From: Sandaracinus amylolyticus
GTDB taxonomy: Bacteria > Myxococcota_A > Polyangia > Polyangiales > Sandaracinaceae
DNA: 64,000 nucleotides
Assembly (NCBI RefSeq): GCF_021631985.1
Contig: NZ_CP070225.1
Coordinates: forward strand, 2,604,001-2,668,000
Reading direction: 5' to 3'
The notes beneath the pieces are model-generated. The model made no database searches, was not told the DNA's origin, and worked only from the letters and a program-made list of their open reading frames with translations. This document shows, piece after piece, positions 1-64,000 of this stretch. Both the position numbers and the translations under genes were made by a program. Within the stretch, counting starts at the first letter, position 1. Each line of letters begins with the position of its first letter.

Positions 1-482
1 ATCGACGCGAGCGTCGTGCTCTTGCCCGAGCCGGTGGGGCCGGTGACGAGCACCAGGCCGCGCGGCAGCGACGCGAGATCGGAGATCACGGGCGGCAGCC
101 CGAGCTCGTCGAAGCTGCGGATCTTGTGGGGGATCGCGCGGAACGCGGCGGCGACCGCGCCGCGCTGCATGAACACGTTGCCGCGGAAGCGCGACACGCC
201 GCGCACGCCGAACGAGAAGTCGAGCTCCCACGTCTTCTCGAACTTGATCTTCTGCTCTTCGTTGAGCGCCGAGTAGACGAGCTGCTTGGTGTCCTCGGCG
301 CGCAGCGGCGGCATCTTCAGGGGCACGAGGCTGCCGTCGATCCGGAACTGCGGCGGCGTGTCCTTGGTGATGTGCAGGTCCGACGCGCCGCGATCGATCA
401 TCGCGCGCAAGAGCTGGATCAACGTGACCTGGAGCGGAGCGTTCGCGTCGGACGGAGGCGGCTGCATCTCGTCCGCGATCAT
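1..482 (-). CDS. pilT: Type IV pilus retraction ATPase PilT, N-terminal part (cut by window edge)
   Basis: The reverse strand reads open from an ATG at 482 to the window edge, giving about 160 residues. An N-terminal PAS-like/T2SS_E region contains RGASDLHIT and a PPLRAEDTKQL segment. It ends in the Walker A loop GPTGSGKST (about residues 150-158), followed by TLAS. This layout matches PilT, the hexameric cytoplasmic ATPase that depolymerises pili for twitching (social) motility. Walker B and the AIRNLIRE-type retraction motif lie outside the window, so separation from PilU or PilB rests on the N-terminal sequence. PilB has a much longer N-terminus before Walker A. The gene diverges from the PEBP gene across only 65 bp. 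Confidence 0.9.
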   Translation of the reverse strand, partial: MIADEMQPPPSDANAPLQVTLIQLLRAMIDRGASDLHITKDTPPQFRIDGSLVPLKMPPLRAEDTKQLVYSALNEEQKIKFEKTWELDFSFGVRGVSRFRGNVFMQRGAVAAAFRAIPHKIRSFDELGLPPVISDLASLPRGLVLVTGPTGSGKSTTLAS

Positions 483-535
483 ACACGGGTTGCGATGACG
501 CCCGTGCTCGTGCGATGCGTGTGCGCGGGACGATC

Positions 536-542
536 AAGGAGG
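536..542 (+). promoter_or_regulatory. Ribosome binding site that fixes the PEBP start
   Basis: AAGGAGG lies 5 nt before the ATG at 548. The longer reading frame begins at 515, but that start has no such site, so 548 is preferred. Confidence 0.75.
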
Positions 543-547
543 ACGAG

Positions 548-1183
548 ATGGAGCTCCGCAGCGACAGCTTCGCCGATGGCGCGGCGATCCCGACGAAGAA
601 TGCGTTCGGGCGCTTCCACCCCGAGACCCACGTCGAGCTCAGCGAGAACCTGAGCCCACACCTCGCGTGGAGCGGCGCGCCCGAGGGCACGAAGTCGTTC
701 GCGATCCTCTGCACCGACAGCGAGGTGCCGAGCCGCGGCGATGACGTGAACCAGGACGGTCGCACCGTGCCGCTCGATCTGCCGCGCGTGGAGTTCGTGC
801 ACCTCGCGCTGGTCGATCTGCCGGCGAAGGTGCGCGAGCTCGAGGAGGGCGCGCTGAGCCGCGGCGTGACGGTGCACGGCAAGGGCACGCTCGGTGTGCA
901 CGGCAGCAAGCAGGGCCTCAACGACTACACCGGGTGGTTCGCGGGCGACCCCCACATGAAGGGCGACTACCACGGGTACGACGGGCCCTGTCCGCCGTGG
1001 AACGACGAGCGCCTCCACGTCTACACGTTCACGGTGCTCGCGCTCGACGTCGAATCGCTGGAGCTCGGAGAGTCGTTCACGATCGCCGCCGCGCGCGAGG
1101 CGATGAAGGGCCACGTGCTCGCGAAGGCGTCGATCGTCGGGACCTACGCGATCTACCCGAAGGCGGTGCGCGCTCCGAAGTGA
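548..1183 (+). CDS. YbhB/YbcL-family PEBP (Raf-kinase-inhibitor-like) protein
   Basis: This is a 211-residue soluble protein of the phosphatidylethanolamine-binding family. Visible hallmarks are the SENLSPHLAW opening, the KSFAILCTDSEVP segment that replaces the usual DPDAP, and GYDGPCPPWND..HVYTFTVLALD, which is characteristic of bacterial YbhB/YbcL. The family fold has a small anion-binding pocket, but bacterial members have no settled role. No signal peptide is seen. A 14-bp hairpin at 1191-1222 follows the stop, and the next gene converges. The DPDAP ligand motif is altered to TDSEVP, so pocket chemistry may differ. Confidence 0.85.
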   Translation: MELRSDSFADGAAIPTKNAFGRFHPETHVELSENLSPHLAWSGAPEGTKSFAILCTDSEVPSRGDDVNQDGRTVPLDLPRVEFVHLALVDLPAKVRELEEGALSRGVTVHGKGTLGVHGSKQGLNDYTGWFAGDPHMKGDYHGYDGPCPPWNDERLHVYTFTVLALDVESLELGESFTIAAAREAMKGHVLAKASIVGTYAIYPKAVRAPK

Positions 1184-1190
1184 TCACGAG

Positions 1191-1222
1191 GATCGAGGGC
1201 GCTCGGCGGAGCGCCCTCGATC
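1191..1222. terminator. Perfect 14-bp hairpin between convergent genes
   Basis: The arms GATCGAGGGCGCTC and GAGCGCCCTCGATC enclose a GGCG tetraloop, with no mismatch. The hairpin lies between the stop at 1183 and the stop of the facing gene at 1221, so it could serve both strands. No clear U-tract follows on either strand. Confidence 0.6.
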
Positions 1223-1805
1223 ACGCGAACCGCAGCTCGAAGCGACAGCGACGCGCGCCTTCCGAGATGCACGACACACGCGTCGAGCCCACGAGGCGCT
1301 CGCCCTTCATGCCCTCGCTGATCGCGATCAGCGTCCCGAGCAGCGTCATGCAGAGCAGCGGGCCGTGCCCCGCCCAGTCGCTGCGCTCGATGGCCAGGAC
1401 GCGTCGGGTCTCGTCGAACGAGCCGTCGACGTGGCCCGAGTCGTAGACCTGCTGCCACATCGAGCCCATGTGCCGCGCGAGGCGCGTCGGCGTCGCGAAG
1501 AGGCTCATCACGGTGCCGCCCACCGGGCCTGCGGCCTCGAGCAGCACGCTGCCGCCGATGTCGCGCGCGTAGTCGACCGGATCGCGCCCGAGCATCCGCG
1601 CGGGACGCGCGATGAGCTCTTCGGTGCCTGCGACCGAGTACCACTGCGTCGCGACGAAGCGCTCGGTCAGCAGCCGCCGCACCTCGGGCGGTGCGTCGTC
1701 GATCAGCCGCGCGTGCTGCGCGGGCGAGAGCTCGCGCTTGAGCGCCTTGCGCACGGCCATGCCGAGCTTGCCCTTGAAGCGGGCGCCCCGTTCCCCAGCG
1801 TCCAC
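1221..1805 (-). CDS. Myxobacterial protein resembling DUF2378/V4R-type families
   Basis: About 194 residues from a GTG at 1805. Other possible starts are ATG at 1760 and ATG at 1892; none has a good ribosome binding site. The protein begins RFKGKLG and ends CISEGARRCRFELRF. The closing C..GA..CRFELR pattern and the opening FKG segment recall DUF2378 (TIGR02265) and related V4R-like myxobacterial proteins of about 180-200 residues. Family membership is my inference and the function is unknown. It has no membrane segment. The gene converges on the PEBP gene through a shared hairpin and diverges from the lipoprotein gene at 1926. Confidence 0.5.
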   Translation of the reverse strand: MDAGERGARFKGKLGMAVRKALKRELSPAQHARLIDDAPPEVRRLLTERFVATQWYSVAGTEELIARPARMLGRDPVDYARDIGGSVLLEAAGPVGGTVMSLFATPTRLARHMGSMWQQVYDSGHVDGSFDETRRVLAIERSDWAGHGPLLCMTLLGTLIAISEGMKGERLVGSTRVSCISEGARRCRFELRFA

Positions 1806-1925
1806 GGGTCGATATTGCCATTTCGGAAATGCAATCGAAACGCGTGAGGAGGCGCTCGGACATCCTCTTGACCGATCGATAGAATCGGTGACCATCGGGT
1901 CATCATTCTTGGATGGGGGTGCGTC

Positions 1926-2990
1926 ATGCGACGACGGTGGGCGCTCGCGTGTCTGGTGGGGGCGGTGCTCGGGGGCTGCGACGATGCCGGCGGGGACCTG
2001 CAGGACGCAGCGACGCCGCGCGACGCGGGGGCGCCGCACGATGCGGGGCCGCGTCCGCCGTACGTCGGTGAGCACACGTTCCCCGCGATCGAGCTCGACG
2101 CGTACGGCGAGGTGCTGAGCCTCTGTCAGAGCTGGACGCTGAACAATCCGACCGAGCTCTGGGTGAGCGCGGTCGAGATGAGCGCGGGGCCGGGCTGGCA
2201 CCACTCGAACTGGATGTACGTGCCGGAGCCGGCGTTCGAGGGCGACGACGGCACGTGGCGCTGCAGCGAGCGCACCTTCAACGAGGTCGCGGCGAGCGCG
2301 CGCGGCGGCGGCGTGTTCTTCGCGCAGTCGACCCAGTCGACCGCGGAGACGCAGCAGTTCCCGCCGGGTGCGGCGTATCGCATCCCGCCGTGGAGCCGGA
2401 TCATCGGCTCGGTGCACGTGATCAATCCGTCGCCCGAGGCGCTCTCGAGCGCGCTGACGTTCCGCATCACGACGATCCAGCCGGGCGAGGTCACGACGCG
2501 GCTGCGTCCGCTCGCGATCGACAACCGCGGCATCGAGCTCGCGCCGCGCAGCGACACGATGGTGCGCACCGAGTGCAATCTGCGGGTTGCGCATCGTCGC
2601 GACCTCGACTTCTCGGTGCACTACGTGCTCCCGCACTACCACGCGTACGCGGACGGGATGCGCATCGAGATCTTCGGCGGTCCGCGTGACGGCGAGGTGG
2701 TGTTCGAGACGATGGGCGGCATCGGGAACGCGCTGGGCGCGCTGCTCGATCCGCCGGTGGATCTGCGGGGCGCCGAGGGGCTGCGCACGATCTGCGGCTA
2801 TCGCAACGAGGGCACCGAGACGATCACGTGGGGCCCGCTCGCGAGCGACGAGATGTGCACGATGCTCGCGTACACCGATGCCGAGCGGCAGTTCGGCGCG
2901 CTCGCGGACGACATCGTGACGCGGACGCCGAGCGAGGGCGGCGAGCTGCTGGACTCGCGGTGCGCGGTGATCGCGATCGACGATCGCTGA
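1926..2990 (+). CDS. Lipoprotein with copper type II ascorbate-dependent monooxygenase-like fold
   Basis: A 354-residue exported lipoprotein. The signal peptide ends in LGGC (Cys18), followed by a DAG/DAA-rich linker typical of myxobacterial lipoproteins. His pairs are spaced as in the peptidylglycine hydroxylating (PHM/DBM) fold: GWHHSNW (His92-93), GSVHVIN (His164) and PHYHAYADGMRIEI (His237 and His239). In PHM these positions hold copper A and copper B. I infer a secreted copper-dependent oxidase or a copper-binding relative. No partner gene sits beside it, so the substrate cannot be guessed. Confidence 0.55.
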   Translation: MRRRWALACLVGAVLGGCDDAGGDLQDAATPRDAGAPHDAGPRPPYVGEHTFPAIELDAYGEVLSLCQSWTLNNPTELWVSAVEMSAGPGWHHSNWMYVPEPAFEGDDGTWRCSERTFNEVAASARGGGVFFAQSTQSTAETQQFPPGAAYRIPPWSRIIGSVHVINPSPEALSSALTFRITTIQPGEVTTRLRPLAIDNRGIELAPRSDTMVRTECNLRVAHRRDLDFSVHYVLPHYHAYADGMRIEIFGGPRDGEVVFETMGGIGNALGALLDPPVDLRGAEGLRTICGYRNEGTETITWGPLASDEMCTMLAYTDAERQFGALADDIVTRTPSEGGELLDSRCAVIAIDDR

Positions 2991-3097
2991 CGTGCTCGCG
3001 TCGCGCGAGGCGCTCCTCGAGTGAGCGCGGTCCGGATTCCGGACTCGACACGAGGCGCGACGCGCGCGATCGATCGTGCGTGCTCGCCCGCTACACC

Positions 3098-3454
3098 ATG
3101 GCCCGGGGCGTCCCGGCGTCGAAGCTGCCGAAGGGCATTCGCCAGGACACGCGCAAGCACACGAAGCACGTGCTGCGTCCCACGCCCGAGCTCGTCGCGT
3201 CGGTGATCGGCAAGGACGACGCCGCGGCCTGGCGCGACTTCGCAAAGCGCTACCGCGCGCTCCTCGATCAGCGCTTCGCCGCGGACCGCGCGCCCTTCGA
3301 TCAGCTCGCCGAGCTCGCGCGCGAGCAAGACGTCCTTCTCGGCTGCAGCTGCCCCAGCGCCGCGAACCCCGACGTCCACCGCTGCCACACCACGCACGCC
3401 CTCGCGTTCATGAAGAAGCACTACCCCGACCTCGACGTGCGCATGCCCGAGTGA
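3098..3454 (+). CDS. DUF488 family protein
   Basis: A 118-residue soluble protein starting at ATG 3098; an in-frame upstream reading frame to 2828 is out-of-character sequence. The C-terminal LLGCSCPS..NPDVHRCHT..AL.FMK segment is the conserved DUF488 core, with paired Cys and a Cys/His cluster that could bind metal. The family has no established reaction. The gene is monocistronic: a lipoprotein gene ends 107 bp upstream and 360 bp without a gene follow. Confidence 0.7.
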   Translation: MARGVPASKLPKGIRQDTRKHTKHVLRPTPELVASVIGKDDAAAWRDFAKRYRALLDQRFAADRAPFDQLAELAREQDVLLGCSCPSAANPDVHRCHTTHALAFMKKHYPDLDVRMPE

Positions 3455-3817
3455 TCGGTCCGCGCCCGCCTTCCAAAATCCCGCGCGCAGCGCGCACACG
3501 CGCGACTCGGTCGCGCGGTGCGACTCGCGAGCGTCCGAGCCGCGCGAACAGCGCGGATCGGTCGCGAGCCATCTCCAGCCCCTCCCAGCGAGGCGGCAGA
3601 ACCGCGGTACCGAGGCGCGGGGTGGTGGGTCGGGCGCCCTCGTGCGACGGGGGCTCGCAGACGTCGACCAGAGCGTGATCGAAGCATCGCGGCGCGCCTC
3701 GCGCCGGGATGCGCCCACCGCTGCCCGAAGCTCTCACCGTCTCATGACAGCAGCCCGCGAGCACCCGGGCGCACGACCCACCGCCCCGTGCCCTCCACCG
3801 AGACCTCGGCCGGCTCG
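3455..3817. other. Gene-free stretch between DUF488 and glpD
   Basis: No reading frame here has a credible protein. An 8-bp hairpin (CGCGCGAC, loop TCG, GTCGCGCG) at 3499-3517 could end DUF488 transcription. The remainder is GC-rich without recognisable promoters or RNA genes. Confidence 0.4.
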
Positions 3818-5539
3818 TTACCCCTTACGCCAGTGGCGCGAGAGCTCGACCTCGTCGCGATAACGCTGCAGCTCGCGCTGGCGCGTCGCGTCGTCCCACC
3901 CGAGCAGCGTGCCCATGTGCGACGCCACGCGCTCGGCGCAGCCGAGGCCCTGATCGAAGTCGCGGAAGAAGAGCTGGGTGCGCCGCACCAGCGCGTCGCA
4001 CACCGTCGCGGCCATCTCCTCGCGGACCGCGTGCTCGATCTGCGCGAGGATCTCGGGGCGCCCCGGGACCAGCGGCGACGCGAGCGCGGGGCGCGCAGCA
4101 CAGAGCGCTGCGATCGCGATCGCGCGCGTGCCGTACTGATCGGTCAGCGCGGTCGCGACGGCGTTCGAGATCGTGCCGTTGCCGGCCTGCTCGACCTGCG
4201 CGACGACCTGCGTCGCATCGTCGTCGTCGGGCCAGCCCTCGGCGCCGGGCAGCGGCGCCTTCTCGGTGCGCGACGGCTCGATGTCGCGGCCCGCGAGCCC
4301 GTTCGCGAGCTGCAGGTAGCGCACCGCGGTGTCGACCACCTCGATGCTCATGCGGCGATACGTCGTGAGCTTGCCGCCCGCGATCGTGATGAGACCCTCC
4401 TGGCCGATCACGATCTTGTGCTCGCGGCTCACCTGCGACTCGTTCGCGCCCGCGCCCTCGTCGATCAGCGGGCGCAGCCCGGCCCACGTCGCGATGACGT
4501 CGGTGCGCGTGAGCGGGTGCTCGGGGAAGTACGCGTTGCTCGCGGCGATCAGGTAGTCGACGTCCTCGCGCGTCGCGTGCACGCCCGACGGATCGCTCGG
4601 ATCGTCGGTGTCGGTCGTGCCGACGTACGAGCGGTCGCCCCACGGGATCGCGAAGAGCACGCGCTTGTCGACGGGGTGGAAGCAGACGACCGCGTTGTTC
4701 AGCGGCAGCTTCGCGCGATCGACGACGATGTGGACGCCCTTCGTCGTGCGCAGCATGCGCGGCGGCGCCGGCGCCTCGGAGCCCTTGCGCGGCAGGGCGA
4801 GCGTGCGGTCGGTCCACGGGCCGGTCGCGTTGATCACGGCGGAGGCGCGCACGTCCTTGGTCGCGCCGGTGAGCTCGTCGCGCACCGTCGCGCCGCACAC
4901 GCGCCCGTTCTCGACGAGCAGCTGCGTGACCTTCGCCCAGGTCGTGATCGTCGCGCCGCCGCGCACCGCGTCGATCGCGGTCTCGAGCGTCAGGCGCGCG
5001 TCGTCGGTCGAGCAGTCGTAGTAGAGCGGCGCGCCCTTGAGATCCTCGCGACGCAGCGCCGGCTCCTCGGTCTCGAGATCGCGCGGCGAGAGCATGCGGT
5101 GCCGCTTCGGCGAGCGGAACAGCGAGAGCCCGTCGTACAGCCACATGCCGGCCTGGATCACGAACAGGTTGCGCCGGCTGTCCTTGTAGACCGGGAAGAG
5201 GAACCCGAGCGGGCTCACGAGGTGCGGCGCGAGGTCCATCAGGATTCGGCGCTCGCTCACCGACTCGAACACGAGGCCGACCTCGTACTGCTCGAGGTAG
5301 CGCAGACCACCGTGGATCAGCTTGCTCGAGCGCGAGCTCGTGCCGAACGCGAGGTCGTTCATGTCGACGACCGCGACGCTCAGGCCGCGTCGGGTCGCGT
5401 CGCGCGCGATGCCCGCGCCGTTGATGCCGCCGCCGATGACGAGGAGGTCGACCGGAGCGCTGCCGAGCCGCTCCCACATCTGCTGGCGCGTCGCGCCGAT
5501 CGTGCCGTTGCTCGCGGAACCGCTGTCGGTTGAGGCCAT
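3818..5539 (-). CDS. glpD: Glycerol-3-phosphate dehydrogenase (FAD-dependent)
   Basis: A 573-residue membrane-associated flavoenzyme that oxidises sn-glycerol-3-phosphate to dihydroxyacetone phosphate and feeds electrons to quinone. The FAD dinucleotide loop VIGGGINGAGIARDA is at about residues 34-48. Further family hallmarks are FGTSSRSSKLIHGGLRYLE, INATGPWTD, GTTDTDDPSDP and the C-terminal IAGGKLTTYRRM block, followed by the accessory C-terminal domain. Length matches aerobic GlpD. No glpF or glpK is adjacent, so it is a stand-alone gene here. The start at 5539 puts the FAD loop at the usual depth. Confidence 0.95.
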   Translation of the reverse strand: MASTDSGSASNGTIGATRQQMWERLGSAPVDLLVIGGGINGAGIARDATRRGLSVAVVDMNDLAFGTSSRSSKLIHGGLRYLEQYEVGLVFESVSERRILMDLAPHLVSPLGFLFPVYKDSRRNLFVIQAGMWLYDGLSLFRSPKRHRMLSPRDLETEEPALRREDLKGAPLYYDCSTDDARLTLETAIDAVRGGATITTWAKVTQLLVENGRVCGATVRDELTGATKDVRASAVINATGPWTDRTLALPRKGSEAPAPPRMLRTTKGVHIVVDRAKLPLNNAVVCFHPVDKRVLFAIPWGDRSYVGTTDTDDPSDPSGVHATREDVDYLIAASNAYFPEHPLTRTDVIATWAGLRPLIDEGAGANESQVSREHKIVIGQEGLITIAGGKLTTYRRMSIEVVDTAVRYLQLANGLAGRDIEPSRTEKAPLPGAEGWPDDDDATQVVAQVEQAGNGTISNAVATALTDQYGTRAIAIAALCAARPALASPLVPGRPEILAQIEHAVREEMAATVCDALVRRTQLFFRDFDQGLGCAERVASHMGTLLGWDDATRQRELQRYRDEVELSRHWRKG

Positions 5540-5640
5540 CGGCCTCGGTTATGGGTCGGCGAATCGCGCGGAACAACTCGAATGACGCGATGCGTCGAGG
5601 GATGCGAGCTGGGCTCGGTTGTGGTCGCGGTCGAGCCGAA

Positions 5641-5714
5641 GCAAGCAGTGTTCGGGGCGGGGGGACCCGAGCCGGCTCGGCCGGTCGGGGGGAGGGGTCT
5701 TCCGAGACCCCTCC
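5641..5714 (-). repeat. Double-hairpin 3'-end repeat, copy A
   Basis: On the reverse strand, six bases after the TGA of the FAD oxidoreductase, comes hairpin 1 (GGAGGGGTCT ... AGACCCCTCC, 5691-5714). Hairpin 2 (CCCGACCGGC...GCCGG.TCGGG, 5666-5690) follows, and the element ends in GCTTGC at 5641. The same two-hairpin order is seen behind the gene ending at 61170, and hairpin 2 alone behind asd. It may act as a transcript-end or stability element. Confidence 0.65.
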
Positions 5715-5720
5715 GCAAAC

Positions 5721-7268
5721 TCAGCTCTCGAGCTTGGTCCAGAGGCCGCGACGCAGGATCGCGGGGCGCCGATCGGAGCGCGACACGATGCGCGCGGCGG
5801 ACCACGCCGCGAGGAGCTGACCTTCGAGCCCGAGCCCCGGCACCACCTGCGCGTTGCAGAGCAGGAGGCGCTTGATCGGCGTGCGCACCGGGAGCGCGCA
5901 GACGCCGAGCGCGCTCGCGATCGGGAACCCGTAGAGCGAGTCCATCGTGTGGCGCCCGCGCGCCCACTTCGCGGTCGGCTCGACGTTCGCGCCGGTCGTG
6001 AAGTCCTGCGCGGGACGACCGTCGTGCGGCGAGTCCATGCGCACGAGGTTCGAGCCGAGGAACGGCACGAGCTCGCCGAGCGACGCGACGATGTGCTCGC
6101 GGATCGTCTCGAGGTAGTCGGCGACGTCCTCGACCCCGCGTCGCGGGAGCAGCGCTTCCACGCAGAGCAACCGGCGCCCCATCGCATCGGCGGGATGCGT
6201 CTCGACGTGCAGGAGGTTCGCGCCGGAGAGCGGGCGTGACGGATCGCGCACGAAGAACACGTCGCGCGCCATGCCCGCAGGGACGCCCTCGGCGCGCAGG
6301 TGGAGGTTCAGCGTGTAGCGGTAGTAGCGGACCACCGGCTCGCCCACGCGCTCGAAGAGCTCTTCGAACGGGCGACGATCGGGCAGCACGCGCAGGAACG
6401 ATCCGACGTCGCTCCCGAGCAGCACGAACGACGCGCCGATCTCTTCGCCCGACGCGGCGATGCGCACGCCCTCGACGTGGCCGCGCTTCACGATGATGGA
6501 GTCGATCTTGTCGCGCGCGCGCAGCTCGCCGCCGTGCGCGCGGAGGCTCGACTCGATCAGCGCGCGCAGGCTCGCGGCGCCGCCCTCGATGACCGCGCCG
6601 CCCTCGCGCCACGACGAGAAGTGACGGAGCAGACGCAGCGCGGTGCCGTGATCGGGATCCATCCCGTCGGCGAAGCGCACGGGCGCGTGCACGACGAGGC
6701 GGAAGGGATGCGTGTCGGGCAGCTCGCGCAGCGGATCGTCGTCCGCGACCGACGCCCGACGATCGGCGGGAGGCGCGAGGTGCGAGATCGCGCGGGCGTG
6801 CTCGCGCCGCTCGAAGAAGGTCTCGGGCGGCCACACGAGATCGCGATCGACCGCGCGATCGAGCGCGATCGAGGTGGCGCGGGCGCGCGCGAGGAAGTCG
6901 AGCGCCGGGCGCTTCACCTCGGGGAATTCGCGATCGATCTCGCGATCGAGGTGCACGGGATCGAGCGCGAGATCGAGGCGATGGCCGGGGAGGGCGACCT
7001 GGAACGCGGGATCGACGACCGCGGCCTGGCGGCGGAACGCCTGGGTGATCGCGAGCTCCGCGAAGACGCGTCGCGCGACCGGTGAGTGCGCGGAGAGGAA
7101 CGAGAAGGGCGCGCGCGGGAGCTGCTCGCCCTCGAGCTCGTAGGTGGGCCCGAGATCGTCCTGACCGAGCACCAGCACGCGGAAGCCGCGCTTCGCGAGC
7201 AGCGCGGCGGCGGAGAGCCCGCCGAGGCGGCTCCCGACGACCACCACGTCGTAGAACGAACGGATCAC
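5721..7268 (-). CDS. CrtI/phytoene-desaturase-like FAD-dependent oxidoreductase
   Basis: About 515 residues from a GTG at 7268. The N-terminal nucleotide-binding loop [20 protein letters not shown] is the amine-oxidase/CrtI type. The C-terminal block ([30 protein letters not shown], then [13 protein letters not shown]) resembles the flavin-closing motif of phytoene desaturases and related retinol saturases. The middle is poorly conserved, so the substrate is unknown. The GTGA overlap with purM (7265-7268) shows translational coupling, although a biochemical link to purine synthesis is not evident. The double-hairpin repeat copy A directly follows the stop. Confidence 0.7.
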
Positions 7269-8317
7269 GTCGCGACGAACTGCACGCGGTCTTCGAACTC
7301 GACCCCGGGCGTCTCGATCACGCGGCCGATGATCGACGCGCGCTCGCCGGCAGCGTTCAGCGCGTCGACGGCGCGCGACGCGTCGCTCTGCGGGACCACG
7401 ACGACGAGGCCCAGCCCGATGTTGAACGCGCGGCGCATCTCGGCCTCGCTCACGCCGCCGAGGCGCTGCACGAGATCGAAGATCGCGGGGCGCGTCCACT
7501 TGCTCGCGTCGATGGCGACGCCGAGATCGTCGGGGAGCACGCGCGGGATGTTGCCCGGAAGACCGCCGCCCGTGATGTGCGAGAGGGCGCGGACGTCGAT
7601 CGTCGCGTCGAGCAGCGCGCGCACCGCCCGCGCGTAGATGCGCGTCGGGCGGAGGAGCGCGTCGACGAGCGGCTCGCCGAGCCCGTCGGGCGTCGAGTCG
7701 AGCGCGAGCTTCGCGTGATCGAGCAGCACCTTGCGGACGAGCGAGTAACCGTTCGAGTGCAGGCCGCTCGACGCGACGCCGATCACCGCGTCGCCGCTCG
7801 CGACGCGCTTGCCGTCGATGATCGCGCTGCGCTCGACGACGCCGACCGAGAAGCCCGCGAGGTCGTACTCGCCGGGCGCGTAGAAGCCGGGGAGCTCCGC
7901 GGTCTCGCCGCCGAGGAGCGCGCAGCCCGCGTCCTCGCAGCCCTTCGCGATGCCCTGGATCACCGACGCGGTGCGCGCGACGTCGAGCTTCCCGGTCGCG
8001 AAGTAGTCGAGGAAGAAGAGGGGGCGCGCGCCGGTCGTGACGACGTCGTTCACGCACATCGCGACGAGATCGATGCCCACCGTGTCGTGGCGATCGGCGA
8101 GGAACGCGAGCTTGAGCTTGGTGCCCACGCCGTCGGTGCCCGAGACGAGCACGGGGTCCTTCATGCCCGTCGGGAGGCCGCAGAGGCCGGCGAATCCGCC
8201 GACGCCGCTCAGGACCTCGGGGATGCGCGTGCGCGCCGCGAACGGCTTGATGCGCTCGACGAGCTCGTCGCCCGCATCGACGTCGACGCCCGAGTCCTTG
8301 TAGGTGATTCCGGCCAT
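7265..8317 (-). CDS. purM: Phosphoribosylformylglycinamidine cyclo-ligase (AIR synthetase)
   Basis: A 350-residue cytoplasmic enzyme that converts formylglycinamidine ribonucleotide plus ATP to aminoimidazole ribonucleotide, the fifth step of purine synthesis. Hallmarks are [20 protein letters not shown] at the N-terminus, [13 protein letters not shown] (ATP/substrate loop), [37 protein letters not shown] and [16 protein letters not shown]. Length and motif order are normal. It is the first gene of a two-gene unit with the FAD oxidoreductase. No other pur gene is adjacent. Confidence 0.97.
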
Positions 8318-8400
8318 AACGCGGGCGGAGGATGCGAGGCGCGCGCGGGCCGAGCAAGAGGGCGTGTGAGCGTCGCGCGCGGTGCCCAGGTGTCCGAGGG

Positions 8401-9198
8401 ATGGCCCGTCGGGACCGGCTCCTCGAGGTGCACGTCGGGCCCTTCGGCGAGCTCACGAAGCGGCGCGATGCGCTCGCGCGTGCGCTGCGCGACGAAGGCG
8501 ACACGGCGGGCGCGGCGCGGGTGAAGGCGCTGAAGAAGCCGCCGATCTCGGCGTGGGCGGTGACGCAGCTGATTGCGACGGAGACGATCGACGCGCTGCT
8601 CGAGGCCGGCGACGCGGCGCGGGGCGCGCTCGGCGCCGTGCTCGGCGGTGCCGATCCCGCGACGCTCCGGGCGCGGATGGACGCGCTGCGCGAGGCGATC
8701 GACACGCTCACGACGCGCGCGGCGGCGATCGTCGAGGGCGAGACCGGACGTACGCCGGGTGATGCGGTGATGTCGAGGGTGGCCGACGACCTGCGTGCGC
8801 TCGCGCTCTCGCCCGATGGGCGCGCGCGAGTGGGGCGCGGGTTTCTCGAGGAGGACCTCGCGCCGCCCGGGCTCGACGCGCTCGGCGCGGTGCCGATGCC
8901 CACGACACCGGTCGCGCGCCTCCGGACGCGCGAAGCCGCAGCGCGACGTACGAGCGAGACGCACCAGCGCGTCGTCGAGGCGCAGCGACGACGAGACGAT
9001 GCGCGTCGGGAACAGGAGGCGGCGCGTCGCGAGGCTCGCCGCGCGGCCGCCGAAGCGCGCGCGCGAAGCGCGAAGGAGCGCGCGCTCCGCGCCGAAGCCG
9101 AGAACCTCGCGCGCGAGGCCGATCGCGCCGAGAAGCTCGCGCGTGAGGCCCGTCGTCGCGCCGACGAGGCGCGCCGCGCGCTCGAGCGCCTGAGCTAG
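8401..9198 (+). CDS. Coiled-coil protein of unknown function
   Basis: A 265-residue protein from ATG 8401. Residues 10-60 carry the pattern [36 protein letters not shown], seen in a widespread uncharacterised bacterial family whose members begin with the same 'KP..AWAVNQL' segment. From about residue 170 the chain is almost purely Arg/Ala/Glu-rich and predicted to form a long charged coiled coil. It has no signal peptide or membrane segment. Its stop overlaps the stop of the facing gene by 4 bp (9195-9198). The role is unknown. Confidence 0.65.
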
Positions 9199-9584
9199 AG
9201 CGAACGCGCCCGCTCGCTGCCCGCGTCGAGCAGCGCGATCACCGGGTCCGCTTCGTCCGCCGCGAGCCGCTCGCGCAGCACCTCCGCGAGCACGCGGAAG
9301 TTCTCGATCACGTCGTCGCGCATCACCTTGCGGCTCTCGAGCATCGGCACGAGCCACGCGACGTAGTCGGTGAAGAGCGACGTCTGCCCCATCGTGAGGG
9401 CCGCGACGAGGAAGGTCAGATGGAACTGCGTGTCCTCGAGACAGCGCACCCGCGCGACGTCGCCCCACGGCGCCCAGCGCGCCGCGTCCTTCGCGAGCTC
9501 GCGCGTGACCGTCTCCTCGGCGAGCTCGGCGCGTGTCCGCTCGATGATGCGCGCGGCGCGCGCCGAGGGCGGGATCGCGCTCAC
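9195..9584 (-). CDS. Small helical protein of the cobalamin-sensor triad
   Basis: About 129 residues from a GTG at 9584. The GTGA overlap (9581-9584) couples it to the ABM gene upstream. The sequence is all-helical in appearance, with DTQFHLTFLVAAL...LFTDYVAWL..MLESRKV in the centre. Similar helical segments occur next to, or fused with, B12-binding sensor domains. I infer an accessory or output protein for the cobalamin-binding protein encoded two genes upstream. It has no catalytic motif or membrane segment. Confidence 0.55.
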   Translation of the reverse strand: MSAIPPSARAARIIERTRAELAEETVTRELAKDAARWAPWGDVARVRCLEDTQFHLTFLVAALTMGQTSLFTDYVAWLVPMLESRKVMRDDVIENFRVLAEVLRERLAADEADPVIALLDAGSERARSL

Positions 9585-9862
9585 GTCGCCACCTGCTCGT
9601 AGAGCGTGAACACCGCGTCCTGCTCCTCGCCCTCGGCGTGCACCGCGCGGAAGTCGTCGGACTTCAGGTACGCACCGAGCGCGGCGCGGCTCTCCCATCG
9701 CGTCACCAGCGCGAACTCCGGTCGCGCGCCGATCGAGCGCAGCACCTCGAGCCCGAGGAACCCGAGGTGCCCGTCGACCAGCTTCGAGCGCGCGCGGAAT
9801 CGCCGCTCGATCTCGTCGGCCTCGGTCGCCTCGCACGAGAAGCGCGAGATCGCCACGATCAT
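9581..9862 (-). CDS. Antibiotic-biosynthesis-monooxygenase (ABM)-fold protein
   Basis: A 93-residue dimeric alpha-beta barrel type protein. MIVAISRFSCEATEADEIERRFRAR, then GFLGLEVLRS and FALVTRWESRAALGAYLKSDDFRA, match the ABM pattern of heme-degrading or cofactor-free monooxygenases. The Asn and Trp of IsdG-type heme oxygenases cannot be assigned here. It overlaps ATGA with the B12-binding gene (9859-9862) and GTGA with the helical protein gene, so the three are one coupled unit. Confidence 0.75.
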   Translation of the reverse strand: MIVAISRFSCEATEADEIERRFRARSKLVDGHLGFLGLEVLRSIGARPEFALVTRWESRAALGAYLKSDDFRAVHAEGEEQDAVFTLYEQVAT

Positions 9863-10518
9863 CGGAACGTCTCCTCGATCATCGCGAGCAGCTCCTCGGC
9901 GCTGCGTCCCGCGCCGCTCACGCCGAGCTTCGCCGCGATCGGCATCCAGTCTCCGCACGCGCCGCCGCCCACCGCGATCGGCACCTCGGGCACGAGCTCG
10001 CGAATGCGCGCCACCGTCCGCTCGAGCTCGGGCAGGTGGAACGCCAGCGTCACCGAGAGCACGACGAGATCGGGCTTCATGTCGTGCACCATCCCGGCGA
10101 GCGACTCGCGTGGAACGTCGGCGCCGAGGAACTTCACGTCGTAGCCCGCGAGCTCGAGCGTGTCCGCGGCGAGGCGCGCCGGGAACGCGTGCTGCTCGCC
10201 GGGCACGCACGAGACGAGCACGCGCCGATGACGCGGCGGCGCGAGCGGTGCGCGCCAGTAGAGGTGCGCGAGCGCGACGAGCGCCACCGACGTGCCCATG
10301 TGCTCGCGCGCGACGCTGATGCGGTTCTCCTGCCAGAGCCGACCGATCGTCTCCTGACCGTCGCGCACGAGATCGCGCCGCAGGATGGTCGCGTCGTAGC
10401 CCCCCGAGAGCCCGCGCTCGATCACCTCGACGCCGGCACGGGCGTCGCCGGCGAGCTGCGCGTCGAGGAATGCGTGCCGGAGCTCGGCGAGATCGGGGGC
10501 GGCGGGCGCTCGTCGCAT
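9859..10518 (-). CDS. Stand-alone cobalamin-binding protein with Wx9EH photoreceptor motif
   Basis: A 219-residue soluble protein. Residues 15-90 form the helical cap with W62, nine residues, then E72-H73. This is the Wx9EH motif that marks adenosylcobalamin photoreceptors of the CarH/LitR type. Residues 98-219 form the Rossmann B12 domain, with GEQHAF carrying the ExH lower-ligand His (H110) and a closing GGGACGDW loop. No MerR DNA-binding domain is present. The residue after W62 is Gln, where Thermus CarH has the His that ligates cobalt after illumination. It is the first gene of a three-gene overlapping unit. A light or B12 sensing role is inferred. Confidence 0.8.
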   Translation of the reverse strand: MRRAPAAPDLAELRHAFLDAQLAGDARAGVEVIERGLSGGYDATILRRDLVRDGQETIGRLWQENRISVAREHMGTSVALVALAHLYWRAPLAPPRHRRVLVSCVPGEQHAFPARLAADTLELAGYDVKFLGADVPRESLAGMVHDMKPDLVVLSVTLAFHLPELERTVARIRELVPEVPIAVGGGACGDWMPIAAKLGVSGAGRSAEELLAMIEETFR

Positions 10519-10565
10519 CGGGCGCCCTCGTTCCTAGACGCGGGGCGCCCCGTCACAAGTGCGGG

Positions 10566-10985
10566 TCACGAGATCGCGGCCGTGATGCGCGCCGCGAGCT
10601 CCTTCGCCGCCGCGGCGTCGACGGACCCGGGACGCCAGCCGACGCCGAGCCCGCGCTCGCCGCGCTTCGGGATGATGTGGAAGTGCACGTGGAACACCGC
10701 CTGGTGCGCCTCCGCGCCGTTGTTCTGCAGGATGTTGTAGGCGGTCGCGCCGGTCGCCTGGATCACGGCGCGCGCGAGGCGCGGCAGCACGCGGCCGATC
10801 GCTGCCGCGGACTCGTCGGAGAGCTCGTGGAGGAACGCCTTGCGCTCCTTGGGGATCACGAGCGTGTGGCCCTCCGAGAGCGGCCCGATGTCGAGGAACG
10901 CGAGCACGTGCTCGTCCTCGTACACGCGGTGGCAGGGGATCTCACCGTCGAGGATGCGATCGAAGATCGTTCGCGTCTGCGTCAC
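10566..10985 (-). CDS. HIT family nucleotide hydrolase/transferase
   Basis: A 139-residue HIT (histidine triad) protein from a GTG at 10985. Early FDRILDGEIPCHRVYEDEHVLAFLDI and late HVHFHIIPKR (the HxHxHxx triad, with the central His as nucleophile) are complete, as is the YNILQNNG segment. Members hydrolyse adenosine nucleotide phosphoramidates or dinucleoside polyphosphates. The GTGA overlap with the chlorite-dismutase-family gene makes it the second gene of a coupled pair. Confidence 0.92.
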   Translation of the reverse strand: MTQTRTIFDRILDGEIPCHRVYEDEHVLAFLDIGPLSEGHTLVIPKERKAFLHELSDESAAAIGRVLPRLARAVIQATGATAYNILQNNGAEAHQAVFHVHFHIIPKRGERGLGVGWRPGSVDAAAAKELAARITAAIS

Positions 10986-11788
10986 GGCTTGGCTCCGGCG
11001 TGGCGGTGGACCGCGCGGCCCACGAAGAAGGGGCCCATCTTCACGATGAACTCCGAGGTCTGCCTCGTGTGACGCATGCTCTGCACCACGTGCGAGAGCG
11101 GGTGCAGCGCCTTGCCGACGAGCCCGACCACGAACTCGTTGTCGCCCGCATCGAGCCCGTGACACGCGAGGCGCACGTCGTGCGCGAGATCGGCGCGCCC
11201 GTACGCCATGCCGATCGACGCGTGCTCGCGGAGGACGATCGACTGGTCGTGCTTCTCGAGCTTCTCGAACGCGCCGCTGCGGCGCAGCGGGTACCACACG
11301 GCCCAGTCCCAGCCCTCGTGAAGCACGTACTCGACGGGACGGCGCAGCAGGCCGTGCTCGAGATCGGGCTCGTGGCCGAGCGAGTACGTGCGTCCGATCA
11401 TCGTGTGATCGTGGCGCTGCACGAGCCGACGACGCGTGCCCTCGTGGAACACGGGGCGCACGCGATCGACGAAGTGCGCGGGATCCTCGCTCCACGTGAG
11501 CAGCGCGAGGCCCGACGGTGAATTCGTGTCGGCGTAGAGCACGTGCGGGACGCCGGCGTCGATCAGCGCGCGCGCGAGCTCGCGCTGCACGTCGGCGGGG
11601 GAGGGCAGATCGCGATCGGCGGGCACGTCGAACACGAGCAGCTGCATGAAGAGCCGGCGGTCCATCACCTGGCGCTCGCCGTCGCGCTTGCCGCCGTACT
11701 CCCGTACGTCGATCTCGGGAAGGCCCGGCCCTCCGCCCTCGGGCCGCGCTCCGTGACGCGGTGCTCCTCGATCGTCGTCGCCGCTCAT
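10982..11788 (-). CDS. Chlorite dismutase family heme protein
   Basis: About 268 residues. An AAGGAGG site at 11795-11801 sits 6 nt from the ATG at 11788, so that start is preferred over the adjacent in-frame ATG at 11794. Family features are FMQLLVFDVP, DWAVWYPLRR, REHASIGMAYG (likely proximal heme His), then GLDAGDNEFVVGLVGKAL and RHTRQTSEFIVKMGPFFVGR. This layout suits coproheme-decarboxylase (HemQ)-like members more than true chlorite dismutases, but the reaction is not settled by sequence alone. It is coupled to the HIT gene. No other heme genes are adjacent. Confidence 0.8.
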   Translation of the reverse strand: MSGDDDRGAPRHGARPEGGGPGLPEIDVREYGGKRDGERQVMDRRLFMQLLVFDVPADRDLPSPADVQRELARALIDAGVPHVLYADTNSPSGLALLTWSEDPAHFVDRVRPVFHEGTRRRLVQRHDHTMIGRTYSLGHEPDLEHGLLRRPVEYVLHEGWDWAVWYPLRRSGAFEKLEKHDQSIVLREHASIGMAYGRADLAHDVRLACHGLDAGDNEFVVGLVGKALHPLSHVVQSMRHTRQTSEFIVKMGPFFVGRAVHRHAGAKP

Positions 11789-11794
11789 CGCCAT

Positions 11795-11801
11795 CCTCCT
11801 T
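11795..11801 (-). promoter_or_regulatory. Ribosome binding site that fixes the chlorite-dismutase-family start
   Basis: The reverse strand reads AAGGAGG directly followed by ATGGCGATG. The first ATG would have no spacer and the second has 6 nt, so the second (11788) is the likely start. Confidence 0.7.
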
Positions 11802-11857
11802 GCGTGAGCGTCAACGTACCCGCTGGCTCCACGAGGTCCAGCGTCTCGAGCGCGCGA

Positions 11858-13123
11858 TCAGTACGGGCTCTCGGTGACGAACCCCGAGCCGCTGCGCGAC
11901 GAGGACGCGCGCGGGCGCACCGTGGTCGCGGGCCGGGGACGCGACGCGGTCGCGCGCGGAGGGCGCGACGCCGTGGTGCGCGGACGGGGCGTCGCGACGC
12001 GCGGCGGCGGGGGCGTGCGCTCGAGGCGCAGCGTCAGCGTGCGATCGGCGGAGAGCTCGACGCTCTCGGTCGCGTCGACGCGGCCCTCGGCGCGCGCGAC
12101 GAGGGTGTGCGACGAGCCCTCGGGCAAGCGACCATCGAAGGGGTTGTTCACCGGCTGCCCGTCGAGCAGCAGCGTCGCGCGCTCGGGATCGGTGCGCACG
12201 CGGAGCCGACGCATCGGCGGAGGCGGCGGCGGGAGGGCGGCGACCGGCTCGGGCGTCGCGACCACCGGCTCGGGCGCAGCGGCGACCGGCTCGGGCGCAG
12301 CGACGACCGGCTCGGGCGCAGCGACCGGCTCGGGCTCGATCGTCGGCGCGACCGCGCTCGTCGGCGGGGCCTGAGGCGCCGCAGCGGTCGTGACCGCGGG
12401 CGCCGCCGGGGCAGCGGACGGCGCGATCGCAGCCGTGCTCGCGGGCTCGCTGGAGCCGGACATCATCGAGGCGCCGAACGCGACGACGAGCAGCGCGACG
12501 ACGGCCGCCGCGCCGATCAGCGCGTTGCGCGTCGAGCTCGACTGCGGGAGCGCGGGCAGCTCCGACGTGACGTCGGGAGAGCGCTCGACCGTCGAGGGCG
12601 CGGGCTCGTGAGGACGCGCGGCCTGTCGTGGACGCGAGGGCACGCGCCCGTGCGTCTGCGCGACCGGCGCGGTCGAGATGGGGGCCGGGGGCGCGAAGTC
12701 GATCCCATCGCTCGCGGCCGCTGCGGCGGTCGCGCTCGCTGCGGCCGCAGCTTCCGCGGCCTGCGCGGCCGCATGGGCCGCCGCGGCCTCCGCGAGCGCC
12801 GCCCGATGCGCTTCGATCGTCGCGGCCGCGGCGTCGAGCTTCTCGGTCTCGCCGACCGCGGACCACACGTCCTCCGTGGCCGCAGCCTCGCTCCCCGCTT
12901 GCGACGCGCCGCTCGCCGGCTGCGCGAGGTCGGGCCCGAGCTCCCAGAGCGCGAACACCTTCGACGCGTGCTTCTCCGCCGCGGTGTCGTCGAATTCGCC
13001 CTTCGCGGCGCCCCAGAACCCGCCTTCGTCCGTGGCCGCCGGTGGGGTGCCGCTCGCCTCGTTCGCTTGCGCCGTCGGCGCGCGATCGGTGCTCGGGCTC
13101 GGGTCCTCGACGGCGCTGCTCAT
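11858..13123 (-). CDS. Single-pass membrane protein with PEGA-like domain and Pro/Ala repeats
   Basis: 421 residues. An acidic, Ala-rich cytoplasmic part (1-200) is followed by one membrane helix (ALIGAAAVVALLVVAFGASMM, about 205-225) and a Pro-Glu-Pro-Val-Ala repeat stretch. Then comes a PEGA-like beta domain (RLRVRTDPERATLLLDGQPV) and a basic Arg/Pro/Thr/Ser tail. PEGA-tailed single-pass proteins are common in myxobacteria, often next to kinases or secretion genes, but neither is adjacent here. The function is unknown. The ATPEPVAA repeats are encoded by near-identical DNA at about 12230-12340. Confidence 0.65.
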   Translation of the reverse strand: MSSAVEDPSPSTDRAPTAQANEASGTPPAATDEGGFWGAAKGEFDDTAAEKHASKVFALWELGPDLAQPASGASQAGSEAAATEDVWSAVGETEKLDAAAATIEAHRAALAEAAAAHAAAQAAEAAAAASATAAAAASDGIDFAPPAPISTAPVAQTHGRVPSRPRQAARPHEPAPSTVERSPDVTSELPALPQSSSTRNALIGAAAVVALLVVAFGASMMSGSSEPASTAAIAPSAAPAAPAVTTAAAPQAPPTSAVAPTIEPEPVAAPEPVVAAPEPVAAAPEPVVATPEPVAALPPPPPPMRRLRVRTDPERATLLLDGQPVNNPFDGRLPEGSSHTLVARAEGRVDATESVELSADRTLTLRLERTPPPPRVATPRPRTTASRPPRATASRPRPATTVRPRASSSRSGSGFVTESPY

Positions 13124-13192
13124 GAGGGCGACCCCGGCGCCTCGAGGGCCGGGTGCGAGCAGCCTACCATCGCGTTTCCGCGGTCGCTACCG

Positions 13193-13663
13193 TCAGGAAC
13201 GCTCGCTCCCGAAGATCTGCGTGAGGCGATCGTCCCACTCGTCGGCGACGCTCGCCATCGTGTGCAGCAGGTCCTCGAACTCCTCGTAGTCGAGCCCGCT
13301 GAGCCGTCGAAGCGCGCGCAGGTAGACCGCGTCCTTGTCCTTGTCGATCGCGAACGCCGCATCGCTGGTGACGAGGAAGTTCAGCTCGAGCAGGCGTCGA
13401 TAGAACGCCTCGCGACCGCCCGTGGTCTCGCGCGGGATGTCCATGATGCGCGAGAGGAAGAGCAGGATCCCGTGCTCGTGGAGCACGTTGATCCCGACCG
13501 TCGCCGAGCCACGACGCACGTCGGTGTATCCATCGCCGTCGAGAGGATCGAGCTCGACGCCGACCGCTGTCCCGAAGCGCCGGAGGTAGTCGTTGACCAT
13601 CTCCGTCGCATCGCGATAGACCCGCCCGGTCTGTCGATCCTGGTACGTGGGAGTCTCGCTCAC
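13193..13663 (-). CDS. YbjN/secretion-chaperone-like domain protein
   Basis: About 156 residues from a GTG at 13663, with AGGAG 9 nt upstream. The alternating beta/alpha pattern (VGINVLHEHGILLFLSRIMDIP, FYRRLLELNFLVTSDAAFAIDKDKDAVYLRA, ending in a helix DLLHTMASVADEWDDRL) fits the YbjN / type III secretion chaperone-like fold. Such proteins bind partner proteins. No secretion gene lies close by. The molecule is acidic and soluble. Confidence 0.6.
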   Translation of the reverse strand: MSETPTYQDRQTGRVYRDATEMVNDYLRRFGTAVGVELDPLDGDGYTDVRRGSATVGINVLHEHGILLFLSRIMDIPRETTGGREAFYRRLLELNFLVTSDAAFAIDKDKDAVYLRALRRLSGLDYEEFEDLLHTMASVADEWDDRLTQIFGSERS

Positions 13664-13752
13664 GTCATCGCTCTCCTGGGGAGTCGGGGCGAGACCGCGA
13701 CACACCACCACCGTCGAGACGAGCCGTGCACCGCGCCCGCAGCGTCCACCCC

Positions 13753-15447
13753 GTGAGCCCGCGATGCTACCCGCGACGCTCGCGGCTGAACAGCGCGATG
13801 CTGCTCGCGGTGCTCGTCGCGGCGTGCAGCGCACCGGCGGAGCCGCGCGCCGACGGCGGACCGCGCGACGCAGGGCGCGCGATGCCGCCCGAGGTCGGCG
13901 AGCTCGACGCGATGGGCATGCCCCTCGATCGGCTGCGATCGATCGAGGACGCCTGGGCCGCGCGCACCGGTCCGAACGAGGCCGGCGTGCGCGCCGCGCG
14001 ACGCGCCGCATCGCTCGCGCGCATCCGTGCCCTCCGCGAGCCCGAGGGAGACGGCCTCGCGCGGGCCCGCGCGCTCCTCGCCGAGGCGTCGCTGCGACGC
14101 GACGTCGCGGGCGCGTGCGACGCCGCGATCGATCTCGCGCGGCTCGAAGCACGCGATGCGGTCGATCCCACCGCGGCGTATCTCGTCGCGCATCGCGCGT
14201 CGCGACGCTGGACCGACGATGCGTGCGCGCTCGAGGCGCGACGCATCCTCGGCGCGCTCGAGGGCCACCGCCCCGATCGCGCGCTGCTCGCTGCGATCGA
14301 CGCCGATCCGAACGCCGACGATCCGAGCATCGGGCTCGCCGGCGACACCGAGACACCGCCGCGCGACGCGCTCGAGGCATGGGCCGCGGAGCGCACCATC
14401 GCCGGCGAGCCTGCGACGCTCGAGTCGATCGTCGTGTACGGCCACGAGGATCGCGAGGCGCGCAGCGTCCGCGTCGTGCTCGCGCTCGATCGCGTCGCGG
14501 CCTACGAGCGCCTCGATCTTCCCGCGGAAGGCGAGCTCCCCGCGCGTGTCGCGATCGATCTCGCGTCGACGACGCCCGCGTCCTCGCTGCCCTCCACGAT
14601 CCCCGTGGGCGCAGCAGGCCTCGCGAGGATCCGCCACGCGCGCCGCGACGATCGGACGCGCATCGTGCTCGATCTCGAGCCCGGCACCAGCGCGCGGGTG
14701 TTCCTCCTGCCGCAGCCGTTTCGCGTCGTGATCGACGTGACGCGCGGCGATGCGACGACGACCGGCGCCGCGCGCGACGTCGATCTCATCCTGATCGACC
14801 CGGGCCACGGCGGCGACGACTACGGCGCGCGCGCGTTCGGCATGCGCGAAGCGGACATCGTGCTCGACCTCGCGATGCGGGTGCGCGACGTGTTGCGTCG
14901 TCGCCTGCCGAACGTGCGGGTCGTGCTCACGCGCGATCGCGACGTGTTCGTCTCGCTCGAGCAGCGCGCTGCGATGGCGAACGCGGTGTCCGCCGACGCG
15001 TTCGTCTCGATCCACCTCAACGCGGCCGACGAGTCCGTCGATCACGGCGGCGTGACCACGTTCGTGCTCGACACCACCAACGATCGCCAGGCGCTGCGCC
15101 TCGCGGCGCGCGAGAACGGCACCACCACCGCCGAGGTGGGCGGCCTCGCGCGCATCATCGCGGGGCTGCGTCGCGAGGAGCAGGTCGCGACGTCGCGCGC
15201 GCTCGCCGAGCGCATCCACCGCGGCACGCTCGCGGGCGGTCGCACCGTGCTCCCGCGCCTGCACGATCGCGGCGTGCGCAGCGCGATGTTCTACGTGCTC
15301 GTCGGCGCGACGATGCCGGCGGTCCTGGTCGAGGCCTCGTTCATGACGCGCGAGGACGAGGCTGACGCGCTGCGCAACGACCGATACCGGGGCGCGCTCG
15401 CCGACGGCATCGCGGAGGGCATCGTCCGCTGGGTCGAGGGGCGCTGA
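13753..15447 (+). CDS. N-acetylmuramoyl-L-alanine amidase with AMIN domain (lipoprotein)
   Basis: About 564 residues from GTG 13753; GTG 13726 and ATG 13798 are alternatives. A short lipoprotein signal ends in LVAAC. A helical region follows, then an AMIN domain (about 225-345) and a C-terminal amidase_3 domain. The zinc ligands and catalytic Glu are all present: DPGHGG (His), READIVLDL (Glu), SIHLNA (His) and PAVLVEASFMT (Glu). It would cleave the stem peptide from muramic acid during daughter-cell separation, with AMIN directing it to the septum or outer membrane. Motifs are intact, so I expect activity. Confidence 0.92.
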   Translation: MSPRCYPRRSRLNSAMLLAVLVAACSAPAEPRADGGPRDAGRAMPPEVGELDAMGMPLDRLRSIEDAWAARTGPNEAGVRAARRAASLARIRALREPEGDGLARARALLAEASLRRDVAGACDAAIDLARLEARDAVDPTAAYLVAHRASRRWTDDACALEARRILGALEGHRPDRALLAAIDADPNADDPSIGLAGDTETPPRDALEAWAAERTIAGEPATLESIVVYGHEDREARSVRVVLALDRVAAYERLDLPAEGELPARVAIDLASTTPASSLPSTIPVGAAGLARIRHARRDDRTRIVLDLEPGTSARVFLLPQPFRVVIDVTRGDATTTGAARDVDLILIDPGHGGDDYGARAFGMREADIVLDLAMRVRDVLRRRLPNVRVVLTRDRDVFVSLEQRAAMANAVSADAFVSIHLNAADESVDHGGVTTFVLDTTNDRQALRLAARENGTTTAEVGGLARIIAGLRREEQVATSRALAERIHRGTLAGGRTVLPRLHDRGVRSAMFYVLVGATMPAVLVEASFMTREDEADALRNDRYRGALADGIAEGIVRWVEGR

Positions 15448-15536
15448 TCCTCGACGGATGTCCAGGCATCCCGCCCCGAATTCGTCGCCGTCCGATGTTT
15501 GCACGGGAATGAATCGCGCCGAATACTTTCGGCCTC

Positions 15537-18302
15537 ATGGCCGAAGGCGCGCGTTCGTCGCTCTCGGGGCGGGGCCCGGGAGGTCCCGCCCCCTCGCTCG
15601 ACCTCGCCACGCTCGCCCCCGGGCTCGGCAAGACGTGCGAAGAGTATCGCGCGACGTATCGCGGGCGCCTCGCCGAGATGGTGCGTCGCGGCGAGAGCGG
15701 CGTGCGCGTCGCGTCGATGCACGCGCGCATCCTCGACGGGCTCCTCAGCGCGCTCTACTGCGCGTCGACCGCCGCCGCCAAGACGAGCGGTCGGGGCCCG
15801 CGCGGGCGCACCGCGCTGCTCGCGGTCGGCGGCTACGGCCGTGGACTGCTCGGCCTCCACAGCGACCTCGACGTCGTGCTGCTCTGCGAGGATCCCGGCG
15901 ATCCCGGCGCCGCGCTCGTCGCGCAGGCGCTGCTCTATCCACTCTGGGATCTCGGCCTCGAGATCGGCCACGCCGTGCGCGGGGTCGACGAGACGCTCGC
16001 GCTCGCGCGCGACGATCTGCGCACCGCGACCACGCTGCTCGACGTGCGGCGCGTCTCGGGCGACGCGAGCCTGGTCGACGAGCTGCTGCGCGGCGCGCGT
16101 CGCCACGTGTTCGAGCCTGCGATGAGCGACATCCTGCAGGCGCTCGCAACCGACACCGACGCGCGCCACGAGCGCTACGGCGGATCGCGTTTCCTGCTCG
16201 AGCCCGAGGTGAAGAACGGCTGCGGCGGCCTGCGCGATCTCGACGTGATCCTCTGGACCGCGAACGTGCGCTGGGCCGCGCGCTCGCTCGAGGAAGCGGT
16301 CGCACAGGGTGTCCTCCTGCATCGCGAGGCGCAGGAGCTCGACGCCGCGCGCGAGCTCCTCTGGCGCGTGCGCAACCTGCTCCACTCGCGCGGCGAGCAG
16401 AACGGTGGATCGGGGCGTCGCCACGATCGCCTCACGTTCGAGGACCAGGAAGACGTCTCGGTGCAGATGGGCTTCGTCGACGACGGAGTCTCGCTCGGCG
16501 TCGAGCAGTTCATGCAGACGTACTACCGCCACGCCCGCGTGGTGGAGACCGGCGTCGAGCGCATGCTGTCGCGCGCGCGCCACCACGACCGCAAGGCGCC
16601 CGCGCCGCTCGAGGAGCTCGGCGGCGGCGTGCTCGTGTTCGATGGGCACGTGACGCTGCGCGAGTCGGAGGCGCTCGATCGCGATCCCGCGCTCGCGCTG
16701 CGGCTCTATCGCCAGGTGGTCCGTCGCAACCTGCCGCCCTATGCGTTCGCGCGCGATGCGATCGCGCGCGCCGCCGCGGACCCCGCGTGGTGCGAGCGCC
16801 TGCGCGCGAGCCGCGAGGCCGCCGATCTCTTCCTCGAGCTGCTCACCCACGTGGGCGATGCGCCGGTGCGCCGCGGCTCGATGCTCGCGGAGCTGCACGA
16901 GGTCGGCGTGCTGCTCGCGATGATCCCGGAGTTCGAGCCGGTCACCGGCCGCGTGCAGCACGACGTCTACCACGTGTACACGGTCGACGTTCACTCGGTG
17001 GCCGCGGTCGATCGCCTGCGCGCGCTGATGCGCGGCGATCACGCGAGCGATCTGCCGATGCCGACGCGCCTCGCGGCCGACGTGCCGCGCCCGATGACGC
17101 TCTTCCTCGGCGTGCTGCTGCACGACATCGGCAAGGGACGCGGCGGGCACCACGCGACGATCGGCGCGCAGCTCTCGGTGCCGATCGGCGAGCGCCTCGG
17201 GCTCACGCCGGGCGACGTGCTCCACGTGCGCTGGCTCGTGGAGGAGCACCTCAGCCTCTACCACTGGGCGCTGCGCCGCGACATCACCGACCCCGACACG
17301 ATCGCCGAGGTCGTGCGGCGCGTCGGCACGCTCGATCGGCTGCGCGATCTCTACGTGCTCACCGTCGCCGATCTCTCGACGACGAACCCGAATGCGATGA
17401 CCTCGTGGAAGGCGCGCATGCTCGACGACCTCTACCTCGCGAGCGCCGCGTGGCTCGAGGCACCGGCGGGGCAGGGCGGCGAGCAGGGCGAGAAGCGCGC
17501 CGACGCGATCCGCGATCAGGTGCGCGTCGGGTTCGTCGGGGACGGTCGCCAGGCCGAGCTCGAGTCGTTCCTCGCGTCGATGCCCGATCGCTACGTGCTC
17601 GCGAACCCCGTCGACGTGATCCGCGCGCACGCGCGTGTCGTGCGTGATCGCGACGGTCGCACCGTGCACGTCGCGCTGCGCCCGGGCCCGAGCGAGGAGG
17701 TCGCGGAGCTGGTCGTGGTCACCGACGATCGCCCCGGCCTGCTCGCCGACGTCGCCGCGGTGCTCGCGTCGTCGCGCCTCGACATCACGACCGCGCAGAT
17801 CCACACGCGGCCGCGCGCGGGCTCGCACGACGAGGCGTTCGACGTGTTCCAGGTGCGCCGCACCGGCGCGGCCGAGGGCGAGCCCGTCGATCGCGAGCTC
17901 GTCTCGCGCATCCAGAAGGACCTCGAGGATCTCGTCACCGGTCGCGTGAGCGCGAAGGATCTGCTCGCGCGCCGTGCCGCGCCGCCCGCGTGGGCGCGCA
18001 AGCACATGCCCGCGGTGAAGACCGAGATCCTCATCGACGACGACGTCTCGCCGCGCTTCACCGTCATCGACGTGTTCACGCGCGACCGCGTCGGCCTGCT
18101 GCACGCGATCGCGCGCACGCTGCACGAGCAGGGGCTCTCGATCGCGCTCTCGAAGGTCACGACCGAGGGCGAGCGAGTGGCCGACGTCTTCTACGTGACC
18201 GACGAGCGCGGGGCGAAGCTCCGCGACGGAGCGCGTGTCGCCGCGCTCCGGGACGCGCTGCGCGCCGCGATCGATGCGCTCGCCGAGCGCGACGCGCGCT
18301 GA
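15537..18302 (+). CDS. glnD: [Protein-PII] uridylyltransferase/uridylyl-removing enzyme
   Basis: A 921-residue nitrogen-status sensor that adds UMP to PII (GlnB/GlnK) under nitrogen limitation and removes it when glutamine is high. Domains in order: nucleotidyltransferase with GGYGRGLLGLHSDLDVV (about 98-115), GlnD PII-UTase linker, HD hydrolase with LLHDIGKGRGGHH (about 525-537), and two C-terminal ACT domains (TDDRPGLLADVAAVL near 725; FTRDRVGLLHAIARTL near 843) that sense glutamine. The GlnD-type ELFPHSD has changed to LLGLHSD but the metal-binding DLD is kept. It is followed 78 bp later by a TPR lipoprotein gene. No glnB or glnA is nearby. Confidence 0.96.
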   Translation: MAEGARSSLSGRGPGGPAPSLDLATLAPGLGKTCEEYRATYRGRLAEMVRRGESGVRVASMHARILDGLLSALYCASTAAAKTSGRGPRGRTALLAVGGYGRGLLGLHSDLDVVLLCEDPGDPGAALVAQALLYPLWDLGLEIGHAVRGVDETLALARDDLRTATTLLDVRRVSGDASLVDELLRGARRHVFEPAMSDILQALATDTDARHERYGGSRFLLEPEVKNGCGGLRDLDVILWTANVRWAARSLEEAVAQGVLLHREAQELDAARELLWRVRNLLHSRGEQNGGSGRRHDRLTFEDQEDVSVQMGFVDDGVSLGVEQFMQTYYRHARVVETGVERMLSRARHHDRKAPAPLEELGGGVLVFDGHVTLRESEALDRDPALALRLYRQVVRRNLPPYAFARDAIARAAADPAWCERLRASREAADLFLELLTHVGDAPVRRGSMLAELHEVGVLLAMIPEFEPVTGRVQHDVYHVYTVDVHSVAAVDRLRALMRGDHASDLPMPTRLAADVPRPMTLFLGVLLHDIGKGRGGHHATIGAQLSVPIGERLGLTPGDVLHVRWLVEEHLSLYHWALRRDITDPDTIAEVVRRVGTLDRLRDLYVLTVADLSTTNPNAMTSWKARMLDDLYLASAAWLEAPAGQGGEQGEKRADAIRDQVRVGFVGDGRQAELESFLASMPDRYVLANPVDVIRAHARVVRDRDGRTVHVALRPGPSEEVAELVVVTDDRPGLLADVAAVLASSRLDITTAQIHTRPRAGSHDEAFDVFQVRRTGAAEGEPVDRELVSRIQKDLEDLVTGRVSAKDLLARRAAPPAWARKHMPAVKTEILIDDDVSPRFTVIDVFTRDRVGLLHAIARTLHEQGLSIALSKVTTEGERVADVFYVTDERGAKLRDGARVAALRDALRAAIDALAERDAR

Positions 18303-18380
18303 TCGTTCTCGCGTCTCGCACGTCCCATCTCGTCCGGCGCGGGCTCGACAGCACGCCGCGTCAGGAGATAGAGAGGCCGC

Positions 18381-19400
18381 ATGCGGAGAACGCTCAGGTC
18401 CGGCGCGCTCGTGCTCGCGCTCCTCGGGTGTGGCGGCGGCAGCAGCGCCGGCAGCACGGCGTCGAGCGGCGGTGAGGAGCCGATCGAGTTCGAGGACGAG
18501 GCCGCCGCGCGCCGCGCGCCTCCCGCGAGCGAAGAGGTCACGCAGGCCGAGCAGCTCATCGCGCAGGGCGAGCCCGATCGGGCGGTGCCGCTCCTCGAGG
18601 CCGCGATCCAGCGCGATCCGCGCGACGTGCGCGCACGCCTCGATCTCGGTCTCGCCCACGAGATGCGCGAGGATCTCGCGGCCGCCGAGCGCGCGTACCG
18701 CGGCGCGATCGAGGTCGATCCGACGTTCGCCGAGGCGCTCAACAACCTCGGCGCGCTCCTCCGCGACACCGATCGCGGCGAGGAGGGCATCGCGATGCTG
18801 CGCCGCGCCGTCGAGGCACGCCCGGGCCTCGCGTCGGCGCACCTCAACCTCGCGCTCGCGCTCGAGGACGCCGGTGACGACGCGGGCGCGGAGAACGAGT
18901 ACCGCACCGTGATGCGCCTCGCGCCGCGTGATCCCGCGAGCCGCACCGCGCTCGCGATGATCCTGCTCTCGCGCGGCGATCGCGATCAGGCGCTGATCGA
19001 GCTGCGCCGCGCGCTCCCGCTCGCCGAAGGCAGCCGCGCCGATCTCGCGGCGATCGGCAACGGCCTGCGCCGCGCCGGCGACGCTGATCTCGCGATGCGC
19101 GCGCTGGGTGAGTCGATCGCGGCCGAGGACACCCCGGCACCGCCCGCGCTGCGCGCCGAGCTCGCGCTCGCCGAGTACGCCGCGGGTCAGCGCGACGCGG
19201 CCGAAGCCCGCATCCGCGAGATCATCCGCGACGAGCCGAGCTATCCCGACGCCCACTGGGTGCTCGCGAACATGCTCGCCGCGCGCGAGGCCTGGCGCGA
19301 TGCGGCGACCGAGTACCAGACGTTCCTGCGCATGGCGCCCGACGCGCCCGAGGCCGCGCAGGCGCGCGCCCGCCTCGAGCACGTGCGCGCCCAGCGCTGA
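18381..19400 (+). CDS. TPR-repeat lipoprotein
   Basis: A 339-residue exported lipoprotein. The signal ends in ALLGC, followed by a Gly/Ser linker. About seven tetratricopeptide repeats then run from residue 50 to the end (for example AEQLIAQGEPDRAVPLLEAAIQRDP and AERAYRGAIEVDPTFAEALNNLG). TPR lipoproteins serve as scaffolds for envelope complexes, including pilus assembly (Tgl/PilF) and peptidoglycan machines. The repeat number exceeds that of Tgl. The role is not assigned. Confidence 0.82.
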   Translation: MRRTLRSGALVLALLGCGGGSSAGSTASSGGEEPIEFEDEAAARRAPPASEEVTQAEQLIAQGEPDRAVPLLEAAIQRDPRDVRARLDLGLAHEMREDLAAAERAYRGAIEVDPTFAEALNNLGALLRDTDRGEEGIAMLRRAVEARPGLASAHLNLALALEDAGDDAGAENEYRTVMRLAPRDPASRTALAMILLSRGDRDQALIELRRALPLAEGSRADLAAIGNGLRRAGDADLAMRALGESIAAEDTPAPPALRAELALAEYAAGQRDAAEARIREIIRDEPSYPDAHWVLANMLAAREAWRDAATEYQTFLRMAPDAPEAAQARARLEHVRAQR

Positions 19401-19403
19401 TCG

Positions 19404-20066
19404 TCAGAACGGGAGCGGGGTCCCGTTCGCGTGCACGAACGAGCCGCTCGTCGCGAGCGTGAGCTCGTCGATGCGCGCGACGATGCCCTGCGCCGCCTCG
19501 TGGGGCCCCACGTTGCCCGCGCCCGCCGTCATCCCGGTGCGCACGTAGCCAGGGTGCACCAGCACCACCGCGATCCCGGCGCCCGCGAGATCGCGCGCGA
19601 GCGACACGCCCGCCGCGTTCAGCGCGGCCTTCGACATGCGATAGCCGTAGTACCCGCCGCTGCCGTTGTCGGCCATCGAGCCCATCCGGCTCGTGATCAG
19701 CGCGAGCTTCGAGCCTCGCGCGAGCCGCGGCCGCAGCGCCTTCGCCCACTGCAGCGGCGCGATCGCGTTCACCTCGATCTGGCTGCGCACGTCCTCGAAC
19801 GACACGTCGTCGACCGAGTCGTCGCGCAGCACACCGGCGTTGAGGATCACGCGATCGAGCACGACGTTCCCGATCGCCGCGACCACGCGCGCGATCGCCG
19901 CGGCGTCGGTCACGTCGACGCCCTCGTGGATCTCCGCGCCGGTCGCCGCGAGCTCCTCCGAGCGCGCGCGGCAGATCGCGATCACGCGATCCCCGCGCGC
20001 GACGTGCTGCTGCACGAGCGAGAGCCCGATCCCGCGGTTCGCGCCGGTGATCAGCGTCGTCGTCAC
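19404..20066 (-). CDS. Short-chain dehydrogenase/reductase
   Basis: A 220-residue classical SDR with TGANRGIG cofactor loop (7-14), NAG (76-78), an active-site Ser in LITSRMGS, YYGYRMSK carrying the Tyr-Lys pair, and a PGYVRTGM tail. It is NAD(P)H-dependent; the substrate is unknown. The closest family flavour is the small C-factor-like SDR group. C-factor (CsgA) of Myxococcus is an SDR of similar size, but that identity cannot be claimed from sequence alone. It overlaps ATGA with rlmE (20063-20066). Confidence 0.88.
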   Translation of the reverse strand: MTTTLITGANRGIGLSLVQQHVARGDRVIAICRARSEELAATGAEIHEGVDVTDAAAIARVVAAIGNVVLDRVILNAGVLRDDSVDDVSFEDVRSQIEVNAIAPLQWAKALRPRLARGSKLALITSRMGSMADNGSGGYYGYRMSKAALNAAGVSLARDLAGAGIAVVLVHPGYVRTGMTAGAGNVGPHEAAQGIVARIDELTLATSGSFVHANGTPLPF

Positions 20067-20677
20067 GACGTCGCTCCCGCCTGCGCGGGCGCGCGCTTGC
20101 GGAGCCCGACCAGGAACGTCTCGATGCTCTCGGTGCGCGTCGCAGGCGGCTTCACGATCTTCACCTCCTCGAAGGCGCGCGAGACCGCACGCCGCGCTTC
20201 CTCGAAGTCCGGCCCCTGGAAGATCTTCGCGACGAAGTGCCCGCCCGGGACGAGCAGCTGCTCGGCGATCCCCAGCGCGCGCATCACGAGGTTGAACGAG
20301 CGCGCCTGATCGGTGAACCGATGCCCGCTCGTCGCGGGCGCCATGTCGCTCATCACGACGTCGAAGCGCTCACCCCCGAGCTGCGCGTCGAGATCGGGGC
20401 TCATCACGTCCTGGGTGCGCATCTCGGCGTTCGGCGGCAGCGCGCCGCGGAACTCCTGGAGATCGAGCCCGAGCACGCGCCCGTTCGCCCCGACCTTCTG
20501 CGCCGCATACGCGGTCCACGAGCCCGGGTAGGCGCCCAGATCCAGCACCCGCGCGCCCGGCCGCAGGAGCCGCACGCGCCGATCGATCTCCTCGAGCTTG
20601 TAGACGGATCGCGCCGCGTACCCCTCGCGCTTCGCGCGATGTCCCCAGTGATCCTGCGGTCTGCGGCTCCGACTCAC
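20063..20677 (-). CDS. rlmE: 23S rRNA 2'-O-ribose U2552 methyltransferase
   Basis: A 204-residue FtsJ/RlmE enzyme that methylates the A-loop uridine in a late step of 50S assembly. Markers are RSVYKLEEID (first catalytic Lys), LDLGAYPGSWT (SAM loop), VVMSDMAPATSG (catalytic Asp), GGHFVAKIFQG (second Lys) and ESIETFLV (closing Glu). It follows rplC in the same direction, which pairs a ribosomal protein with a 50S-maturation enzyme. It is translationally coupled to the SDR. Confidence 0.95.
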   Translation of the reverse strand: MSRSRRPQDHWGHRAKREGYAARSVYKLEEIDRRVRLLRPGARVLDLGAYPGSWTAYAAQKVGANGRVLGLDLQEFRGALPPNAEMRTQDVMSPDLDAQLGGERFDVVMSDMAPATSGHRFTDQARSFNLVMRALGIAEQLLVPGGHFVAKIFQGPDFEEARRAVSRAFEEVKIVKPPATRTESIETFLVGLRKRAPAQAGATS

Positions 20678-20706
20678 GCGGCTGCTCCCTGCGACAGAAA
20701 CACGAA

Positions 20707-20736
20707 GGGCGCGGGACCATCATGGTCACCGCGCCC
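20707..20736. terminator. Hairpin between rplC and rlmE
   Basis: GGGCGCGG / CCGCGCCC arms enclose an inner palindrome GACCATCATGGTC. It sits in the 82-bp gap behind rplC. It may attenuate read-through from rplC into rlmE. No strong U-tract is present. Confidence 0.5.
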
Positions 20737-20759
20737 TCGTCGATCATCTCACCGGATGA

Positions 20760-21437
20760 TCAGGCCGCGCTCTTGCGGCCGCCGTTCTTCTTCTTCACCG
20801 CGCCGCGGACGGTCACGATGCCGCCCTTGGGGCCGGGCACCGCGCCTTCGATGAGCAGCACGCCCTGCTCGTCCATCACGCGCGCGATCTTCAGGTTCTG
20901 GATCGTGACGCGCTCGTTGCCGTACTGGCCGGGCATCTTGAGGTTCGGGAGCGTGCGGCCGGGCGTCATGTTCGTGCCGATCGCGCCGCCGTGACGCTGG
21001 TACTCGTGGGTTCCGTGCGTCGCCGTCGCCGAGCCGCGGAAGTTCCAGCGCTTCATGACGCCGGTGAAGCCGCGACCGCGGGTCTGGCCGCACACGTCGA
21101 CGAACTGGCCGGCCTCGAAGATCTCCGAGGGCTTCAGGACCGCGCCGATCTCGTGCTTCGCGACCAGCTCCGCCGGGAGGCGGAACTCGCGGAGGACCTT
21201 CGCGACCTTCTGGTTGATCTTCGCGAACTGGCCGGCGGTCGGCTTGTTCACGTGCTTCTCGCGCTTCTCGCCGAAGCCGAGCACGAGCGCGCTGTAGCCG
21301 TCCTTCTCGACGGTGCGCTTTCCGATGACGGTGCAGGGCCCGACCTCGACGACCGTCACGCGCGTGACGTTGCCGTCGCTCTCGAAGATCTGCGTATTAC
21401 CGAGCTTCTTGCCGATCAGGCCGGGATGCGTGTTCAT
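20760..21437 (-). CDS. rplC: 50S ribosomal protein L3
   Basis: A 225-residue L3. It starts GLIGKKLGNTQIF and keeps the uL3 loop region FRGSATATHGTHEYQRHGGAIGTNMTPGRT, which contacts the peptidyl transferase centre, and MPGQYGNERVTIQNLKI. The tail is Lys/Arg-rich (VKKKNGGRKSAA). Length is normal. Its neighbours are truA and rlmE instead of rpsJ and rplD, so it is outside the usual S10 operon. It has its own promoter-like site at 21488-21515. Whether a second rplC exists elsewhere is unknown. Confidence 0.97.
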   Translation of the reverse strand: MNTHPGLIGKKLGNTQIFESDGNVTRVTVVEVGPCTVIGKRTVEKDGYSALVLGFGEKREKHVNKPTAGQFAKINQKVAKVLREFRLPAELVAKHEIGAVLKPSEIFEAGQFVDVCGQTRGRGFTGVMKRWNFRGSATATHGTHEYQRHGGAIGTNMTPGRTLPNLKMPGQYGNERVTIQNLKIARVMDEQGVLLIEGAVPGPKGGIVTVRGAVKKKNGGRKSAA

Positions 21438-21465
21438 GGCGCCTCGAAGAACAGACGAAAACCGT

Positions 21466-21479
21466 CGCTAGAGCGACAG
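21466..21479. other. Small inverted repeat in the rplC leader
   Basis: GTCGCT and AGCGAC arms with a 2-nt centre lie in the 43-nt predicted leader of rplC, shortly after the transcription start inferred from the promoter. It could be part of a leader hairpin for autoregulation. The arms are short. Confidence 0.3.
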
Positions 21480-21487
21480 GGGGCGAG

Positions 21488-21515
21488 AGGATAGCCGGGG
21501 GTCTCGATCCGTCAA
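21488..21515 (-). promoter_or_regulatory. Sigma-70-type promoter for rplC
   Basis: On the reverse strand, TTGACG and TATCCT are separated by 16 nt, with -35 at 21510-21515 and -10 at 21488-21493. It overlaps the last codons of truA. It predicts a transcript start near 21480, giving rplC a short leader. Confidence 0.65.
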
Positions 21516-22294
21516 GCTCGAGCGCGACCGAGACGCATCGACACCAGCGTGAGACCGTGAGCTGGCGCGGTCTGACCGGTGTCGTCGCGGCGCGCATCGG
21601 CGCCGATCAGCGTGCCCGCATCGCGCTCCGCGAGCCGTCCACGGCCCGCTTCGACCAGCGTTCCCACGAGGATCCGCACCATGTTCTTCATGAACGCGTT
21701 CCCGCGGACCTCGATCGCGACGAGCCGTGGCTCGTCGCCCCAGCCGTCGTGGATCGCGATCTCGTGGATCGTGCGGACGGTGTTCTCGCGATCGTCGTCG
21801 GCCGATCGGAACGCGCGGAAGTCGTGCGTGCCCTCGAGCCGCTTCGCGATCGCGCGCATCGCGCCGACGTCGAGCGACGTGCCCCCGTGTCGCGGCCCGA
21901 GGAACCATGCGCGCCCGCGCAGCAGCGGATCGCGCACGTCGCCGCGCAGGATCAGGTACCGGTAGGTCTTGTCGACGGTGTCGAAGCGCGGCGTGTACCC
22001 GGCCTCGCACGCCTCGGCCGCGACGATCGCCGCGTCGTCGGGGAGCGCCGCATTGAGCCCGCGCAGCCATCCCCGCGGCTCGATCGTGCGCGCCGCGTCG
22101 AAGGCCGCGACCTGACCCATCGCGTGCACACCGGCGTCGGTGCGCGACGCGCCCCGCAGCTCCACGGGCGCGCCGTTCATCGATGCGATCGCCGCCTCGA
22201 GCGTGCCCTGCACGGTGCGCGTGCCCGGCTGGCGCGCCCAGCCGGCGAAGCCTGCGCCGTCGTAGGCGATCGTCAGCCGGACGCCGTGGAGCAC
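21512..22294 (-). CDS. truA: tRNA pseudouridine(38-40) synthase
   Basis: A 260-residue enzyme converting uridines 38-40 in tRNA anticodon stems to pseudouridine. It begins RLTIAYDGAGFAGWARQPGTRTVQGTLE. The catalytic loop GASRTDAGVHAMGQ holds the essential Asp. FRAFRS and VRGNAFMKNMVRILVGTLVEAG complete the family pattern. Its start is 4 bp from the end of the beta-barrel gene upstream, so it is probably cotranscribed with the MXAN_2561/2562-like pair. Confidence 0.96.
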   Translation of the reverse strand: MLHGVRLTIAYDGAGFAGWARQPGTRTVQGTLEAAIASMNGAPVELRGASRTDAGVHAMGQVAAFDAARTIEPRGWLRGLNAALPDDAAIVAAEACEAGYTPRFDTVDKTYRYLILRGDVRDPLLRGRAWFLGPRHGGTSLDVGAMRAIAKRLEGTHDFRAFRSADDDRENTVRTIHEIAIHDGWGDEPRLVAIEVRGNAFMKNMVRILVGTLVEAGRGRLAERDAGTLIGADARRDDTGQTAPAHGLTLVSMRLGRARA

Positions 22295-22298
22295 GCGA

Positions 22299-23033
22299 TC
22301 AGAACGTGAAGCCGAGGCCGACGGCCCACGCGAAGCTGGTGCCCAGCTCGAGCTGGGTCATGTGCTCGCCCATCGTGGAGCCGAACGCCTCGAAGAAGAT
22401 CTCGGTGTGGTTGATGCCCCACTCGTCGTCGAGCCGGCGCGCCGCGCGCGGCTCGAGGAAGTCGAGCTCGAGCGCGATCTGCGCGGCCCAGCGGATGCCG
22501 AAGCTGAAGCCGGTGCCGGTCGTGCTCCCCTCGCCCGATTCCCAGTAGCCGAAGTCGGGGCCGACCTTGCCGGTGAGGATGATCGGCACGTCGACGTAGC
22601 GCGCGAGACCGTCGATTCGCCAGACCAGCAGCGCGTTGAAGTTGATCAGCGAGAGCCCGGTGCGCCCGCTCTGCTCGCCGGTGCCGACGACGCGGCCCGG
22701 GCCGTCCCACTCCGCCCACGCGGCCGAGACGCCCACCGCGAGCGGTCCGAGGTACGGCACGCGCCAGACGTGGACGTCGAGCTCGGCGCCGATCATCGGA
22801 CCGAGATCGCCCCCGAACACCTCGTCGAACTGCCCGCCGAAGCTCGGCTGGTAGCCGCCGATGCGCAGCTCGAGCGTGAACCCTTCGGGGGTGGGGACCC
22901 AGAGCGGATCGACCGCGAACGTCGAGCCCACGATCGAGCCGTCCTCGAGCGCTGCGTCCTGCTGCGCCGAGACCGACGATGGGTGGAGCGCGAGCGCCAC
23001 GAGCGCCGCGCCACATGCGAAGTACGAACGCAT
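22299..23033 (-). CDS. Outer-membrane beta-barrel protein, MXAN_2562-like
   Basis: A 244-residue exported protein. The signal peptide ends near VSAQQ. Amphipathic strands follow (ELRIGGYQPSFGGQ, PMIGAELDVHVWRV, ALELDFLEPRAARRL), and the chain ends in aromatic GLGFTF, typical of the last strand of an outer-membrane barrel. Its start shares one base with the stop of the gene upstream (TGATG), which encodes an MXAN_2561-like surface protein. The two families are regularly adjacent in myxobacteria, so they probably work together. Function unknown. Confidence 0.72.
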   Translation of the reverse strand: MRSYFACGAALVALALHPSSVSAQQDAALEDGSIVGSTFAVDPLWVPTPEGFTLELRIGGYQPSFGGQFDEVFGGDLGPMIGAELDVHVWRVPYLGPLAVGVSAAWAEWDGPGRVVGTGEQSGRTGLSLINFNALLVWRIDGLARYVDVPIILTGKVGPDFGYWESGEGSTTGTGFSFGIRWAAQIALELDFLEPRAARRLDDEWGINHTEIFFEAFGSTMGEHMTQLELGTSFAWAVGLGFTF

Positions 23034-24070
23034 CACGATCTCCGGTTCCGACGAGCGAGCACCAGTAGGGCAGCACCGAGCAACACGATCATCGTCGCGC
23101 GGGCGCGGCCGCCGAGGCCTGCGCCGGGGACCGAGCACTCGTACTCGGCGAGGCACTCCTCCATGTCGTCGAAGCCCTTCGAGCGGCAGTAGCTGCTCAG
23201 CGCGCCTTCGATCTCGACACGACGCACGCAGGTGACGACCAGCGTGCTCTCGTTGCGCGCCTGATCGACCGCGGTGATGCCGACCGCCGCGAAGGTGTTG
23301 TACTCGATGTCCGACGCGTCGACGGTCGCGGTCTCGCCGCGCTGGAGGTCGCCGCCCGTGCTCGGCGGCTCGGCGCCGTCCTGCAGGGAGCCCGCGGGAT
23401 CGATCTCGCCCTCGGCGGTGCAGCCCGCCGGATCGACGTACACGTTCGCGCCGACGAGCGTTCCTTCGGGGAGGTCGTAGGTGATCTCGATCGTCTGGTC
23501 GCCCTCGAAGGGACCGCCATCGATCGTCGGGGCCCCGGGCGGGTCCACGTCGAGCGCGATGCGGAACGTCGCGGTCTCCGCGGCGGTGAAGTCCTTCGAC
23601 GTGTTCTGCGCGGTCGTGCTCGCGAAGAAGAAGAACGTGCGGTCCGCGCTCGTGTCGCACGCGTCGGCGCCGAAGAGCTGCGACACCAGCGCGTCGATCT
23701 CGGTGGTCGGCACCATCGCGCTGAACGTCGTCACGTACTCGCACGACGTGTTCGTCGTGTCGGCGCGGACCGAGGCCGTCGGGCAGTCCGCGTCGGCGCT
23801 GCTGCCGAACCACACGTCGATCTGCGTCGTGCCGGTCGGGACGTTCGTGATCTCGAGCGGGATCGCGATGTTGTCCGTGCACTCCTCGAGCGAGAGCGGC
23901 TGACCCGTCGCCTCGGGCGTCTCGTAGAGGAGGGTCATCAGCTCGCGACCCCCGAACTGTTCGGTGAACCGGACGCTCATGTTCTGCGCGTGCGCCGGCG
24001 ACGCGAGAGCCGATGTGGCGCCGAGCGCGACGATGAGCGCGGAGAGCCAGAGGCGGTGTGTGGTTCTCAT
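23033..24070 (-). CDS. MXAN_2561-like exported protein with C-terminal sorting-type anchor
   Basis: 345 residues. The signal peptide ends at AHAQ. The ectodomain has paired Cys and a fibronectin-like segment (APTIDGGPFEGDQTIEITYDLPEG, NVYVDPAGC). It ends in a helix plus basic tail (MIVLLGAALLVLARRNRRS), like the MYXO-CTERM/MXYO-CTERM anchors that sort proteins to the cell surface. The Cys before the helix lies about 18 residues away, farther than in standard MYXO-CTERM tails. It leads a unit with the barrel gene and truA. Confidence 0.7.
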   Translation of the reverse strand: MRTTHRLWLSALIVALGATSALASPAHAQNMSVRFTEQFGGRELMTLLYETPEATGQPLSLEECTDNIAIPLEITNVPTGTTQIDVWFGSSADADCPTASVRADTTNTSCEYVTTFSAMVPTTEIDALVSQLFGADACDTSADRTFFFFASTTAQNTSKDFTAAETATFRIALDVDPPGAPTIDGGPFEGDQTIEITYDLPEGTLVGANVYVDPAGCTAEGEIDPAGSLQDGAEPPSTGGDLQRGETATVDASDIEYNTFAAVGITAVDQARNESTLVVTCVRRVEIEGALSSYCRSKGFDDMEECLAEYECSVPGAGLGGRARATMIVLLGAALLVLARRNRRS

Positions 24071-24130
24071 TCGAATCGGAGATCCTCTGCGGAGCCGCTG
24101 AGCACGTTCCGTTCCTGCGCCTCGAACTGC

Positions 24131-24148
24131 GCAAACGTGCGCGTTTGC
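24131..24148. promoter_or_regulatory. Inverted repeat upstream of the MXAN_2561-like unit
   Basis: GCAAACG, 4-nt centre TGCG, CGTTTGC: a perfect 7-bp dyad, 61 bp before the start at 24070 and downstream of asd. It could be an operator for the surface-protein unit or the end of the asd transcript. Confidence 0.4.
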
Positions 24149-24235
24149 CGGCCGCTCGCCGACTCCGCGGCTGTCATTCTGGCACGCGCGCCGGGACGGC
24201 GTCCGAGCGCGCGCGCCAACTCGTCAACGCGACGA

Positions 24236-24275
24236 GCAGGGCCCCGATCCGGCTTCCGCCGGTCGGGGAGGCGTC
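24236..24275 (-). repeat. Double-hairpin 3'-end repeat, copy C (second hairpin only)
   Basis: Directly after the asd stop the reverse strand reads GACGCCTCCCCGACCGGC, then GGAA and GCCGGATCGGGGCCC. This matches hairpin 2 and flanks of the copies at 5641 and 61178. Hairpin 1 is missing except for its closing CCTCC. Confidence 0.55.
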
Positions 24276-25286
24276 TCACCGCAGCAGCAGGCCTTCGGCG
24301 ATCTGCACGGCGTTCGTCGCTGCGCCCTTCCGCAGGTTGTCGCCGACGATCCACATCAGGACGCCGCCCGGGTTGCCCAGGTCGTCGCGCACCCGACCGA
24401 CGAGGACGTCGTCGATGCCCGATGCGTCGAGCGGCGTCGGGTACACGCCCTGCTCGAAGTCGTCGACGACGCGCACGCCGGGCGCGCCCGTCATCAGCGC
24501 CCGCGCTTCCTTCGCGGAGATGGGACGCTCGCACTCGATCGCGACCGACTCGGAGTGACCGTTGATCACGGGCACGCGCACCGTCGTCGGCGAGACGCGG
24601 ATCTGCGGGTCGCCGAAGATCTTGCGCGTCTCGTGGATCATCTTGAGCTCTTCCTCCTGGTAGCCGGTCGCGCCGTCGCGCTTCCACTCCATGAGGAGGC
24701 TGCCCGCGAGCTGCTTCGTGATCGGTCCCGCGGGCATCGGCTCGCCGGCCGCGAACGCGCGCGACTGCGCGCGGAAGTGCTCGACCGCGCTGTGCCCCGC
24801 GCCGCTGATCGCCTGGTACGTCGAGACCACGATGCGCTGGATGCGGTTCGCGCGGTGGATCGGCGCGAGCGCGACGAGCATCTGGATCGTCGAGCAGTTC
24901 GGGTTCGCGATGATGCCGCGCTTCGGGTTGCGCGCCGCGTCGAGGTTCACCTCGGGCACGCAGAGCGGGACCTCGGGATCCATCCGCCACGCCGACGAGT
25001 TGTCGACGACGAGCGCGCCCTTGCTCGCGGCGATCGGGCCCCACTCCTTGCTCGGCCCCGAGCCCGCGGAGAAGAGCGCGAGGTCGACCCCCGTGAAGGC
25101 CTCGGCCGAGACCGGCTCGACCTTCACCTGCGTGCCGCGGAACGGCACCGTCGTGCCCGCACTGCGCGGCGAGGCGAGGGGGAGGAGGCGCGCGACCGGG
25201 AAGGAGCGCTCCTCGAGGATGCGGATCATCTCGCGACCGACGGCGCCCGTCGCACCGAGGACGGCCACCGTGAGCTGCCTGGACAT
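24276..25286 (-). CDS. asd: Aspartate-semialdehyde dehydrogenase
   Basis: A 336-residue enzyme reducing aspartyl-beta-phosphate to aspartate semialdehyde with NADPH, at the branch to lysine, diaminopimelate, threonine and methionine. Evidence: VAVLGATGAVGREMIRIL (NADP loop), LALFSAGSGPSKEW, DNSSAWRMDPEVPLCVPEVN, ANPNCSTIQM (catalytic Cys), STYQAISGAGHSAV and a late His in NGHSESV. ATG 25286 is preferred; ATG 25301 is an alternative. A copy of the 3'-end repeat follows the stop. Confidence 0.96.
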   Translation of the reverse strand: MSRQLTVAVLGATGAVGREMIRILEERSFPVARLLPLASPRSAGTTVPFRGTQVKVEPVSAEAFTGVDLALFSAGSGPSKEWGPIAASKGALVVDNSSAWRMDPEVPLCVPEVNLDAARNPKRGIIANPNCSTIQMLVALAPIHRANRIQRIVVSTYQAISGAGHSAVEHFRAQSRAFAAGEPMPAGPITKQLAGSLLMEWKRDGATGYQEEELKMIHETRKIFGDPQIRVSPTTVRVPVINGHSESVAIECERPISAKEARALMTGAPGVRVVDDFEQGVYPTPLDASGIDDVLVGRVRDDLGNPGGVLMWIVGDNLRKGAATNAVQIAEGLLLR

Positions 25287-25414
25287 ATGGGGCCGCGGCA
25301 TACCACGCGCGAACGCACGCGTCATGGCGCGCACGTTCGTCGTTGCGCGCGCGGATGGTTGTGCCCACAACCGGGGCGCGCGGAAAGCCCGCGCGGGGGA
25401 GCCAGGAGTTCCGC

Positions 25415-26983
25415 ATGACGAGCCCGAGCCGCGCCGCGACCATCCGAGCGGCGCTCTCTTCGCTGGTGCTCACGTCGTCGGTGCTCGCGCCAGCGTCGTT
25501 CGCGAGCGCGCAGGACGCGACGACGACCAGCGACGCGCCGAGCGAGACGGCACCACTCGCCGAGGCCGAGATCATCGACGTCGAGGCGTTCTTGCGAGGC
25601 GAGGGACGCGGCATCACCGCCGAGGACGCGGCACGTCTGGCCGTGGAGACCGGCCCTTCGATCGAGTCGGTCCGCGCGCAGCTGGCCGCGGCGCGCGCCG
25701 GTGCGGACCGCGCGATGATCGCGTTCTTCCCGCGGCTCTCGGTCGAGGGCCGCTACACGCGCCTCTCGCCGATCTCGCAGCCCAACCTCTTCGGTGGCGA
25801 GAACACCGACGAGCTGCTCGACGCGGCCGAGCAGCTCGCGATGGGCGTCGACGATCCCGAGGCGCGCCTGCTCTGGCAGGGCCAGATCATGGCGCAGCGC
25901 GAGCAGGCCAACTTCACGTTCCCGGTGCTGCTCGACAACTGGAGCTTCGGCGGCTCGCTGACCGTGCCGGTGACCGACATCTTCCTTCAGATCTGGCCCT
26001 CGTACGAGGCCGCGCAGGGGGCGGTCCGCGCGCAGCAGCACCAGGTGCACGCGCAGTCGTCGGAGGTCGCGCAGAACGCGCGCGAGACGTTCTACGCGTT
26101 CGCGCGGGCGCGCGGCGGGCTCGCGGTCGCGCGCGCGGCGGTCGCGGCGGCGGAGCTGCAGGCGCAGCTCATCGAGGCGATGGTGCGCGCGGGCACGTCG
26201 GCGCAGGTCGACTTCGTGCGCGTGCAGGCGCAGGTCGCGACGGCGCGCGTCGCAGCGCTGCGCGCCGAGGCCGCGGTGCTGACGTCGGCGACCGCGCTCC
26301 GCACGGTGATGCACGTCGATCCCGACGAGGATCTCGCGATCGCGGAGGACCTCCTCGCGCCGCTGCCGCCGGTGACCGACGAGCGCGAGGCGCTCGTCTC
26401 CGCGGCGTTCGATCAGCGCGCAGAGGTGCGTGCGCTGCGCGAGCTCGCGGGCGCGCGTGGTCGCCAGGTCGACGCGGCGGAGGGCAGCCGCTGGCCGCAC
26501 CTCGTGCTCGCCGGGAACCTGACGGCCGCGAACCCCAACCAGCGCATCTTCCCGCTGACCCAGGAGTTCCAGACGACGTGGGACGTCAGCGTCGTCGTCA
26601 GTTGGAGCCCCAACGACTTCTTCGTCGGCGAGGCCGCAGCGTCGGAGGCGCGGGCCGCGCGCTCGCAGGTCGAGGCCGATCTGCGCACGCTCGAGGACGG
26701 CATCCGCATCCAGGTCACGCAGGCGTACGAGAGCCTCCGCGCGGCGCGCGCCGCGATCGAGGCCGCGCGCGCCGGCGTCGAGGCCGCCGACGAGACGCTG
26801 CGCGTTCGCCAGGAGCAGTACCGCGCGGGCGCGACGGTCGTCACCGAGCTCGTGCTCGCGGTCAACGAGCGCGCGCGTGCGCAGCTCGATCTCGTCAGCG
26901 CCGCGCTCGACGCGCGCGTCGCGTACTCGCAGCTCCTGCGCGCCACGGGCGCCGACGAGAACTACCAGGCGCCCGGCGAATGA
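25415..26983 (+). CDS. TolC-family outer-membrane channel protein
   Basis: A 522-residue outer-membrane efflux protein. AGGAG sits 6 nt before ATG 25415. The signal peptide ends at ASAQ. Two long helical repeats follow (ARLAVETGPSIESVRAQLAAARAGADRAM..., and ALRELAGARGRQVDAAEGSRWPHL...), each with beta-strand segments such as FPRLSVEGRYTRLSP and WDVSVVVSWSPNDFF. This is the duplicated OEP layout of TolC trimers. No RND or ABC pump is adjacent, so the partner is elsewhere. ATGA overlap with the Nudix gene. Confidence 0.88.
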   Translation: MTSPSRAATIRAALSSLVLTSSVLAPASFASAQDATTTSDAPSETAPLAEAEIIDVEAFLRGEGRGITAEDAARLAVETGPSIESVRAQLAAARAGADRAMIAFFPRLSVEGRYTRLSPISQPNLFGGENTDELLDAAEQLAMGVDDPEARLLWQGQIMAQREQANFTFPVLLDNWSFGGSLTVPVTDIFLQIWPSYEAAQGAVRAQQHQVHAQSSEVAQNARETFYAFARARGGLAVARAAVAAAELQAQLIEAMVRAGTSAQVDFVRVQAQVATARVAALRAEAAVLTSATALRTVMHVDPDEDLAIAEDLLAPLPPVTDEREALVSAAFDQRAEVRALRELAGARGRQVDAAEGSRWPHLVLAGNLTAANPNQRIFPLTQEFQTTWDVSVVVSWSPNDFFVGEAAASEARAARSQVEADLRTLEDGIRIQVTQAYESLRAARAAIEAARAGVEAADETLRVRQEQYRAGATVVTELVLAVNERARAQLDLVSAALDARVAYSQLLRATGADENYQAPGE

Positions 26984-27372
26984 CCACGGTCATCGTCGCG
27001 GCCGCGGTGGTGAAGCGGGAAGGGCGCGTGCTCCTCACGCGCCGCATGCAGGGCACCCATCTCGCCGGATTCTGGGAGTTTCCCGGCGGCAAGGTCGAAG
27101 AGGGCGAGGACCCGGAGGTCGCGGTCGTGCGCGAGTGCCGCGAGGAGTGCGCGATCGATCTCGAGGTCGTCGACGTCGTCGAGGTCGCGTTCCATCGCTA
27201 CGAGCGCAAGGACGTGCTCCTGCTCTTCTACGAGTGCCGGCTCGCGAGCGATCGAGAGGTGCAGCACCTCGGGGTCGCCGAGCACACGTGGGTGCTTCCC
27301 TCGGAGCTCGGCGACTACCCGCTCCCGCCGCCCGACGAGCGGCTCGTCCGCAAGCTGCAAGCGGGTCGCTGA
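26980..27372 (+). CDS. Nudix hydrolase of the MutT (8-oxo-dGTPase) type
   Basis: 130 residues. The Nudix box G-x5-E-x7-REx2EE is complete in GGKVEEGEDPEVAVVRECRE-EC (about 38-60). Preceding GTHLAGFWEFPGGK and the C-terminal WVLPSELGDYPLPPPDERLV follow MutT/(A/G)-coupled sanitising enzymes that remove oxidised nucleotides. It overlaps the TolC stop by ATGA. Confidence 0.88.
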   Translation: MTTVIVAAAVVKREGRVLLTRRMQGTHLAGFWEFPGGKVEEGEDPEVAVVRECREECAIDLEVVDVVEVAFHRYERKDVLLLFYECRLASDREVQHLGVAEHTWVLPSELGDYPLPPPDERLVRKLQAGR

Positions 27373-27389
27373 TCCCGCACGATCCCGGG

Positions 27390-27991
27390 ATGGACGGGAT
27401 CTCGATCGGCGACGCGCTCACGTGGACGAGCACGCTCGCGCTCGCCGTCGCCCTCGCGGCGTGTGCGGGCCTGCGGGCGTGGCTCCGCTCTTCGTCGCGG
27501 GGCTGCTCGCGCGGCTCGGTGTCGCGGAGGTGGGCCACGCGTTCGAGTGGCTCGCGTCGACGCCCGCGCTCGTGCTCTTCGGCGTCGCGACGGTCGTCGA
27601 GATGGTCGCGGACAAGGTGCCCGCGCTGGATCACGCGCTCGACACGATCTCGACGTTCATCCGCCCGGTCGCGGGCGCGATCGTGGCCGCCGCGGTGTTG
27701 GTGCGGATCGAAGATCCGCTGATCGCGGTGGTCGTCGGCATGCTCGTCGGCGCGCCGGTCGCGCTCGCACCGCACGCCGCGAAGGCGAGCGCGCGTGTCG
27801 TCTCGAGCGGCACGACCGCGGGCGTCGCGAACCCGGTGATCAGCACGATCGAGGACGTGCTCGCGATCGTGATCGCGGTGCTCGCCTTCGTCGTGCCGAT
27901 CCTGCTCGTGGTCGCGATGCTCGCGTTCGCGATCCTGTTCGTGCGCTGGCTGCGTCGTCGAGGTCAGCGCGCCGGCCAGGCGCGCGCGTGA
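27390..27991 (+). pseudogene. DUF4126 membrane protein gene broken by a one-base frameshift
   Basis: From ATG 27390 the frame reads MDGISIGDALTWT then LAVALAACAGLRAWL, the usual DUF4126 start. Around 27483-27490 the sequence CTCCGCTC leaves this frame. The expected continuation (PLFVAGLLARLGVAEVGHAF, ...ADKVPALDHALDTISTFIRP...) carries on in the other frame to 27991. Adding one C (CTCCCGCTC) would restore a full protein of about 200 residues with several membrane helices. It is either a sequencing or assembly error in a C-run, a recent mutation, or programmed slippage. The end overlaps the convergent DUF934 gene. Confidence 0.75.
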
Positions 27992-28467
27992 CGGCGCCAG
28001 ATCGGCGTCTTCTCGTCGGCGGCGGTCTGGTACTTCACCGAGAAGTCGTCGAGGCCCGCGATCGCGTCCTCGGCCTTCTTGCTCGGATCGACCTCGAACG
28101 TGTCGAACCCGCAGCGCGAGAGATAGAAGATCTGATCGCGCAGCACGTTGCCCACTGCGCGTAGCTCGCCGCGGTACGCGTAGCGATCGCGCAGATGGCG
28201 CGCGATGGAGTAGCCGCGACCATCCGCGAACTTCGGGAACTCGATCGCGATCACCGCGAACGAGCCCACGTCGGGCGCGATCTCCTCCGCCTTGCGATCG
28301 CTCGGGATGCGCACCCCGAGGCGGCCACGACGCGCGCTCAGCGCGGCGCGCTCCTTGGTCCATCGCGACCACGGCACGATCACGTCGGCGCCGTCCGGGA
28401 TCTCGCCCTCGTCGCCGACGTGCACGAACGAGTCGTCGACCACGCGTCGATCACGCACCAGCCGCAT
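27964..28467 (-). CDS. DUF934 family protein of the sulfite-reduction operon
   Basis: A 167-residue soluble protein. Marker segments are IPSDRKAEEIAPDVGSFAVIAIEFPKFADGRGYSIARHLR and GNVLRDQIFYLSRCGFDTFEVDP, as in DUF934 proteins that sit next to cysI in many proteobacteria. They are thought to help sulfite reductase or its electron supply, but no reaction is proven. It overlaps cysI by 17 bp (28451-28467). Confidence 0.88.
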   Translation of the reverse strand: MRLVRDRRVVDDSFVHVGDEGEIPDGADVIVPWSRWTKERAALSARRGRLGVRIPSDRKAEEIAPDVGSFAVIAIEFPKFADGRGYSIARHLRDRYAYRGELRAVGNVLRDQIFYLSRCGFDTFEVDPSKKAEDAIAGLDDFSVKYQTAADEKTPIWRRHARAWPAR

Positions 28468-30115
28468 AGAGGGCCTCCTTGAACGGATTGGGGCCGAGGC
28501 GGCGGAACGCCTCGAGGAACGTCTCTTCGTCGTGCTCGCGCACCTGCGCGAAGCGATCGACCAGCCGTGCGATCGCGGGCGCGACCTCTTCGGAGGAGAG
28601 CGCTCGACCGAGCACCTTGCCGATCGCCGCGTCCTCGCGCGCCGAGCCGCCGACGGTCACCTGGTAGAACTCCTCGCCCTGCTTGTCGATCCCGAGGATC
28701 CCGATGTTCCCGACGTGGTGGTGACCGCAGGCGTTGATGCAGCCCGAGATGTTGATCGTGAGCGGCCCGAGGTCGTGCACACGATCCGCGTCGTCGAGCG
28801 TCGCCTGGATCTCCTTCGCGATCGGGATCGAGCGCGCGTTCGCGAGGTCGCAGTAGTCGAGCCCGGGGCACGCGATGATGTCGGTCACGCGATCGAGGTT
28901 CGGCGTCGCGAACCCGAGCGCCTTCAGCGCCGCGTGCACCTCGCGCAGATCACGGATGCGCACGTCGGGGAGCACGAGGTTCTGCCGGTGCGTCACCACG
29001 ACCTGCCCGAACCCGTAGCGATCGGCGAGATCGGCGATCGCGTCCATCTGATCCGAGCTGACGTCGCCGGGCGGCACCTCGTCCGACTTCGTCGAGAGCT
29101 GCACGATCGCGTAGCCGGGCACGCGATGCGGCACGACGTTCGCCGAGAGCCAGCGCGCGTACTCGCGATCCTTGCCGAGCTTCGCGCCCTCGAGGCTCTC
29201 GTCGGGGAGCGTCTCGTACGCGGGCGGCGTGAAGTACGCCTTCATGCGCGCGATCTCTTCGTCGTCGAGGACGATCGCGGTGCCGTCCTCCTTCATGCGC
29301 GCGAACTCTTCCTCGACGCGGCGGGTGAACTCGGCGACGCCAGTCTCCTTCACGAGGATCTTGATGCGCGCCTTGAACTTGTTGTCGCGCCGACCGTCCG
29401 CGTTGTAGACGCGCAGCACGGCCTCGGTGTACGCGAGCAGCTCGCGCTTCGGCAGGAACGCGCGGATGCGCTCGCCGAGGATCGGGGTGCGACCGAGCCC
29501 GCCGCCCGCGAAGTACTCGAAGCCGATCTCGCCCTGCTCGTTCTTCACGAGTCGCAGGCCGATGTCGTGGATCGCGATCGCCGCGCGATCGCTCTCCGCG
29601 CCGCTGATCGCGATCTTGAACTTGCGCGGCAGGAACGCGAACTCGGGGTGGAACGTCGACCACTGACGCAGGATCTCGCAGTACGGACGCGGATCCTCGA
29701 GCTCGTCCTTCGCCACGCCCGCGAAGGGATCGCTCGTGATGTTCCGGATGCAGTTCCCGCTCGTCTGGATCGCGTGCATCTGCACGCTCGCGAGCTCGTC
29801 AAGGATCTCGGGCACGTCGACGAGGCGCGGCCAGTTGAGCTGCAGGTTCTGGCGTGTCGTGAAGTGACCGTAGCCGCGATCGAAACGACGCGCGATGTCG
29901 CCGAGCTTGCGCAGCTGCTTCGTGCTGAGCAGCCCGTAGGGGATCGCGATCCGCATCATGTACGCGTGCAGCTGCAGATAGAGGCCGTTCTGCAGGCGCA
30001 GCGGGCGGAACTCCTCTTCGGTGAGCTCGCCGCTCAGGCGCCGCCGCACCTGATCGCGGAACTGGCGCGCGCGCTCTTCGACGATTCGCTGATCGTGCTC
30101 GTCGTACTGGTACAT
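28451..30115 (-). CDS. cysI: Assimilatory sulfite (or nitrite) reductase hemoprotein
   Basis: A 554-residue siroheme/[4Fe-4S] enzyme making six-electron reductions, most likely sulfite to sulfide given DUF934 and DUF2849 on either side. Two ferredoxin-like halves are seen. The first has GHFTTRQNLQLNWP and TSGNCIRN. The cluster ligands are CPGLDYC (about 415-421) and SGCINACGHHHVG. GYGFGQVVVTHRQNLVLP repeats the half-domain motif. TAAGGAG upstream overlaps the DUF2849 stop and serves as its ribosome binding site. No flavoprotein CysJ is present, so ferredoxin is the likely donor. Confidence 0.92.
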   Translation of the reverse strand: MYQYDEHDQRIVEERARQFRDQVRRRLSGELTEEEFRPLRLQNGLYLQLHAYMMRIAIPYGLLSTKQLRKLGDIARRFDRGYGHFTTRQNLQLNWPRLVDVPEILDELASVQMHAIQTSGNCIRNITSDPFAGVAKDELEDPRPYCEILRQWSTFHPEFAFLPRKFKIAISGAESDRAAIAIHDIGLRLVKNEQGEIGFEYFAGGGLGRTPILGERIRAFLPKRELLAYTEAVLRVYNADGRRDNKFKARIKILVKETGVAEFTRRVEEEFARMKEDGTAIVLDDEEIARMKAYFTPPAYETLPDESLEGAKLGKDREYARWLSANVVPHRVPGYAIVQLSTKSDEVPPGDVSSDQMDAIADLADRYGFGQVVVTHRQNLVLPDVRIRDLREVHAALKALGFATPNLDRVTDIIACPGLDYCDLANARSIPIAKEIQATLDDADRVHDLGPLTINISGCINACGHHHVGNIGILGIDKQGEEFYQVTVGGSAREDAAIGKVLGRALSSEEVAPAIARLVDRFAQVREHDEETFLEAFRRLGPNPFKEALYAAGA

Positions 30116-30124
30116 CGCGACTCC

Positions 30125-30439
30125 TTAGGCCTCGACGCCGACGCGAAGACGCCGCCTCACGCTCACTTCGCCCGCCGCGCGCAGCCGCTCGCGCGCGCTG
30201 AGCACGCGGTCGCCGCTCGCCGTCAGGCCGACGTCGAACGCGTAGATGCCCGTGACGACGAGGTTGTGCTCGCGCTGCGCCGACGCGACGAGCTGGTCGC
30301 GCCGCGCTGCGTCGTCGAGCTGCTCGGCGGCGTCGAAGTCGCTGCCCCACGTCTGGTCGCCGCGCAGGTACACGACCCGCCCGTCGGCGAGCCGGTTCCC
30401 GGTGATCACGAAGAGCGTGCGCTCGATTTTCTCAGCCAC
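30125..30439 (-). CDS. DUF2849 family protein, first gene of sulfite-reduction operon
   Basis: 104 residues from a GTG at 30439. The pattern LFVITGNRLADGRVVYLRGDQTW and NLVVTGIYAFDV matches DUF2849, small proteins encoded in front of cysI. A gap of 9 bp separates it from cysI, so the three form one operon in assimilatory sulfur metabolism. The role is probably accessory. Confidence 0.8.
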   Translation of the reverse strand: MAEKIERTLFVITGNRLADGRVVYLRGDQTWGSDFDAAEQLDDAARRDQLVASAQREHNLVVTGIYAFDVGLTASGDRVLSARERLRAAGEVSVRRRLRVGVEA

Positions 30440-30571
30440 GGGTCCGCGCCCTCCGATCCCCTCGCGTCGGCCGTTCCGACATTTCCGACCGGGGAATGCG
30501 GGAATAGAATTACCGTGGATCACGGCCCTGCGCAAGCGAGCGGGACGGCTGCGCAAAGGCCGAAAAACTTC

Positions 30572-30600
30572 TTGACCGTGCTCAGGGGCGGCGCTAGAAA
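30572..30600 (+). promoter_or_regulatory. Sigma-70 promoter of the tRNA pair
   Basis: TTGACC, 17-nt spacer, TAGAAA. The -10 ends 66 bp before tRNA-Gln. It is one of the clearest consensus-like promoters in the window, as expected for stable RNA. Confidence 0.75.
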
Positions 30601-30666
30601 GCCGACCTCGCTTCGGCGAACCCGGACGGTGCGCTGCCCACTCCGGTGGTTCCGCCGCCTGACACT

Positions 30667-30737
30667 CGGGGATCGTCTAATGGCAGGACAACGGATTCTG
30701 GCTCCGTTTATCTAGGTTCGACTCCTAGTCCCCGAAT
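30667..30737 (+). tRNA. tRNA-Gln (CTG)
   Basis: The acceptor stem TCGGGGA/TCCCCGA is fully paired. The D arm is GTC..GAC. The anticodon stem ACGGA/TCCGT has loop TTCTGGC, giving CTG. The T arm CTAGG/CCTAG has loop TTCGACT. CCA is not encoded. Confidence 0.93.
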
Positions 30738-30820
30738 CAAACGTAGTAGTTTCCTACACTTCCGGGTTGCTCGTCGTACGAACGGAAGCTAGGTAATCGG
30801 TCCGCAGGTTCGAAGAAGCT

Positions 30821-30892
30821 GGCCCCATCGTCTAGTGGTTAGGACATCGGCCTCTCACGCCGGTAACCGGGGTTCAAGTCCCCGTGGGGTCG
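30821..30892 (+). tRNA. tRNA-Glu (CTC)
   Basis: Acceptor GGCCCCA/TGGGGTC with G discriminator. The anticodon loop CTCTCAC gives CTC. The T arm CGGGG/CCCCG has loop TTCAAGT. It lies 83 bp after tRNA-Gln and is probably cotranscribed. CCA is not encoded. Confidence 0.95.
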
Positions 30893-30906
30893 TCAGCAAC
30901 GAAGAA

Positions 30907-30937
30907 GGGCGCCGTCACTCGGAAGAGGACGGCGCCC
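30907..30937 (+). terminator. Rho-independent terminator of the tRNA pair
   Basis: A perfect 10-bp stem GGGCGCCGTC / GACGGCGCCC with an 11-nt loop is followed by the T-rich GATTCGTTTCC. Confidence 0.8.
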
Positions 30938-30995
30938 GATTCGTTTCCGTCTGTTCGTTTCGCCGCCCGTCCCTGATTCCTCTTCGGTCGCGTTC

Positions 30996-31625
30996 ATGAC
31001 CGCTCGGCTGACGCAGGAGTTCTTCGCGCGCGAGGTCGAGATCGTCGCGCGCGACCTGCTCGGGCGTCATCTGGTGCGCGATCGCGGCACGGCCGACGAG
31101 GTCGTGCTGCGCATCACCGAGACCGAGGCCTACGGTGGGCCCGAGGACAGCGCGAGCCACTGCCGCGCGGGGCGCACCGCGCGCAACGCGCCGATGTGGG
31201 GGCCGCCCGGCCACGCGTACGTCTACGTCTGCTACGGGCTGCACCAGATGCTCAACCTCGTGACCGGCGAGGAAGGGCGCGGGCAGGCGGTGCTGATCCG
31301 ATCGTGCGAGCTCGTGTCGGGGAGCGAGATCGTGCGGGCGCGTCGTCGGATGGATCGCGAGGGGCCGGCGCTGCTCGCGGGGCCGGGGAAGGTCGGTGCC
31401 GCGCTGGCGCTCGATCGCAGCTTCTCGGGCGCGTCGCTCTTCGACGAAGGCGCGCTCGAGGCGCACCAGGGGTTGGCGATCGTCGATCGCGACGTGCTCG
31501 TCGGCGCGCGCGTCGGCGTGGACTACGCGACGGCGCGCGATCGCGCGGCCAAGAAGCGCTTCGCGATCGCGGGCTCGCGCTGGGTCACGCACGCCAATTC
31601 GTTGCGGCGCGCACGTTCGCGCTAG
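30996..31625 (+). CDS. 3-methyladenine DNA glycosylase (AAG/MPG type)
   Basis: A 209-residue base-excision enzyme removing alkylated purines. Evidence: LARDLLGRHLVR-type start, ITETEAYGGPEDSASHC (catalytic Glu region), GPPGHAYVYVCYGLHQMLNLVTG, AVLIRSCEL and GPGKVGAALALDR. This is the Pfam Pur_DNA_glyco family, similar to mammalian AAG and Bacillus YxlJ. Length is normal. It stands 104 bp after the tRNA unit and shortly before apaG. Confidence 0.93.
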   Translation: MTARLTQEFFAREVEIVARDLLGRHLVRDRGTADEVVLRITETEAYGGPEDSASHCRAGRTARNAPMWGPPGHAYVYVCYGLHQMLNLVTGEEGRGQAVLIRSCELVSGSEIVRARRRMDREGPALLAGPGKVGAALALDRSFSGASLFDEGALEAHQGLAIVDRDVLVGARVGVDYATARDRAAKKRFAIAGSRWVTHANSLRRARSR

Positions 31626-31657
31626 GATCGCTCGCCTTGCTTCTCGAAGGAGCCTTC

Positions 31658-32056
31658 GTGCAGCCGACGACGACCTCGACCGCGATCACCGACGGCATCC
31701 GCATCACCGTGACGAGCCGCTACCTGGCGGAGCAGTCGACGCCGCTCGCGCACCGCTACGTGTGGGCCTACACGGTGCGGATCACGAACGAGGGCGGCAG
31801 CGCGGCGAAGCTCGAGAGCCGCCACTGGATCATCACCGACGCGCGCGGGAAGGTCGAAGAGGTGAAGGGCCCGGGCGTCGTCGGCGAGCAGCCCCACCTC
31901 GCGCCCGGACAGTCGTTCCAGTACACGAGCGGCTGCATGCTCGCGACGTCGCGCGGCGCGATGCGCGGCACCTATCAGATGGTGCGCGACGACGGCGGCG
32001 CGTTCGACGCGGAGATCGCGACGTTCGCGCTCGAGCTGCCGCTCACCTTGAACTGA
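31658..32056 (+). CDS. apaG: ApaG family protein
   Basis: 132 residues from GTG 31658, with AAGGAG 5 nt upstream. ITVTSRYLAEQSTP, YVWAYTVRITNEG and ESRHWIITDARGKVEEVKGPGVVGEQPHLAPGQSFQYTSGC form the complete ApaG beta-sandwich pattern. The domain binds pyrophosphate-containing nucleotides in some species; its cellular task is unclear. Its stop abuts the stop of the facing gene with no gap. Confidence 0.92.
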   Translation: MQPTTTSTAITDGIRITVTSRYLAEQSTPLAHRYVWAYTVRITNEGGSAAKLESRHWIITDARGKVEEVKGPGVVGEQPHLAPGQSFQYTSGCMLATSRGAMRGTYQMVRDDGGAFDAEIATFALELPLTLN

Positions 32057-32545
32057 TCAGGCCGCGTCCCACGCGGCCTTCACGGCCTTGAAGTCCTCGA
32101 TCGCCTTCTCGCCGAGATCGAGCGCGCCGGCCTCGACGAGCTTCTCGTGCACGGCCTTCGGGGACTTGTCCCAGCCGGGCGGCACGTCGAGCTTGAGGTT
32201 CAGCGGCACGCCCTTGAGCAGCCCCTGCTCCTCGAGCGCCCACAGGATCTCCGCCGCGAGGAACTGACCTGCGATGCGGCGCGTGGCGCCATCGAGGTGC
32301 GGCGTGAGCGGGAAGACGTCGTAGACCGCGACCGTGTCCTGCGAACGCCCGGTGCTCTCGCGCAGCGCCGAGAACGCCTTCGGAGGAATCGGCAGCTCGA
32401 CGATGTCGAGCCCCGCGATCGATCGAGCCGCAGTGGCCTTCGCGGCGCGCTCGAGCGCATCGCCGTGGCTCAGCGTGATCGCAGCAGGACGCGCGGTCTG
32501 ATCGAGAATCGCAGTGACGACGATGAAGGCCTGATCGCTAGGCAT
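32057..32545 (-). CDS. Hypothetical protein
   Basis: 162 residues, not recognised. It has no signal or membrane segment. It reads as alpha/beta with short conserved-looking stretches IPPKAFSALRESTGRSQDTVAVYDVFPL and FLAAEILWALEEQGLLKG. It is convergent with apaG and divergent from the macro-like gene through a 102-bp region with a TCGACA-N6-TGTCGA dyad. Confidence 0.6.
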   Translation of the reverse strand: MPSDQAFIVVTAILDQTARPAAITLSHGDALERAAKATAARSIAGLDIVELPIPPKAFSALRESTGRSQDTVAVYDVFPLTPHLDGATRRIAGQFLAAEILWALEEQGLLKGVPLNLKLDVPPGWDKSPKAVHEKLVEAGALDLGEKAIEDFKAVKAAWDAA

Positions 32546-32574
32546 GGTGAATCGGGCGCTGACTGTGCCCCAAA

Positions 32575-32630
32575 CACGTGTGCTCGTCACGTCTCGACAT
32601 CGATGTGTCGACGTCGCCGTCACGTGTGCT
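32575..32630. promoter_or_regulatory. Operator-like region between divergent genes
   Basis: Direct repeats CACGTGTGCT at 32575-32584 and 32621-32630 flank a dyad TCGACA, 6-nt TCGATG, TGTCGA at 32594-32611. All of this lies in the 102-bp divergent gap. It looks like binding sites for a dimeric regulator. No regulator gene is adjacent. Confidence 0.4.
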
Positions 32631-32647
32631 AACTCCGGCCCGCTCCC

Positions 32648-33532
32648 ATGGACATCCTGATGATCCAGGCGTCCGCCTACGAGCTCCCGACCTCGCGCCG
32701 CGTCGGCGTCGTCGCACACGACGGTGCGACGGACACGCGGCTCTGGCCCGGGCCCGGTGCGGATCGCGAGCTGCTCTCGCAGTACGGCAACGACCTGCAG
32801 TCGAACCTCGAGCGCGAGCTCGACAAGGTGCCGGACGAAGAGCTCCCGATCGGCGGTCTGATGCGCCTTCATCCGGGCCGTCTGCACTGCGACTTCCTCG
32901 TGTGGATCGCGACGCGTCCGCCCGAGGACGCGGGCCGTCAGGCGCAGGCGCCCGATCGCGCGACGATCGAGACCGCGGTGCGCTCGGTGCTCGACTTCGT
33001 CGCCGAGCGCCACGTGATCCGCGTCGCGTTCCCCGCGCTGGGCGCGGGACCGGGCGCGCTCGAGGACGCCGAGCGCCTCGCGATCGTCGCGCGCGCGTGC
33101 AGCCAGTGGTACGAGCAGCGCTTCGCGAGCGGGAAGTCGACCGGCATCGAGGAAGTGCTGATCTGCGATCCGCGCCTCTCGGTCGTCACCTCGGCGCGCC
33201 GCATGGTGTCGCAGCTCGTGAAGGCGCCGCCGCCGGAGCCGCGTCCCGCGGCGACCGCGGCCCCCAAGGTCGAGCGTCGTGCGAGCGGTGGTGGTGGCGG
33301 CAGCAAGCCGCGCGCGGCCGCTGCGCCCAAGAAGCCGCGCCTCGACGAGAACGAGCTCGCGCGCGCGCGTGCGACCGCGAAGCCGTGGGATCGCAGCGTT
33401 CGCTATCAGCCGGGTGACTGGTTCGTGCACGCGAAGTTCGGCTTCGGTCGCGTCCACGAGCTCACGCCCGAGGGGTTCATCGTCGTGCTCTTCGAGGACG
33501 GCGAGACCCGCAAGCTCGTCCACGCGCGCTGA
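32648..33532 (+). CDS. Macro-domain-like protein with basic linker and SH3-like tail
   Basis: 294 residues. Residues 60-150 (GRLHCDFLVWIATR, VLDFVAERHVIRVAFPALGAG) recall macro (ADP-ribose-binding) domains, although the N-terminal ADP-ribose loop is not obvious. Residues 195-245 are a basic Pro/Ala/Lys linker with a Gly run. The end (YQPGDWFVHAKFGFGRVHE...IVVLFEDGETRKLVH) is a small beta domain found at the end of many myxobacterial proteins and broadly similar to CarD/Tudor-type SH3 folds. The one-base TGATG overlap with the Sua5 gene suggests a shared transcript. Confidence 0.55.
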   Translation: MDILMIQASAYELPTSRRVGVVAHDGATDTRLWPGPGADRELLSQYGNDLQSNLERELDKVPDEELPIGGLMRLHPGRLHCDFLVWIATRPPEDAGRQAQAPDRATIETAVRSVLDFVAERHVIRVAFPALGAGPGALEDAERLAIVARACSQWYEQRFASGKSTGIEEVLICDPRLSVVTSARRMVSQLVKAPPPEPRPAATAAPKVERRASGGGGGSKPRAAAAPKKPRLDENELARARATAKPWDRSVRYQPGDWFVHAKFGFGRVHELTPEGFIVVLFEDGETRKLVHAR

Positions 33533-34134
33533 TGCCGCGCCTCGAGATCAACCGGCAGCACCCCGAGCCGCGCAAGATCGAGCGCGCGGTCGCGATCCTG
33601 CGCGACGACGGGGTGCTCGCGTACCCGACCGACACGGTCTACGGGCTCGGTTGCAGCATCACGAGCAAGAAGGCGGTCGAGCGCATCTACCGCATGAAGC
33701 GGATGAAGCCCGATCAGCCGCTCGCGTTCATCTGCCCGGACCTCGGGGATCTCGCGAAGTACGCGATCGTCGACGACCGCACGTATCGCCTGATGCGGCG
33801 GCTCACGCCGGGCCCCTACTGCTTCATCCTCGAGGCGACGCGCGAGGTGCCGCGCATCCTGCAGATGAAGCGCAAGACGGTGGGCATCCGCGTGCCGCAC
33901 GACGAGGTCGCGCTCGCGCTGGTGCGCGCGCTCGGCAACCCGATCGTGAGCACGACTGCGGCGATCGAAGGTCAGCCGCTGATCGATCCCGCGGAGATCG
34001 ACGACACGTTCCCGGGGATCGATCTGATCCTCGACGGCGGCTTCGGTGGGATCACGCCGTCGACGGTGCTCGATCTGACGGGGCGCGACATCGTCGTGGT
34101 GCGCGAGGGCGCGGGTCCCGTCGACGCGCTCTGA
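33532..34134 (+). CDS. L-threonylcarbamoyladenylate synthase (Sua5/TsaC family)
   Basis: A 200-residue YrdC-fold enzyme that makes threonylcarbamoyl-AMP from threonine, bicarbonate and ATP for the t6A tRNA modification. Visible: YPTDTVYGLGCSITS, RMKRMKPDQPLAFICPD, LTPGPYCFILEA, VGIRVPHD and NPIVSTTAA. It is the short form, lacking the Sua5 C-terminal domain. Its start shares a base with the upstream stop. It is convergent with coaBC with no gap. Confidence 0.9.
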   Translation: MPRLEINRQHPEPRKIERAVAILRDDGVLAYPTDTVYGLGCSITSKKAVERIYRMKRMKPDQPLAFICPDLGDLAKYAIVDDRTYRLMRRLTPGPYCFILEATREVPRILQMKRKTVGIRVPHDEVALALVRALGNPIVSTTAAIEGQPLIDPAEIDDTFPGIDLILDGGFGGITPSTVLDLTGRDIVVVREGAGPVDAL

Positions 34135-35352
34135 TCAGGGCTTCAGCAGCGCGTGCACGCGATCGAGGATGCGATCGGCGAGCGCGTGTTTGGTGACGCG
34201 GCCGGTGTTCTCTTCGTCGTCGCGGGTGACCAGCGTCGCCTCGTTGTCGTCGCCCTCGAACGCGACGCTCGCGTGGTTCGCGACGACGAGATCGACCTTC
34301 TTGGTCTCGAGCTTCGTGCGCGCGGCTGCGACGAGGTTCTCGGTCTCCACCGCGAATCCGACGAGCACCGGGCGTGCGCCGCGTCGTGACGCGCCCAGCC
34401 CCGCGAGGATGTCGGGGTTCCGCACCAGCTCGATCACGCGCGTCTCTTCGCCCTCGATCTTCTTCAGCTTGTGCGCCGCGGCCTCGCGCGGGCGGAAGTC
34501 GGCGACCGCGGCCGCCATGATCACGGCGTCGCAATCGGAGAGGCGCGACGTGATCGCCTCCTGCATCTCGATCGCGGTGCGCACCGACACTCGCTCGACG
34601 CCCTCGGGCGCAGCGAGCGCGACCGGGCCGCTCACGAGGATCACGCGCGCGCCGCGCTGTCGGGCGCGCTCCGCGATCGCGTAGCCCATGCGCCCGCTGG
34701 AGCGGTTGCCGAGGAAGCGCACGGGATCGACGGGCTCGAGGGTGGGGCCCGCCGAGATGAGCACGGTGCGGCCCGAGAGATCGCGGGTCTCGCGGAAGAG
34801 CACCTCGAGCGCGTCGGCGATCGCGTCGGGCTCGGCCATGCGGCCCATGCCTTCTTCGCCGCTCGCGAGCGGGCCCGAGACGGGGCCCGCGAAGAGCACT
34901 CCGTCGTCGCGCAGCTGCGCGACGTTGCGGCGCGTCGCGGGGTGCGACCACATGCGGTGGTGCATCGCGGGCGCGACGAGCACGCGCTTGTCGCTGCACA
35001 GCAGCGTCGCGGAGAGCGCGTCGTCGGCGAGGCCCGACGCCATGCGCGCGAGCAGGTTCGCGGTGGCGGGCGCGATGACGATCGCCTCGGCCCACGCGGC
35101 GAGCTCGACGTGGATCTCGCCCGCGTAGCGCGCATCCCAGAGATCGATCACGGGCGGCGTGCCGGTGATGCCGGTGAACGTGACCGGACCGACGAAGCGC
35201 GTCGCGGACTCGGTCATCACCACACGCAGCTGCGCGCCTCGACGCAGCAGCTCGCGCGCGAGGACGACCGCCTTGTACGCGGCGATGCCGCCGCCGACGC
35301 CGAGCACGATGCGACGACCGGAGATCACGGCGCTGGTGGTACCACGAATCAA
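34135..35352 (-). CDS. coaBC: Bifunctional phosphopantothenoylcysteine decarboxylase/synthetase with altered CoaC residues
   Basis: A 405-residue coenzyme A pathway enzyme. The N-terminal CoaC flavoprotein half (1-185) has GGGIAAYKAV, the catalytic His in EIHVEL (H81) and APATANLLARMA. However, the usual PAMN..MW reads PAMHHRMW (His131 for Asn), and the usual ACG..G.GRM reads ASGEEGMGRM (Ser164 for Cys). In E. coli Dfp, Asn125 and Cys158 are important for decarboxylation and for reducing the intermediate. The CoaB half is normal (ISAGPTLEPVDPVRFLGNRSSGRMG, AAVADFRP, KLKK). ATGA overlap with the VanW gene upstream. Confidence 0.92.
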   Translation of the reverse strand: MIRGTTSAVISGRRIVLGVGGGIAAYKAVVLARELLRRGAQLRVVMTESATRFVGPVTFTGITGTPPVIDLWDARYAGEIHVELAAWAEAIVIAPATANLLARMASGLADDALSATLLCSDKRVLVAPAMHHRMWSHPATRRNVAQLRDDGVLFAGPVSGPLASGEEGMGRMAEPDAIADALEVLFRETRDLSGRTVLISAGPTLEPVDPVRFLGNRSSGRMGYAIAERARQRGARVILVSGPVALAAPEGVERVSVRTAIEMQEAITSRLSDCDAVIMAAAVADFRPREAAAHKLKKIEGEETRVIELVRNPDILAGLGASRRGARPVLVGFAVETENLVAAARTKLETKKVDLVVANHASVAFEGDDNEATLVTRDDEENTGRVTKHALADRILDRVHALLKP

Positions 35353-36827
35353 CGCGGGGCGATGTACGCCTGGGTCCAGCCCGCCTGCGTGCTCACGCCG
35401 CCGCGACGCGTGATCTCCGTGCCCTCGACGCCCGAGCCCTGGGTCGCCACGAGGTACTCGTCGGTCGTGTACTCCGGGTGATCGTCGCCGATCGGCGCGA
35501 CGTAGCCCGCGGGCGCTGCGGGACCGGTGCCGACGCGCCAGATCTGATCGGTCGGCGGGTACACGTCCTCGATGCGCTGCCGGCGCGCCTGGTTGCGCTC
35601 GACGTCGCGGATCACGCGATCACGCACGACGGTGAAGCCGGGCACGCCGCGCTGATCGAGCACGCGCACCCCCGCGGGCAACGTCGCGTCGTCTTCGGTG
35701 CGCTCGCGGAACGGAGCCATCGACTCGATGCGCCGCGCGAACGAGACGAGGCGACCCGACGACGCGCCACGGATCTCGGCGCGCACCACGCCGCCTTCGA
35801 CGCTCATCGCGAGCGCGATCGGGAACGGGAGATCGTTGGTGAAGCGCAGGTTCAATCGCGCGTACACGACGACCGCGTCCAGGCCCATCCAGACGTACGT
35901 GCTCGGCCGGCTGTGCGGCGAGCGCTCGACGATGGGCAGGCCCGCGAAGAACGCGGCCGCGTGGAGCGTGCCCGCGATCTGGCAGGTGCCGCCGCCGATT
36001 CCGTCGACGAGCTCGCCCGCCGCGATCTGCGGGGCAGGGCGGAACCCGTTCGCCTCGTTGCGCTCGCCGACGACCTCGTTGAAGTCGAGGGTCTCGCCGG
36101 GCATCAGCACGAGCCCGTCGAGGCGCGACGCCGCGACCCGCAGATTGTGAGTGCGCGCGGCGGCGTCCGGCGAGGTGCTGTAGCGCGTCTCGAACGATCC
36201 GAGGGTCGCATCGAGCCGTACGTTCGCGAGATCGCGCGCGGTGCGGCGCGGCGGCTCCCGGAGGATGCGCGCGCTCGCCTCGGGTGCGCCGGTGCGCATC
36301 GCGTCGGTGAGCGCGTCGAGGGTGCCGTGCACGTCGAGCGTCAGCCCCTCGCGCTCGGGCACGATCGCGCCGGTGCGCGGCTCGATGCGCGCGTCGCGTG
36401 GGCGCACGTCGAGGTGATCCTTGCGCTCGAGCAGCGTCGCGAGCGTGCTCGGGGAATCGACACGGACGTCGATCGGGAGCTCGAGGGGCGCATCGGTCGA
36501 GAGTTGCGCGTGCAACCGTCGCATGAGCGACGCGGGATCGCGCGCCTGCTCGATGCGCGCGGTGAGCGCGCCGACGTCGATGCGACCGCCGAACGAAGCG
36601 CGCGTGCCCTCGATCCGCTCGTCTCCGACCCGCAGCACGATCGGCTGCTCGCCCCAGGCGCGCGCGATCTCCGACGCGATCGTCGCGGCGTCGGCATCGC
36701 GCGTGATCTCCTCGCCCGTGACGCGAACGGTCGCGTCGGGCACGGCCGCACGCACGGGCTCGTGATGGGCGAGCGCCAGCCCGGCGAGCGCGCTCGCGAC
36801 GAGCAGGCAGACGAGCCCGCCGATCAT
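35349..36827 (-). CDS. VanW/YoaR-family envelope protein
   Basis: A 492-residue exported protein. One N-terminal hydrophobic segment (MIGGLVCLLVASALAGLALAHH) may be a signal anchor. A peptidoglycan-binding-4-like region (about 80-180) follows, then a VanW domain with RTHNLRVAASRLDGLVLMPGETLDFNEVVGERNEANGF, GGTCQIAGTLHAAAFFAGLPIVERSPHS and LRFTNDLPFPIAL. VanW proteins accompany cell-wall genes but have no known reaction. Its stop overlaps the coaBC start, so both are transcribed together. Confidence 0.85.
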   Translation of the reverse strand: MIGGLVCLLVASALAGLALAHHEPVRAAVPDATVRVTGEEITRDADAATIASEIARAWGEQPIVLRVGDERIEGTRASFGGRIDVGALTARIEQARDPASLMRRLHAQLSTDAPLELPIDVRVDSPSTLATLLERKDHLDVRPRDARIEPRTGAIVPEREGLTLDVHGTLDALTDAMRTGAPEASARILREPPRRTARDLANVRLDATLGSFETRYSTSPDAAARTHNLRVAASRLDGLVLMPGETLDFNEVVGERNEANGFRPAPQIAAGELVDGIGGGTCQIAGTLHAAAFFAGLPIVERSPHSRPSTYVWMGLDAVVVYARLNLRFTNDLPFPIALAMSVEGGVVRAEIRGASSGRLVSFARRIESMAPFRERTEDDATLPAGVRVLDQRGVPGFTVVRDRVIRDVERNQARRQRIEDVYPPTDQIWRVGTGPAAPAGYVAPIGDDHPEYTTDEYLVATQGSGVEGTEITRRGGVSTQAGWTQAYIAPR

Positions 36828-36907
36828 GCGTGCTCGTCCTCGTGCGTGGCCGCTCGTGCTCTCGCGCGGGCGCATGCGGGGAGAGAGCGCCGAACGCGCG
36901 CCCCGCG

Positions 36908-37882
36908 TCAACTTCCCGGCAGCGGGCAGGTCCCGATGATCAGATCGCGCACCCGCGCGCTCTCGACGCAGGTGGTGCCACCCGCGCACGTCTCGCCCAC
37001 CGTGCAGAACGCGACGCAGGCGCGCCCACCGAGCGCCGCGACGTGCGTGCAGAGCGCTCCCGCGACGCACTGTTGATCGCGCTCGCAGGCCTCGCCGATC
37101 ACCGTCGTGCCCACCGGGCGGCACCACGTCGAGATCTCGGGGTCACCGCCGAACGCGAGGCTGCAGCTTCCTTCCGCGCAGCCCTCGTCGGTGCGCGGAT
37201 CGCACTCCTCGGTGCAGAGGCGCACGCCCTCGGGCAGCGCGCTCACACCTGCGTGCGACTCGCGCCCGCAGTACGCGTCCTCGAGCTCGCAGTCGCTGCT
37301 CGCGTCGCAGTACTCGAGGCAGCGACCGCCGTGACAGCCGAGCCCTTCCGCGCACTCCGCGCTCGACGTGCACGCGCCCTCGAGGCTCACGGTGCCCGTG
37401 CTCGCGTAGCACTCGATCTCGCCCGCGATCACCCCGCAGCGCGAGCCCTCGTCGCAGCCGCAGCGCGCGACGGGATCACACGGTGACGCGCACGTGCCCG
37501 CATCGCTCGTCGCGCTCCCGCGCACGCAGACCTCACCCGCGCACTGCATCCCCGGCGCGCACGAGAGCGAGCACGGCTGACGGCAGCGATCGCCGTCGCA
37601 CACGAGCCCGTCCTCGCAGGGGCAGTGATCCTCGGCGACGCTGCACGCGAGCACGCCCGACGCGTCGCGGAGGCACTCCTCGCCGCTCGCGCAATCGACC
37701 GCCGACGCGCACTCCTCGCGGCAGCGTCCGAGCACGCATCCGAGCGGCGCCGGACAATCGCTCGCGAGCTCGCAGCGCTGCCCGAGCTGCAGCTCCTGAT
37801 CACAACCCAGCGCGCTCATCAGCGCGCACGACGCGACGAGCGTGATCCCCCACGCTCGTCGCGTCCTCCTCCCCATCCGCAT
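36908..37882 (-). CDS. Cys-rich lipoprotein
   Basis: 324 residues. The signal ends in LMSALGC. The mature part holds more than 35 cysteines in repeated C.....DC....GC..G.C units (for example GQRCELASDCPAPLGCVLGRC), a disulfide-stabilised knot repeat abundant in myxobacterial surface lipoproteins. No enzyme motif is present. Function unknown, probably surface-exposed. ATG 37876 is an alternative start. Confidence 0.75.
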   Translation of the reverse strand: MRMGRRTRRAWGITLVASCALMSALGCDQELQLGQRCELASDCPAPLGCVLGRCREECASAVDCASGEECLRDASGVLACSVAEDHCPCEDGLVCDGDRCRQPCSLSCAPGMQCAGEVCVRGSATSDAGTCASPCDPVARCGCDEGSRCGVIAGEIECYASTGTVSLEGACTSSAECAEGLGCHGGRCLEYCDASSDCELEDAYCGRESHAGVSALPEGVRLCTEECDPRTDEGCAEGSCSLAFGGDPEISTWCRPVGTTVIGEACERDQQCVAGALCTHVAALGGRACVAFCTVGETCAGGTTCVESARVRDLIIGTCPLPGS

Positions 37883-37921
37883 CGCGCCCCCCAGACGCTG
37901 CGGAGTATCGCCCGAAATCGA

Positions 37922-39175
37922 TCAGCGACGCTCGAGGCCGGGCGCCGGGAACGTCTCGCACATCGCGAGGAGCTCACCGCGCACGCGCCCGATCACCTTC
38001 TCGTCGGTCGGCGCCTCGACCACGTCGGCGATCCAGTGGCCGATGCGCTTCATCTCGTCGGGGCCCATGCCGCGGCTCGTCACCGCGGGCGTGCCGAGGC
38101 GGATGCCGCTCGGATCGAACGGCTTGCGCTTGTCGAAGGGCACCGAGTTGTAGTTGCAGACGATCCCCGCCTTCTCGAGCGCGATCGCCGCCGGCTTGCC
38201 CGCGACGTTCTTGCTCGTGAGATCCGCGAGGATCAGGTGGGTGTCGGTGCCGCCGGTCACGAGATCGATGCCGCGCGACAAGAGCGCCTCCGCCATCGCC
38301 TTCGCGTTCGTGACGACGTTGCGCGCGTAGGTCTCGAAGCTCGGCTGCAGCGCCTCGTGCGCCGCGACCGCGAGCGCCGCGATGCCGCTGTTGTGCGGGC
38401 CGCCCTGGAGGCCCGGGAACACCGCCTTGTCGATCTCCTTCGCGTACTTCGCGTCGCAGAGAATCATGCCGCCGCGCGGACCGCGCAGCGTCTTGTGCGT
38501 GGTGCTGGTGACGATCGGCGCGAGGCCCACCGGGCTCGGGTGCGCCTTGCCGGCGATCAGACCGGAGACGTGCGCGATGTCGGCGACCAGGATCGCGCCC
38601 ACCTCGTTCGCGATCTCCGCGAACTTCGCGTAGTCGACGTGGCGCGGGTACGCCGTCGTGCCGCACCACATGAGCTTCGGCTTGTGCTCGCGCGCGATCC
38701 GCGCGACCTGGTCCATGTCGAGCCGGTGATCGCTCTCGCGCACGCCGTACTGGTGCGCCTCGAAGTAATCGCCGGTGATCGAGACCTTCCAGCCGTGCGT
38801 GAGGTGACCGCCCGCGGGCAGCCCGAGGCCGACCGTCTTGTCGCCGGGGCGCAGGAACGCGTAGTGGACCGCGAGGTTCGCGGGCGAGCCCGAGTAGGGC
38901 TGCACGTTCACGTGCTCGACGCCGAAGAGCTTCTTGATGCGCTCGATGGCGAGGGTCTCGACCTTGTCGATGTACTCCTGGCCCTGGTAGTAGCGCTTGC
39001 CCGGGTAGCCCTCGCTGTACTTGTTGTTCAGCGCGCTGCCGGCCGCCTCCTGCACCGCGCGCGACGCGTAGTTCTCGCTCGCGATCAGGCGGATGCTGTC
39101 GAGCTGACGGCGCTCCTCCTTCGCGATGAGCGATGCGATCTCGGGATCGACCTGGGCGAGCGTGGGCTCCGACAT
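37922..39175 (-). CDS. glyA: Serine hydroxymethyltransferase
   Basis: A 417-residue PLP enzyme interconverting serine and glycine with tetrahydrofolate, the main source of one-carbon units. Hallmarks: LIASENYASRAVQEAAGSALNNKYSEGYPGKRYY, NVQPYSGSPANLAVHYAFL, VADIAHVSGLIAG and TSTTHKTLRGPRGG (PLP Lys), then GTDTHLILADL and IRLGTPAVTSRGMGPDEM. Length is standard. It is transcribed alone and diverges from the MCE transport cluster. Confidence 0.97.
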   Translation of the reverse strand: MSEPTLAQVDPEIASLIAKEERRQLDSIRLIASENYASRAVQEAAGSALNNKYSEGYPGKRYYQGQEYIDKVETLAIERIKKLFGVEHVNVQPYSGSPANLAVHYAFLRPGDKTVGLGLPAGGHLTHGWKVSITGDYFEAHQYGVRESDHRLDMDQVARIAREHKPKLMWCGTTAYPRHVDYAKFAEIANEVGAILVADIAHVSGLIAGKAHPSPVGLAPIVTSTTHKTLRGPRGGMILCDAKYAKEIDKAVFPGLQGGPHNSGIAALAVAAHEALQPSFETYARNVVTNAKAMAEALLSRGIDLVTGGTDTHLILADLTSKNVAGKPAAIALEKAGIVCNYNSVPFDKRKPFDPSGIRLGTPAVTSRGMGPDEMKRIGHWIADVVEAPTDEKVIGRVRGELLAMCETFPAPGLERR

Positions 39176-39268
39176 GGCTCTCGTCTCCTCGGGCGCGGGA
39201 AGTAGGCCGCGGTTCTAGCACCGAGCGCCGAGGGGTCGACAGGGCCCGCGCTCGGGCATACTCCGCGC

Positions 39269-40003
39269 GTGATCCGAGCCGTGGACGTCCACGTCGCGTT
39301 CCGCCAGCCGGTCCTGCGCGGCGTCTCGCTCGAGGTCCCCGAGGGCTGCATCTACGCGCTGATCGGGCCGGGCGCGGCGGGCAAGAGCGTGCTGCTCAAG
39401 ACGCTCGCCGGGCTGATCCGACCCTCGCAGGGACGCGTCGAGCTGCTCGGTCGCGCGCTCGGCGAGCTCGACGAGGCGGGGCTCATGGAGGTGCGCCGCG
39501 ACGTCGGGATGCTCTTCCAGAACTACGCGCTCTTCGACTTCATGACGGTCGGCGAGAACATCGCGTTCCCGCTGCGTCGATTGTTCTCCCTGGGAGAACG
39601 AGAGATCCAGGAGCGAGTCGCCGAGCGGCTCGCGCGCATGTCGCTCCCCGGCTTCGAGTCGCGTCTTCCGGCAGGGCTCAGCGGCGGTCAGAAGAAGCGC
39701 GTCGGCGTGGCGCGCGCGACGGTGTCGCGGCCGCGCGTGCTGCTCTACGACGAGCCGACGGCGGGGCTCGATCCCGTCACGAGCCAGAAGATCTACGACC
39801 TCATCCGCGAGGAACAGCGCACGCACGGCACGACGAACGTCGTGATCTCGAGCGACGTGCGCGGCCTGCTCACGATCGCGGATCGCGTCGGGATGCTGCA
39901 CGGAGGCAAGCTGATCTTCGAGGGCACGCGCGACGAGGCGCTCGCGTCGGACGTGCCGGAAGTGCGGCAATTCGTGCACGGTCTGCCCGACGGCCCGCTC
40001 TGA
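39269..40003 (+). CDS. MCE-transporter ATPase 1, lacking the H-loop histidine
   Basis: 244 residues from GTG 39269, an MlaF-type ABC ATPase. Walker A is GPGAAGKS (33-40, one Gly of the loop changed to Ala). The Q-loop is FQNYALFDFMT. The signature is the consensus LSGGQKKR (137-144). Walker B is VLLYDEPTAGLDP with Glu162. The switch position reads VVISSDVRG, Ser195 in place of the usual His. The FMTVGENIAFPLR and IADRVGML segments mark the MlaF/Mkl subgroup. With ATPase 2 (42883) it probably forms an asymmetric heterodimer. Confidence 0.85.
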   Translation: MIRAVDVHVAFRQPVLRGVSLEVPEGCIYALIGPGAAGKSVLLKTLAGLIRPSQGRVELLGRALGELDEAGLMEVRRDVGMLFQNYALFDFMTVGENIAFPLRRLFSLGEREIQERVAERLARMSLPGFESRLPAGLSGGQKKRVGVARATVSRPRVLLYDEPTAGLDPVTSQKIYDLIREEQRTHGTTNVVISSDVRGLLTIADRVGMLHGGKLIFEGTRDEALASDVPEVRQFVHGLPDGPL

Positions 40004-40041
40004 CGAGTGTTCCTCGCGCTGCCGCATCGCAGACTGAGCGA

Positions 40042-40650
40042 ATGGACGCGTGGATCGCGACGCGCGAGCTGCCGGACGCGGCATGGATCGCGCTCGCGCT
40101 CTGCTTCGTCGAGCTGCTCGCGCTGATGCTCCCGCAGCGCTGGCTCGCGCGCCTCGCGTTCCTTCCGCTCACGGCCGAGCGCGTGGTGCGCGTGCCCCCG
40201 GAGGTGCGCGTCGTCGACGTGCGCGCCGGATATCGCGGCGCGGCGGTGCGCGTGGTGCGAGGGCTGCCGGCGCGCATCGCGATCGCCGACACGGTGCTCG
40301 CGACGTCGACGACGCGTCGCGGTCGATCGTTCTGCTGGGGAGAACGACGGAGAGCGTGGCCGGTGCGCGTCGATCTGCGCTGGGAGGACGACGGAGTGCA
40401 CCTGCGCGCGCGGATGCTGCCGCTGCCGTTCGTGACCCCGATCGTGCTCGCGGTGTCGGTGGTCGACGTGACGCTGCGGGCGCCGTCGGCGCTGCCGACG
40501 ATCGGGCTCCTGGCGATCGCGCTGATGATCGTGGGCTGGCTCGCGCAGCGCGGCGAGGTTCGACCGACCGCGCTCGAGCGCGCCTACGACGCCGTCGAGC
40601 GCGCGCTGACGCGGCCCGCGGTGCATGGCGTGTCATCCTCCGCGCGATGA
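40042..40650 (+). CDS. Small membrane protein of the MCE locus, paralogue 1
   Basis: 202 residues. An N-terminal membrane helix (AWIALALCFVELLALML) precedes PQRWLARLAFLPL. A soluble beta-rich middle follows, then a second hydrophobic pair (TPIVLAVSVVDVTL, GLLAIALMIVGWLA) and a helix LERAYDAVERAL. The next gene has the same plan (PQWLARLAFL, two late helices, IERAFDAIEETL), so the two are paralogues. They are not known Mla components. ATGA overlap with paralogue 2. Confidence 0.6.
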   Translation: MDAWIATRELPDAAWIALALCFVELLALMLPQRWLARLAFLPLTAERVVRVPPEVRVVDVRAGYRGAAVRVVRGLPARIAIADTVLATSTTRRGRSFCWGERRRAWPVRVDLRWEDDGVHLRARMLPLPFVTPIVLAVSVVDVTLRAPSALPTIGLLAIALMIVGWLAQRGEVRPTALERAYDAVERALTRPAVHGVSSSAR

Positions 40651-41198
40651 GCCCACTGCTGTACGCCGCAATCGCGCCGGTCTTGCTGGAGACTCTGATC
40701 TTCTTCGCGCGTCCGCAGTGGCTCGCGCGGCTCGCGTTCCTGCGCTTGGGGCCGGAGCGGCGGATCACGCTCGCGCATGCTCCCAAGCACGACGCGCCCG
40801 AGGGGTATCGCTTCGGGCGCGAGATCGAGCCCGCGCTTCCTGCGTTCCCCGAGCGCGTCGATCTCGACGACGCCGTGCTGATGTCGAGCGGCGACGGACG
40901 CTCGTTCGCGCTTCGCACCGCGTACGGCTTCTACCGGGGCGACCAGTGGATCGTGCGGATCGATCTGGAGCGGGCAGGGCGCGAGATCGTGCTCCGCGCG
41001 AGCCAGGGCTTCGTGCCGATCACGATGCCGATATTCTTCTTCGCGGTGATCCACGAGCGCCCGCTGATCACGATCGGCGGCATCGGGGTCGTCGTCGCGC
41101 TGATGGTCGCCGCGCAGCTCTTCTTCCGACGCGCGGCGCGGGAGGCCGCAATCGAGCGCGCCTTCGATGCGATCGAGGAGACGCTCCGACTCGGCTGA
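40647..41198 (+). CDS. Small membrane protein of the MCE locus, paralogue 2
   Basis: 183 residues, shares its layout with the gene just upstream: N-terminal helix, RPQWLARLAFLRLGPERRITL, a soluble beta middle with YGFYRGDQWIVRIDL, a helix pair (ITMPIFFFAVI, LITIGGIGVVVALMVAAQLFF) and a terminal amphipathic helix. The position between ATPase and permease genes argues for a subunit or assembly factor of the transporter. No named family is recognised. Confidence 0.6.
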   Translation: MSPLLYAAIAPVLLETLIFFARPQWLARLAFLRLGPERRITLAHAPKHDAPEGYRFGREIEPALPAFPERVDLDDAVLMSSGDGRSFALRTAYGFYRGDQWIVRIDLERAGREIVLRASQGFVPITMPIFFFAVIHERPLITIGGIGVVVALMVAAQLFFRRAAREAAIERAFDAIEETLRLG

Positions 41199-41218
41199 GC
41201 GCGTTATGCTCGCGCCGC

Positions 41219-42028
41219 GTGAGCGCGGGTGAGGACGAGCAGCGGGAGGAGCCCTTCTACCTGGGCGTGCCCACGCGCATCGGCGCGTCGCTCTTGCACC
41301 TCTCGGGCGAGCTCGGCGGGATGATCGTGCTCGCGGCGCGCCTCCTGCGTCGCCTCGTGCCGCCGCGCGTCGATCGCGACGAGCTCGTGAAGAACCTGCA
41401 CAAGACCGGGGTGCGCTCGGTCGGCATCGTGTCGGTCACCGCGATCTTCGTCGGCGCGATCATGGTCATCCAGGCCGCGCCCCTCGTGATGCGCTTCAAC
41501 GCGAAGGAGATCGTCGGCTGGGGCGCGGGCTTCGCGACGCTGCGCGAGGTCGGTCCGCTGCTGATCGCGCTCATGTTCAGTGGGCGCGTCGGCGCGAACA
41601 ACACCGCCGAGCTCGGGACCATGGTGGTGACCGATCAGATCGACGCGCTGCGCGCGCTCGCGATCGATCCGCTCGCGTACCTGATCCTGCCCCGCGTGAT
41701 CTCGATGGTGGTCATGCTCTTCCTGCTCACGATCGTCGGCGACGCGGTCGCGATCGTCGGCGCGATCGGCGCGGCGAAGGTGCTGCTCGACGTCGATCCG
41801 CGCTCGTTCATCAGCTCGCTCACGGTGCTGCTCGACGAGTGGGATCTCGCGACCGGTCTCATCAAGAGCGTCGCGTTCGGCGTGATGATCGCGCTCACGT
41901 CGTGCCACTTCGGCCTCTCGGTGAAGGGCGGCGCGCCGGGCGTCGGTCGCGCGGTGAACGCCGCGGTCGTCGCTGCGGCGAGCGGCATCTTCGTGCTCGA
42001 CTACTTCTCGACGTACCTCCTCGGATGA
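41219..42028 (+). CDS. MlaE-family permease 1
   Basis: 269 residues from GTG 41219. The MlaE core is clear: VGIVSVTAIFVGAIMVIQAAPLVM, AGFATLREVGPLLIALMFSGRVGANNTAELGTMVVTDQIDALRAL, PRVISMVVMLFLL and an SVAFGVMIALTSCHFGLSVKGGAPGVGRAVNAAVV ending. It has about five to six membrane helices. It would form half of an inner-membrane lipid channel. Sequence identity to permease 2 is low, so the pair is heteromeric and does not look like a recent duplication. Confidence 0.88.
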   Translation: MSAGEDEQREEPFYLGVPTRIGASLLHLSGELGGMIVLAARLLRRLVPPRVDRDELVKNLHKTGVRSVGIVSVTAIFVGAIMVIQAAPLVMRFNAKEIVGWGAGFATLREVGPLLIALMFSGRVGANNTAELGTMVVTDQIDALRALAIDPLAYLILPRVISMVVMLFLLTIVGDAVAIVGAIGAAKVLLDVDPRSFISSLTVLLDEWDLATGLIKSVAFGVMIALTSCHFGLSVKGGAPGVGRAVNAAVVAAASGIFVLDYFSTYLLG

Positions 42029-42101
42029 GCAGCGTGTCCAACATCGGCTCGCCGACTCCGGGTCCTCGCGTCCGCACGCTCCCGTGCGAGCACTCCAGCC
42101 G

Positions 42102-42881
42102 ATGAGCGCGCTCGAGACGATGGGCGCTCCGGTGCTGCACCTCGTGCGCGAGATCCGCGATCTCTTCGCGATGCTCGCGCGCACCGTCGTGCTCTCGATC
42201 CGCGGTCGTCGCGACCGGCGCACGATCGTCGAGCAGGCCTATCAGATGGGCAATCGCTCGGTGTTCTTCGTGAGCGTCACGATGGGCTTCATCGGCACCA
42301 TCATGGTGTTCCAGGCAGGCCTGCAGGCGCTCAAGATCGTGCCCGAGCTCAGCATGCTGGGCGCGACGTTCGCCGAGCTGCTGGTGCGCGATCTCGCCGC
42401 GTCGATCGGCGCGATGATGCTCGCGACGCGCGTGGGCGCCGGCATCGCGGCGGAGATCGGATCGATGGTGGTGACCGAGCAGGTCGACGCGATGCGCATG
42501 TGCGCGGCGGACCCCATCGAGTACCTCGTGGTGCCGCGCTTCCTCGCGTCGGTGCTGATGACGTTCTGCCTGCTGATCTGGGCGGCGGTCGTCGCGTTCG
42601 GCGCGGGCATGGTCACCGCGAACGTGGTGTTCGAGGTCAACTACGCGACGTTCGCGAACTTCTCGATGGTCGACGCCGGCGACGTGATCGTGGGGCTCAC
42701 GAAGATGCTCGCGTACGGCGCCGCGATCCCGATCGTCTCGGCGCGCTGCGGGCTCACGACGTTCGGCGGCTCGGAGGGCGTGGGCTGGGCGACGACGAAC
42801 GCGGTCGTGCAGAGCTCGCTCGCGGTCATCGTGCTCAACTTCGTGATCAGCAGCGTGGGCTTCCTGCTCTTCCCGGGCTGA
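42102..42881 (+). CDS. MlaE-family permease 2
   Basis: 259 residues; ATG 42102 is preferred over GTG 42084. Core: [81 protein letters not shown] and [33 protein letters not shown]. In permease 1 the first core motif reads ATLREVGPLL where this one has [10 protein letters not shown]. It ends one base before the GTG of ATPase 2, so both belong to one operon. Confidence 0.88.
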
Positions 42882-42882
42882 C

Positions 42883-43629
42883 GTGCCGATCCAGTTCAAG
42901 CACCTGCGCAAGGCGTTCGGTCCGAAGGTCGTGCTCGACGACGTGTCGATCGACGTGAACGACGGAGAGTGCTTCTTCGTCATCGGCGGATCGGGCGTCG
43001 GCAAGAGCGTGCTCATCAAGCACCTGATCGGCCTCTTGCGCCCGGATTCCGGGGAGATCTGGCTCGACGGACAAGAGGTCTCGCAACTCTCCGAGACCGA
43101 CTTCTATCCGGTGCGCAAGCGCTGCGCGATGGTCTTCCAGAGCTCGACGCTCTTCGACTCGATGACGTGCGAGGAGAACGTCGCGCTCCCGCTGCGCATG
43201 CACCGCGGGCTCTCGATGAAGGACGCGCGCGTCGAGGCGCGACGAAGGCTCGAGCAGGTGCACATGCAGGCGTTCGGGGATCGTTATCCCGCGGAGCTCG
43301 GCGACGGCATGCGCAAGCGCGTCGCGATCGCGCGCGCGCTGACGCTCGAGCCGCGCTACGTGCTCTTCGACGAGCCCACGACGTCGCTCGATCCGGTGTC
43401 GGCGCGGCGCGTCGATCAGATGATCCGCGAGCTCTGCGATCGGCTCGGGGTGACGTCGATCGTCGTCTCCCACGATCTCACGTCCATCTTCACGATCGCC
43501 GACCGAATCGCGATGCTGTACAAGGGTCGCGTTCGCGTGGTGGGGACGCCCGAAGAGCTCCGGCGCACCGAGGATCCCGTGGTGCGTCAGTTCATCGAAG
43601 GTCGTTCCGAGGGGCCGTACGAGACATGA
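42883..43629 (+). CDS. MCE-transporter ATPase 2 with non-consensus signature
   Basis: 248 residues from GTG 42883, MlaF-type. Walker A is GGSGVGKS. The Q-loop is [11 protein letters not shown]. The signature reads LGDGMRKR (139-146) in place of LSGG. Walker B is [13 protein letters not shown], and the H-loop is intact (VVSHDLTS, His197). The C-terminal [13 protein letters not shown] tail is MlaF-like and matches VRQFVHGLPDGP in ATPase 1. Its defect (signature) complements that of ATPase 1 (missing H-loop His). ATGA overlap with mlaD. Confidence 0.9.
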
Positions 43630-44639
43630 AGCTCTCGCTCGAAGCGCGTGTCGGCCTGCTGGTGTTCGTCGCGCTGCTGTTGCTCGGTGGCTTCGTGTTC
43701 CTGCTCGGCGGGATCGACTTCCGCGACGGCTTCACGATCTACGCGGACTTCGACAATCCAGGCGCGGTGCAGGCAGGCGCGCCGGTGCGCGTCGGCGGCG
43801 TGCGCGTCGGGAGCGTCGAAGAGGTGCGCTACATGGGCGGCCGGCTCGACCCCGAGACCGGTCGGCGTCCGCTTGTGCGCCTGCGCCTCGAGATCGATCG
43901 CGACGTGCGCGAGACGATCCACGACGACGCGCTGCTCTACGTGACCTCGCAGGGCGTGCTGGGCGAGCAGTTCATCGCGATCGATCCCGGCACCGCGGAG
44001 CGCCCGGCGATCGCGGAGGGCGCGATCCTCGACGGAGTCGATCCGCCGCGCCTCGATCTCGCGCTCGCGCTCGGATACGAGCTGCTCGAGGCGGTCGTCG
44101 ACGGACTGCGCACGAATCGCGAGGAGCTCGGCTCGCTGCTCGACGACGTCGTCGCGCTCATCCGCGCGGTGCGCGAGCTGCTCGATCAGAACCGCGATCG
44201 CGTCGCGCACATCCTCGAGAACGTCGACACGGTCGCGAGCGAGGGCGTGGAGCTGCTGCGCGGCGCTCGCCGCGAGTACGTGGAGGGCCCGCGCCCGCAG
44301 CGCATGCTCGCGCGGCTCGATCGGCTGACCGCGACGCTCGATCGCGAGACCGGTCCGCTGGTGACCGACGTGCGCGAGGTCGCGACCAGCGCGCGCGAGA
44401 CGCTCGCTGCGATCGGCCCCGAGGAGCGCGAGGATCTGCGCGAGACGATCCACGCCGCGGCGCGTGTCGCCGCCACTGCGGAGCGCACCGCCGCCGACGC
44501 CGAGCGCATCGTCGCGCACGTGCGTGGCGGCGAGGGCACGGTCGGCGCGCTGCTGATGGACGAGGAGATCTACGACGATCTCCAGGAGCTCATCCGCGAC
44601 CTCAAGCACAACCCGTGGAAGTTCTTCTGGCGCGAGTAG
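43626..44639 (+). CDS. MlaD/MCE-domain substrate-binding protein
   Basis: 337 residues. An N-terminal membrane helix ([19 protein letters not shown], 9-27) precedes the MCE domain (about 37-118, with [25 protein letters not shown] and [17 protein letters not shown]). A long helical region of about 190 residues ([25 protein letters not shown]...[12 protein letters not shown]) could build an extended needle or coiled-coil tunnel across the periplasm. It anchors in the inner membrane and passes lipid between membranes. It is the last gene of the MCE cluster. Confidence 0.92.
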
Positions 44640-44649
44640 CGCGGGCCCT

Positions 44650-45108
44650 TCACCCGCAGCGCGCGAAGCACTCACGGAGCATGGCACCGAGATCGGCATC
44701 GGGCGGGGCCGTCGCGACGATGGCCGCGTCGTCTCCGCGCCCGACGAATCCGATTCCGCGACGCTGAGTCGGACTGATGCGCACGACATCGTCTTCAATG
44801 GCGATGTTCGCGAGGCGCGTGCCGCCGCTCATCACGAACGCCTTCCACGATTTGACGCCCGAGGCTCTTAGGAACGGGAACATCTGCCCGTCGACGTCGT
44901 CGACATCGCGCGGATGCGGTTGCTCGACATCGACGCGATACTGAGCCCCCGCCGCGCGAATTGCGGTGCCGAGCTCCGCATCGCTGACCGAGACGGCGAG
45001 ACAAGCCGGCGGCGCACCCGAGTAGATGCGCCACCCGATCGTCGTGCGTGCCTCCGAGAACACATAATCGATTCCGTTGCGTAGGTACGCACCCGCCGTC
45101 GTTCGCAC
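44650..45108 (-). CDS. CdiI-like orphan immunity protein (tentative)
   Basis: 152 residues. SEARTTIGWRIYSG, LAVSVSDAELGTAIRAAG and the ending DDVVRISPTQRRGIGFVGRG...DADLGAMLRECFARC recall the DUF1436/CdiI-type immunity family of contact-dependent inhibition. No CdiA toxin is adjacent. The local DNA has lower GC and more A/T runs than its neighbours, which fits acquired DNA. Identification is tentative; it could also be an unrelated family. Confidence 0.45.
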   Translation of the reverse strand: MRTTAGAYLRNGIDYVFSEARTTIGWRIYSGAPPACLAVSVSDAELGTAIRAAGAQYRVDVEQPHPRDVDDVDGQMFPFLRASGVKSWKAFVMSGGTRLANIAIEDDVVRISPTQRRGIGFVGRGDDAAIVATAPPDADLGAMLRECFARCG

Positions 45109-45224
45109 GATTTGCCGCCCACCGTCTGTCGCTACCGCGCGATCGCTAGCGTTCGAGTCATCGGGGACGAACGAGAGATTCCGCGCGGCCTGAAGTCATG
45201 AAGTCCTCTGGCGCGAGTGAGCGC

Positions 45225-45653
45225 CTAGGCGCCGCCGGCGTCGATCTCGTCCGGCGGGCCCGCATCGGGCTCGTCGGGCGGGCCGGCGTCGGGCTCGTCG
45301 GGCGGGCCCGCGTCGGGCTCGTCGGGCGGCCCCGCATCGGGCTCGTCGGGCGGGCCCGAGTCCATCCCCGGCGGGCCGGCGTCCGTCTCGACCGGCGTGC
45401 CCGAGTCGATCGGCTCGCCCGCGTCGATCTCGACCGCCGCGTCGATCCCGCCGGCATCAGCGCTCGGCACCGTGCCCATGCCGAACCCGTCCAGGTCGCT
45501 GGTGCAGACGCCCATGTTGCACGCGAGCCCGACCGCACACTGCGTCGAGCGCACGCAGCGCGCGCCCTCCGCGAGGTTCGTCGGCGCGCCGCTGCAGCCG
45601 ACCACGAAGAGCATCGTCGCGACGAGCCTCCACCACATCCGGGCTGGGCGCAT
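45225..45653 (-). CDS. Lipoprotein with DAGPPDEP tandem repeats
   Basis: 142 residues. The signal ends in LFVVGC. A Cys-paired head (GARCVRSTQCAVGLACNMGVC) is one disulfide knot unit as in the lipoprotein at 36908. An Asp/Gly-rich linker and a tail of an eight-residue repeat (D-A-G-P-P-D-E-P) in four to five copies follow. The repeat tail is probably an extended spacer on the cell surface. Function unknown. Confidence 0.7.
   Translation of the reverse strand: MRPARMWWRLVATMLFVVGCSGAPTNLAEGARCVRSTQCAVGLACNMGVCTSDLDGFGMGTVPSADAGGIDAAVEIDAGEPIDSGTPVETDAGPPGMDSGPPDEPDAGPPDEPDAGPPDEPDAGPPDEPDAGPPDEIDAGGA
45247..45366. repeat. 24-bp tandem repeat coding for DAGPPDEP
   Basis: About 4.5 units of a 24-bp repeat (core GGGCTCGTCGGGCGG on the + strand), with one- or two-base differences between units (GCATCGG, GCGTCGG). 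In frame, so copy-number changes would alter surface spacer length by 8 residues. Confidence 0.8.
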
Positions 45654-45991
45654 GCGACGAGCCTACGCCGCACGTCCGAACGATCCAAGCGAGGCACCCA
45701 AGGTCGGGCCGAAGGGTCGTGTCCATGACGGCGCGACCGGTACTGGCATGCGTGCCGGCGCCCGTGTGCCCCGGCGTGCGCAAACGCCGCGACGAAGCGG
45801 AAATCACAAGGAAACCAAGCGGCCGACGGCGTTGACACTCACAATTCCACCCTGCTAGATTCGCGGGCGATATCGTCGAACGCCGCGATCTCGTCGGACG
45901 AGAGCGCGCGACGAGATCTCCTCGACCTGACCCAGTGGATGTACGGCCCGCCCGAGAGCGGCCCGAGAAAGCGCGAGAGCGGGAGAACCCG
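45654..45991. other. Intergenic region with promoter for the coiled-coil membrane protein
   Basis: 338 bp between the divergent genes. It contains a strong promoter (45832-45861) and about 120 nt of leader before ATG 45992. No RNA gene or dyad was recognised in the leader. A stretch of relatively lower GC (45780-45865) surrounds the promoter. Confidence 0.55.
45832..45861 (+). promoter_or_regulatory. Sigma-70 promoter with extended -10
   Basis: TTGACA, 18-nt spacer, TGC-TAGATT. Both boxes are near consensus, and the TG before the -10 adds an extended -10 element. Transcription should start near 45868. Confidence 0.78.
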
Positions 45992-46798
45992 ATGGCGGAG
46001 CAGAAGGAGTCTTCGGTCCTCTTCAACCTCCGGGAGCTGATGAACCTGGAGGAGCAGCGCATCAGCGACGAGGAAGCGACGAAGCGCAAGGCCGAAGAGG
46101 ACGCGCGGCTCGCCCGGGAGGCCGAGGAGCGCAAGAAGCGCGAGGAGCTCGCGGCGAAGCAGCGCGCCGAGGAAGAGGCGCGGCTCGCGGCGGAGCGCGC
46201 GGCGCGCGAAGAGGAAGAGCGCAAGGTCCGCGCGAAGGAAGAGGGCGAGCTGCGCATCCGCCTCGAGGCGGAGCAGAAGGCGCGCATCGCCGAGCAGGAG
46301 CGCCTCCTCGCCCACGAGCAGGAGGTCAAGCGCATCGAGGCGACGCGTCGCAAGGGCGTGCACCCGGGCGTGTTCGCGGCGGTCGGTCTGCTCGTCGTCG
46401 GCATCGCCGCCGGCGTGTGGTTCGGCGTGGTCTCGCCGCAGCTCGAGGCGCAGCGGATCGCGCAGGAGGCCGCGCAGCGCGAGGCCGAGCGTCGCGCCGC
46501 CGAGGCGCAGCAGCTCCAGGCGCAGGCCGACGAAGCGCGTCGGGCCGCCGAGGAAGCGCAGCGTCGCGTGGCCGAGATGGAGTCGCGCGCGGCGCAGCTC
46601 GAGGCGTCGGGCGACACCCAGGCCGCGGAGCAGGTGCGCGCCGAAGCGCGTCGTGTTCGCACGACCTCGCCGCGTCGCGCGGCCGCGTCGAGCGGCTCGT
46701 CGTCGGGCAGCCGCAGCGGCAGCAGCACCGGCTCGTCGGGCGGTCGCCGCGGCGGCGGGGACGACGACGATCCGTTGGCCGGCCTCGAAGGCCTCTGA
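45992..46798 (+). CDS. Coiled-coil single-pass membrane protein
   Basis: 268 residues from ATG 45992. An N-terminal segment (SSVLFNLRELMNLEEQRI) precedes about 95 residues of Glu/Arg/Lys coiled coil, one membrane helix (VFAAVGLLVVGIAAGVWFGVV, about 130-150), and a second coiled coil (AQRIAQEAAQREAERRAAEAQQ...). It ends with a Ser/Gly/Arg tail and an acidic DDDD. The shape recalls TonB/TolA-like or structural membrane proteins. It has a strong promoter and a terminator of its own, so it is probably abundant. Confidence 0.7.
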   Translation: MAEQKESSVLFNLRELMNLEEQRISDEEATKRKAEEDARLAREAEERKKREELAAKQRAEEEARLAAERAAREEEERKVRAKEEGELRIRLEAEQKARIAEQERLLAHEQEVKRIEATRRKGVHPGVFAAVGLLVVGIAAGVWFGVVSPQLEAQRIAQEAAQREAERRAAEAQQLQAQADEARRAAEEAQRRVAEMESRAAQLEASGDTQAAEQVRAEARRVRTTSPRRAAASSGSSSGSRSGSSTGSSGGRRGGGDDDDPLAGLEGL

Positions 46799-46824
46799 GC
46801 CTTCGCAGGATCGGGTGACACGAG

Positions 46825-46850
46825 GGGCTGCGCGAGAGATCGCGCGGCCC
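46825..46850 (+). terminator. Terminator of the coiled-coil gene
   Basis: An 11-bp stem GGGCTGCGCGA / TCGCGCGGCCC (one G-T wobble), loop GAGA, followed by TTCGCGCTTTCG. Confidence 0.65.
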
Positions 46851-46880
46851 TTCGCGCTTTCGGGGCTCGGAGTCCGTGGT

Positions 46881-47600
46881 ATGCAGCGCGCCATGATGCG
46901 ATCCGGTCGCGAGCGCCTGGTGTTCCCGCTCGACGTCGAAGATCTCGCGGAAGCGCGGCTGTGGATCGCGCGGCTCCGCGATCACGTCGGGGTGTTCAAG
47001 GTCGGCCTCGAGCTCTTCACCGCGATCGGGCCCGACGCGGTGCGCGCGGTGCACGACGCGGACGCGGCGTGCTTCCTCGATCTGAAGCTGCACGACATCC
47101 CCGCGACGATGGCGGGCGCGACCGCGAGCGCGGTGCGGCTCGGGGTGCGCTATCTGACCGTGCACGCCGCAGCAGGACCGGCGGCGCTGCGCGCGGTCGC
47201 GGGCGCGGCGGCGAACAGCGGGACGACGCTGCTCGCGGTGACCGTGCTGACGAGCCTCGATCGCGGCGAGCTCGACGCGATCGGCATGCGCGGTGAGCCC
47301 GCAGAGGCCGCGGCGCGCCTCGCGGGCGTGGCGCGCGACGCGGGGGTTCGCGGGCTGGTGTGCTCGCCGCACGAGGTCGCGACGCTGCGCGGCGTGATCG
47401 GCGAGGGCGGCGTGATCGTCGTGCCGGGCGTGCGTCCCGCGGGCGCCGACGCGGGTGATCAGCGTCGCATCGCGACGCCGAGCGATGCGATCGCGGCGGG
47501 CGCGGATCTTCTCGTCGTCGGTCGACCGATCCGCAACGCGCCCGATCCCGAGGGAGCGGCGCGCGCGATCGCGAGCGAGATCGAGGCGGCGATCCGATGA
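46881..47600 (+). CDS. pyrF: Orotidine 5'-phosphate decarboxylase
   Basis: About 239 residues. ATG 46881 is chosen; ATG 46893 and 46896 are alternatives. The Lys-Asp catalytic array is FLDLKLHDIP (D-x-K-x-x-D), GVRYLTVHAAAG follows, and VVPGVRPAGADAGDQRRI and ADLLVVGRPI close the phosphate site. It converts OMP to UMP in the last step of pyrimidine synthesis. ATGA overlap with the rlmB-type gene. Confidence 0.95.
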   Translation: MQRAMMRSGRERLVFPLDVEDLAEARLWIARLRDHVGVFKVGLELFTAIGPDAVRAVHDADAACFLDLKLHDIPATMAGATASAVRLGVRYLTVHAAAGPAALRAVAGAAANSGTTLLAVTVLTSLDRGELDAIGMRGEPAEAAARLAGVARDAGVRGLVCSPHEVATLRGVIGEGGVIVVPGVRPAGADAGDQRRIATPSDAIAAGADLLVVGRPIRNAPDPEGAARAIASEIEAAIR

Positions 47601-48343
47601 AGCGCGTCGTCGCAGGGCCGCGTGCCGTGCTCGAGGCGCTGCGGGCGCGCGCGGGCGCGATCCACGTGATCTACGTCGAGGAAGGCGCGACCACGAAGCC
47701 GAACCGCGAGCTCGAGAGCGAGCTGCGCGCGAAGAACGTGAAGGTCGAGCCGCGCCCTCGCGCCGAGCTCGAGGCCCTCGCGCCCGACGGACGCCATCAG
47801 GGCATCGTCGCGATCACCGGCGAGTATCCGTACACGTCGCTCGAGGAAGCGCTGGTCGCGGCGCGCGAGCGGCCGCTCTTCGTCGCGCTCGACGAGATCA
47901 CGGATCCCCACAATTTCGGGGCGATCGTGCGCAGCGCGGTCGCGTTCGGCGCGGACGGGATCGTGACGCTCAAGGATCGCGCGGCGCCGGTGACGCCGGT
48001 CGTGGTGCGTGCGAGCGCGGGCGCGACCGAGCACGCGCGCATCGCGCGGGTCACGAACCTCGCGCGCACGCTCGCGTCGCTCGCGGAGGAGCACGAGATG
48101 CAGATCGTCGGGCTCGCGATGGACGGCGAGGTCGCGATCGACGAGCTGCCCGAGGCCGAGCGCGGCCGCGTGCTGGTGATCGGCTCGGAGGGGAAGGGCA
48201 TGCGGCCGCTGGTGCGCAAGCAGTGCACCGTCGTCGCGCGCATCGACATGGAGGGGCCAGTCGCGTCGCTCAACGCGTCGGTCGCCGCGGGCATCGCGCT
48301 CCACGCGGCGAGCCGCGCGCGGGCGCGCGAGCTCAGCGAGTGA
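47597..48343 (+). CDS. rlmB: RlmB-type 23S rRNA 2'-O-ribose methyltransferase (SpoU/TrmH family)
   Basis: A 248-residue SPOUT enzyme. The N-terminal substrate-binding part starts VVAGPRAVLEALRA. The knotted SAM domain has LDEITDPHNFGAIVRSA, VIGSEGKGM and ASLNASVAAGIALH (motifs 1-3). RlmB methylates G2251 of the P-loop; assignment to that site follows from family resemblance. It overlaps pyrF by ATGA and converges with the sirtuin gene. Confidence 0.9.
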   Translation: MKRVVAGPRAVLEALRARAGAIHVIYVEEGATTKPNRELESELRAKNVKVEPRPRAELEALAPDGRHQGIVAITGEYPYTSLEEALVAARERPLFVALDEITDPHNFGAIVRSAVAFGADGIVTLKDRAAPVTPVVVRASAGATEHARIARVTNLARTLASLAEEHEMQIVGLAMDGEVAIDELPEAERGRVLVIGSEGKGMRPLVRKQCTVVARIDMEGPVASLNASVAAGIALHAASRARARELSE

Positions 48344-48453
48344 TGTCGATGAATCGGCTCGCCCGCCGGTCCCTGCCGTCGGCGCGCTTCGCGCGCTCCC
48401 GTCCGGGACCTGCGGGACGAGCACTCGGGCAAGGGCTCAGCGAGTGATGTCGA
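48331..48453. repeat. 19-bp direct repeat around two convergent stop codons
   Basis: GCTCAGCGAGTGATGTCGA occurs at 48331-48349 and again at 48435-48453. The first copy contains the rlmB stop and the second contains the sirtuin stop in reverse. The 85 bp between are GC-rich and include a GCGCG.CTT.CGCGC hairpin. It looks like a small past duplication. Confidence 0.6.
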
Positions 48454-49210
48454 GGTCGCGCGCGATGCGCTGCATCGCTTCGCGCAGCTCGGCGTGGATC
48501 ACGAGATCCGCTTCCTGATCGGCGGCCGTCGACTCGCGGTTGATCACCACCACGCGACCTCCGGCCGCGTGCGCGCGCGGGGCGAGGCCCGCGACCGGCC
48601 ACACCTCGAGCGAGGTCCCGAGCACGACCAAGAGATCGCACCGATCCACGGTGCGCTCCGCCTCTGCGAAGTCGTCGGACAGCGCCTCGCCGAAGAGCAC
48701 CACGTCGGGCTTCACCAGCCCACCGCAGCGATCGCACGTGGGCACGAGATCGCGCCCCGTCGCGCCGCGTGGCACGTCGTCGAAGAGGCGCAGCGTGTCG
48801 AAGCGCGCGCCACACGTCGTGCAGCGCGCAGTACGCCACGTGCCGTGCACCTCGAGCACGCGGCGCGAGCCCGCGCGCTGGTGCAGCCCGTCGATGTTCT
48901 GCGTGACGATCGCATGCACGAGACCGCGCGCCTCGAGCTTCGCGAGCACGCGATGCGCGACGTTGGGCTCGGCCTGACCCAACGCGCCGAATCGCTCCGC
49001 CCAGAACCCGTAGAACGTCGCGGGATCGGAGTGGAACCCCGAGATCGACGCGACCTGCATCGGGTCGTGCTTCGCCCAGAGCCCGCTGCGCGGGCTGCGG
49101 AAGTCCGGGATGCCCGAGTCGGTCGACACGCCCGCGCCGGTGAGCGCGACGGTGCGCTTGCTCTCGCGCAGCCACGACACGAGGTCGCGGATCCGATCGT
49201 TCGTGCTCAT
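48437..49210 (-). CDS. SIR2 family NAD-dependent protein deacylase
   Basis: A 257-residue sirtuin. NAD binding: ALTGAGVSTDSGIPDFRSP and TQNIDGLHQRAG. The catalytic His is in EVHGTW. Zinc ligands are CTTC and CDRC. VKPDVVLFGE and GTSLEVWPVAGL close the fold. The FHSDPATFYGFW region lacks the Tyr-Arg pair that marks SIRT5-type desuccinylases, so deacetylation is more likely. ATGA overlap with the lipoprotein hydrolase. Confidence 0.93.
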   Translation of the reverse strand: MSTNDRIRDLVSWLRESKRTVALTGAGVSTDSGIPDFRSPRSGLWAKHDPMQVASISGFHSDPATFYGFWAERFGALGQAEPNVAHRVLAKLEARGLVHAIVTQNIDGLHQRAGSRRVLEVHGTWRTARCTTCGARFDTLRLFDDVPRGATGRDLVPTCDRCGGLVKPDVVLFGEALSDDFAEAERTVDRCDLLVVLGTSLEVWPVAGLAPRAHAAGGRVVVINRESTAADQEADLVIHAELREAMQRIARDLDITR

Positions 49211-50055
49211 CCCGCGCGCTCCGCCCCCAGCGCGCGCCGGAGCACGGCCTCGACCCGATCGAGCACGTCCGCGTGATCGCGAAGCAGCGCGACGCCGTGC
49301 GCGCTTCCCTCGACGATCACCGGCTCGGTCGACGTGATGCGACCCATCGCGCTCGCGGTCTCCACCGAGTCGGGCTCCTCGCGCGCGACCACCGCGAGGA
49401 AGTCGTGCCCCGAGAGCTCGAGCCCGGGCGTGATCGCGTCGAACCCGCGGTACGCGCGGCCGGGCGAGATGGCGATCACCGGGCCGATGCCCTCGGAGCG
49501 CGCGTTCGCCGCGATCACCGCGGTCGATCCGATGCTCGACCCCACCAGCCCGATGCGCGAGGGGCGCACGCCCGACGCATCGCTGCGCACGAATTCGATC
49601 GCGGCGACCACGTCGTCCGCGGTGTGCGCCCACGCGTCGTTGTCGAAGTCGCGCCACGAGAGCGCCGCGCCGCCTTCCCGCTCGGTGCTCGCGCCGTGGC
49701 CGCGCAGATCGATCGCGAGCGTCGCGACGCGCGGCGTGCGCTCGAGCCGCTCGATCAGCGGCGCCCACTCGCTGCGATCCGAGCCGAGCTGGTGAACGAG
49801 GATCACGAGCGGAGCGTCCGGTGCGGCGGCCGCGCGCAGCGTGCCGGTGATCGTCACGCCGTCGGACGTCGTGAAGCGGACCTCGCGCGGCTCGGGCGAA
49901 GGTGCTTCGGGCTCGGGCTCGCGCGGGGTCGGCGGCGCGGGTGCTTCGGGCCGCGGGGCCTCGCTCGTGGTGCCCGAGGGCTCGGCGCGCGTGCACGCGA
50001 GCGCGACGATCGACGTCGCGAGGAACGGCGCGAGCCAGCACGTTCGGCGGCGCAT
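49207..50055 (-). CDS. Lipoprotein alpha/beta-hydrolase
   Basis: 282 residues. The signal ends in IVALAC. A Pro/Glu/Ala-rich linker (25-58) precedes an alpha/beta hydrolase of the DLH/prolyl-oligopeptidase-like type. LVHQLGSDRSEW serves as the oxyanion region, GSSIGS as nucleophile elbow (Ser in the middle), and GSAHG.. as catalytic His. The substrate is unknown; the enzyme would act in the periplasm or outside the cell. It leads the sirtuin in a coupled pair. Confidence 0.8.
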   Translation of the reverse strand: MRRRTCWLAPFLATSIVALACTRAEPSGTTSEAPRPEAPAPPTPREPEPEAPSPEPREVRFTTSDGVTITGTLRAAAAPDAPLVILVHQLGSDRSEWAPLIERLERTPRVATLAIDLRGHGASTEREGGAALSWRDFDNDAWAHTADDVVAAIEFVRSDASGVRPSRIGLVGSSIGSTAVIAANARSEGIGPVIAISPGRAYRGFDAITPGLELSGHDFLAVVAREEPDSVETASAMGRITSTEPVIVEGSAHGVALLRDHADVLDRVEAVLRRALGAERAG

Positions 50056-50159
50056 GCGCGCACTCTACCTGCGCGTCGCGGTTTCGTCGTCGGCCTTCGA
50101 ATGGTGGCGCGATCTCCGCTCGTCGACGACTCGGAGGCCCGCACCTATGATGCCTCGCG

Positions 50160-50894
50160 ATGACCCGGACCGCGGCGGCGCTGGTGATCGGAAACGAGCT
50201 CCTCACCGGCAAGATCCAGGAGGCGAACGTCGCGTTCCTCGCGAAGGAGCTCTTCGCGCTCGGGATCTCGCTGCGTCGTGTCGTGATGTGCAGCGACGAG
50301 GCCGACGTGATCGCGGAGGACCTCAACCAGCTGCGCGCGCGTCACGACATCGTGTTCACGAGCGGCGGCGTCGGACCGACCCACGACGACCTCACGATCC
50401 CCGCGATCGCGCAGGCGTTCGCGCGACCGCTGGTCCGCGATCCCGTGCTCGAGCGCATGATCCGCGAGCACTTCGGGGCGCGCACGACCGAGGGCCACCT
50501 GCGCATGGCCGAGCTGCCGGAGGGCGCGGAGCTCGTCGCGAACGACCGCATCACGTGGCCGGTGCTGCGCGTCGACAACGTGTTCGTGATGCCGGGCGTG
50601 CCCGAGATCTTCCGGCTGAAGTTCGAGCTGGTGCGAGCGCACCTCGGGCGCGACGTGCCCTTCGTGTCGCGCGCGATCTACACGCGCTGCGACGAGGGCG
50701 AGATCGCGGAGCTGCTCGAGCGCGTCGAGCGCGCGTTCCCCGGCGTCGCGATCGGCAGCTATCCGCGCATCGGCGATCCCGAGTACACCGTGAAGCTGAC
50801 GTTCGACGGGCGCGACGACGCGCAGGTGCGCGAAGCGCTCGAGGCGTGCCTCCGCGAGCTCCCGCCCGAGAAGGTCGTCCGCGCCGAGCGCTGA
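50160..50894 (+). CDS. CinA-type molybdopterin-binding domain protein
   Basis: A 244-residue protein with the MoCF/MogA fold: VIGNELLTGKIQEANVAFLAKEL, VVMCSDEADVI, VFTSGGVGPTHDDLTI and VFVMPGVPEIFRLKF. This is the N-terminal half of CinA (NMN deamidase/ADP-ribose pyrophosphatase); the C-terminal NMN-deamidase domain is absent. Similar short proteins are widespread. The reaction is probably ADP-ribose or FAD pyrophosphatase-like, but is not proven. Confidence 0.85.
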   Translation: MTRTAAALVIGNELLTGKIQEANVAFLAKELFALGISLRRVVMCSDEADVIAEDLNQLRARHDIVFTSGGVGPTHDDLTIPAIAQAFARPLVRDPVLERMIREHFGARTTEGHLRMAELPEGAELVANDRITWPVLRVDNVFVMPGVPEIFRLKFELVRAHLGRDVPFVSRAIYTRCDEGEIAELLERVERAFPGVAIGSYPRIGDPEYTVKLTFDGRDDAQVREALEACLRELPPEKVVRAER

Positions 50895-50895
50895 C

Positions 50896-52311
50896 TCAGT
50901 AGGCGTTCTGGCGGACCTTCCGACCGAACACGGTCAGGAAGATGATCCACAGGTCGAAGAAGAGGCCCCAGCGGCGGATGTACTCGAGGTCGTGCTCGAT
51001 CCGCTTCTCCATCTTCTCGAGCGTGTCCGTCTCACCGCGCCAGCCGTTCACCTGGGCCCAGCCGGTGAGCCCGGGCTTCACCTTGTGGCGCAGCATGTAG
51101 CCCTGGATCCGCTTCCGATACTCCTCGTTGTGCGCGACCGCGTGGGGGCGCGGACCGACGAGGCTCATCGAGCCGCCGACGACGTGGAAGAGCTGCGGCA
51201 GCTCGTCGATCGACGTGCGCCGGATGAACTTCCCGATCGGCGTGATGCGCGGATCGTCCTTCGTCGCCTGCTTCACGACGGGGCCGTCCTCCGCGACGCG
51301 CATCGAGCGGAACTTCAGCACCTCGATGACCTCGCCGTTGAGGCCGTAGCGGCGCTGCTTGAAGAAGATGGGGCCCTTGCTCGTGAGCTTGATGATCACC
51401 GAGACGACGATCATCACCGGCGACGCGACGAGCAGCGCCATCGTGCCGAGCACGACGTCCTCGAGCCGCTTGAGCACTCCGTCGACGCCGTAGAACGGCG
51501 TCTCGAAGATGCTGATCACCGGCAGGTCCCCGAGGCTGCTCCATCGGCCGTGGAGCAGGTCGAACACGAAGAAGTCGGGCACGAGGTAGACGCTCGCGGT
51601 CGAGTCCGCGAGGCGGCGCAGGAGGTCCTGCACGCGCGGCTCGGCGCGCAGCGGCAGCGCGATGTAGACCGCGTCGATCTCGCCGCGCTTGCTGCGCTCG
51701 ACGACGTCCTCGAAGGTGCCGACGAGCTGCGCGCGCCCGGTCGGGAGCTCGGGCAGACGATCGGGCGTCCGGTCGTCGAAGAACCCGAGGATGTTCATGC
51801 CGAGCCAGGGCGACGTGGCGATGCGTCGCGCGAGCATCTCGCCGATCTCGGTGACGCCGACGATCGCGATCTGACGTGTGTTGCGTCCCTGGGCGCGCAG
51901 CCGGCGCAACGTCAGCCGCGCGACGACGCGCACCGTGCACATCGCGAGCGGCGACAGCACGAACCACGTGATCGTGGCGACGCGCGAGAACTCGTCGCTG
52001 AGCTTCAGGAGGAACGCGACGCCGAGGAGCATCGGGATGACGGGCACCCACGTGCCCCACACCCGCACCAGCTCCTTCGGGATCGGGACGCCGCGCCAGG
52101 TCTGGTAGAGACCCGTGGTCTCCGCGACGAGCAGGTACGCGAGGACCGCGAGCAGCGTCGCGATGGTGTCGTCGGTCCGCCAGTCCGCCTGGTCGTAGAA
52201 CCAGACCGCGGCCACGTAGCCCGCGATGATGCAGACGGTGTCGGCGAGCCGCGCGAGCCCTGCCGTGGTCCCTCCACCCGTTGGCCGAATCAGCCCCGTT
52301 TTCCTGGCCAT
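50896..52311 (-). CDS. Undecaprenyl-phosphate sugar phosphotransferase (exopolysaccharide initiator)
   Basis: A 471-residue polyprenyl glycosylphosphotransferase. Four N-terminal membrane helices precede a CoA-binding-like middle (IAIVGVTEIGEMLARRIATS..LGFFDDR). The C-terminal bacterial sugar transferase domain has a re-entrant helix (LGTMALLVASPVMIVVSVIIKLTSKGPIFFKQRRYG), FRSM, the RRTSIDELPQLF Asp-Glu and GPRPHAVAHNEEY, ending KPGLTGWAQVNGWRGETDT. It loads glucose- or galactose-1-phosphate on undecaprenyl phosphate. No glycosyltransferases are adjacent. Confidence 0.93.
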   Translation of the reverse strand: MARKTGLIRPTGGGTTAGLARLADTVCIIAGYVAAVWFYDQADWRTDDTIATLLAVLAYLLVAETTGLYQTWRGVPIPKELVRVWGTWVPVIPMLLGVAFLLKLSDEFSRVATITWFVLSPLAMCTVRVVARLTLRRLRAQGRNTRQIAIVGVTEIGEMLARRIATSPWLGMNILGFFDDRTPDRLPELPTGRAQLVGTFEDVVERSKRGEIDAVYIALPLRAEPRVQDLLRRLADSTASVYLVPDFFVFDLLHGRWSSLGDLPVISIFETPFYGVDGVLKRLEDVVLGTMALLVASPVMIVVSVIIKLTSKGPIFFKQRRYGLNGEVIEVLKFRSMRVAEDGPVVKQATKDDPRITPIGKFIRRTSIDELPQLFHVVGGSMSLVGPRPHAVAHNEEYRKRIQGYMLRHKVKPGLTGWAQVNGWRGETDTLEKMEKRIEHDLEYIRRWGLFFDLWIIFLTVFGRKVRQNAY

Positions 52312-52556
52312 AATCAGAACGAGACGAGGTCCCCCGGTCCCCTGGGAGCGCCTGTCGCCACCGTCTCCGGTCTCCCCGCCTCGACGCGGATGATGAGCAG
52401 CTACTGTGCCGGGTCGCCGTCGCTTTCCGATGCTGCGGATCGCGGCGCCGACGGTGTCACAAACCGCGCGCCACGTCGACCGTCGCGAGCGTGATCGTCG
52501 CGAGCACGCCACATTCCGGGGGCTCGCCGTTTCGTTCTGCTACGCATGCGCCCGCC

Positions 52557-55451
52557 ATGATCCGAAGTTCGTTGTGGTTCGCGTTGCTCGTGGTCGCCGC
52601 GATGCTCGTGGTCTCCGCGTCCGAGGTCGCCGCACAGGACGCGCCCCCCACCGTCGCCTCCATGCGCGAGGAAGTCGCACGGCTGCGCACGTCGCGCCCC
52701 GCGGCCGTTCCGGATGGAACGCTCACGAGCATCGAGTACCTGCTCGACGTCGCCGAGCGGATCGAGCGCGGCTTCGAGCCGCAGTCCGCGCGGTGGCGCG
52801 GCACCGCCGCGCGCTACCTCGCGGCGGTGCGCGAAGGGCGCGACCCCTACGTGGGCGAAGCGAACCGCATCACGAACCGCGGTTACGTCTCGCCGGTCTC
52901 GGAGACGCGACAGGGATACGCCATCTACCTGCCGCCGAATTACGACCCGAGCCGCCGCTATCCGCTGCTGATCATGATGCACGGCGGATCGAGCAACGGG
53001 AACCTGTTCCTCGGCGTCGTGATGGGGAACAACATGGACTGGCTCACGTACTCGCAGCACCTGTGGGACGAGTACGAGCCGCGCTGGTCCCCCGAGTGGA
53101 TCGTCGTCGCGCCCGACGGCTTCGGCCAGGTGCTGTGGCGATGGATGGGCGAGCAGGACGTGCTCGACGTCGTCGACGACGTGCAGCGCCACTACTCGGT
53201 CGATCCGAGCCGCGTCGTGCTCGGTGGGCTCAGCAACGGCGGGCTCGGCGCGTACGCGATCGGCATGCGCCACGCGTGGCGCTTCTCGATGGTCATGGCG
53301 ATCGCGGGCGCGCCGAGCTGGGTGCAGTACGCGGGCGGCTCGCCGACGAGCGACGAGACGCGGCTGCTGCATCAGGTCAGCGGCATGCACCTCGTCGAGA
53401 ACTCGCTGAACACCGAGTTCCGCTTCTTCCACGGCTCGCGCGATCCCGGCCCGATGCGGCCGCGCTACGTGACCGAGATGGAAGAGCACATGCGCGGGAT
53501 CGGGATCGAGCCGCGTGTGCGCTGGTACGACTTCGGGCACGACCTGCTCTACCTCGTGCATCGACACGGGCGCGCCTATCCCGACTGGGCGCAGTTCACC
53601 CAGCAGACGCGGCCCGCCGACGTGCGCGTGGTGAGCGCGGACTACCGCGCGAACCGTCAGCACTGGGTGACGATCACGCGCATCCAGGACTATCCGCGGC
53701 TCGCGAAGGTGCGCGCCCACGCCGAGGAGGGCGCGATCACGATCGAGACCGAGCACGCGCTCGAGGTCGCGCTCGATCTGCGCGACGCGCCGGTGGGCGA
53801 GGGCGACGTGCTGCGGATCAGCGCGGACGGCGCGGAGGTCTATCGCGGCGCGCGTGGGCCGCTGGGTCACGTGATCCATCTGTCGCGCGTCGACGGCGCG
53901 TGGCGGCTCGGCTTCCTGCCGCGCGAAGAGGGTCGGCTCGAGAAGGTGCCGGGGCTCTCGGGGCCGCTCACCGATCCGTATCGCGACGGGATGATCCACG
54001 TGTACGGCACGCGCGATCCCGAGCGCACCGAGGCGCTGCGCGAGGCGGCGCAGCGCGGGGCGCGCGGATGGCCGCTCTGGCTGTGGCAGCACCAGCAGCG
54101 CGTGGTCGCGGACACCGACGTGACCGACGCGATGATGGCGCGCTCGCACCTCGTGCTCTACGGCACGCCGGGCTCGAACGCGCTGATCGAGCGCATGCAG
54201 GATCGGCTGCCGATCCGCGTGACGAGCGAGGGCGTGCAGGTCGGCTCGCGCACCTATCGCGCGCAGGGCGTGGGCACGCGCTTCGTGTACCCGAACCCGC
54301 TCGCGCCGACGCGCTACGTCATCGTGCAGGCGGCGCCCACGGTCGAGGCGGTCGCGGCGGGGCACAATCTGCCGGACTTCCTGCCGGACTGGGTGGTCTA
54401 CGAGGGACGCACCACGCGCACGCGTCAGCGCCTGATCGGCGGGCGCAACGGACAGCTCGCGCAGGGCTTCTTCGATGATCGTTGGCAGCTGCCGGAGAGC
54501 GGCGCGAGCGCGCGTGTCGACTCGGCGCGCGACGTCGTGGGCGGCGGTGAGGGCGAGATCCTCTACGCGCAGGCGGAGATCGACGGCGCGCAGAGCGCGG
54601 CGCCGCCGATCGACGAGACCCCCGAGCAGCGCGCGCGGAGGCTCGAGCTCAACGCGCGGATCGGCGCGCCGGAGGACTTCGTGATCCCGAGCGCGGTGCT
54701 GGCGCAGGATCCCGCGCCGCTGCTGCCGGCCGCGCAGGTGCCGGCGGCGCCGCCGCTCCCGCGGCGCTTCCTCGCGCCGGCGAGCGACCCCGCGGGGCGC
54801 ATCGCGCGGCGCATCGCGACGCAGATCCCGACGTTCCTCAACTACCGCGCGATCATCCCGGGCGGCGAGTGGCGGGTGGAGCGCGGCGCGGCGTGGCAGG
54901 TGCGCCCGCAGGACGAGTGCTACGCGGCGCTGGAGACGGCGGGCGTGCCCGCGCGCGCAGTGCCGGCGCAGCGCACGCCGATGCCCTCGCCGGTCGTGAT
55001 CACCGGGCCGATCGGCGGGGTGCACTTCCGGATGATCCGCCCCGAGGACGAGCCGCTCGTGATCTCGTGCGAGCTCGCGTCGCGGCTGCCGGCGATCGCG
55101 GAGATCGTGCGAACCCACGGGGTGCGCGCGATCGACGTGCTGAGCGCGCACCGGACCTCGCCCCAGCAGAGCTTCCACCGCATGGGGCTCGGGCTCGATC
55201 TCTTCGCGTTCGAGCAGGAGGGGGGCGCGCTGCTCAGCGTGTACGACCACTTCCTCGAGACGCCCGCGCACCGCACCTGCGACGCGCCGGCGCCCGACGA
55301 CCCGCGCGCCCGCGCGCTCCTCGAGATCTCGTGCGCGCTCGCGGAGTCGCGGCTGTTCTCGTCGGTGCTGACGCCGAACTACAACGAGGGGCACCGCAAT
55401 CACATCCACGTGGACGCGCGCCCCGACGACCCGCGCATCTTCGTGCGCTGA
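52557..55451 (+). CDS. Secreted esterase fused to extensin-like (M15-type) peptidase
   Basis: 964 residues from ATG 52557. The signal peptide ends at VAAQ. The N-terminal part (120-350) is an esterase of the PHB-depolymerase/feruloyl-esterase type, with YPLLIMMHGG and GGLSNGGLG (nucleophile Ser) and a later His in DFGHDLLYL. A beta/linker part (350-640) follows. The C-terminus (780-960) is an extensin_C/M15-like domain with SAHRTSPQQSFHRMGLGLDLF and EGHRNHIHVD, which supply His, Asp and His for zinc. The combination points to breakdown of a cell wall or polymer. A middle segment after 640 is proline-rich. Confidence 0.8.
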   Translation: MIRSSLWFALLVVAAMLVVSASEVAAQDAPPTVASMREEVARLRTSRPAAVPDGTLTSIEYLLDVAERIERGFEPQSARWRGTAARYLAAVREGRDPYVGEANRITNRGYVSPVSETRQGYAIYLPPNYDPSRRYPLLIMMHGGSSNGNLFLGVVMGNNMDWLTYSQHLWDEYEPRWSPEWIVVAPDGFGQVLWRWMGEQDVLDVVDDVQRHYSVDPSRVVLGGLSNGGLGAYAIGMRHAWRFSMVMAIAGAPSWVQYAGGSPTSDETRLLHQVSGMHLVENSLNTEFRFFHGSRDPGPMRPRYVTEMEEHMRGIGIEPRVRWYDFGHDLLYLVHRHGRAYPDWAQFTQQTRPADVRVVSADYRANRQHWVTITRIQDYPRLAKVRAHAEEGAITIETEHALEVALDLRDAPVGEGDVLRISADGAEVYRGARGPLGHVIHLSRVDGAWRLGFLPREEGRLEKVPGLSGPLTDPYRDGMIHVYGTRDPERTEALREAAQRGARGWPLWLWQHQQRVVADTDVTDAMMARSHLVLYGTPGSNALIERMQDRLPIRVTSEGVQVGSRTYRAQGVGTRFVYPNPLAPTRYVIVQAAPTVEAVAAGHNLPDFLPDWVVYEGRTTRTRQRLIGGRNGQLAQGFFDDRWQLPESGASARVDSARDVVGGGEGEILYAQAEIDGAQSAAPPIDETPEQRARRLELNARIGAPEDFVIPSAVLAQDPAPLLPAAQVPAAPPLPRRFLAPASDPAGRIARRIATQIPTFLNYRAIIPGGEWRVERGAAWQVRPQDECYAALETAGVPARAVPAQRTPMPSPVVITGPIGGVHFRMIRPEDEPLVISCELASRLPAIAEIVRTHGVRAIDVLSAHRTSPQQSFHRMGLGLDLFAFEQEGGALLSVYDHFLETPAHRTCDAPAPDDPRARALLEISCALAESRLFSSVLTPNYNEGHRNHIHVDARPDDPRIFVR

Positions 55452-55864
55452 CGCTCACGCCCGCTGGCGGGCGCCCTCGAAAGACCGCGCAGGGCCTCCG
55501 ATTTCCGATCGGGTCCCCCGATGCGCCGATCGGTGGGGTGCGGCGCCCCCATGCCCGGCCCTGTTTCGTCGATCGGCGGCCCTGTTTCGTCGATCGGCGG
55601 CCCTGTTTCGTCGATCGGCGGCCCTGTTTCGTCGATCGGCGGCCCTGTTTCGTCGATCGGCGGGCCCCGTGCGGTGGCGCGGCGCCCGTCCCCGATCGCC
55701 GCGGCCTCGCGACCGGAGCGCTCGGGCCCGGGGCTGCGCGCGGCGGGCCCGACCTCGGCCGTGGCGGGCACGCCGGCGAATTTCGCCGTGGATCCGCCGC
55801 TCGGGACGACGCGGCTGCCGTTTTCTGGACGGCGCTTCCTCCGCCGTGCGATGCGCGGAGCACG
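55452..55864. other. Gene-free region with tandem repeat
   Basis: 413 bp between the esterase fusion and the L,D-transpeptidase. It holds a perfect 5 x 21-bp tandem repeat (55557-55661). No protein in either strand is credible: the apparent reading frames are repeats of GPVSSIG or PIDET. No terminator or promoter is obvious. Confidence 0.55.
55557..55661. repeat. Five perfect copies of a 21-bp tandem repeat
   Basis: The unit starts GGCCCTGTTTCGTCGATCG and ends GC. Copies run at 55557, 55578, 55599, 55620 and 55641 without a mismatch. A sixth, degraded unit (GGCCCCGTGCGG) may follow. Perfect identity means recent expansion. It lies between genes, unlike the in-frame repeat at 45247. Confidence 0.95.
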
Positions 55865-57463
55865 ATGCGGATCGCTCGCACACTCCTGCTCGCGGCGGCG
55901 ATCGCCGGGCTCGGCGCGTGCGACTCGGCCCTCGATGATGGGAGCGCGGTCGACGCGTCCATCACGGCAGCTCCGGTGGTCGACACCGAGCCTGCCCTCG
56001 AGCCCGCGCCCGCGATCGAGGCCGAGCCCGTCGCGCTCCCGCCGCCGCTCCCTCCAGCTCCCCCGCCACCCCCCGACGCCGAGGCCGAGGCGCGCGCTCG
56101 CGAGGAAGCGTCGCGCGCCGCGTTCGAGGCCGAGTGGCCGCTGCACGGCATCGCGTACCACTTCCTCGCCCAGGTCCGCGCGCGCCCCGACGTGACGAGC
56201 CCGGTGATCGGCTACGTGCGTCGCGGCTCGCGCTTCCGTGCGAAGGAGGGACTGCGCGGTCCCGGCTGCGCGCGCGGATGGCACGAGGTCGTCGGCGGCG
56301 GGTTCGTGTGCCGCGGCGAGGGCTTCTTGCTCGGCCAGGGACCGCAGAGCTTCGAGCCCTCGCCCGTTGCTGCGGCGCTGCACGACGCGCTGCCCTACGC
56401 GTACGCCTACGTCGCGCGCGAGGACGCGCCGCAGTACTGGCGCATCCCGAGCGTCGCGGAGGAGCGCGAGGGTTCGTCGATGATCGAGTCGCTGCGCGCC
56501 GAGGCTGCGGCGCGCGCGGCTGCGGTCACCGAGGTCGGTGCGCCGAGCGCCGAGCCCGATCTCGAGGCGCCGCCCGGTGTGGTCGCGACGACGCTCGAGG
56601 CGAGCGCCGACGCCGGCGTCCCCGAGGGCCCGACGCTGCCGTCGTTCCTCCGCATGCGCATGCTGCGCGGCTTCTACGTGAGCATCGATCGCGAGGAGCT
56701 CGACGGCGAGCGCGCGTTCTTCCGGACCGTGCGCGGCACCTACGTGCCCGCCGGGGTGCTCGCCGAGGCGCAGCCGCCCGCGATGCGCGGCGTGGTGCTC
56801 GGCGGCGAGTGGCGCCCGCCGCTCGCGTTCGTGTATCGCCGCGGCGTGCGCGCGCTGGTCCGCGACGCGGTGAGCGGCGCGCTCACGCAGAGCGACGCGG
56901 TCGAGTTCCACACGCCGCTGCTCCTCGAGGACGAGGTGCTCGAGCGACGCGGCTCGCGGTATCGCATCGCGCGCGACGGTCGGGTGATCCGCGAGAGCGC
57001 GCTGCGCATCGTGCCGGTGATCCCGCGCCCCGAGGGCGTCGGCGAGGGCGAGCGCTGGATCCACGTCGATCGCGGCGAGCAGACGCTGGTCGCGTACGAG
57101 GGCGACGTGCCGGTGTTCGCGACGCTCGTGTCGACGGGACGCGCGGGCTACGAGACGCCGGTCGGCACGTTCCGCATCCAGAGCAAGCACGTCTCGACCA
57201 CGATGGACGATCCCGACTCGGCCACCGAGGCCTACAGCATCGAGGACGTGCCGTGGACCATGTACTTCGAGGGCAGCTACGCGCTGCACGGAGCGTTCTG
57301 GCACGACCACTTCGGGCACGTGCGCAGCCACGGCTGCGTGAACCTCGCGCCCGCGGATGCGCGCTGGCTCTTCCAGTGGACGACGCCCGCGCTGCCGCCC
57401 GGATGGCACGGGGTGATCACGCTGCCGCGCCGGCCGGGGACGTGGATCCACGTCACGGACTGA
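55865..57463 (+). CDS. L,D-transpeptidase (YkuD) lipoprotein
   Basis: 532 residues from ATG 55865. The lipoprotein signal ends in LGAC. A Pro/Ala/Glu linker (40-80) precedes two SH3-like or uncharacterised segments (IAYHFLAQVRARPDV...; repeated YVxxxxL around 245-275) and a C-terminal YkuD domain. The motif HGAFWHDHFGHVRSHGCVNL contains the catalytic Cys (about residue 490). It would make 3-3 cross-links or attach proteins to peptidoglycan. Neighbouring genes are also wall-related (extensin-like peptidase upstream). Confidence 0.88.
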   Translation: MRIARTLLLAAAIAGLGACDSALDDGSAVDASITAAPVVDTEPALEPAPAIEAEPVALPPPLPPAPPPPPDAEAEARAREEASRAAFEAEWPLHGIAYHFLAQVRARPDVTSPVIGYVRRGSRFRAKEGLRGPGCARGWHEVVGGGFVCRGEGFLLGQGPQSFEPSPVAAALHDALPYAYAYVAREDAPQYWRIPSVAEEREGSSMIESLRAEAAARAAAVTEVGAPSAEPDLEAPPGVVATTLEASADAGVPEGPTLPSFLRMRMLRGFYVSIDREELDGERAFFRTVRGTYVPAGVLAEAQPPAMRGVVLGGEWRPPLAFVYRRGVRALVRDAVSGALTQSDAVEFHTPLLLEDEVLERRGSRYRIARDGRVIRESALRIVPVIPRPEGVGEGERWIHVDRGEQTLVAYEGDVPVFATLVSTGRAGYETPVGTFRIQSKHVSTTMDDPDSATEAYSIEDVPWTMYFEGSYALHGAFWHDHFGHVRSHGCVNLAPADARWLFQWTTPALPPGWHGVITLPRRPGTWIHVTD

Positions 57464-57537
57464 GAGGCGAGGGCGGGTCCGCCAGCGCAATGTGACGAGC
57501 GGAATGGATCGGGCGCGCGGCGTGCTCAGGTCCCGAC

Positions 57538-58821
57538 GTGCCGCAAGGAGCGACAGCGCCGCGCCTCTTGTCGTGGGTGCTCTCGGTGGTCGCGCACGTC
57601 GTCGCGGTGGCCGTCGTGCCGAGCGTTCGGTGGGGCGAGCCATCGGCTCCGCGCGGAGACGCCGGCGCCGACGCGGTCGTGTTCGAGCTGACGGTCGCGG
57701 CGCGCTCGCGGGACCTCGCGCTCGCTCGCCCGCGGGACGGCGCCGCACCGACCGAGGTGTCCGGTCGCGCGCGTGAGCGCCGGGCGGCATCGGATCGATC
57801 CACGCGGTGGGCGCCATCGACGATCGACCCGGGCCCGTCCGCGACGGACGCACGGTCGACCGACACGGTGCGGACGGCGCCGGAGGCACCGGCCGAGCTC
57901 CCACCGCTCGACCCCGAGCACGTCGCGAGCGCGTTGTCTTCGCTCGGACCGAGCACGCCCGAAGCGGACGCGGCACGCGCCGAGCGCGCGATCGAGGAGC
58001 GGCTCGACGCGGAGCTGCACGCGCGCGCGATGACGAAGGCCCACGTCACGCGCACACCGATCGAGCTCGTGCCCCGTGCCGACGGCAGCTACGTGCATCG
58101 TGGCGTCGGCTTCACCGCCGTCATCCGGCCCGACGGGTCGGTGCAGTTCGGCGATCGCGACCACGTCGCGCTGGGCGCCCGCGATCCCGTGCAGACCGAC
58201 GGCTCGGGCGCGGCGGTCGAGCCGCGGCACGCCCCGGAGCTCCCCGACGCGCTCGCCGATCTCGTGGAGCCGCTCGCTCCGATCATCGATCCGCTGACCG
58301 TGATCCCGATGGATCCGAACCAGGTGCGCGCGCCCGACGGAACCTCCGCGCTGCCCGAGCTCCTCTCCGAGCCGGGCGGAGCGATCGCCACCATCGAGTC
58401 GCCCGCGGCCGGGTTCGGCATCGGTGGCACGTTCGACGCGCAGGGCGCCGCGATGCGCGCCGCGGGACAGGATCCGAACGCTGCGGAGCGGCTGCGGTTC
58501 CTCGAGGAGACCGAGGAGCTCCGCGATCGACTGACCGACGCGCACGCCGCGCGCGAGCGCGCCGCGGCGCTGCCCCGACTGCGCGCGCGCATCCGGCGCC
58601 TCTGGGCCGCCCCACGTCCCGCCGCCGAGCGCCGGCGCGCGCTCTTCGAGCTATGGGACGACGCGAGCGAGGACGACGTGGGCCGCTCGGCGCGCGACGC
58701 GATCGAGCGCTTCGTGCGCGAGGAGCTCCCCGAAGGCTCCGCCGACGCCTACTCCGATGGCGAGATCGAGCACCTCAACGCCTCGCGCGAGAGCACGGGA
58801 CGGTTCGCGCCGTACCGCTGA
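57538..58821 (+). CDS. TonB-like N-terminus protein of unknown function
   Basis: 427 residues from GTG 57538. An N-terminal membrane helix (LLSWVLSVVAHVVAVAVVP) resembles the TonB anchor. A long, variable periplasmic part follows, and the conserved C-terminus reads RALFELWDDASEDDVGRSARDAIERFVREELPEGSADAYSDGEIEHLN. Similar endings are found in other myxobacterial proteins with a TonB-type start. No TonB CTD fold is recognisable. Function unknown. Confidence 0.6.
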   Translation: MPQGATAPRLLSWVLSVVAHVVAVAVVPSVRWGEPSAPRGDAGADAVVFELTVAARSRDLALARPRDGAAPTEVSGRARERRAASDRSTRWAPSTIDPGPSATDARSTDTVRTAPEAPAELPPLDPEHVASALSSLGPSTPEADAARAERAIEERLDAELHARAMTKAHVTRTPIELVPRADGSYVHRGVGFTAVIRPDGSVQFGDRDHVALGARDPVQTDGSGAAVEPRHAPELPDALADLVEPLAPIIDPLTVIPMDPNQVRAPDGTSALPELLSEPGGAIATIESPAAGFGIGGTFDAQGAAMRAAGQDPNAAERLRFLEETEELRDRLTDAHAARERAAALPRLRARIRRLWAAPRPAAERRRALFELWDDASEDDVGRSARDAIERFVREELPEGSADAYSDGEIEHLNASRESTGRFAPYR

Positions 58822-58923
58822 TCTCCATGCCGGAAGGACCGGCGATCGCCGCCTGAGCACGAGGTCCGGGAAGTCGCCGTCGTTTGACGCGCCCGCGCTC
58901 GGCGCGTACGCCCCGTCCCTCTC

Positions 58924-61170
58924 GTGGACGCTTCCTCGATCCCCTCCTCGCGCGCGCAGCTCCCTTCGCGTCCGTGCCCCGTGTGCGGGACGAGCGTGGA
59001 GCCGCTGCGCGCTCGGGCCGTGATCGCGCTCGAGGACGGGATGCGCTTCCTGTGCAGCCCCGAGTGCCGCGAGCGCTTCCTGCGCGGGGAGCGACATCGC
59101 GAGCGCACCGAGCCGGCGCGCGCATCGGCGAGCGCGTCGGCGTCGAGCAGCGATCCGATGCTGCGCGCGGTGCGCAAGCGGCGCTCCCAGCGCCCGCCGA
59201 GCTCGTCGAGCTCGTCGGAGTGGACCGCGCCGGTGCCCGAGGCGCCCGAGCCGCCCGTGCCGCTCCCCGTGTTGCCGCTGGCGGTCGCGGGCATGGCGCT
59301 CGTCGCGGCGGCGTTCGCGACCAGCTGGACGCTCGTCGGCATCAGCGCGGTGCTCACCGGCGCGGCCGCCGCGCTCGCGGTGCTCGGGCCCTTGCCGCTC
59401 CGGCGCGACGCGGGATGGCTCGCGTGGGCGACCGCTCCGTCGGGCGCGTCGCTCGCGTGCGTGGCCGCGCTGCTCTCGTTCGAAGGCGGCCACGACGCGC
59501 GCCTCGCGCTCGCGGGCGCCTCGCTCGCCGCCGCCGCCGCGATCCTGCGCGCCTGGCTCGACGCGAGCGCGGCGCGCCCGCTGGAGCGCCTCCTCGATGC
59601 GCTGCGCCGCCGGATCCCCGCGCGCGCCCAAGGGCCGGTCGACGACACGACGCGCCCGCTGCAGGTCGGCTCGCGCGAGCTCGAGGCCGACCGTGTGCGC
59701 GCCGGCGAAGAGGTGATCGTCAGCGACGGAGGCGTCGTGCCCGTCGACGGCGTGGTGCGGGCCGGGGAGGGCTACGTGCTCGCGCATCCGGCCGCGCGCT
59801 CTCCGGTGCGCCGCCGCGCCGGCGATCCCGTGATCGCCGGCGCGCGCGTGATCGACGGAGCGATCCGCGTGCTCGCGACGCGGGTGGGCGAGCACCGCGC
59901 GCTGCTGCGTCCGGCGCGCTTCGGCGATGGCACCGCGGACGACGCGGCGCGCGTCACGCGGCTCACGACCCGCGGCATCCAGTGGGGCGGGCTCGCGGTG
60001 CTCGCGTTCGGTGCGCTCGGCCTCTGGCTCGGCGACTCCGGCGGCGGCCTCGCGATGCGCCTGTCGGCCGCCGCGGGCGTGCTCGTCGCGGTGCCGCTCC
60101 TCTCGCTGCGTCGCGCGGCGGAGGCGCCCTTCGTCGCCGCGGGCGCGACCGCGGCCGAGCGCGGAATCGTGTTCCAGAGCGCGCGCTCGCTCGATCGCGC
60201 GGGGCGCGTGCGCGTCGTCGCGCTCTGCACGCACGGCACGATCACCGAGGGCGAGCCCGAGGTCGTCGAGGTGCACCCGATCGGCGAAGGCTCGGTCGAC
60301 GAAGCGCTGGGCCTCGCTGCCGCGGCCGAGGCATCGCTCGAGGGAAACCCGATCGCGCGCGCGATCCTCCGTCACGTCGAGCGCCGGCGCATCGCCAAGG
60401 GCGCGGTGCGGCGCGTGACCCAGGTACCGGGCCGCGGCATCACCGCGGTCGGCGCGGCCAGCGAGGCGATCGTCGTGGGCAGTCGCCAGCTCCTGCTCGA
60501 CGAGGGCATCAGCGTCGCGGTCGGCGACGTCGACGCGGAGCGGGCCGAGAAGCGCGGCTTGAGCGTCGTGTTCGTGGGCGTCGATCGCAAGCTGCGCGCG
60601 CTGGTGATGCTGCGCGACGAGGATCGCCCTGGCGCACGCGCCGCGGTGCAGCGCCTGATCGATCTCGATGCCGAGGTGCTCCTCGTGTCGGGCGATCACC
60701 GCAGCACCGTCGAGAGCCTCGCGCGCCCGCTCGACGTGGATCACGTGAAGGCGGAGCTCACGCCCGAGGAGCGCGGCACCGAGGTGCGCCGGCTGCGCGA
60801 GGCGGGCGGCGGCACCGTGGCGGTGATCGGCCGCGCCGGGCCCGACGACGTGGTGCTCGCCGCGGCCGACGTCCCGGTCGTGCTCGCGGCGGCGGGATCG
60901 CCCGAGGGCGAGCGCGCGATCGCGCTCACGGGCGACGACGTGCGCGACGCCGCCGCCGCGCTCTGGCTCGCGAACGCAGCGCGACGCGAGGCGAACCGGG
61001 CGGTCGCGGTCGCCGTCGTCGCCGGGCTCGCGCTCGCCGTGCTCGCGGCGAACGGCCTCGCCGCGCCGGGCGTCGTCGCGCTCGGCGCGATCGCGGTCGA
61101 TGTCCTCGCGCTGCCCGCTGCCGCGCGCCTGCTGCGCCGCATCGAGCTGCGCCTCCCCGCGCGCGGCTGA
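58924..61170 (+). CDS. Pseudo P1B-type ATPase lacking the phosphorylated Asp
   Basis: 748 residues from GTG 58924. The N-terminus has a TRASH/YHS-like metal finger (PCPVCG...FLCSPECRERF, residues 18-45). The chain follows the P1B plan: helices, actuator (DGGVVPVDGVV, AGARVIDGAI), large cytoplasmic loop and last helices. Key residues are lost: DKTGT reads CTHGT (Cys435), CPC reads VAVPLL (around 390), SEHP reads EGNP (around 473) and GDGxND reads GRAGPDD (around 636). No frameshift is present. It cannot form the aspartyl phosphate, so it may be a regulator, sensor or metal-binding scaffold. The double-hairpin repeat copy B follows the stop. Confidence 0.85.
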   Translation: MDASSIPSSRAQLPSRPCPVCGTSVEPLRARAVIALEDGMRFLCSPECRERFLRGERHRERTEPARASASASASSSDPMLRAVRKRRSQRPPSSSSSSEWTAPVPEAPEPPVPLPVLPLAVAGMALVAAAFATSWTLVGISAVLTGAAAALAVLGPLPLRRDAGWLAWATAPSGASLACVAALLSFEGGHDARLALAGASLAAAAAILRAWLDASAARPLERLLDALRRRIPARAQGPVDDTTRPLQVGSRELEADRVRAGEEVIVSDGGVVPVDGVVRAGEGYVLAHPAARSPVRRRAGDPVIAGARVIDGAIRVLATRVGEHRALLRPARFGDGTADDAARVTRLTTRGIQWGGLAVLAFGALGLWLGDSGGGLAMRLSAAAGVLVAVPLLSLRRAAEAPFVAAGATAAERGIVFQSARSLDRAGRVRVVALCTHGTITEGEPEVVEVHPIGEGSVDEALGLAAAAEASLEGNPIARAILRHVERRRIAKGAVRRVTQVPGRGITAVGAASEAIVVGSRQLLLDEGISVAVGDVDAERAEKRGLSVVFVGVDRKLRALVMLRDEDRPGARAAVQRLIDLDAEVLLVSGDHRSTVESLARPLDVDHVKAELTPEERGTEVRRLREAGGGTVAVIGRAGPDDVVLAAADVPVVLAAAGSPEGERAIALTGDDVRDAAAALWLANAARREANRAVAVAVVAGLALAVLAANGLAAPGVVALGAIAVDVLALPAAARLLRRIELRLPARG

Positions 61171-61177
61171 GCTTCCG

Positions 61178-61243
61178 GGAGGGGTCTTGGAAGACCCCTC
61201 CCCCCGACCGGCAGAGCCGGATCGGGGCCCCAGCCCCGCTTGC
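61178..61243 (+). repeat. Double-hairpin 3'-end repeat, copy B
   Basis: Seven bases after the TGA, hairpin 1 (GGAGGGGTCTT, GG, AAGACCCCTCC; 61178-61201) is followed by hairpin 2 (CCCCGACCGGC, AGA, GCCGGATCGGGG; 61202-61227) and by GCTTGC at 61238-61243. It aligns with copy A along its whole length in the same orientation relative to the gene. The downstream facing gene ends 46 bp later. Confidence 0.7.
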
Positions 61244-61289
61244 TCGTGGGTCGGCGGCGTGGTCCGACCCCGACCCGGCCCGCGCCCCG

Positions 61290-63002
61290 TTACGCCATCT
61301 CGCGCAGCTCGCGCTTGAGCACCTTGCCGGTCGGGTTCTTCGGCAGCTCCTGCATCACCCGCACGTCGCGCGGCACCTTGGGCCCCGAGAGCCGATCGCG
61401 GCACCACGCGATCAGCGAGGGCACGTCCGCGGACGCACCTTCGCGCAGCACGACGAACGCCCGCACGCGCTCGCCCCACTCGCGATCGGGCACGCCCACC
61501 ACCGCGGCCTCGCGCACCGCAGGATGGCGCGCGAGCACCTCTTCCACCTCGGCGGGGTACACGTTCACGCCGCCCGAGATGATCATGTCGCGCTTGCGAC
61601 CATCGAGGTGCACGAGCCCGTGCTCGTCGACGTGCGCGAGGTCGCCCACGCTGAAGAACCCGTCACGCATCGACGCGCGCGTCGCCGCGTCGTCGCGGTG
61701 ATAGTCGACGAGCATCGTGTTGCGCACGAAGAGCTCGCCGGTCGCGCCCCGCGGCACCTCGCGCCCGCGCTCGTCGAGGATCCGGATCTCGTTGCCCGGC
61801 ACCACGTGCCCGATCGTCCCCGGCGCGCGCAGCAGCTCGTCGGGGGTCGCGATCGTGTTCAGCCCGGTCTCGGTCGCGCCGTAGATGTTGTAGAGGACGT
61901 GCCCGAACTCCTGCATGAAGTCGCGCGCGACCGCGCCCGAGAGCGGCGCGCCCGCCGAGAACACCGCGCGCAGGCTGCGCGTGTCGTGCTTCCTCCGCGC
62001 GGCGGGCGGCAGCTCGAGGATGCGGTGCAGCATCGTGGGCACCACCGCAGTCGTCGTGATCGCGTGCTCCTCGATCTTCGCGAGGGCGCGCTGCGCGTCG
62101 AAGCGCGGCTCGATCACCACCGTGCCGCCGAGCACGAACGTGAACGACGCGAACCCGAACGCGGTCGTGTGATAGAGCGGGCACACCGCGAGGTGTCGAT
62201 CGTCGTGGCGGATGTCGAGCTCGTCGATCGACTGCAGGAACGCGAGATGCGCGTCCTTCGGGAACCGGCGCACCGCGCCCTTCGGCTTCCCCGTCGTGCC
62301 GCTCGTGTAGACGACCACCGCGGCGTCGTCGCCGCTCGCCTCGTCGACCGGCCGCACGCGCCCCGGCGCGACCAGCGCGTCGTAGCTCGTCGTGCCCGGG
62401 TGCGTGCCGCCCACCGCGATCAAGTTCGCCTCGGGCACGCCCGTGAGCTTCGCGCGCGACGCGACGATCGGCGCCGCGAGCTCGGCCTCGACGAAGATCG
62501 CGCGCGCGCCCGAGTGCGACGCGAGGAACTCGAGCTCCTCGGGCGTCGAGCGATAGCTCGCCGACACCGCCGCGCCGCCGAGGCGTGTCATCGCGGCCTG
62601 CACCTCGACGAACTCCGCGCGGTTGTGCATCAGCAGGATCGCCGCATCGCCGCGACCGATCCCGTGCTGGTGGCGCAGGCGCGACGCGAGCCGATCGATG
62701 CGCTCGTCGAGCGCGCGGTACGTGAGCCGCCGTCCCTCGCACACGATCGCGATCGCGTCGGGCGTGTTCGCCGCGTGCACGCGGAAGATCGTGGCGAGCC
62801 CGAGCGAGCCCGAGAGCCGGGCGCGCGCGAGCGCGATCACGCCGCGCGGCGAGACGTCGAACGCGATTCCGCTGCGCACGCCGAGCCTCGTCGCGACCCT
62901 GGCGAGGTCGATCGGCGCCCTCACGCGACGGACGGTCTCGCTCACGAGATTCCGGGCGGAGCGGATTCCTTCGCGGTTGCTAGAATTAATTCTGTTGACC
63001 AT
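61290..63002 (-). CDS. AMP-dependent acyl-CoA synthetase (fatty acid-CoA ligase family)
   Basis: A 570-residue adenylate-forming enzyme. P-loop VVYTSGTTGKPKGAVRRFP, PLYHTTAFGF, GATETGL, DGFFSVGDLAHVDEHG and the closing KNPTGKVLKREL with the catalytic Lys are all present. It would activate a fatty or aromatic acid to acyl-CoA; the chain length is not readable. The N-terminal extension (first 60 residues) is unusual and may be partly artificial: GTG 62945 is an alternative start. An AGAATTAATTCT palindrome (62982-62993) lies in the first codons. Confidence 0.9.
   Translation of the reverse strand: MVNRINSSNREGIRSARNLVSETVRRVRAPIDLARVATRLGVRSGIAFDVSPRGVIALARARLSGSLGLATIFRVHAANTPDAIAIVCEGRRLTYRALDERIDRLASRLRHQHGIGRGDAAILLMHNRAEFVEVQAAMTRLGGAAVSASYRSTPEELEFLASHSGARAIFVEAELAAPIVASRAKLTGVPEANLIAVGGTHPGTTSYDALVAPGRVRPVDEASGDDAAVVVYTSGTTGKPKGAVRRFPKDAHLAFLQSIDELDIRHDDRHLAVCPLYHTTAFGFASFTFVLGGTVVIEPRFDAQRALAKIEEHAITTTAVVPTMLHRILELPPAARRKHDTRSLRAVFSAGAPLSGAVARDFMQEFGHVLYNIYGATETGLNTIATPDELLRAPGTIGHVVPGNEIRILDERGREVPRGATGELFVRNTMLVDYHRDDAATRASMRDGFFSVGDLAHVDEHGLVHLDGRKRDMIISGGVNVYPAEVEEVLARHPAVREAAVVGVPDREWGERVRAFVVLREGASADVPSLIAWCRDRLSGPKVPRDVRVMQELPKNPTGKVLKRELREMA
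62982..62993. promoter_or_regulatory. AT-rich palindrome at the ligase start
   Basis: AGAATTAATTCT is a perfect 12-bp palindrome, one of few AT-rich sites in the window. It lies just upstream of the -35 box of the rightward promoter. It could be a regulator binding site between the divergent genes. If so, the ligase start may be further downstream. Confidence 0.4.
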
Positions 63003-63024
63003 CCAAGCGCCTCTTCCCTACGAT
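62995..63024 (+). promoter_or_regulatory. Candidate sigma-70 promoter of the 52-residue membrane protein
   Basis: TTGACC, 18-nt spacer, TACGAT, ending 51 bp before ATG 63076. Confidence 0.55.
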
Positions 63025-63075
63025 GATGGCACGCGAACGCCGCTCGTTGGCCGTTGGCCGTGTGGAGGTGATCTC

Positions 63076-63234
63076 ATGGGTTTCTGGCAGGATGCGAGCC
63101 CCGTCGTGAAGGGCGCCATCGTCGTCGGTGGTCTCTTGATCGTGTACTTCCTCGTCGCGTGGGCCGTGGGCCTGCCGCCGTACGGCAGCCAGGTCGGCGA
63201 CGAGGTCCAGCAGACTCGCGGCATCCAGCCGTGA
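63076..63234 (+). CDS. Small membrane protein (52 residues)
   Basis: ATG 63076 is preceded by GGAGGTG at 63063-63069, a near-perfect ribosome binding site. The protein begins MGFWQDASPVVKGAIVVGG and has one membrane helix (GAIVVGGLLIVYFLVAWAVG, about 13-32). It ends in a polar tail (GDEVQQTRGIQP). It has its own promoter and a hairpin terminator (63246-63268), so it is probably a real, well-expressed gene. No family is recognised. Confidence 0.75.
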   Translation: MGFWQDASPVVKGAIVVGGLLIVYFLVAWAVGLPPYGSQVGDEVQQTRGIQP

Positions 63235-63245
63235 CGTGATCGCGA

Positions 63246-63268
63246 GGGGGCGCGTCGGCCGCGCCCCC
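63246..63268 (+). terminator. GC-rich hairpin behind the small membrane protein
   Basis: A perfect 9-bp stem GGGGGCGCG / CGCGCCCCC with a TCGGC loop. The following GCTTCGCGTTCC is only weakly T-rich. Confidence 0.6.
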
Positions 63269-63293
63269 GCTTCGCGTTCCCGCGCTCGAACGC

Positions 63294-64000
63294 TCAGCCC
63301 GCGCCGCCGCGCGCGGGCGCATCGAGCCGTCGCACGAACGCTTCGCCGACCGTCACGCAGGCCTCGCGCACTTCGACGCCCCCGCCGACCAGGATCGCGA
63401 GCGGTCGGATCTCGACCGAGACGATCTCGTCGCGGCGTCGATCGACGAAGGCCGTCAGGCGCAGCATCGCGTCGTCGATCGCTTCGAGCACGGTGCGGCG
63501 TCGCGCCGGCGTGCCCGCGAGCACGAGCTCGCTGCCGCGCAGCCGGGCGAGGGTGCGCTCGAGGCGCTCCGCGCTCGCCGGCAGCACGGTCCGCGTGCGA
63601 TCCGCCGACGCGAGGCCGTGCGGATCGGCGAACCCGATCTCCGCGAGCACCCATCCGCCCTCGAGCGGCATCGCGCGCACGCCGAGCAGCGCGATCGGCG
63701 TGGTGGTCGCGGTGACGGTCACGCCGAGCAGGCGCGCGTCGGGGCTGCGCTCGCTCGCCATGCTCATGATCTGCCGGAACACGTCGCGGACGCGCGCGGC
63801 GTTGTCGACGCCGTCGACCGCGAGATCGGGATGATCCCAGATGCGCAGGTCGGGCGAGGCGAGGGCGATGCGCACCGGGAACCCGATGCGCGCGGCCTCG
63901 GCGGCAGCGCGCGACGGGCTCGAGCACAGCTCTTCGACGGGCAGCGGGAGCCCGTAGGGCTGCAGCGCGGCCTTGCTCGCAGGATCGGAGAGAGCGCGCG
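63294..64000 (-). CDS. C-terminal part of a degenerate ATP-grasp (NDP-forming acyl-CoA synthetase-like) protein, cut by window edge
   Basis: The reverse strand is open from the window edge to 63294 (about 235 residues). KAALQPYGLPLPVEELC, AEAARIGFPVRIALASPD, GVTVTATTTPIALLGVRAM and the ending VEIRPLAILVGGG.VREA follow the order of ATP-grasp_5 domains of NDP-forming acyl-CoA synthetases. The usual Lys after 'PVxxK' is missing (PVRIALASPD), and HKSD.GGV reads WDHPDLAVDGV. The ATP site therefore looks degraded. The missing upstream part would show whether CoA-binding domains exist. Confidence 0.6.
   Translation of the reverse strand, partial: RALSDPASKAALQPYGLPLPVEELCSSPSRAAAEAARIGFPVRIALASPDLRIWDHPDLAVDGVDNAARVRDVFRQIMSMASERSPDARLLGVTVTATTTPIALLGVRAMPLEGGWVLAEIGFADPHGLASADRTRTVLPASAERLERTLARLRGSELVLAGTPARRRTVLEAIDDAMLRLTAFVDRRRDEIVSVEIRPLAILVGGGVEVREACVTVGEAFVRRLDAPARGGAG

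Follow-up and report, generated by a model that had tools for sequence, protein, structure and literature searches.

Mycobacterial Mce1 is among the known systems closest to the transporter considered here: its ATPase is a homodimer of MceG, encoded away from the operon, and its MCE ring is composed of six different proteins (PMC9882608). In the Mla systems, the ATPase MlaF carries a C-terminal 'handshake' of roughly 25 amino acids (PMC7367683). For MlaEFD of Veillonella parvula, an elongated helical MlaD has been proposed to span the envelope; the phylogeny in that study omitted MlaF owing to annotation uncertainty, and Myxococcota are unmentioned in its text (PMC10665443). A composite ABC site consists of the Walker A, Walker B and H-loop of one NBD and the signature of the other, and in the known degenerate sites the signature of NBD2 is always changed, Walker B Glu to Asp is the next commonest change and the H-loop is often changed (PMC7756269).

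In this study, we analysed a stretch of 64,000 nucleotides of Sandaracinus amylolyticus DNA (the window) that lies in a genome of 10.96 Mb, the nearest named relatives of which belong to the Sandaracinaceae/Polyangiales. Positions 39269-44639 of the window hold seven genes, all on the + strand. Two encode MlaF-like ABC ATPases (ABC_tran), namely ATP1 (39269-40003; 244 aa, GTG start; PF00005, 3.1e-31) and ATP2 (42883-43629; 248 aa; PF00005, 1.3e-31). Two others encode MlaE-family permeases, E1 (41219-42028; PF02405, 1.6e-66) and E2 (42084-42881; PF02405, 9.1e-53), and D (43626-44639; PF02470, MlaD/MCE, 5.4e-14) is the sole MCE protein of the locus. The Pfam assignments bear out the original prediction of two MlaF-type ATPases, two MlaE-type permeases and one MlaD. 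No match to MlaB (STAS) or MlaC was found by Pfam among the seven genes. With an MlaE permease, a membrane-anchored MCE protein and an MlaF/MceG-type ATPase, the locus is of the MCE/MlaFEDB type. Its closest solved relatives are P. aeruginosa MlaF for ATP1, MlaF 7ch8 (5.6e-55) and MceG 8fed for ATP2, MlaE and YrbE for E1, and MlaD and the Mce1 proteins for D.

The two permeases keep the motifs DQIDAL (E1) and EQVDAM (E2), (D/E)Q-x-DA being conserved in both (alignment A4), and each forms a clade of its own that, save for a few stray rows, is distinct from ordinary MlaE (support for E2, 0.999). In the AlphaFold2 model, D has a transmembrane helix at residues 5-27 and an MCE barrel at about 35-138, followed by about 200 aa of predicted helix; the MCE part is mostly above pLDDT 80 and the C-terminal part mostly below 50. 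The single MCE gene suggests that the ring of D would be a homohexamer. The remaining two genes, M1 (40042-40650) and M2 (40647-41198), encode membrane proteins with hydrophobic segments at both ends and no Pfam family above the cut-off. They are paralogues, as the original prediction had it (33% identity, E 7e-11), but they do not belong to the conserved system: they stand beside the MCE system in the window's genus only, and relatives occur in two genomes (G008 and G002) without an MCE system of the ATP1/ATP2 type. We therefore rejected M1 and M2 as transporter components; they are probably passengers.

The ATP-site motifs of the two ATPases differ from each other. ATP1 has the consensus signature LSGGQ (residues 137-141; 39677-39691), but its H-loop codon (39851-39853) specifies Ser195 in place of His, in the motif VISSD. 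ATP2 has the H-loop His197 (43471-43473; motif VVSHD), but its signature is the non-consensus LGDGM (residues 139-143; 43297-43311) instead of LSGGQ/M. Both descriptions had been given by the original prediction, and both hold in the sequence and in the alignments of orthologues with 55-97% identity: S194-S195-D196 and Ala36 are invariant across the ATP1 orthologues (alignment A1), and G140-D141-G142 and His197 across those of ATP2 (alignment A2). Ala36 is a third lesion, which the prediction had overlooked; it occupies the fourth position, normally Gly, of the ATP1 Walker A (GPGAAGKS; 39365-39388). ATP1 retains the Walker A Lys and the Q-loop Gln, and ATP2 has a canonical Walker A (GGSGVGKS; 42985-43008) and Walker B Glu. 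Given how a composite site is made up (PMC7756269), all three lesions would lie in the same composite site of an ATP1-ATP2 pair and the other site would be fully consensus. The placement of the lesions thus fits the proposed heterodimer with one good and one doubly defective site, the third lesion lying in the latter. Neither an ATP1:ATP1 nor an ATP2:ATP2 homodimer would hold a consensus site. The comparison with asymmetric heterodimeric ABC exporters is also sustained, the lesion types matching those of the known degenerate site (PMC7756269).

The same partition of lesions was found throughout the Myxococcota. The counts refer to distinct sequences, with duplicates removed and with MacB-like ABC proteins and one ordinary MlaF (L290) excluded. 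At least one lesion in its own Walker A, catalytic Glu or H-loop was present in 131/131 ATP1 sequences, and SGG of the signature was retained in 130/131. Walker A, Glu and His were all intact in 96/96 ATP2 sequences, and every one of these 96 had lost SGG (GDG in 84, SDG in 4, GPS in 4, GPG in 3 and GPP in 1). Among 25 ordinary MlaF/MceG proteins used as a baseline, 4 of them from solved structures, the H-loop His was missing in 0/25, the Walker A Gly at the position equivalent to Ala36 was canonical in 24/25, and 19/25 were fully canonical. Because the same states recur in 131 ATP1 and 96 ATP2 sequences whereas the 25 ordinary proteins keep the His, the lesions are not due to chance. Save for a few stray rows, ATP1 and ATP2 form separate clades that are also apart from ordinary MlaF, with a support of 97 (quick method) for the ATP1 clade.

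The residues that are lost in ATP1 vary among lineages. The window's class combines His to Ser with Gly to Ala. Outside this class, the phylum mostly shows Glu to Asp, with the His mostly kept, and the two kinds occur together in a few ATP1 sequences. The ATP1 tree requires at least 3 changes of Glu, 3 of His and 2 of Walker A. The ATP1 site stays degenerate although its lesion switches between lineages. The expected co-variation of the lost His with the lost signature thus holds in the window's class, but elsewhere, where Glu to Asp prevails, the exact residue pair does not recur, and the trait that is conserved is a degenerate ATP1 site together with a lost ATP2 signature.

No relative had one ATPase only, in keeping with the original prediction: both orthologues were present in 20/38 relatives and neither in 18/38. 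Phylum-wide, of 284 genomes, 114 had both, 4 had ATP1 only, 6 had ATP2 only and 160 had neither (co-occurrence p = 4e-66, a value that overstates the certainty since related genomes are not independent). Nearly all of the 10 apparent singles against these 114 concern operons truncated at contig ends or incomplete genomes. Six were rejected as true single-ATPase genomes because their operons end at contig edges (G109, G231, G188, G162, G211 and G170), three because they are 81-86% complete and have ATP2-D as a separate locus (G133, G206 and G213), and one because its operon is of the ordinary MlaF type (G046). Among the 284 genomes, no complete genome clearly had one ATPase alone. Named genomes with ATP1 include those of Sorangium, Polyangium, Minicystis and Labilithrix, together with many Polyangiaceae MAGs. 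Of the 85 loci that have both ATPases, 65 show precisely the order ATP1-E1-E2-ATP2-D, and a single MCE gene with a single E1/E2 pair is usual for an operon. The genes are dispersed in many of the 20 relatives, where either ATP1 is separated from E1-E2-ATP2-D or ATP2-D from ATP1-E1-E2, and both ATPases are still present; they are co-retained in a genome even when the operon is divided over contigs. Judged by its sequence, the pair looks like a heterodimeric ABC system of the degenerate-site kind, with two NBDs kept together, a signature lesion in one and catalytic lesions in the other.

The unlinked position of ATP1 or ATP2-D in several genomes allows, without favouring, more than one assembly. 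The locus might stand for two homodimeric transporters, or for alternative homodimeric ATPases that serve the permeases under different conditions, and with this it would agree that the two ATPase genes are separate, in some genomes even unlinked, and that mycobacterial MceG is encoded outside the mce operons. We regard it as very unlikely, however, given that ATP1:ATP1 would be without His or Glu, that ATP2:ATP2 would be without a usable signature, and that only the heterodimer would have a consensus site; the single MCE gene and single E1/E2 pair typical of the operon and the lack, among the 284 genomes, of a complete one clearly having a lone ATPase also argue against it. Similarly improbable, in our judgement, is that ATP1 binds elsewhere as a regulatory pseudo-ATPase and leaves ATP2 to drive the pump alone. 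The catalytic lesions do sit in ATP1, but this ATPase retains the Walker A Lys and the Q-loop Gln and has kept, in 130/131 sequences as against 0/96 in ATP2, the SGG motif, which acts only in trans across an NBD dimer. Degenerate motifs by themselves often reflect decay, but drift in a decaying duplicate system is scarcely credible here, with motifs invariant at 55-97% identity, genes and gene order conserved phylum-wide, and lesions strictly partitioned.

The sequence data confirm the lesions described in the original prediction and largely support its reading of the locus as an asymmetric heteromeric MCE transporter. We consider it highly probable that it encodes an inner-membrane MCE lipid transporter in which an ATP1-ATP2-E1-E2 heterotetramer lies under a ring of D and has one live and one degenerate ATP site. 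The ABC core would contain one copy each of ATP1, ATP2, E1 and E2 beneath the D ring, for which we infer a stoichiometry of 1:1:1:1:6. By analogy with established ABC biochemistry, the NBDs of ATP1 and ATP2 would pair physically with each other and form two composite sites of different make-up. One of these, the consensus site, composed of the Walker A, Glu and His of ATP2 and the LSGGQ of ATP1, would hydrolyse ATP; the degenerate site, made up of the Walker A and H-loop of ATP1 and the LGDGM of ATP2, would bind ATP, hydrolyse it poorly or not at all, and keep the NBDs joined. With one live and one clamped site, the pump would spend a single hydrolysis on each cycle, like TAP, CFTR or TM287/288. 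Since ATP1 of the window's class keeps its catalytic Glu, the degenerate site may there retain slow hydrolysis. The cargo, which would be moved between the inner membrane and the conduit formed by D, is presumed to be lipid from the membership of the family.

If the site has been kept dead while the residue that kills it was swapped, the dead site itself would seem to be under selection. We lean, if only slightly, towards the view that the locus represents a first class of MCE systems with asymmetric ATPases in which one ATP site has been kept non-hydrolysing phylum-wide while the killing residue was exchanged, the dead site being selected as a working part. It could serve, for example, as a permanent ATP clamp, which would give one-hydrolysis, directional lipid transport through the MCE conduit. 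The direction of MCE lipid transport has been debated. The site is killed through different residues in different lineages, which offer a natural experiment on the purpose of the degenerate site. ABC exporters of eukaryotes, and some of bacteria, commonly have a degenerate ATP site. An asymmetric MCE pump that spans a phylum would, if true, carry this design over to MCE lipid transporters and provide a natural means of distinguishing the binding of ATP from its hydrolysis during lipid transport.

Every part of the system comes from a known family; the novelty lies in the asymmetry of the ATPase pair of an MCE transporter. In the open-access literature searched, which took in work on MCE systems in Myxococcota, no description of two different or degenerate ATPases in an MCE system was found. 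The original prediction had spoken of a new MCE architecture. This stands for the asymmetry of the ATPases, the solved Mla and Mce1 systems using one ATPase, but not for the pair of permeases, since Mce1 is already known to have two different ones.

In the solved members, two identical ATPases form two consensus sites, a state that is not strictly defining and from which the locus departs. It shares with MlaFEDB (E. coli 6xbd, P. aeruginosa 7ch8 and A. baumannii 7d06) an MlaE permease, an MCE protein and an MlaF-type ATPase. However, MlaFEDB has one MlaF and one MlaE sequence and consensus ATP sites, whereas the locus has two different ATPases and two different permeases, and is without an MlaB/STAS gene. 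The MlaF 'handshake' is absent from ATP1 and ATP2, both of which end about 6-8 aa past the QF..G motif; we rejected the missing extension as a special trait, as two ordinary MlaFs of the phylum are equally short-tailed. With mycobacterial Mce1 (MceG2-YrbE1A-YrbE1B-Mce1A-F, 8fed), the locus has in common two different permeases and, as a further likeness, MCE proteins with a long helical needle, but it differs in its unlike ATPases and its one MCE gene. Veillonella parvula MlaEFD resembles the window's system in being a minimal set of this kind and in its long helical MlaD, but it is a 2:2:6 complex with one MlaF and one MlaE. D itself resembles the elongated MlaD/Mce proteins that have been proposed as a periplasmic conduit (PMC10665443; PMC9882608). 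The ATPase pair finds its counterpart in the heterodimeric ABC transporters with a degenerate site. To our knowledge, these are without MCE proteins and none is of the MlaE type. The logic is nevertheless the same, with the same kinds of lesions gathered in one composite site (PMC7756269).

An additional MlaF-like ATPase is encoded in the same genome (locus L097, positions 6197-6904; G000:C1:1782196-1782885). Its Walker A motif reads GGSATGKS and its Walker B contains DDP, with the signature LSGGM intact. These lesions are of the same kind as those of ATP1, the first ATPase of the MCE locus, and the protein may be a member of a second asymmetric pair. In relatives, otherwise ordinary-looking MlaF proteins carry the signature LSSGM, LSAGM or LSQGM (loci L029, L032, L033, L056 and L059), and these are possible partners for ATPases like that of L097.

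In one phylum-level family (L207, L208, L219 and L256), a protein of approximately 215-265 aa, probably secreted, is encoded between the permease gene E2 and the second ATPase gene, ATP2; a Pfam search with three of these proteins gave no match for any of them. Upstream of ATP1 in the same family lies a gene for a TPR protein whose N-terminus resembles that of a lipoprotein, and both proteins are possible envelope partners of the transporter. A nucleotide-sugar-epimerase-like gene separates the permease genes E1 and E2 in a single genome (G014; L086:1260-2201), and a 676-aa reading frame lies on the opposite strand between ATP1 and E1 in another (G016; L067:7601-9631). Downstream of the MCE-protein gene D, a conserved gene whose product begins MAEQKESSVLF is present in the window (45935-46798, plus strand), L067 and L080; the window copy had no Pfam match.

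The operons of L303 and L218 combine a single MlaF with two different MlaE permeases, a heteromeric permease arrangement that is another one outside actinobacteria.
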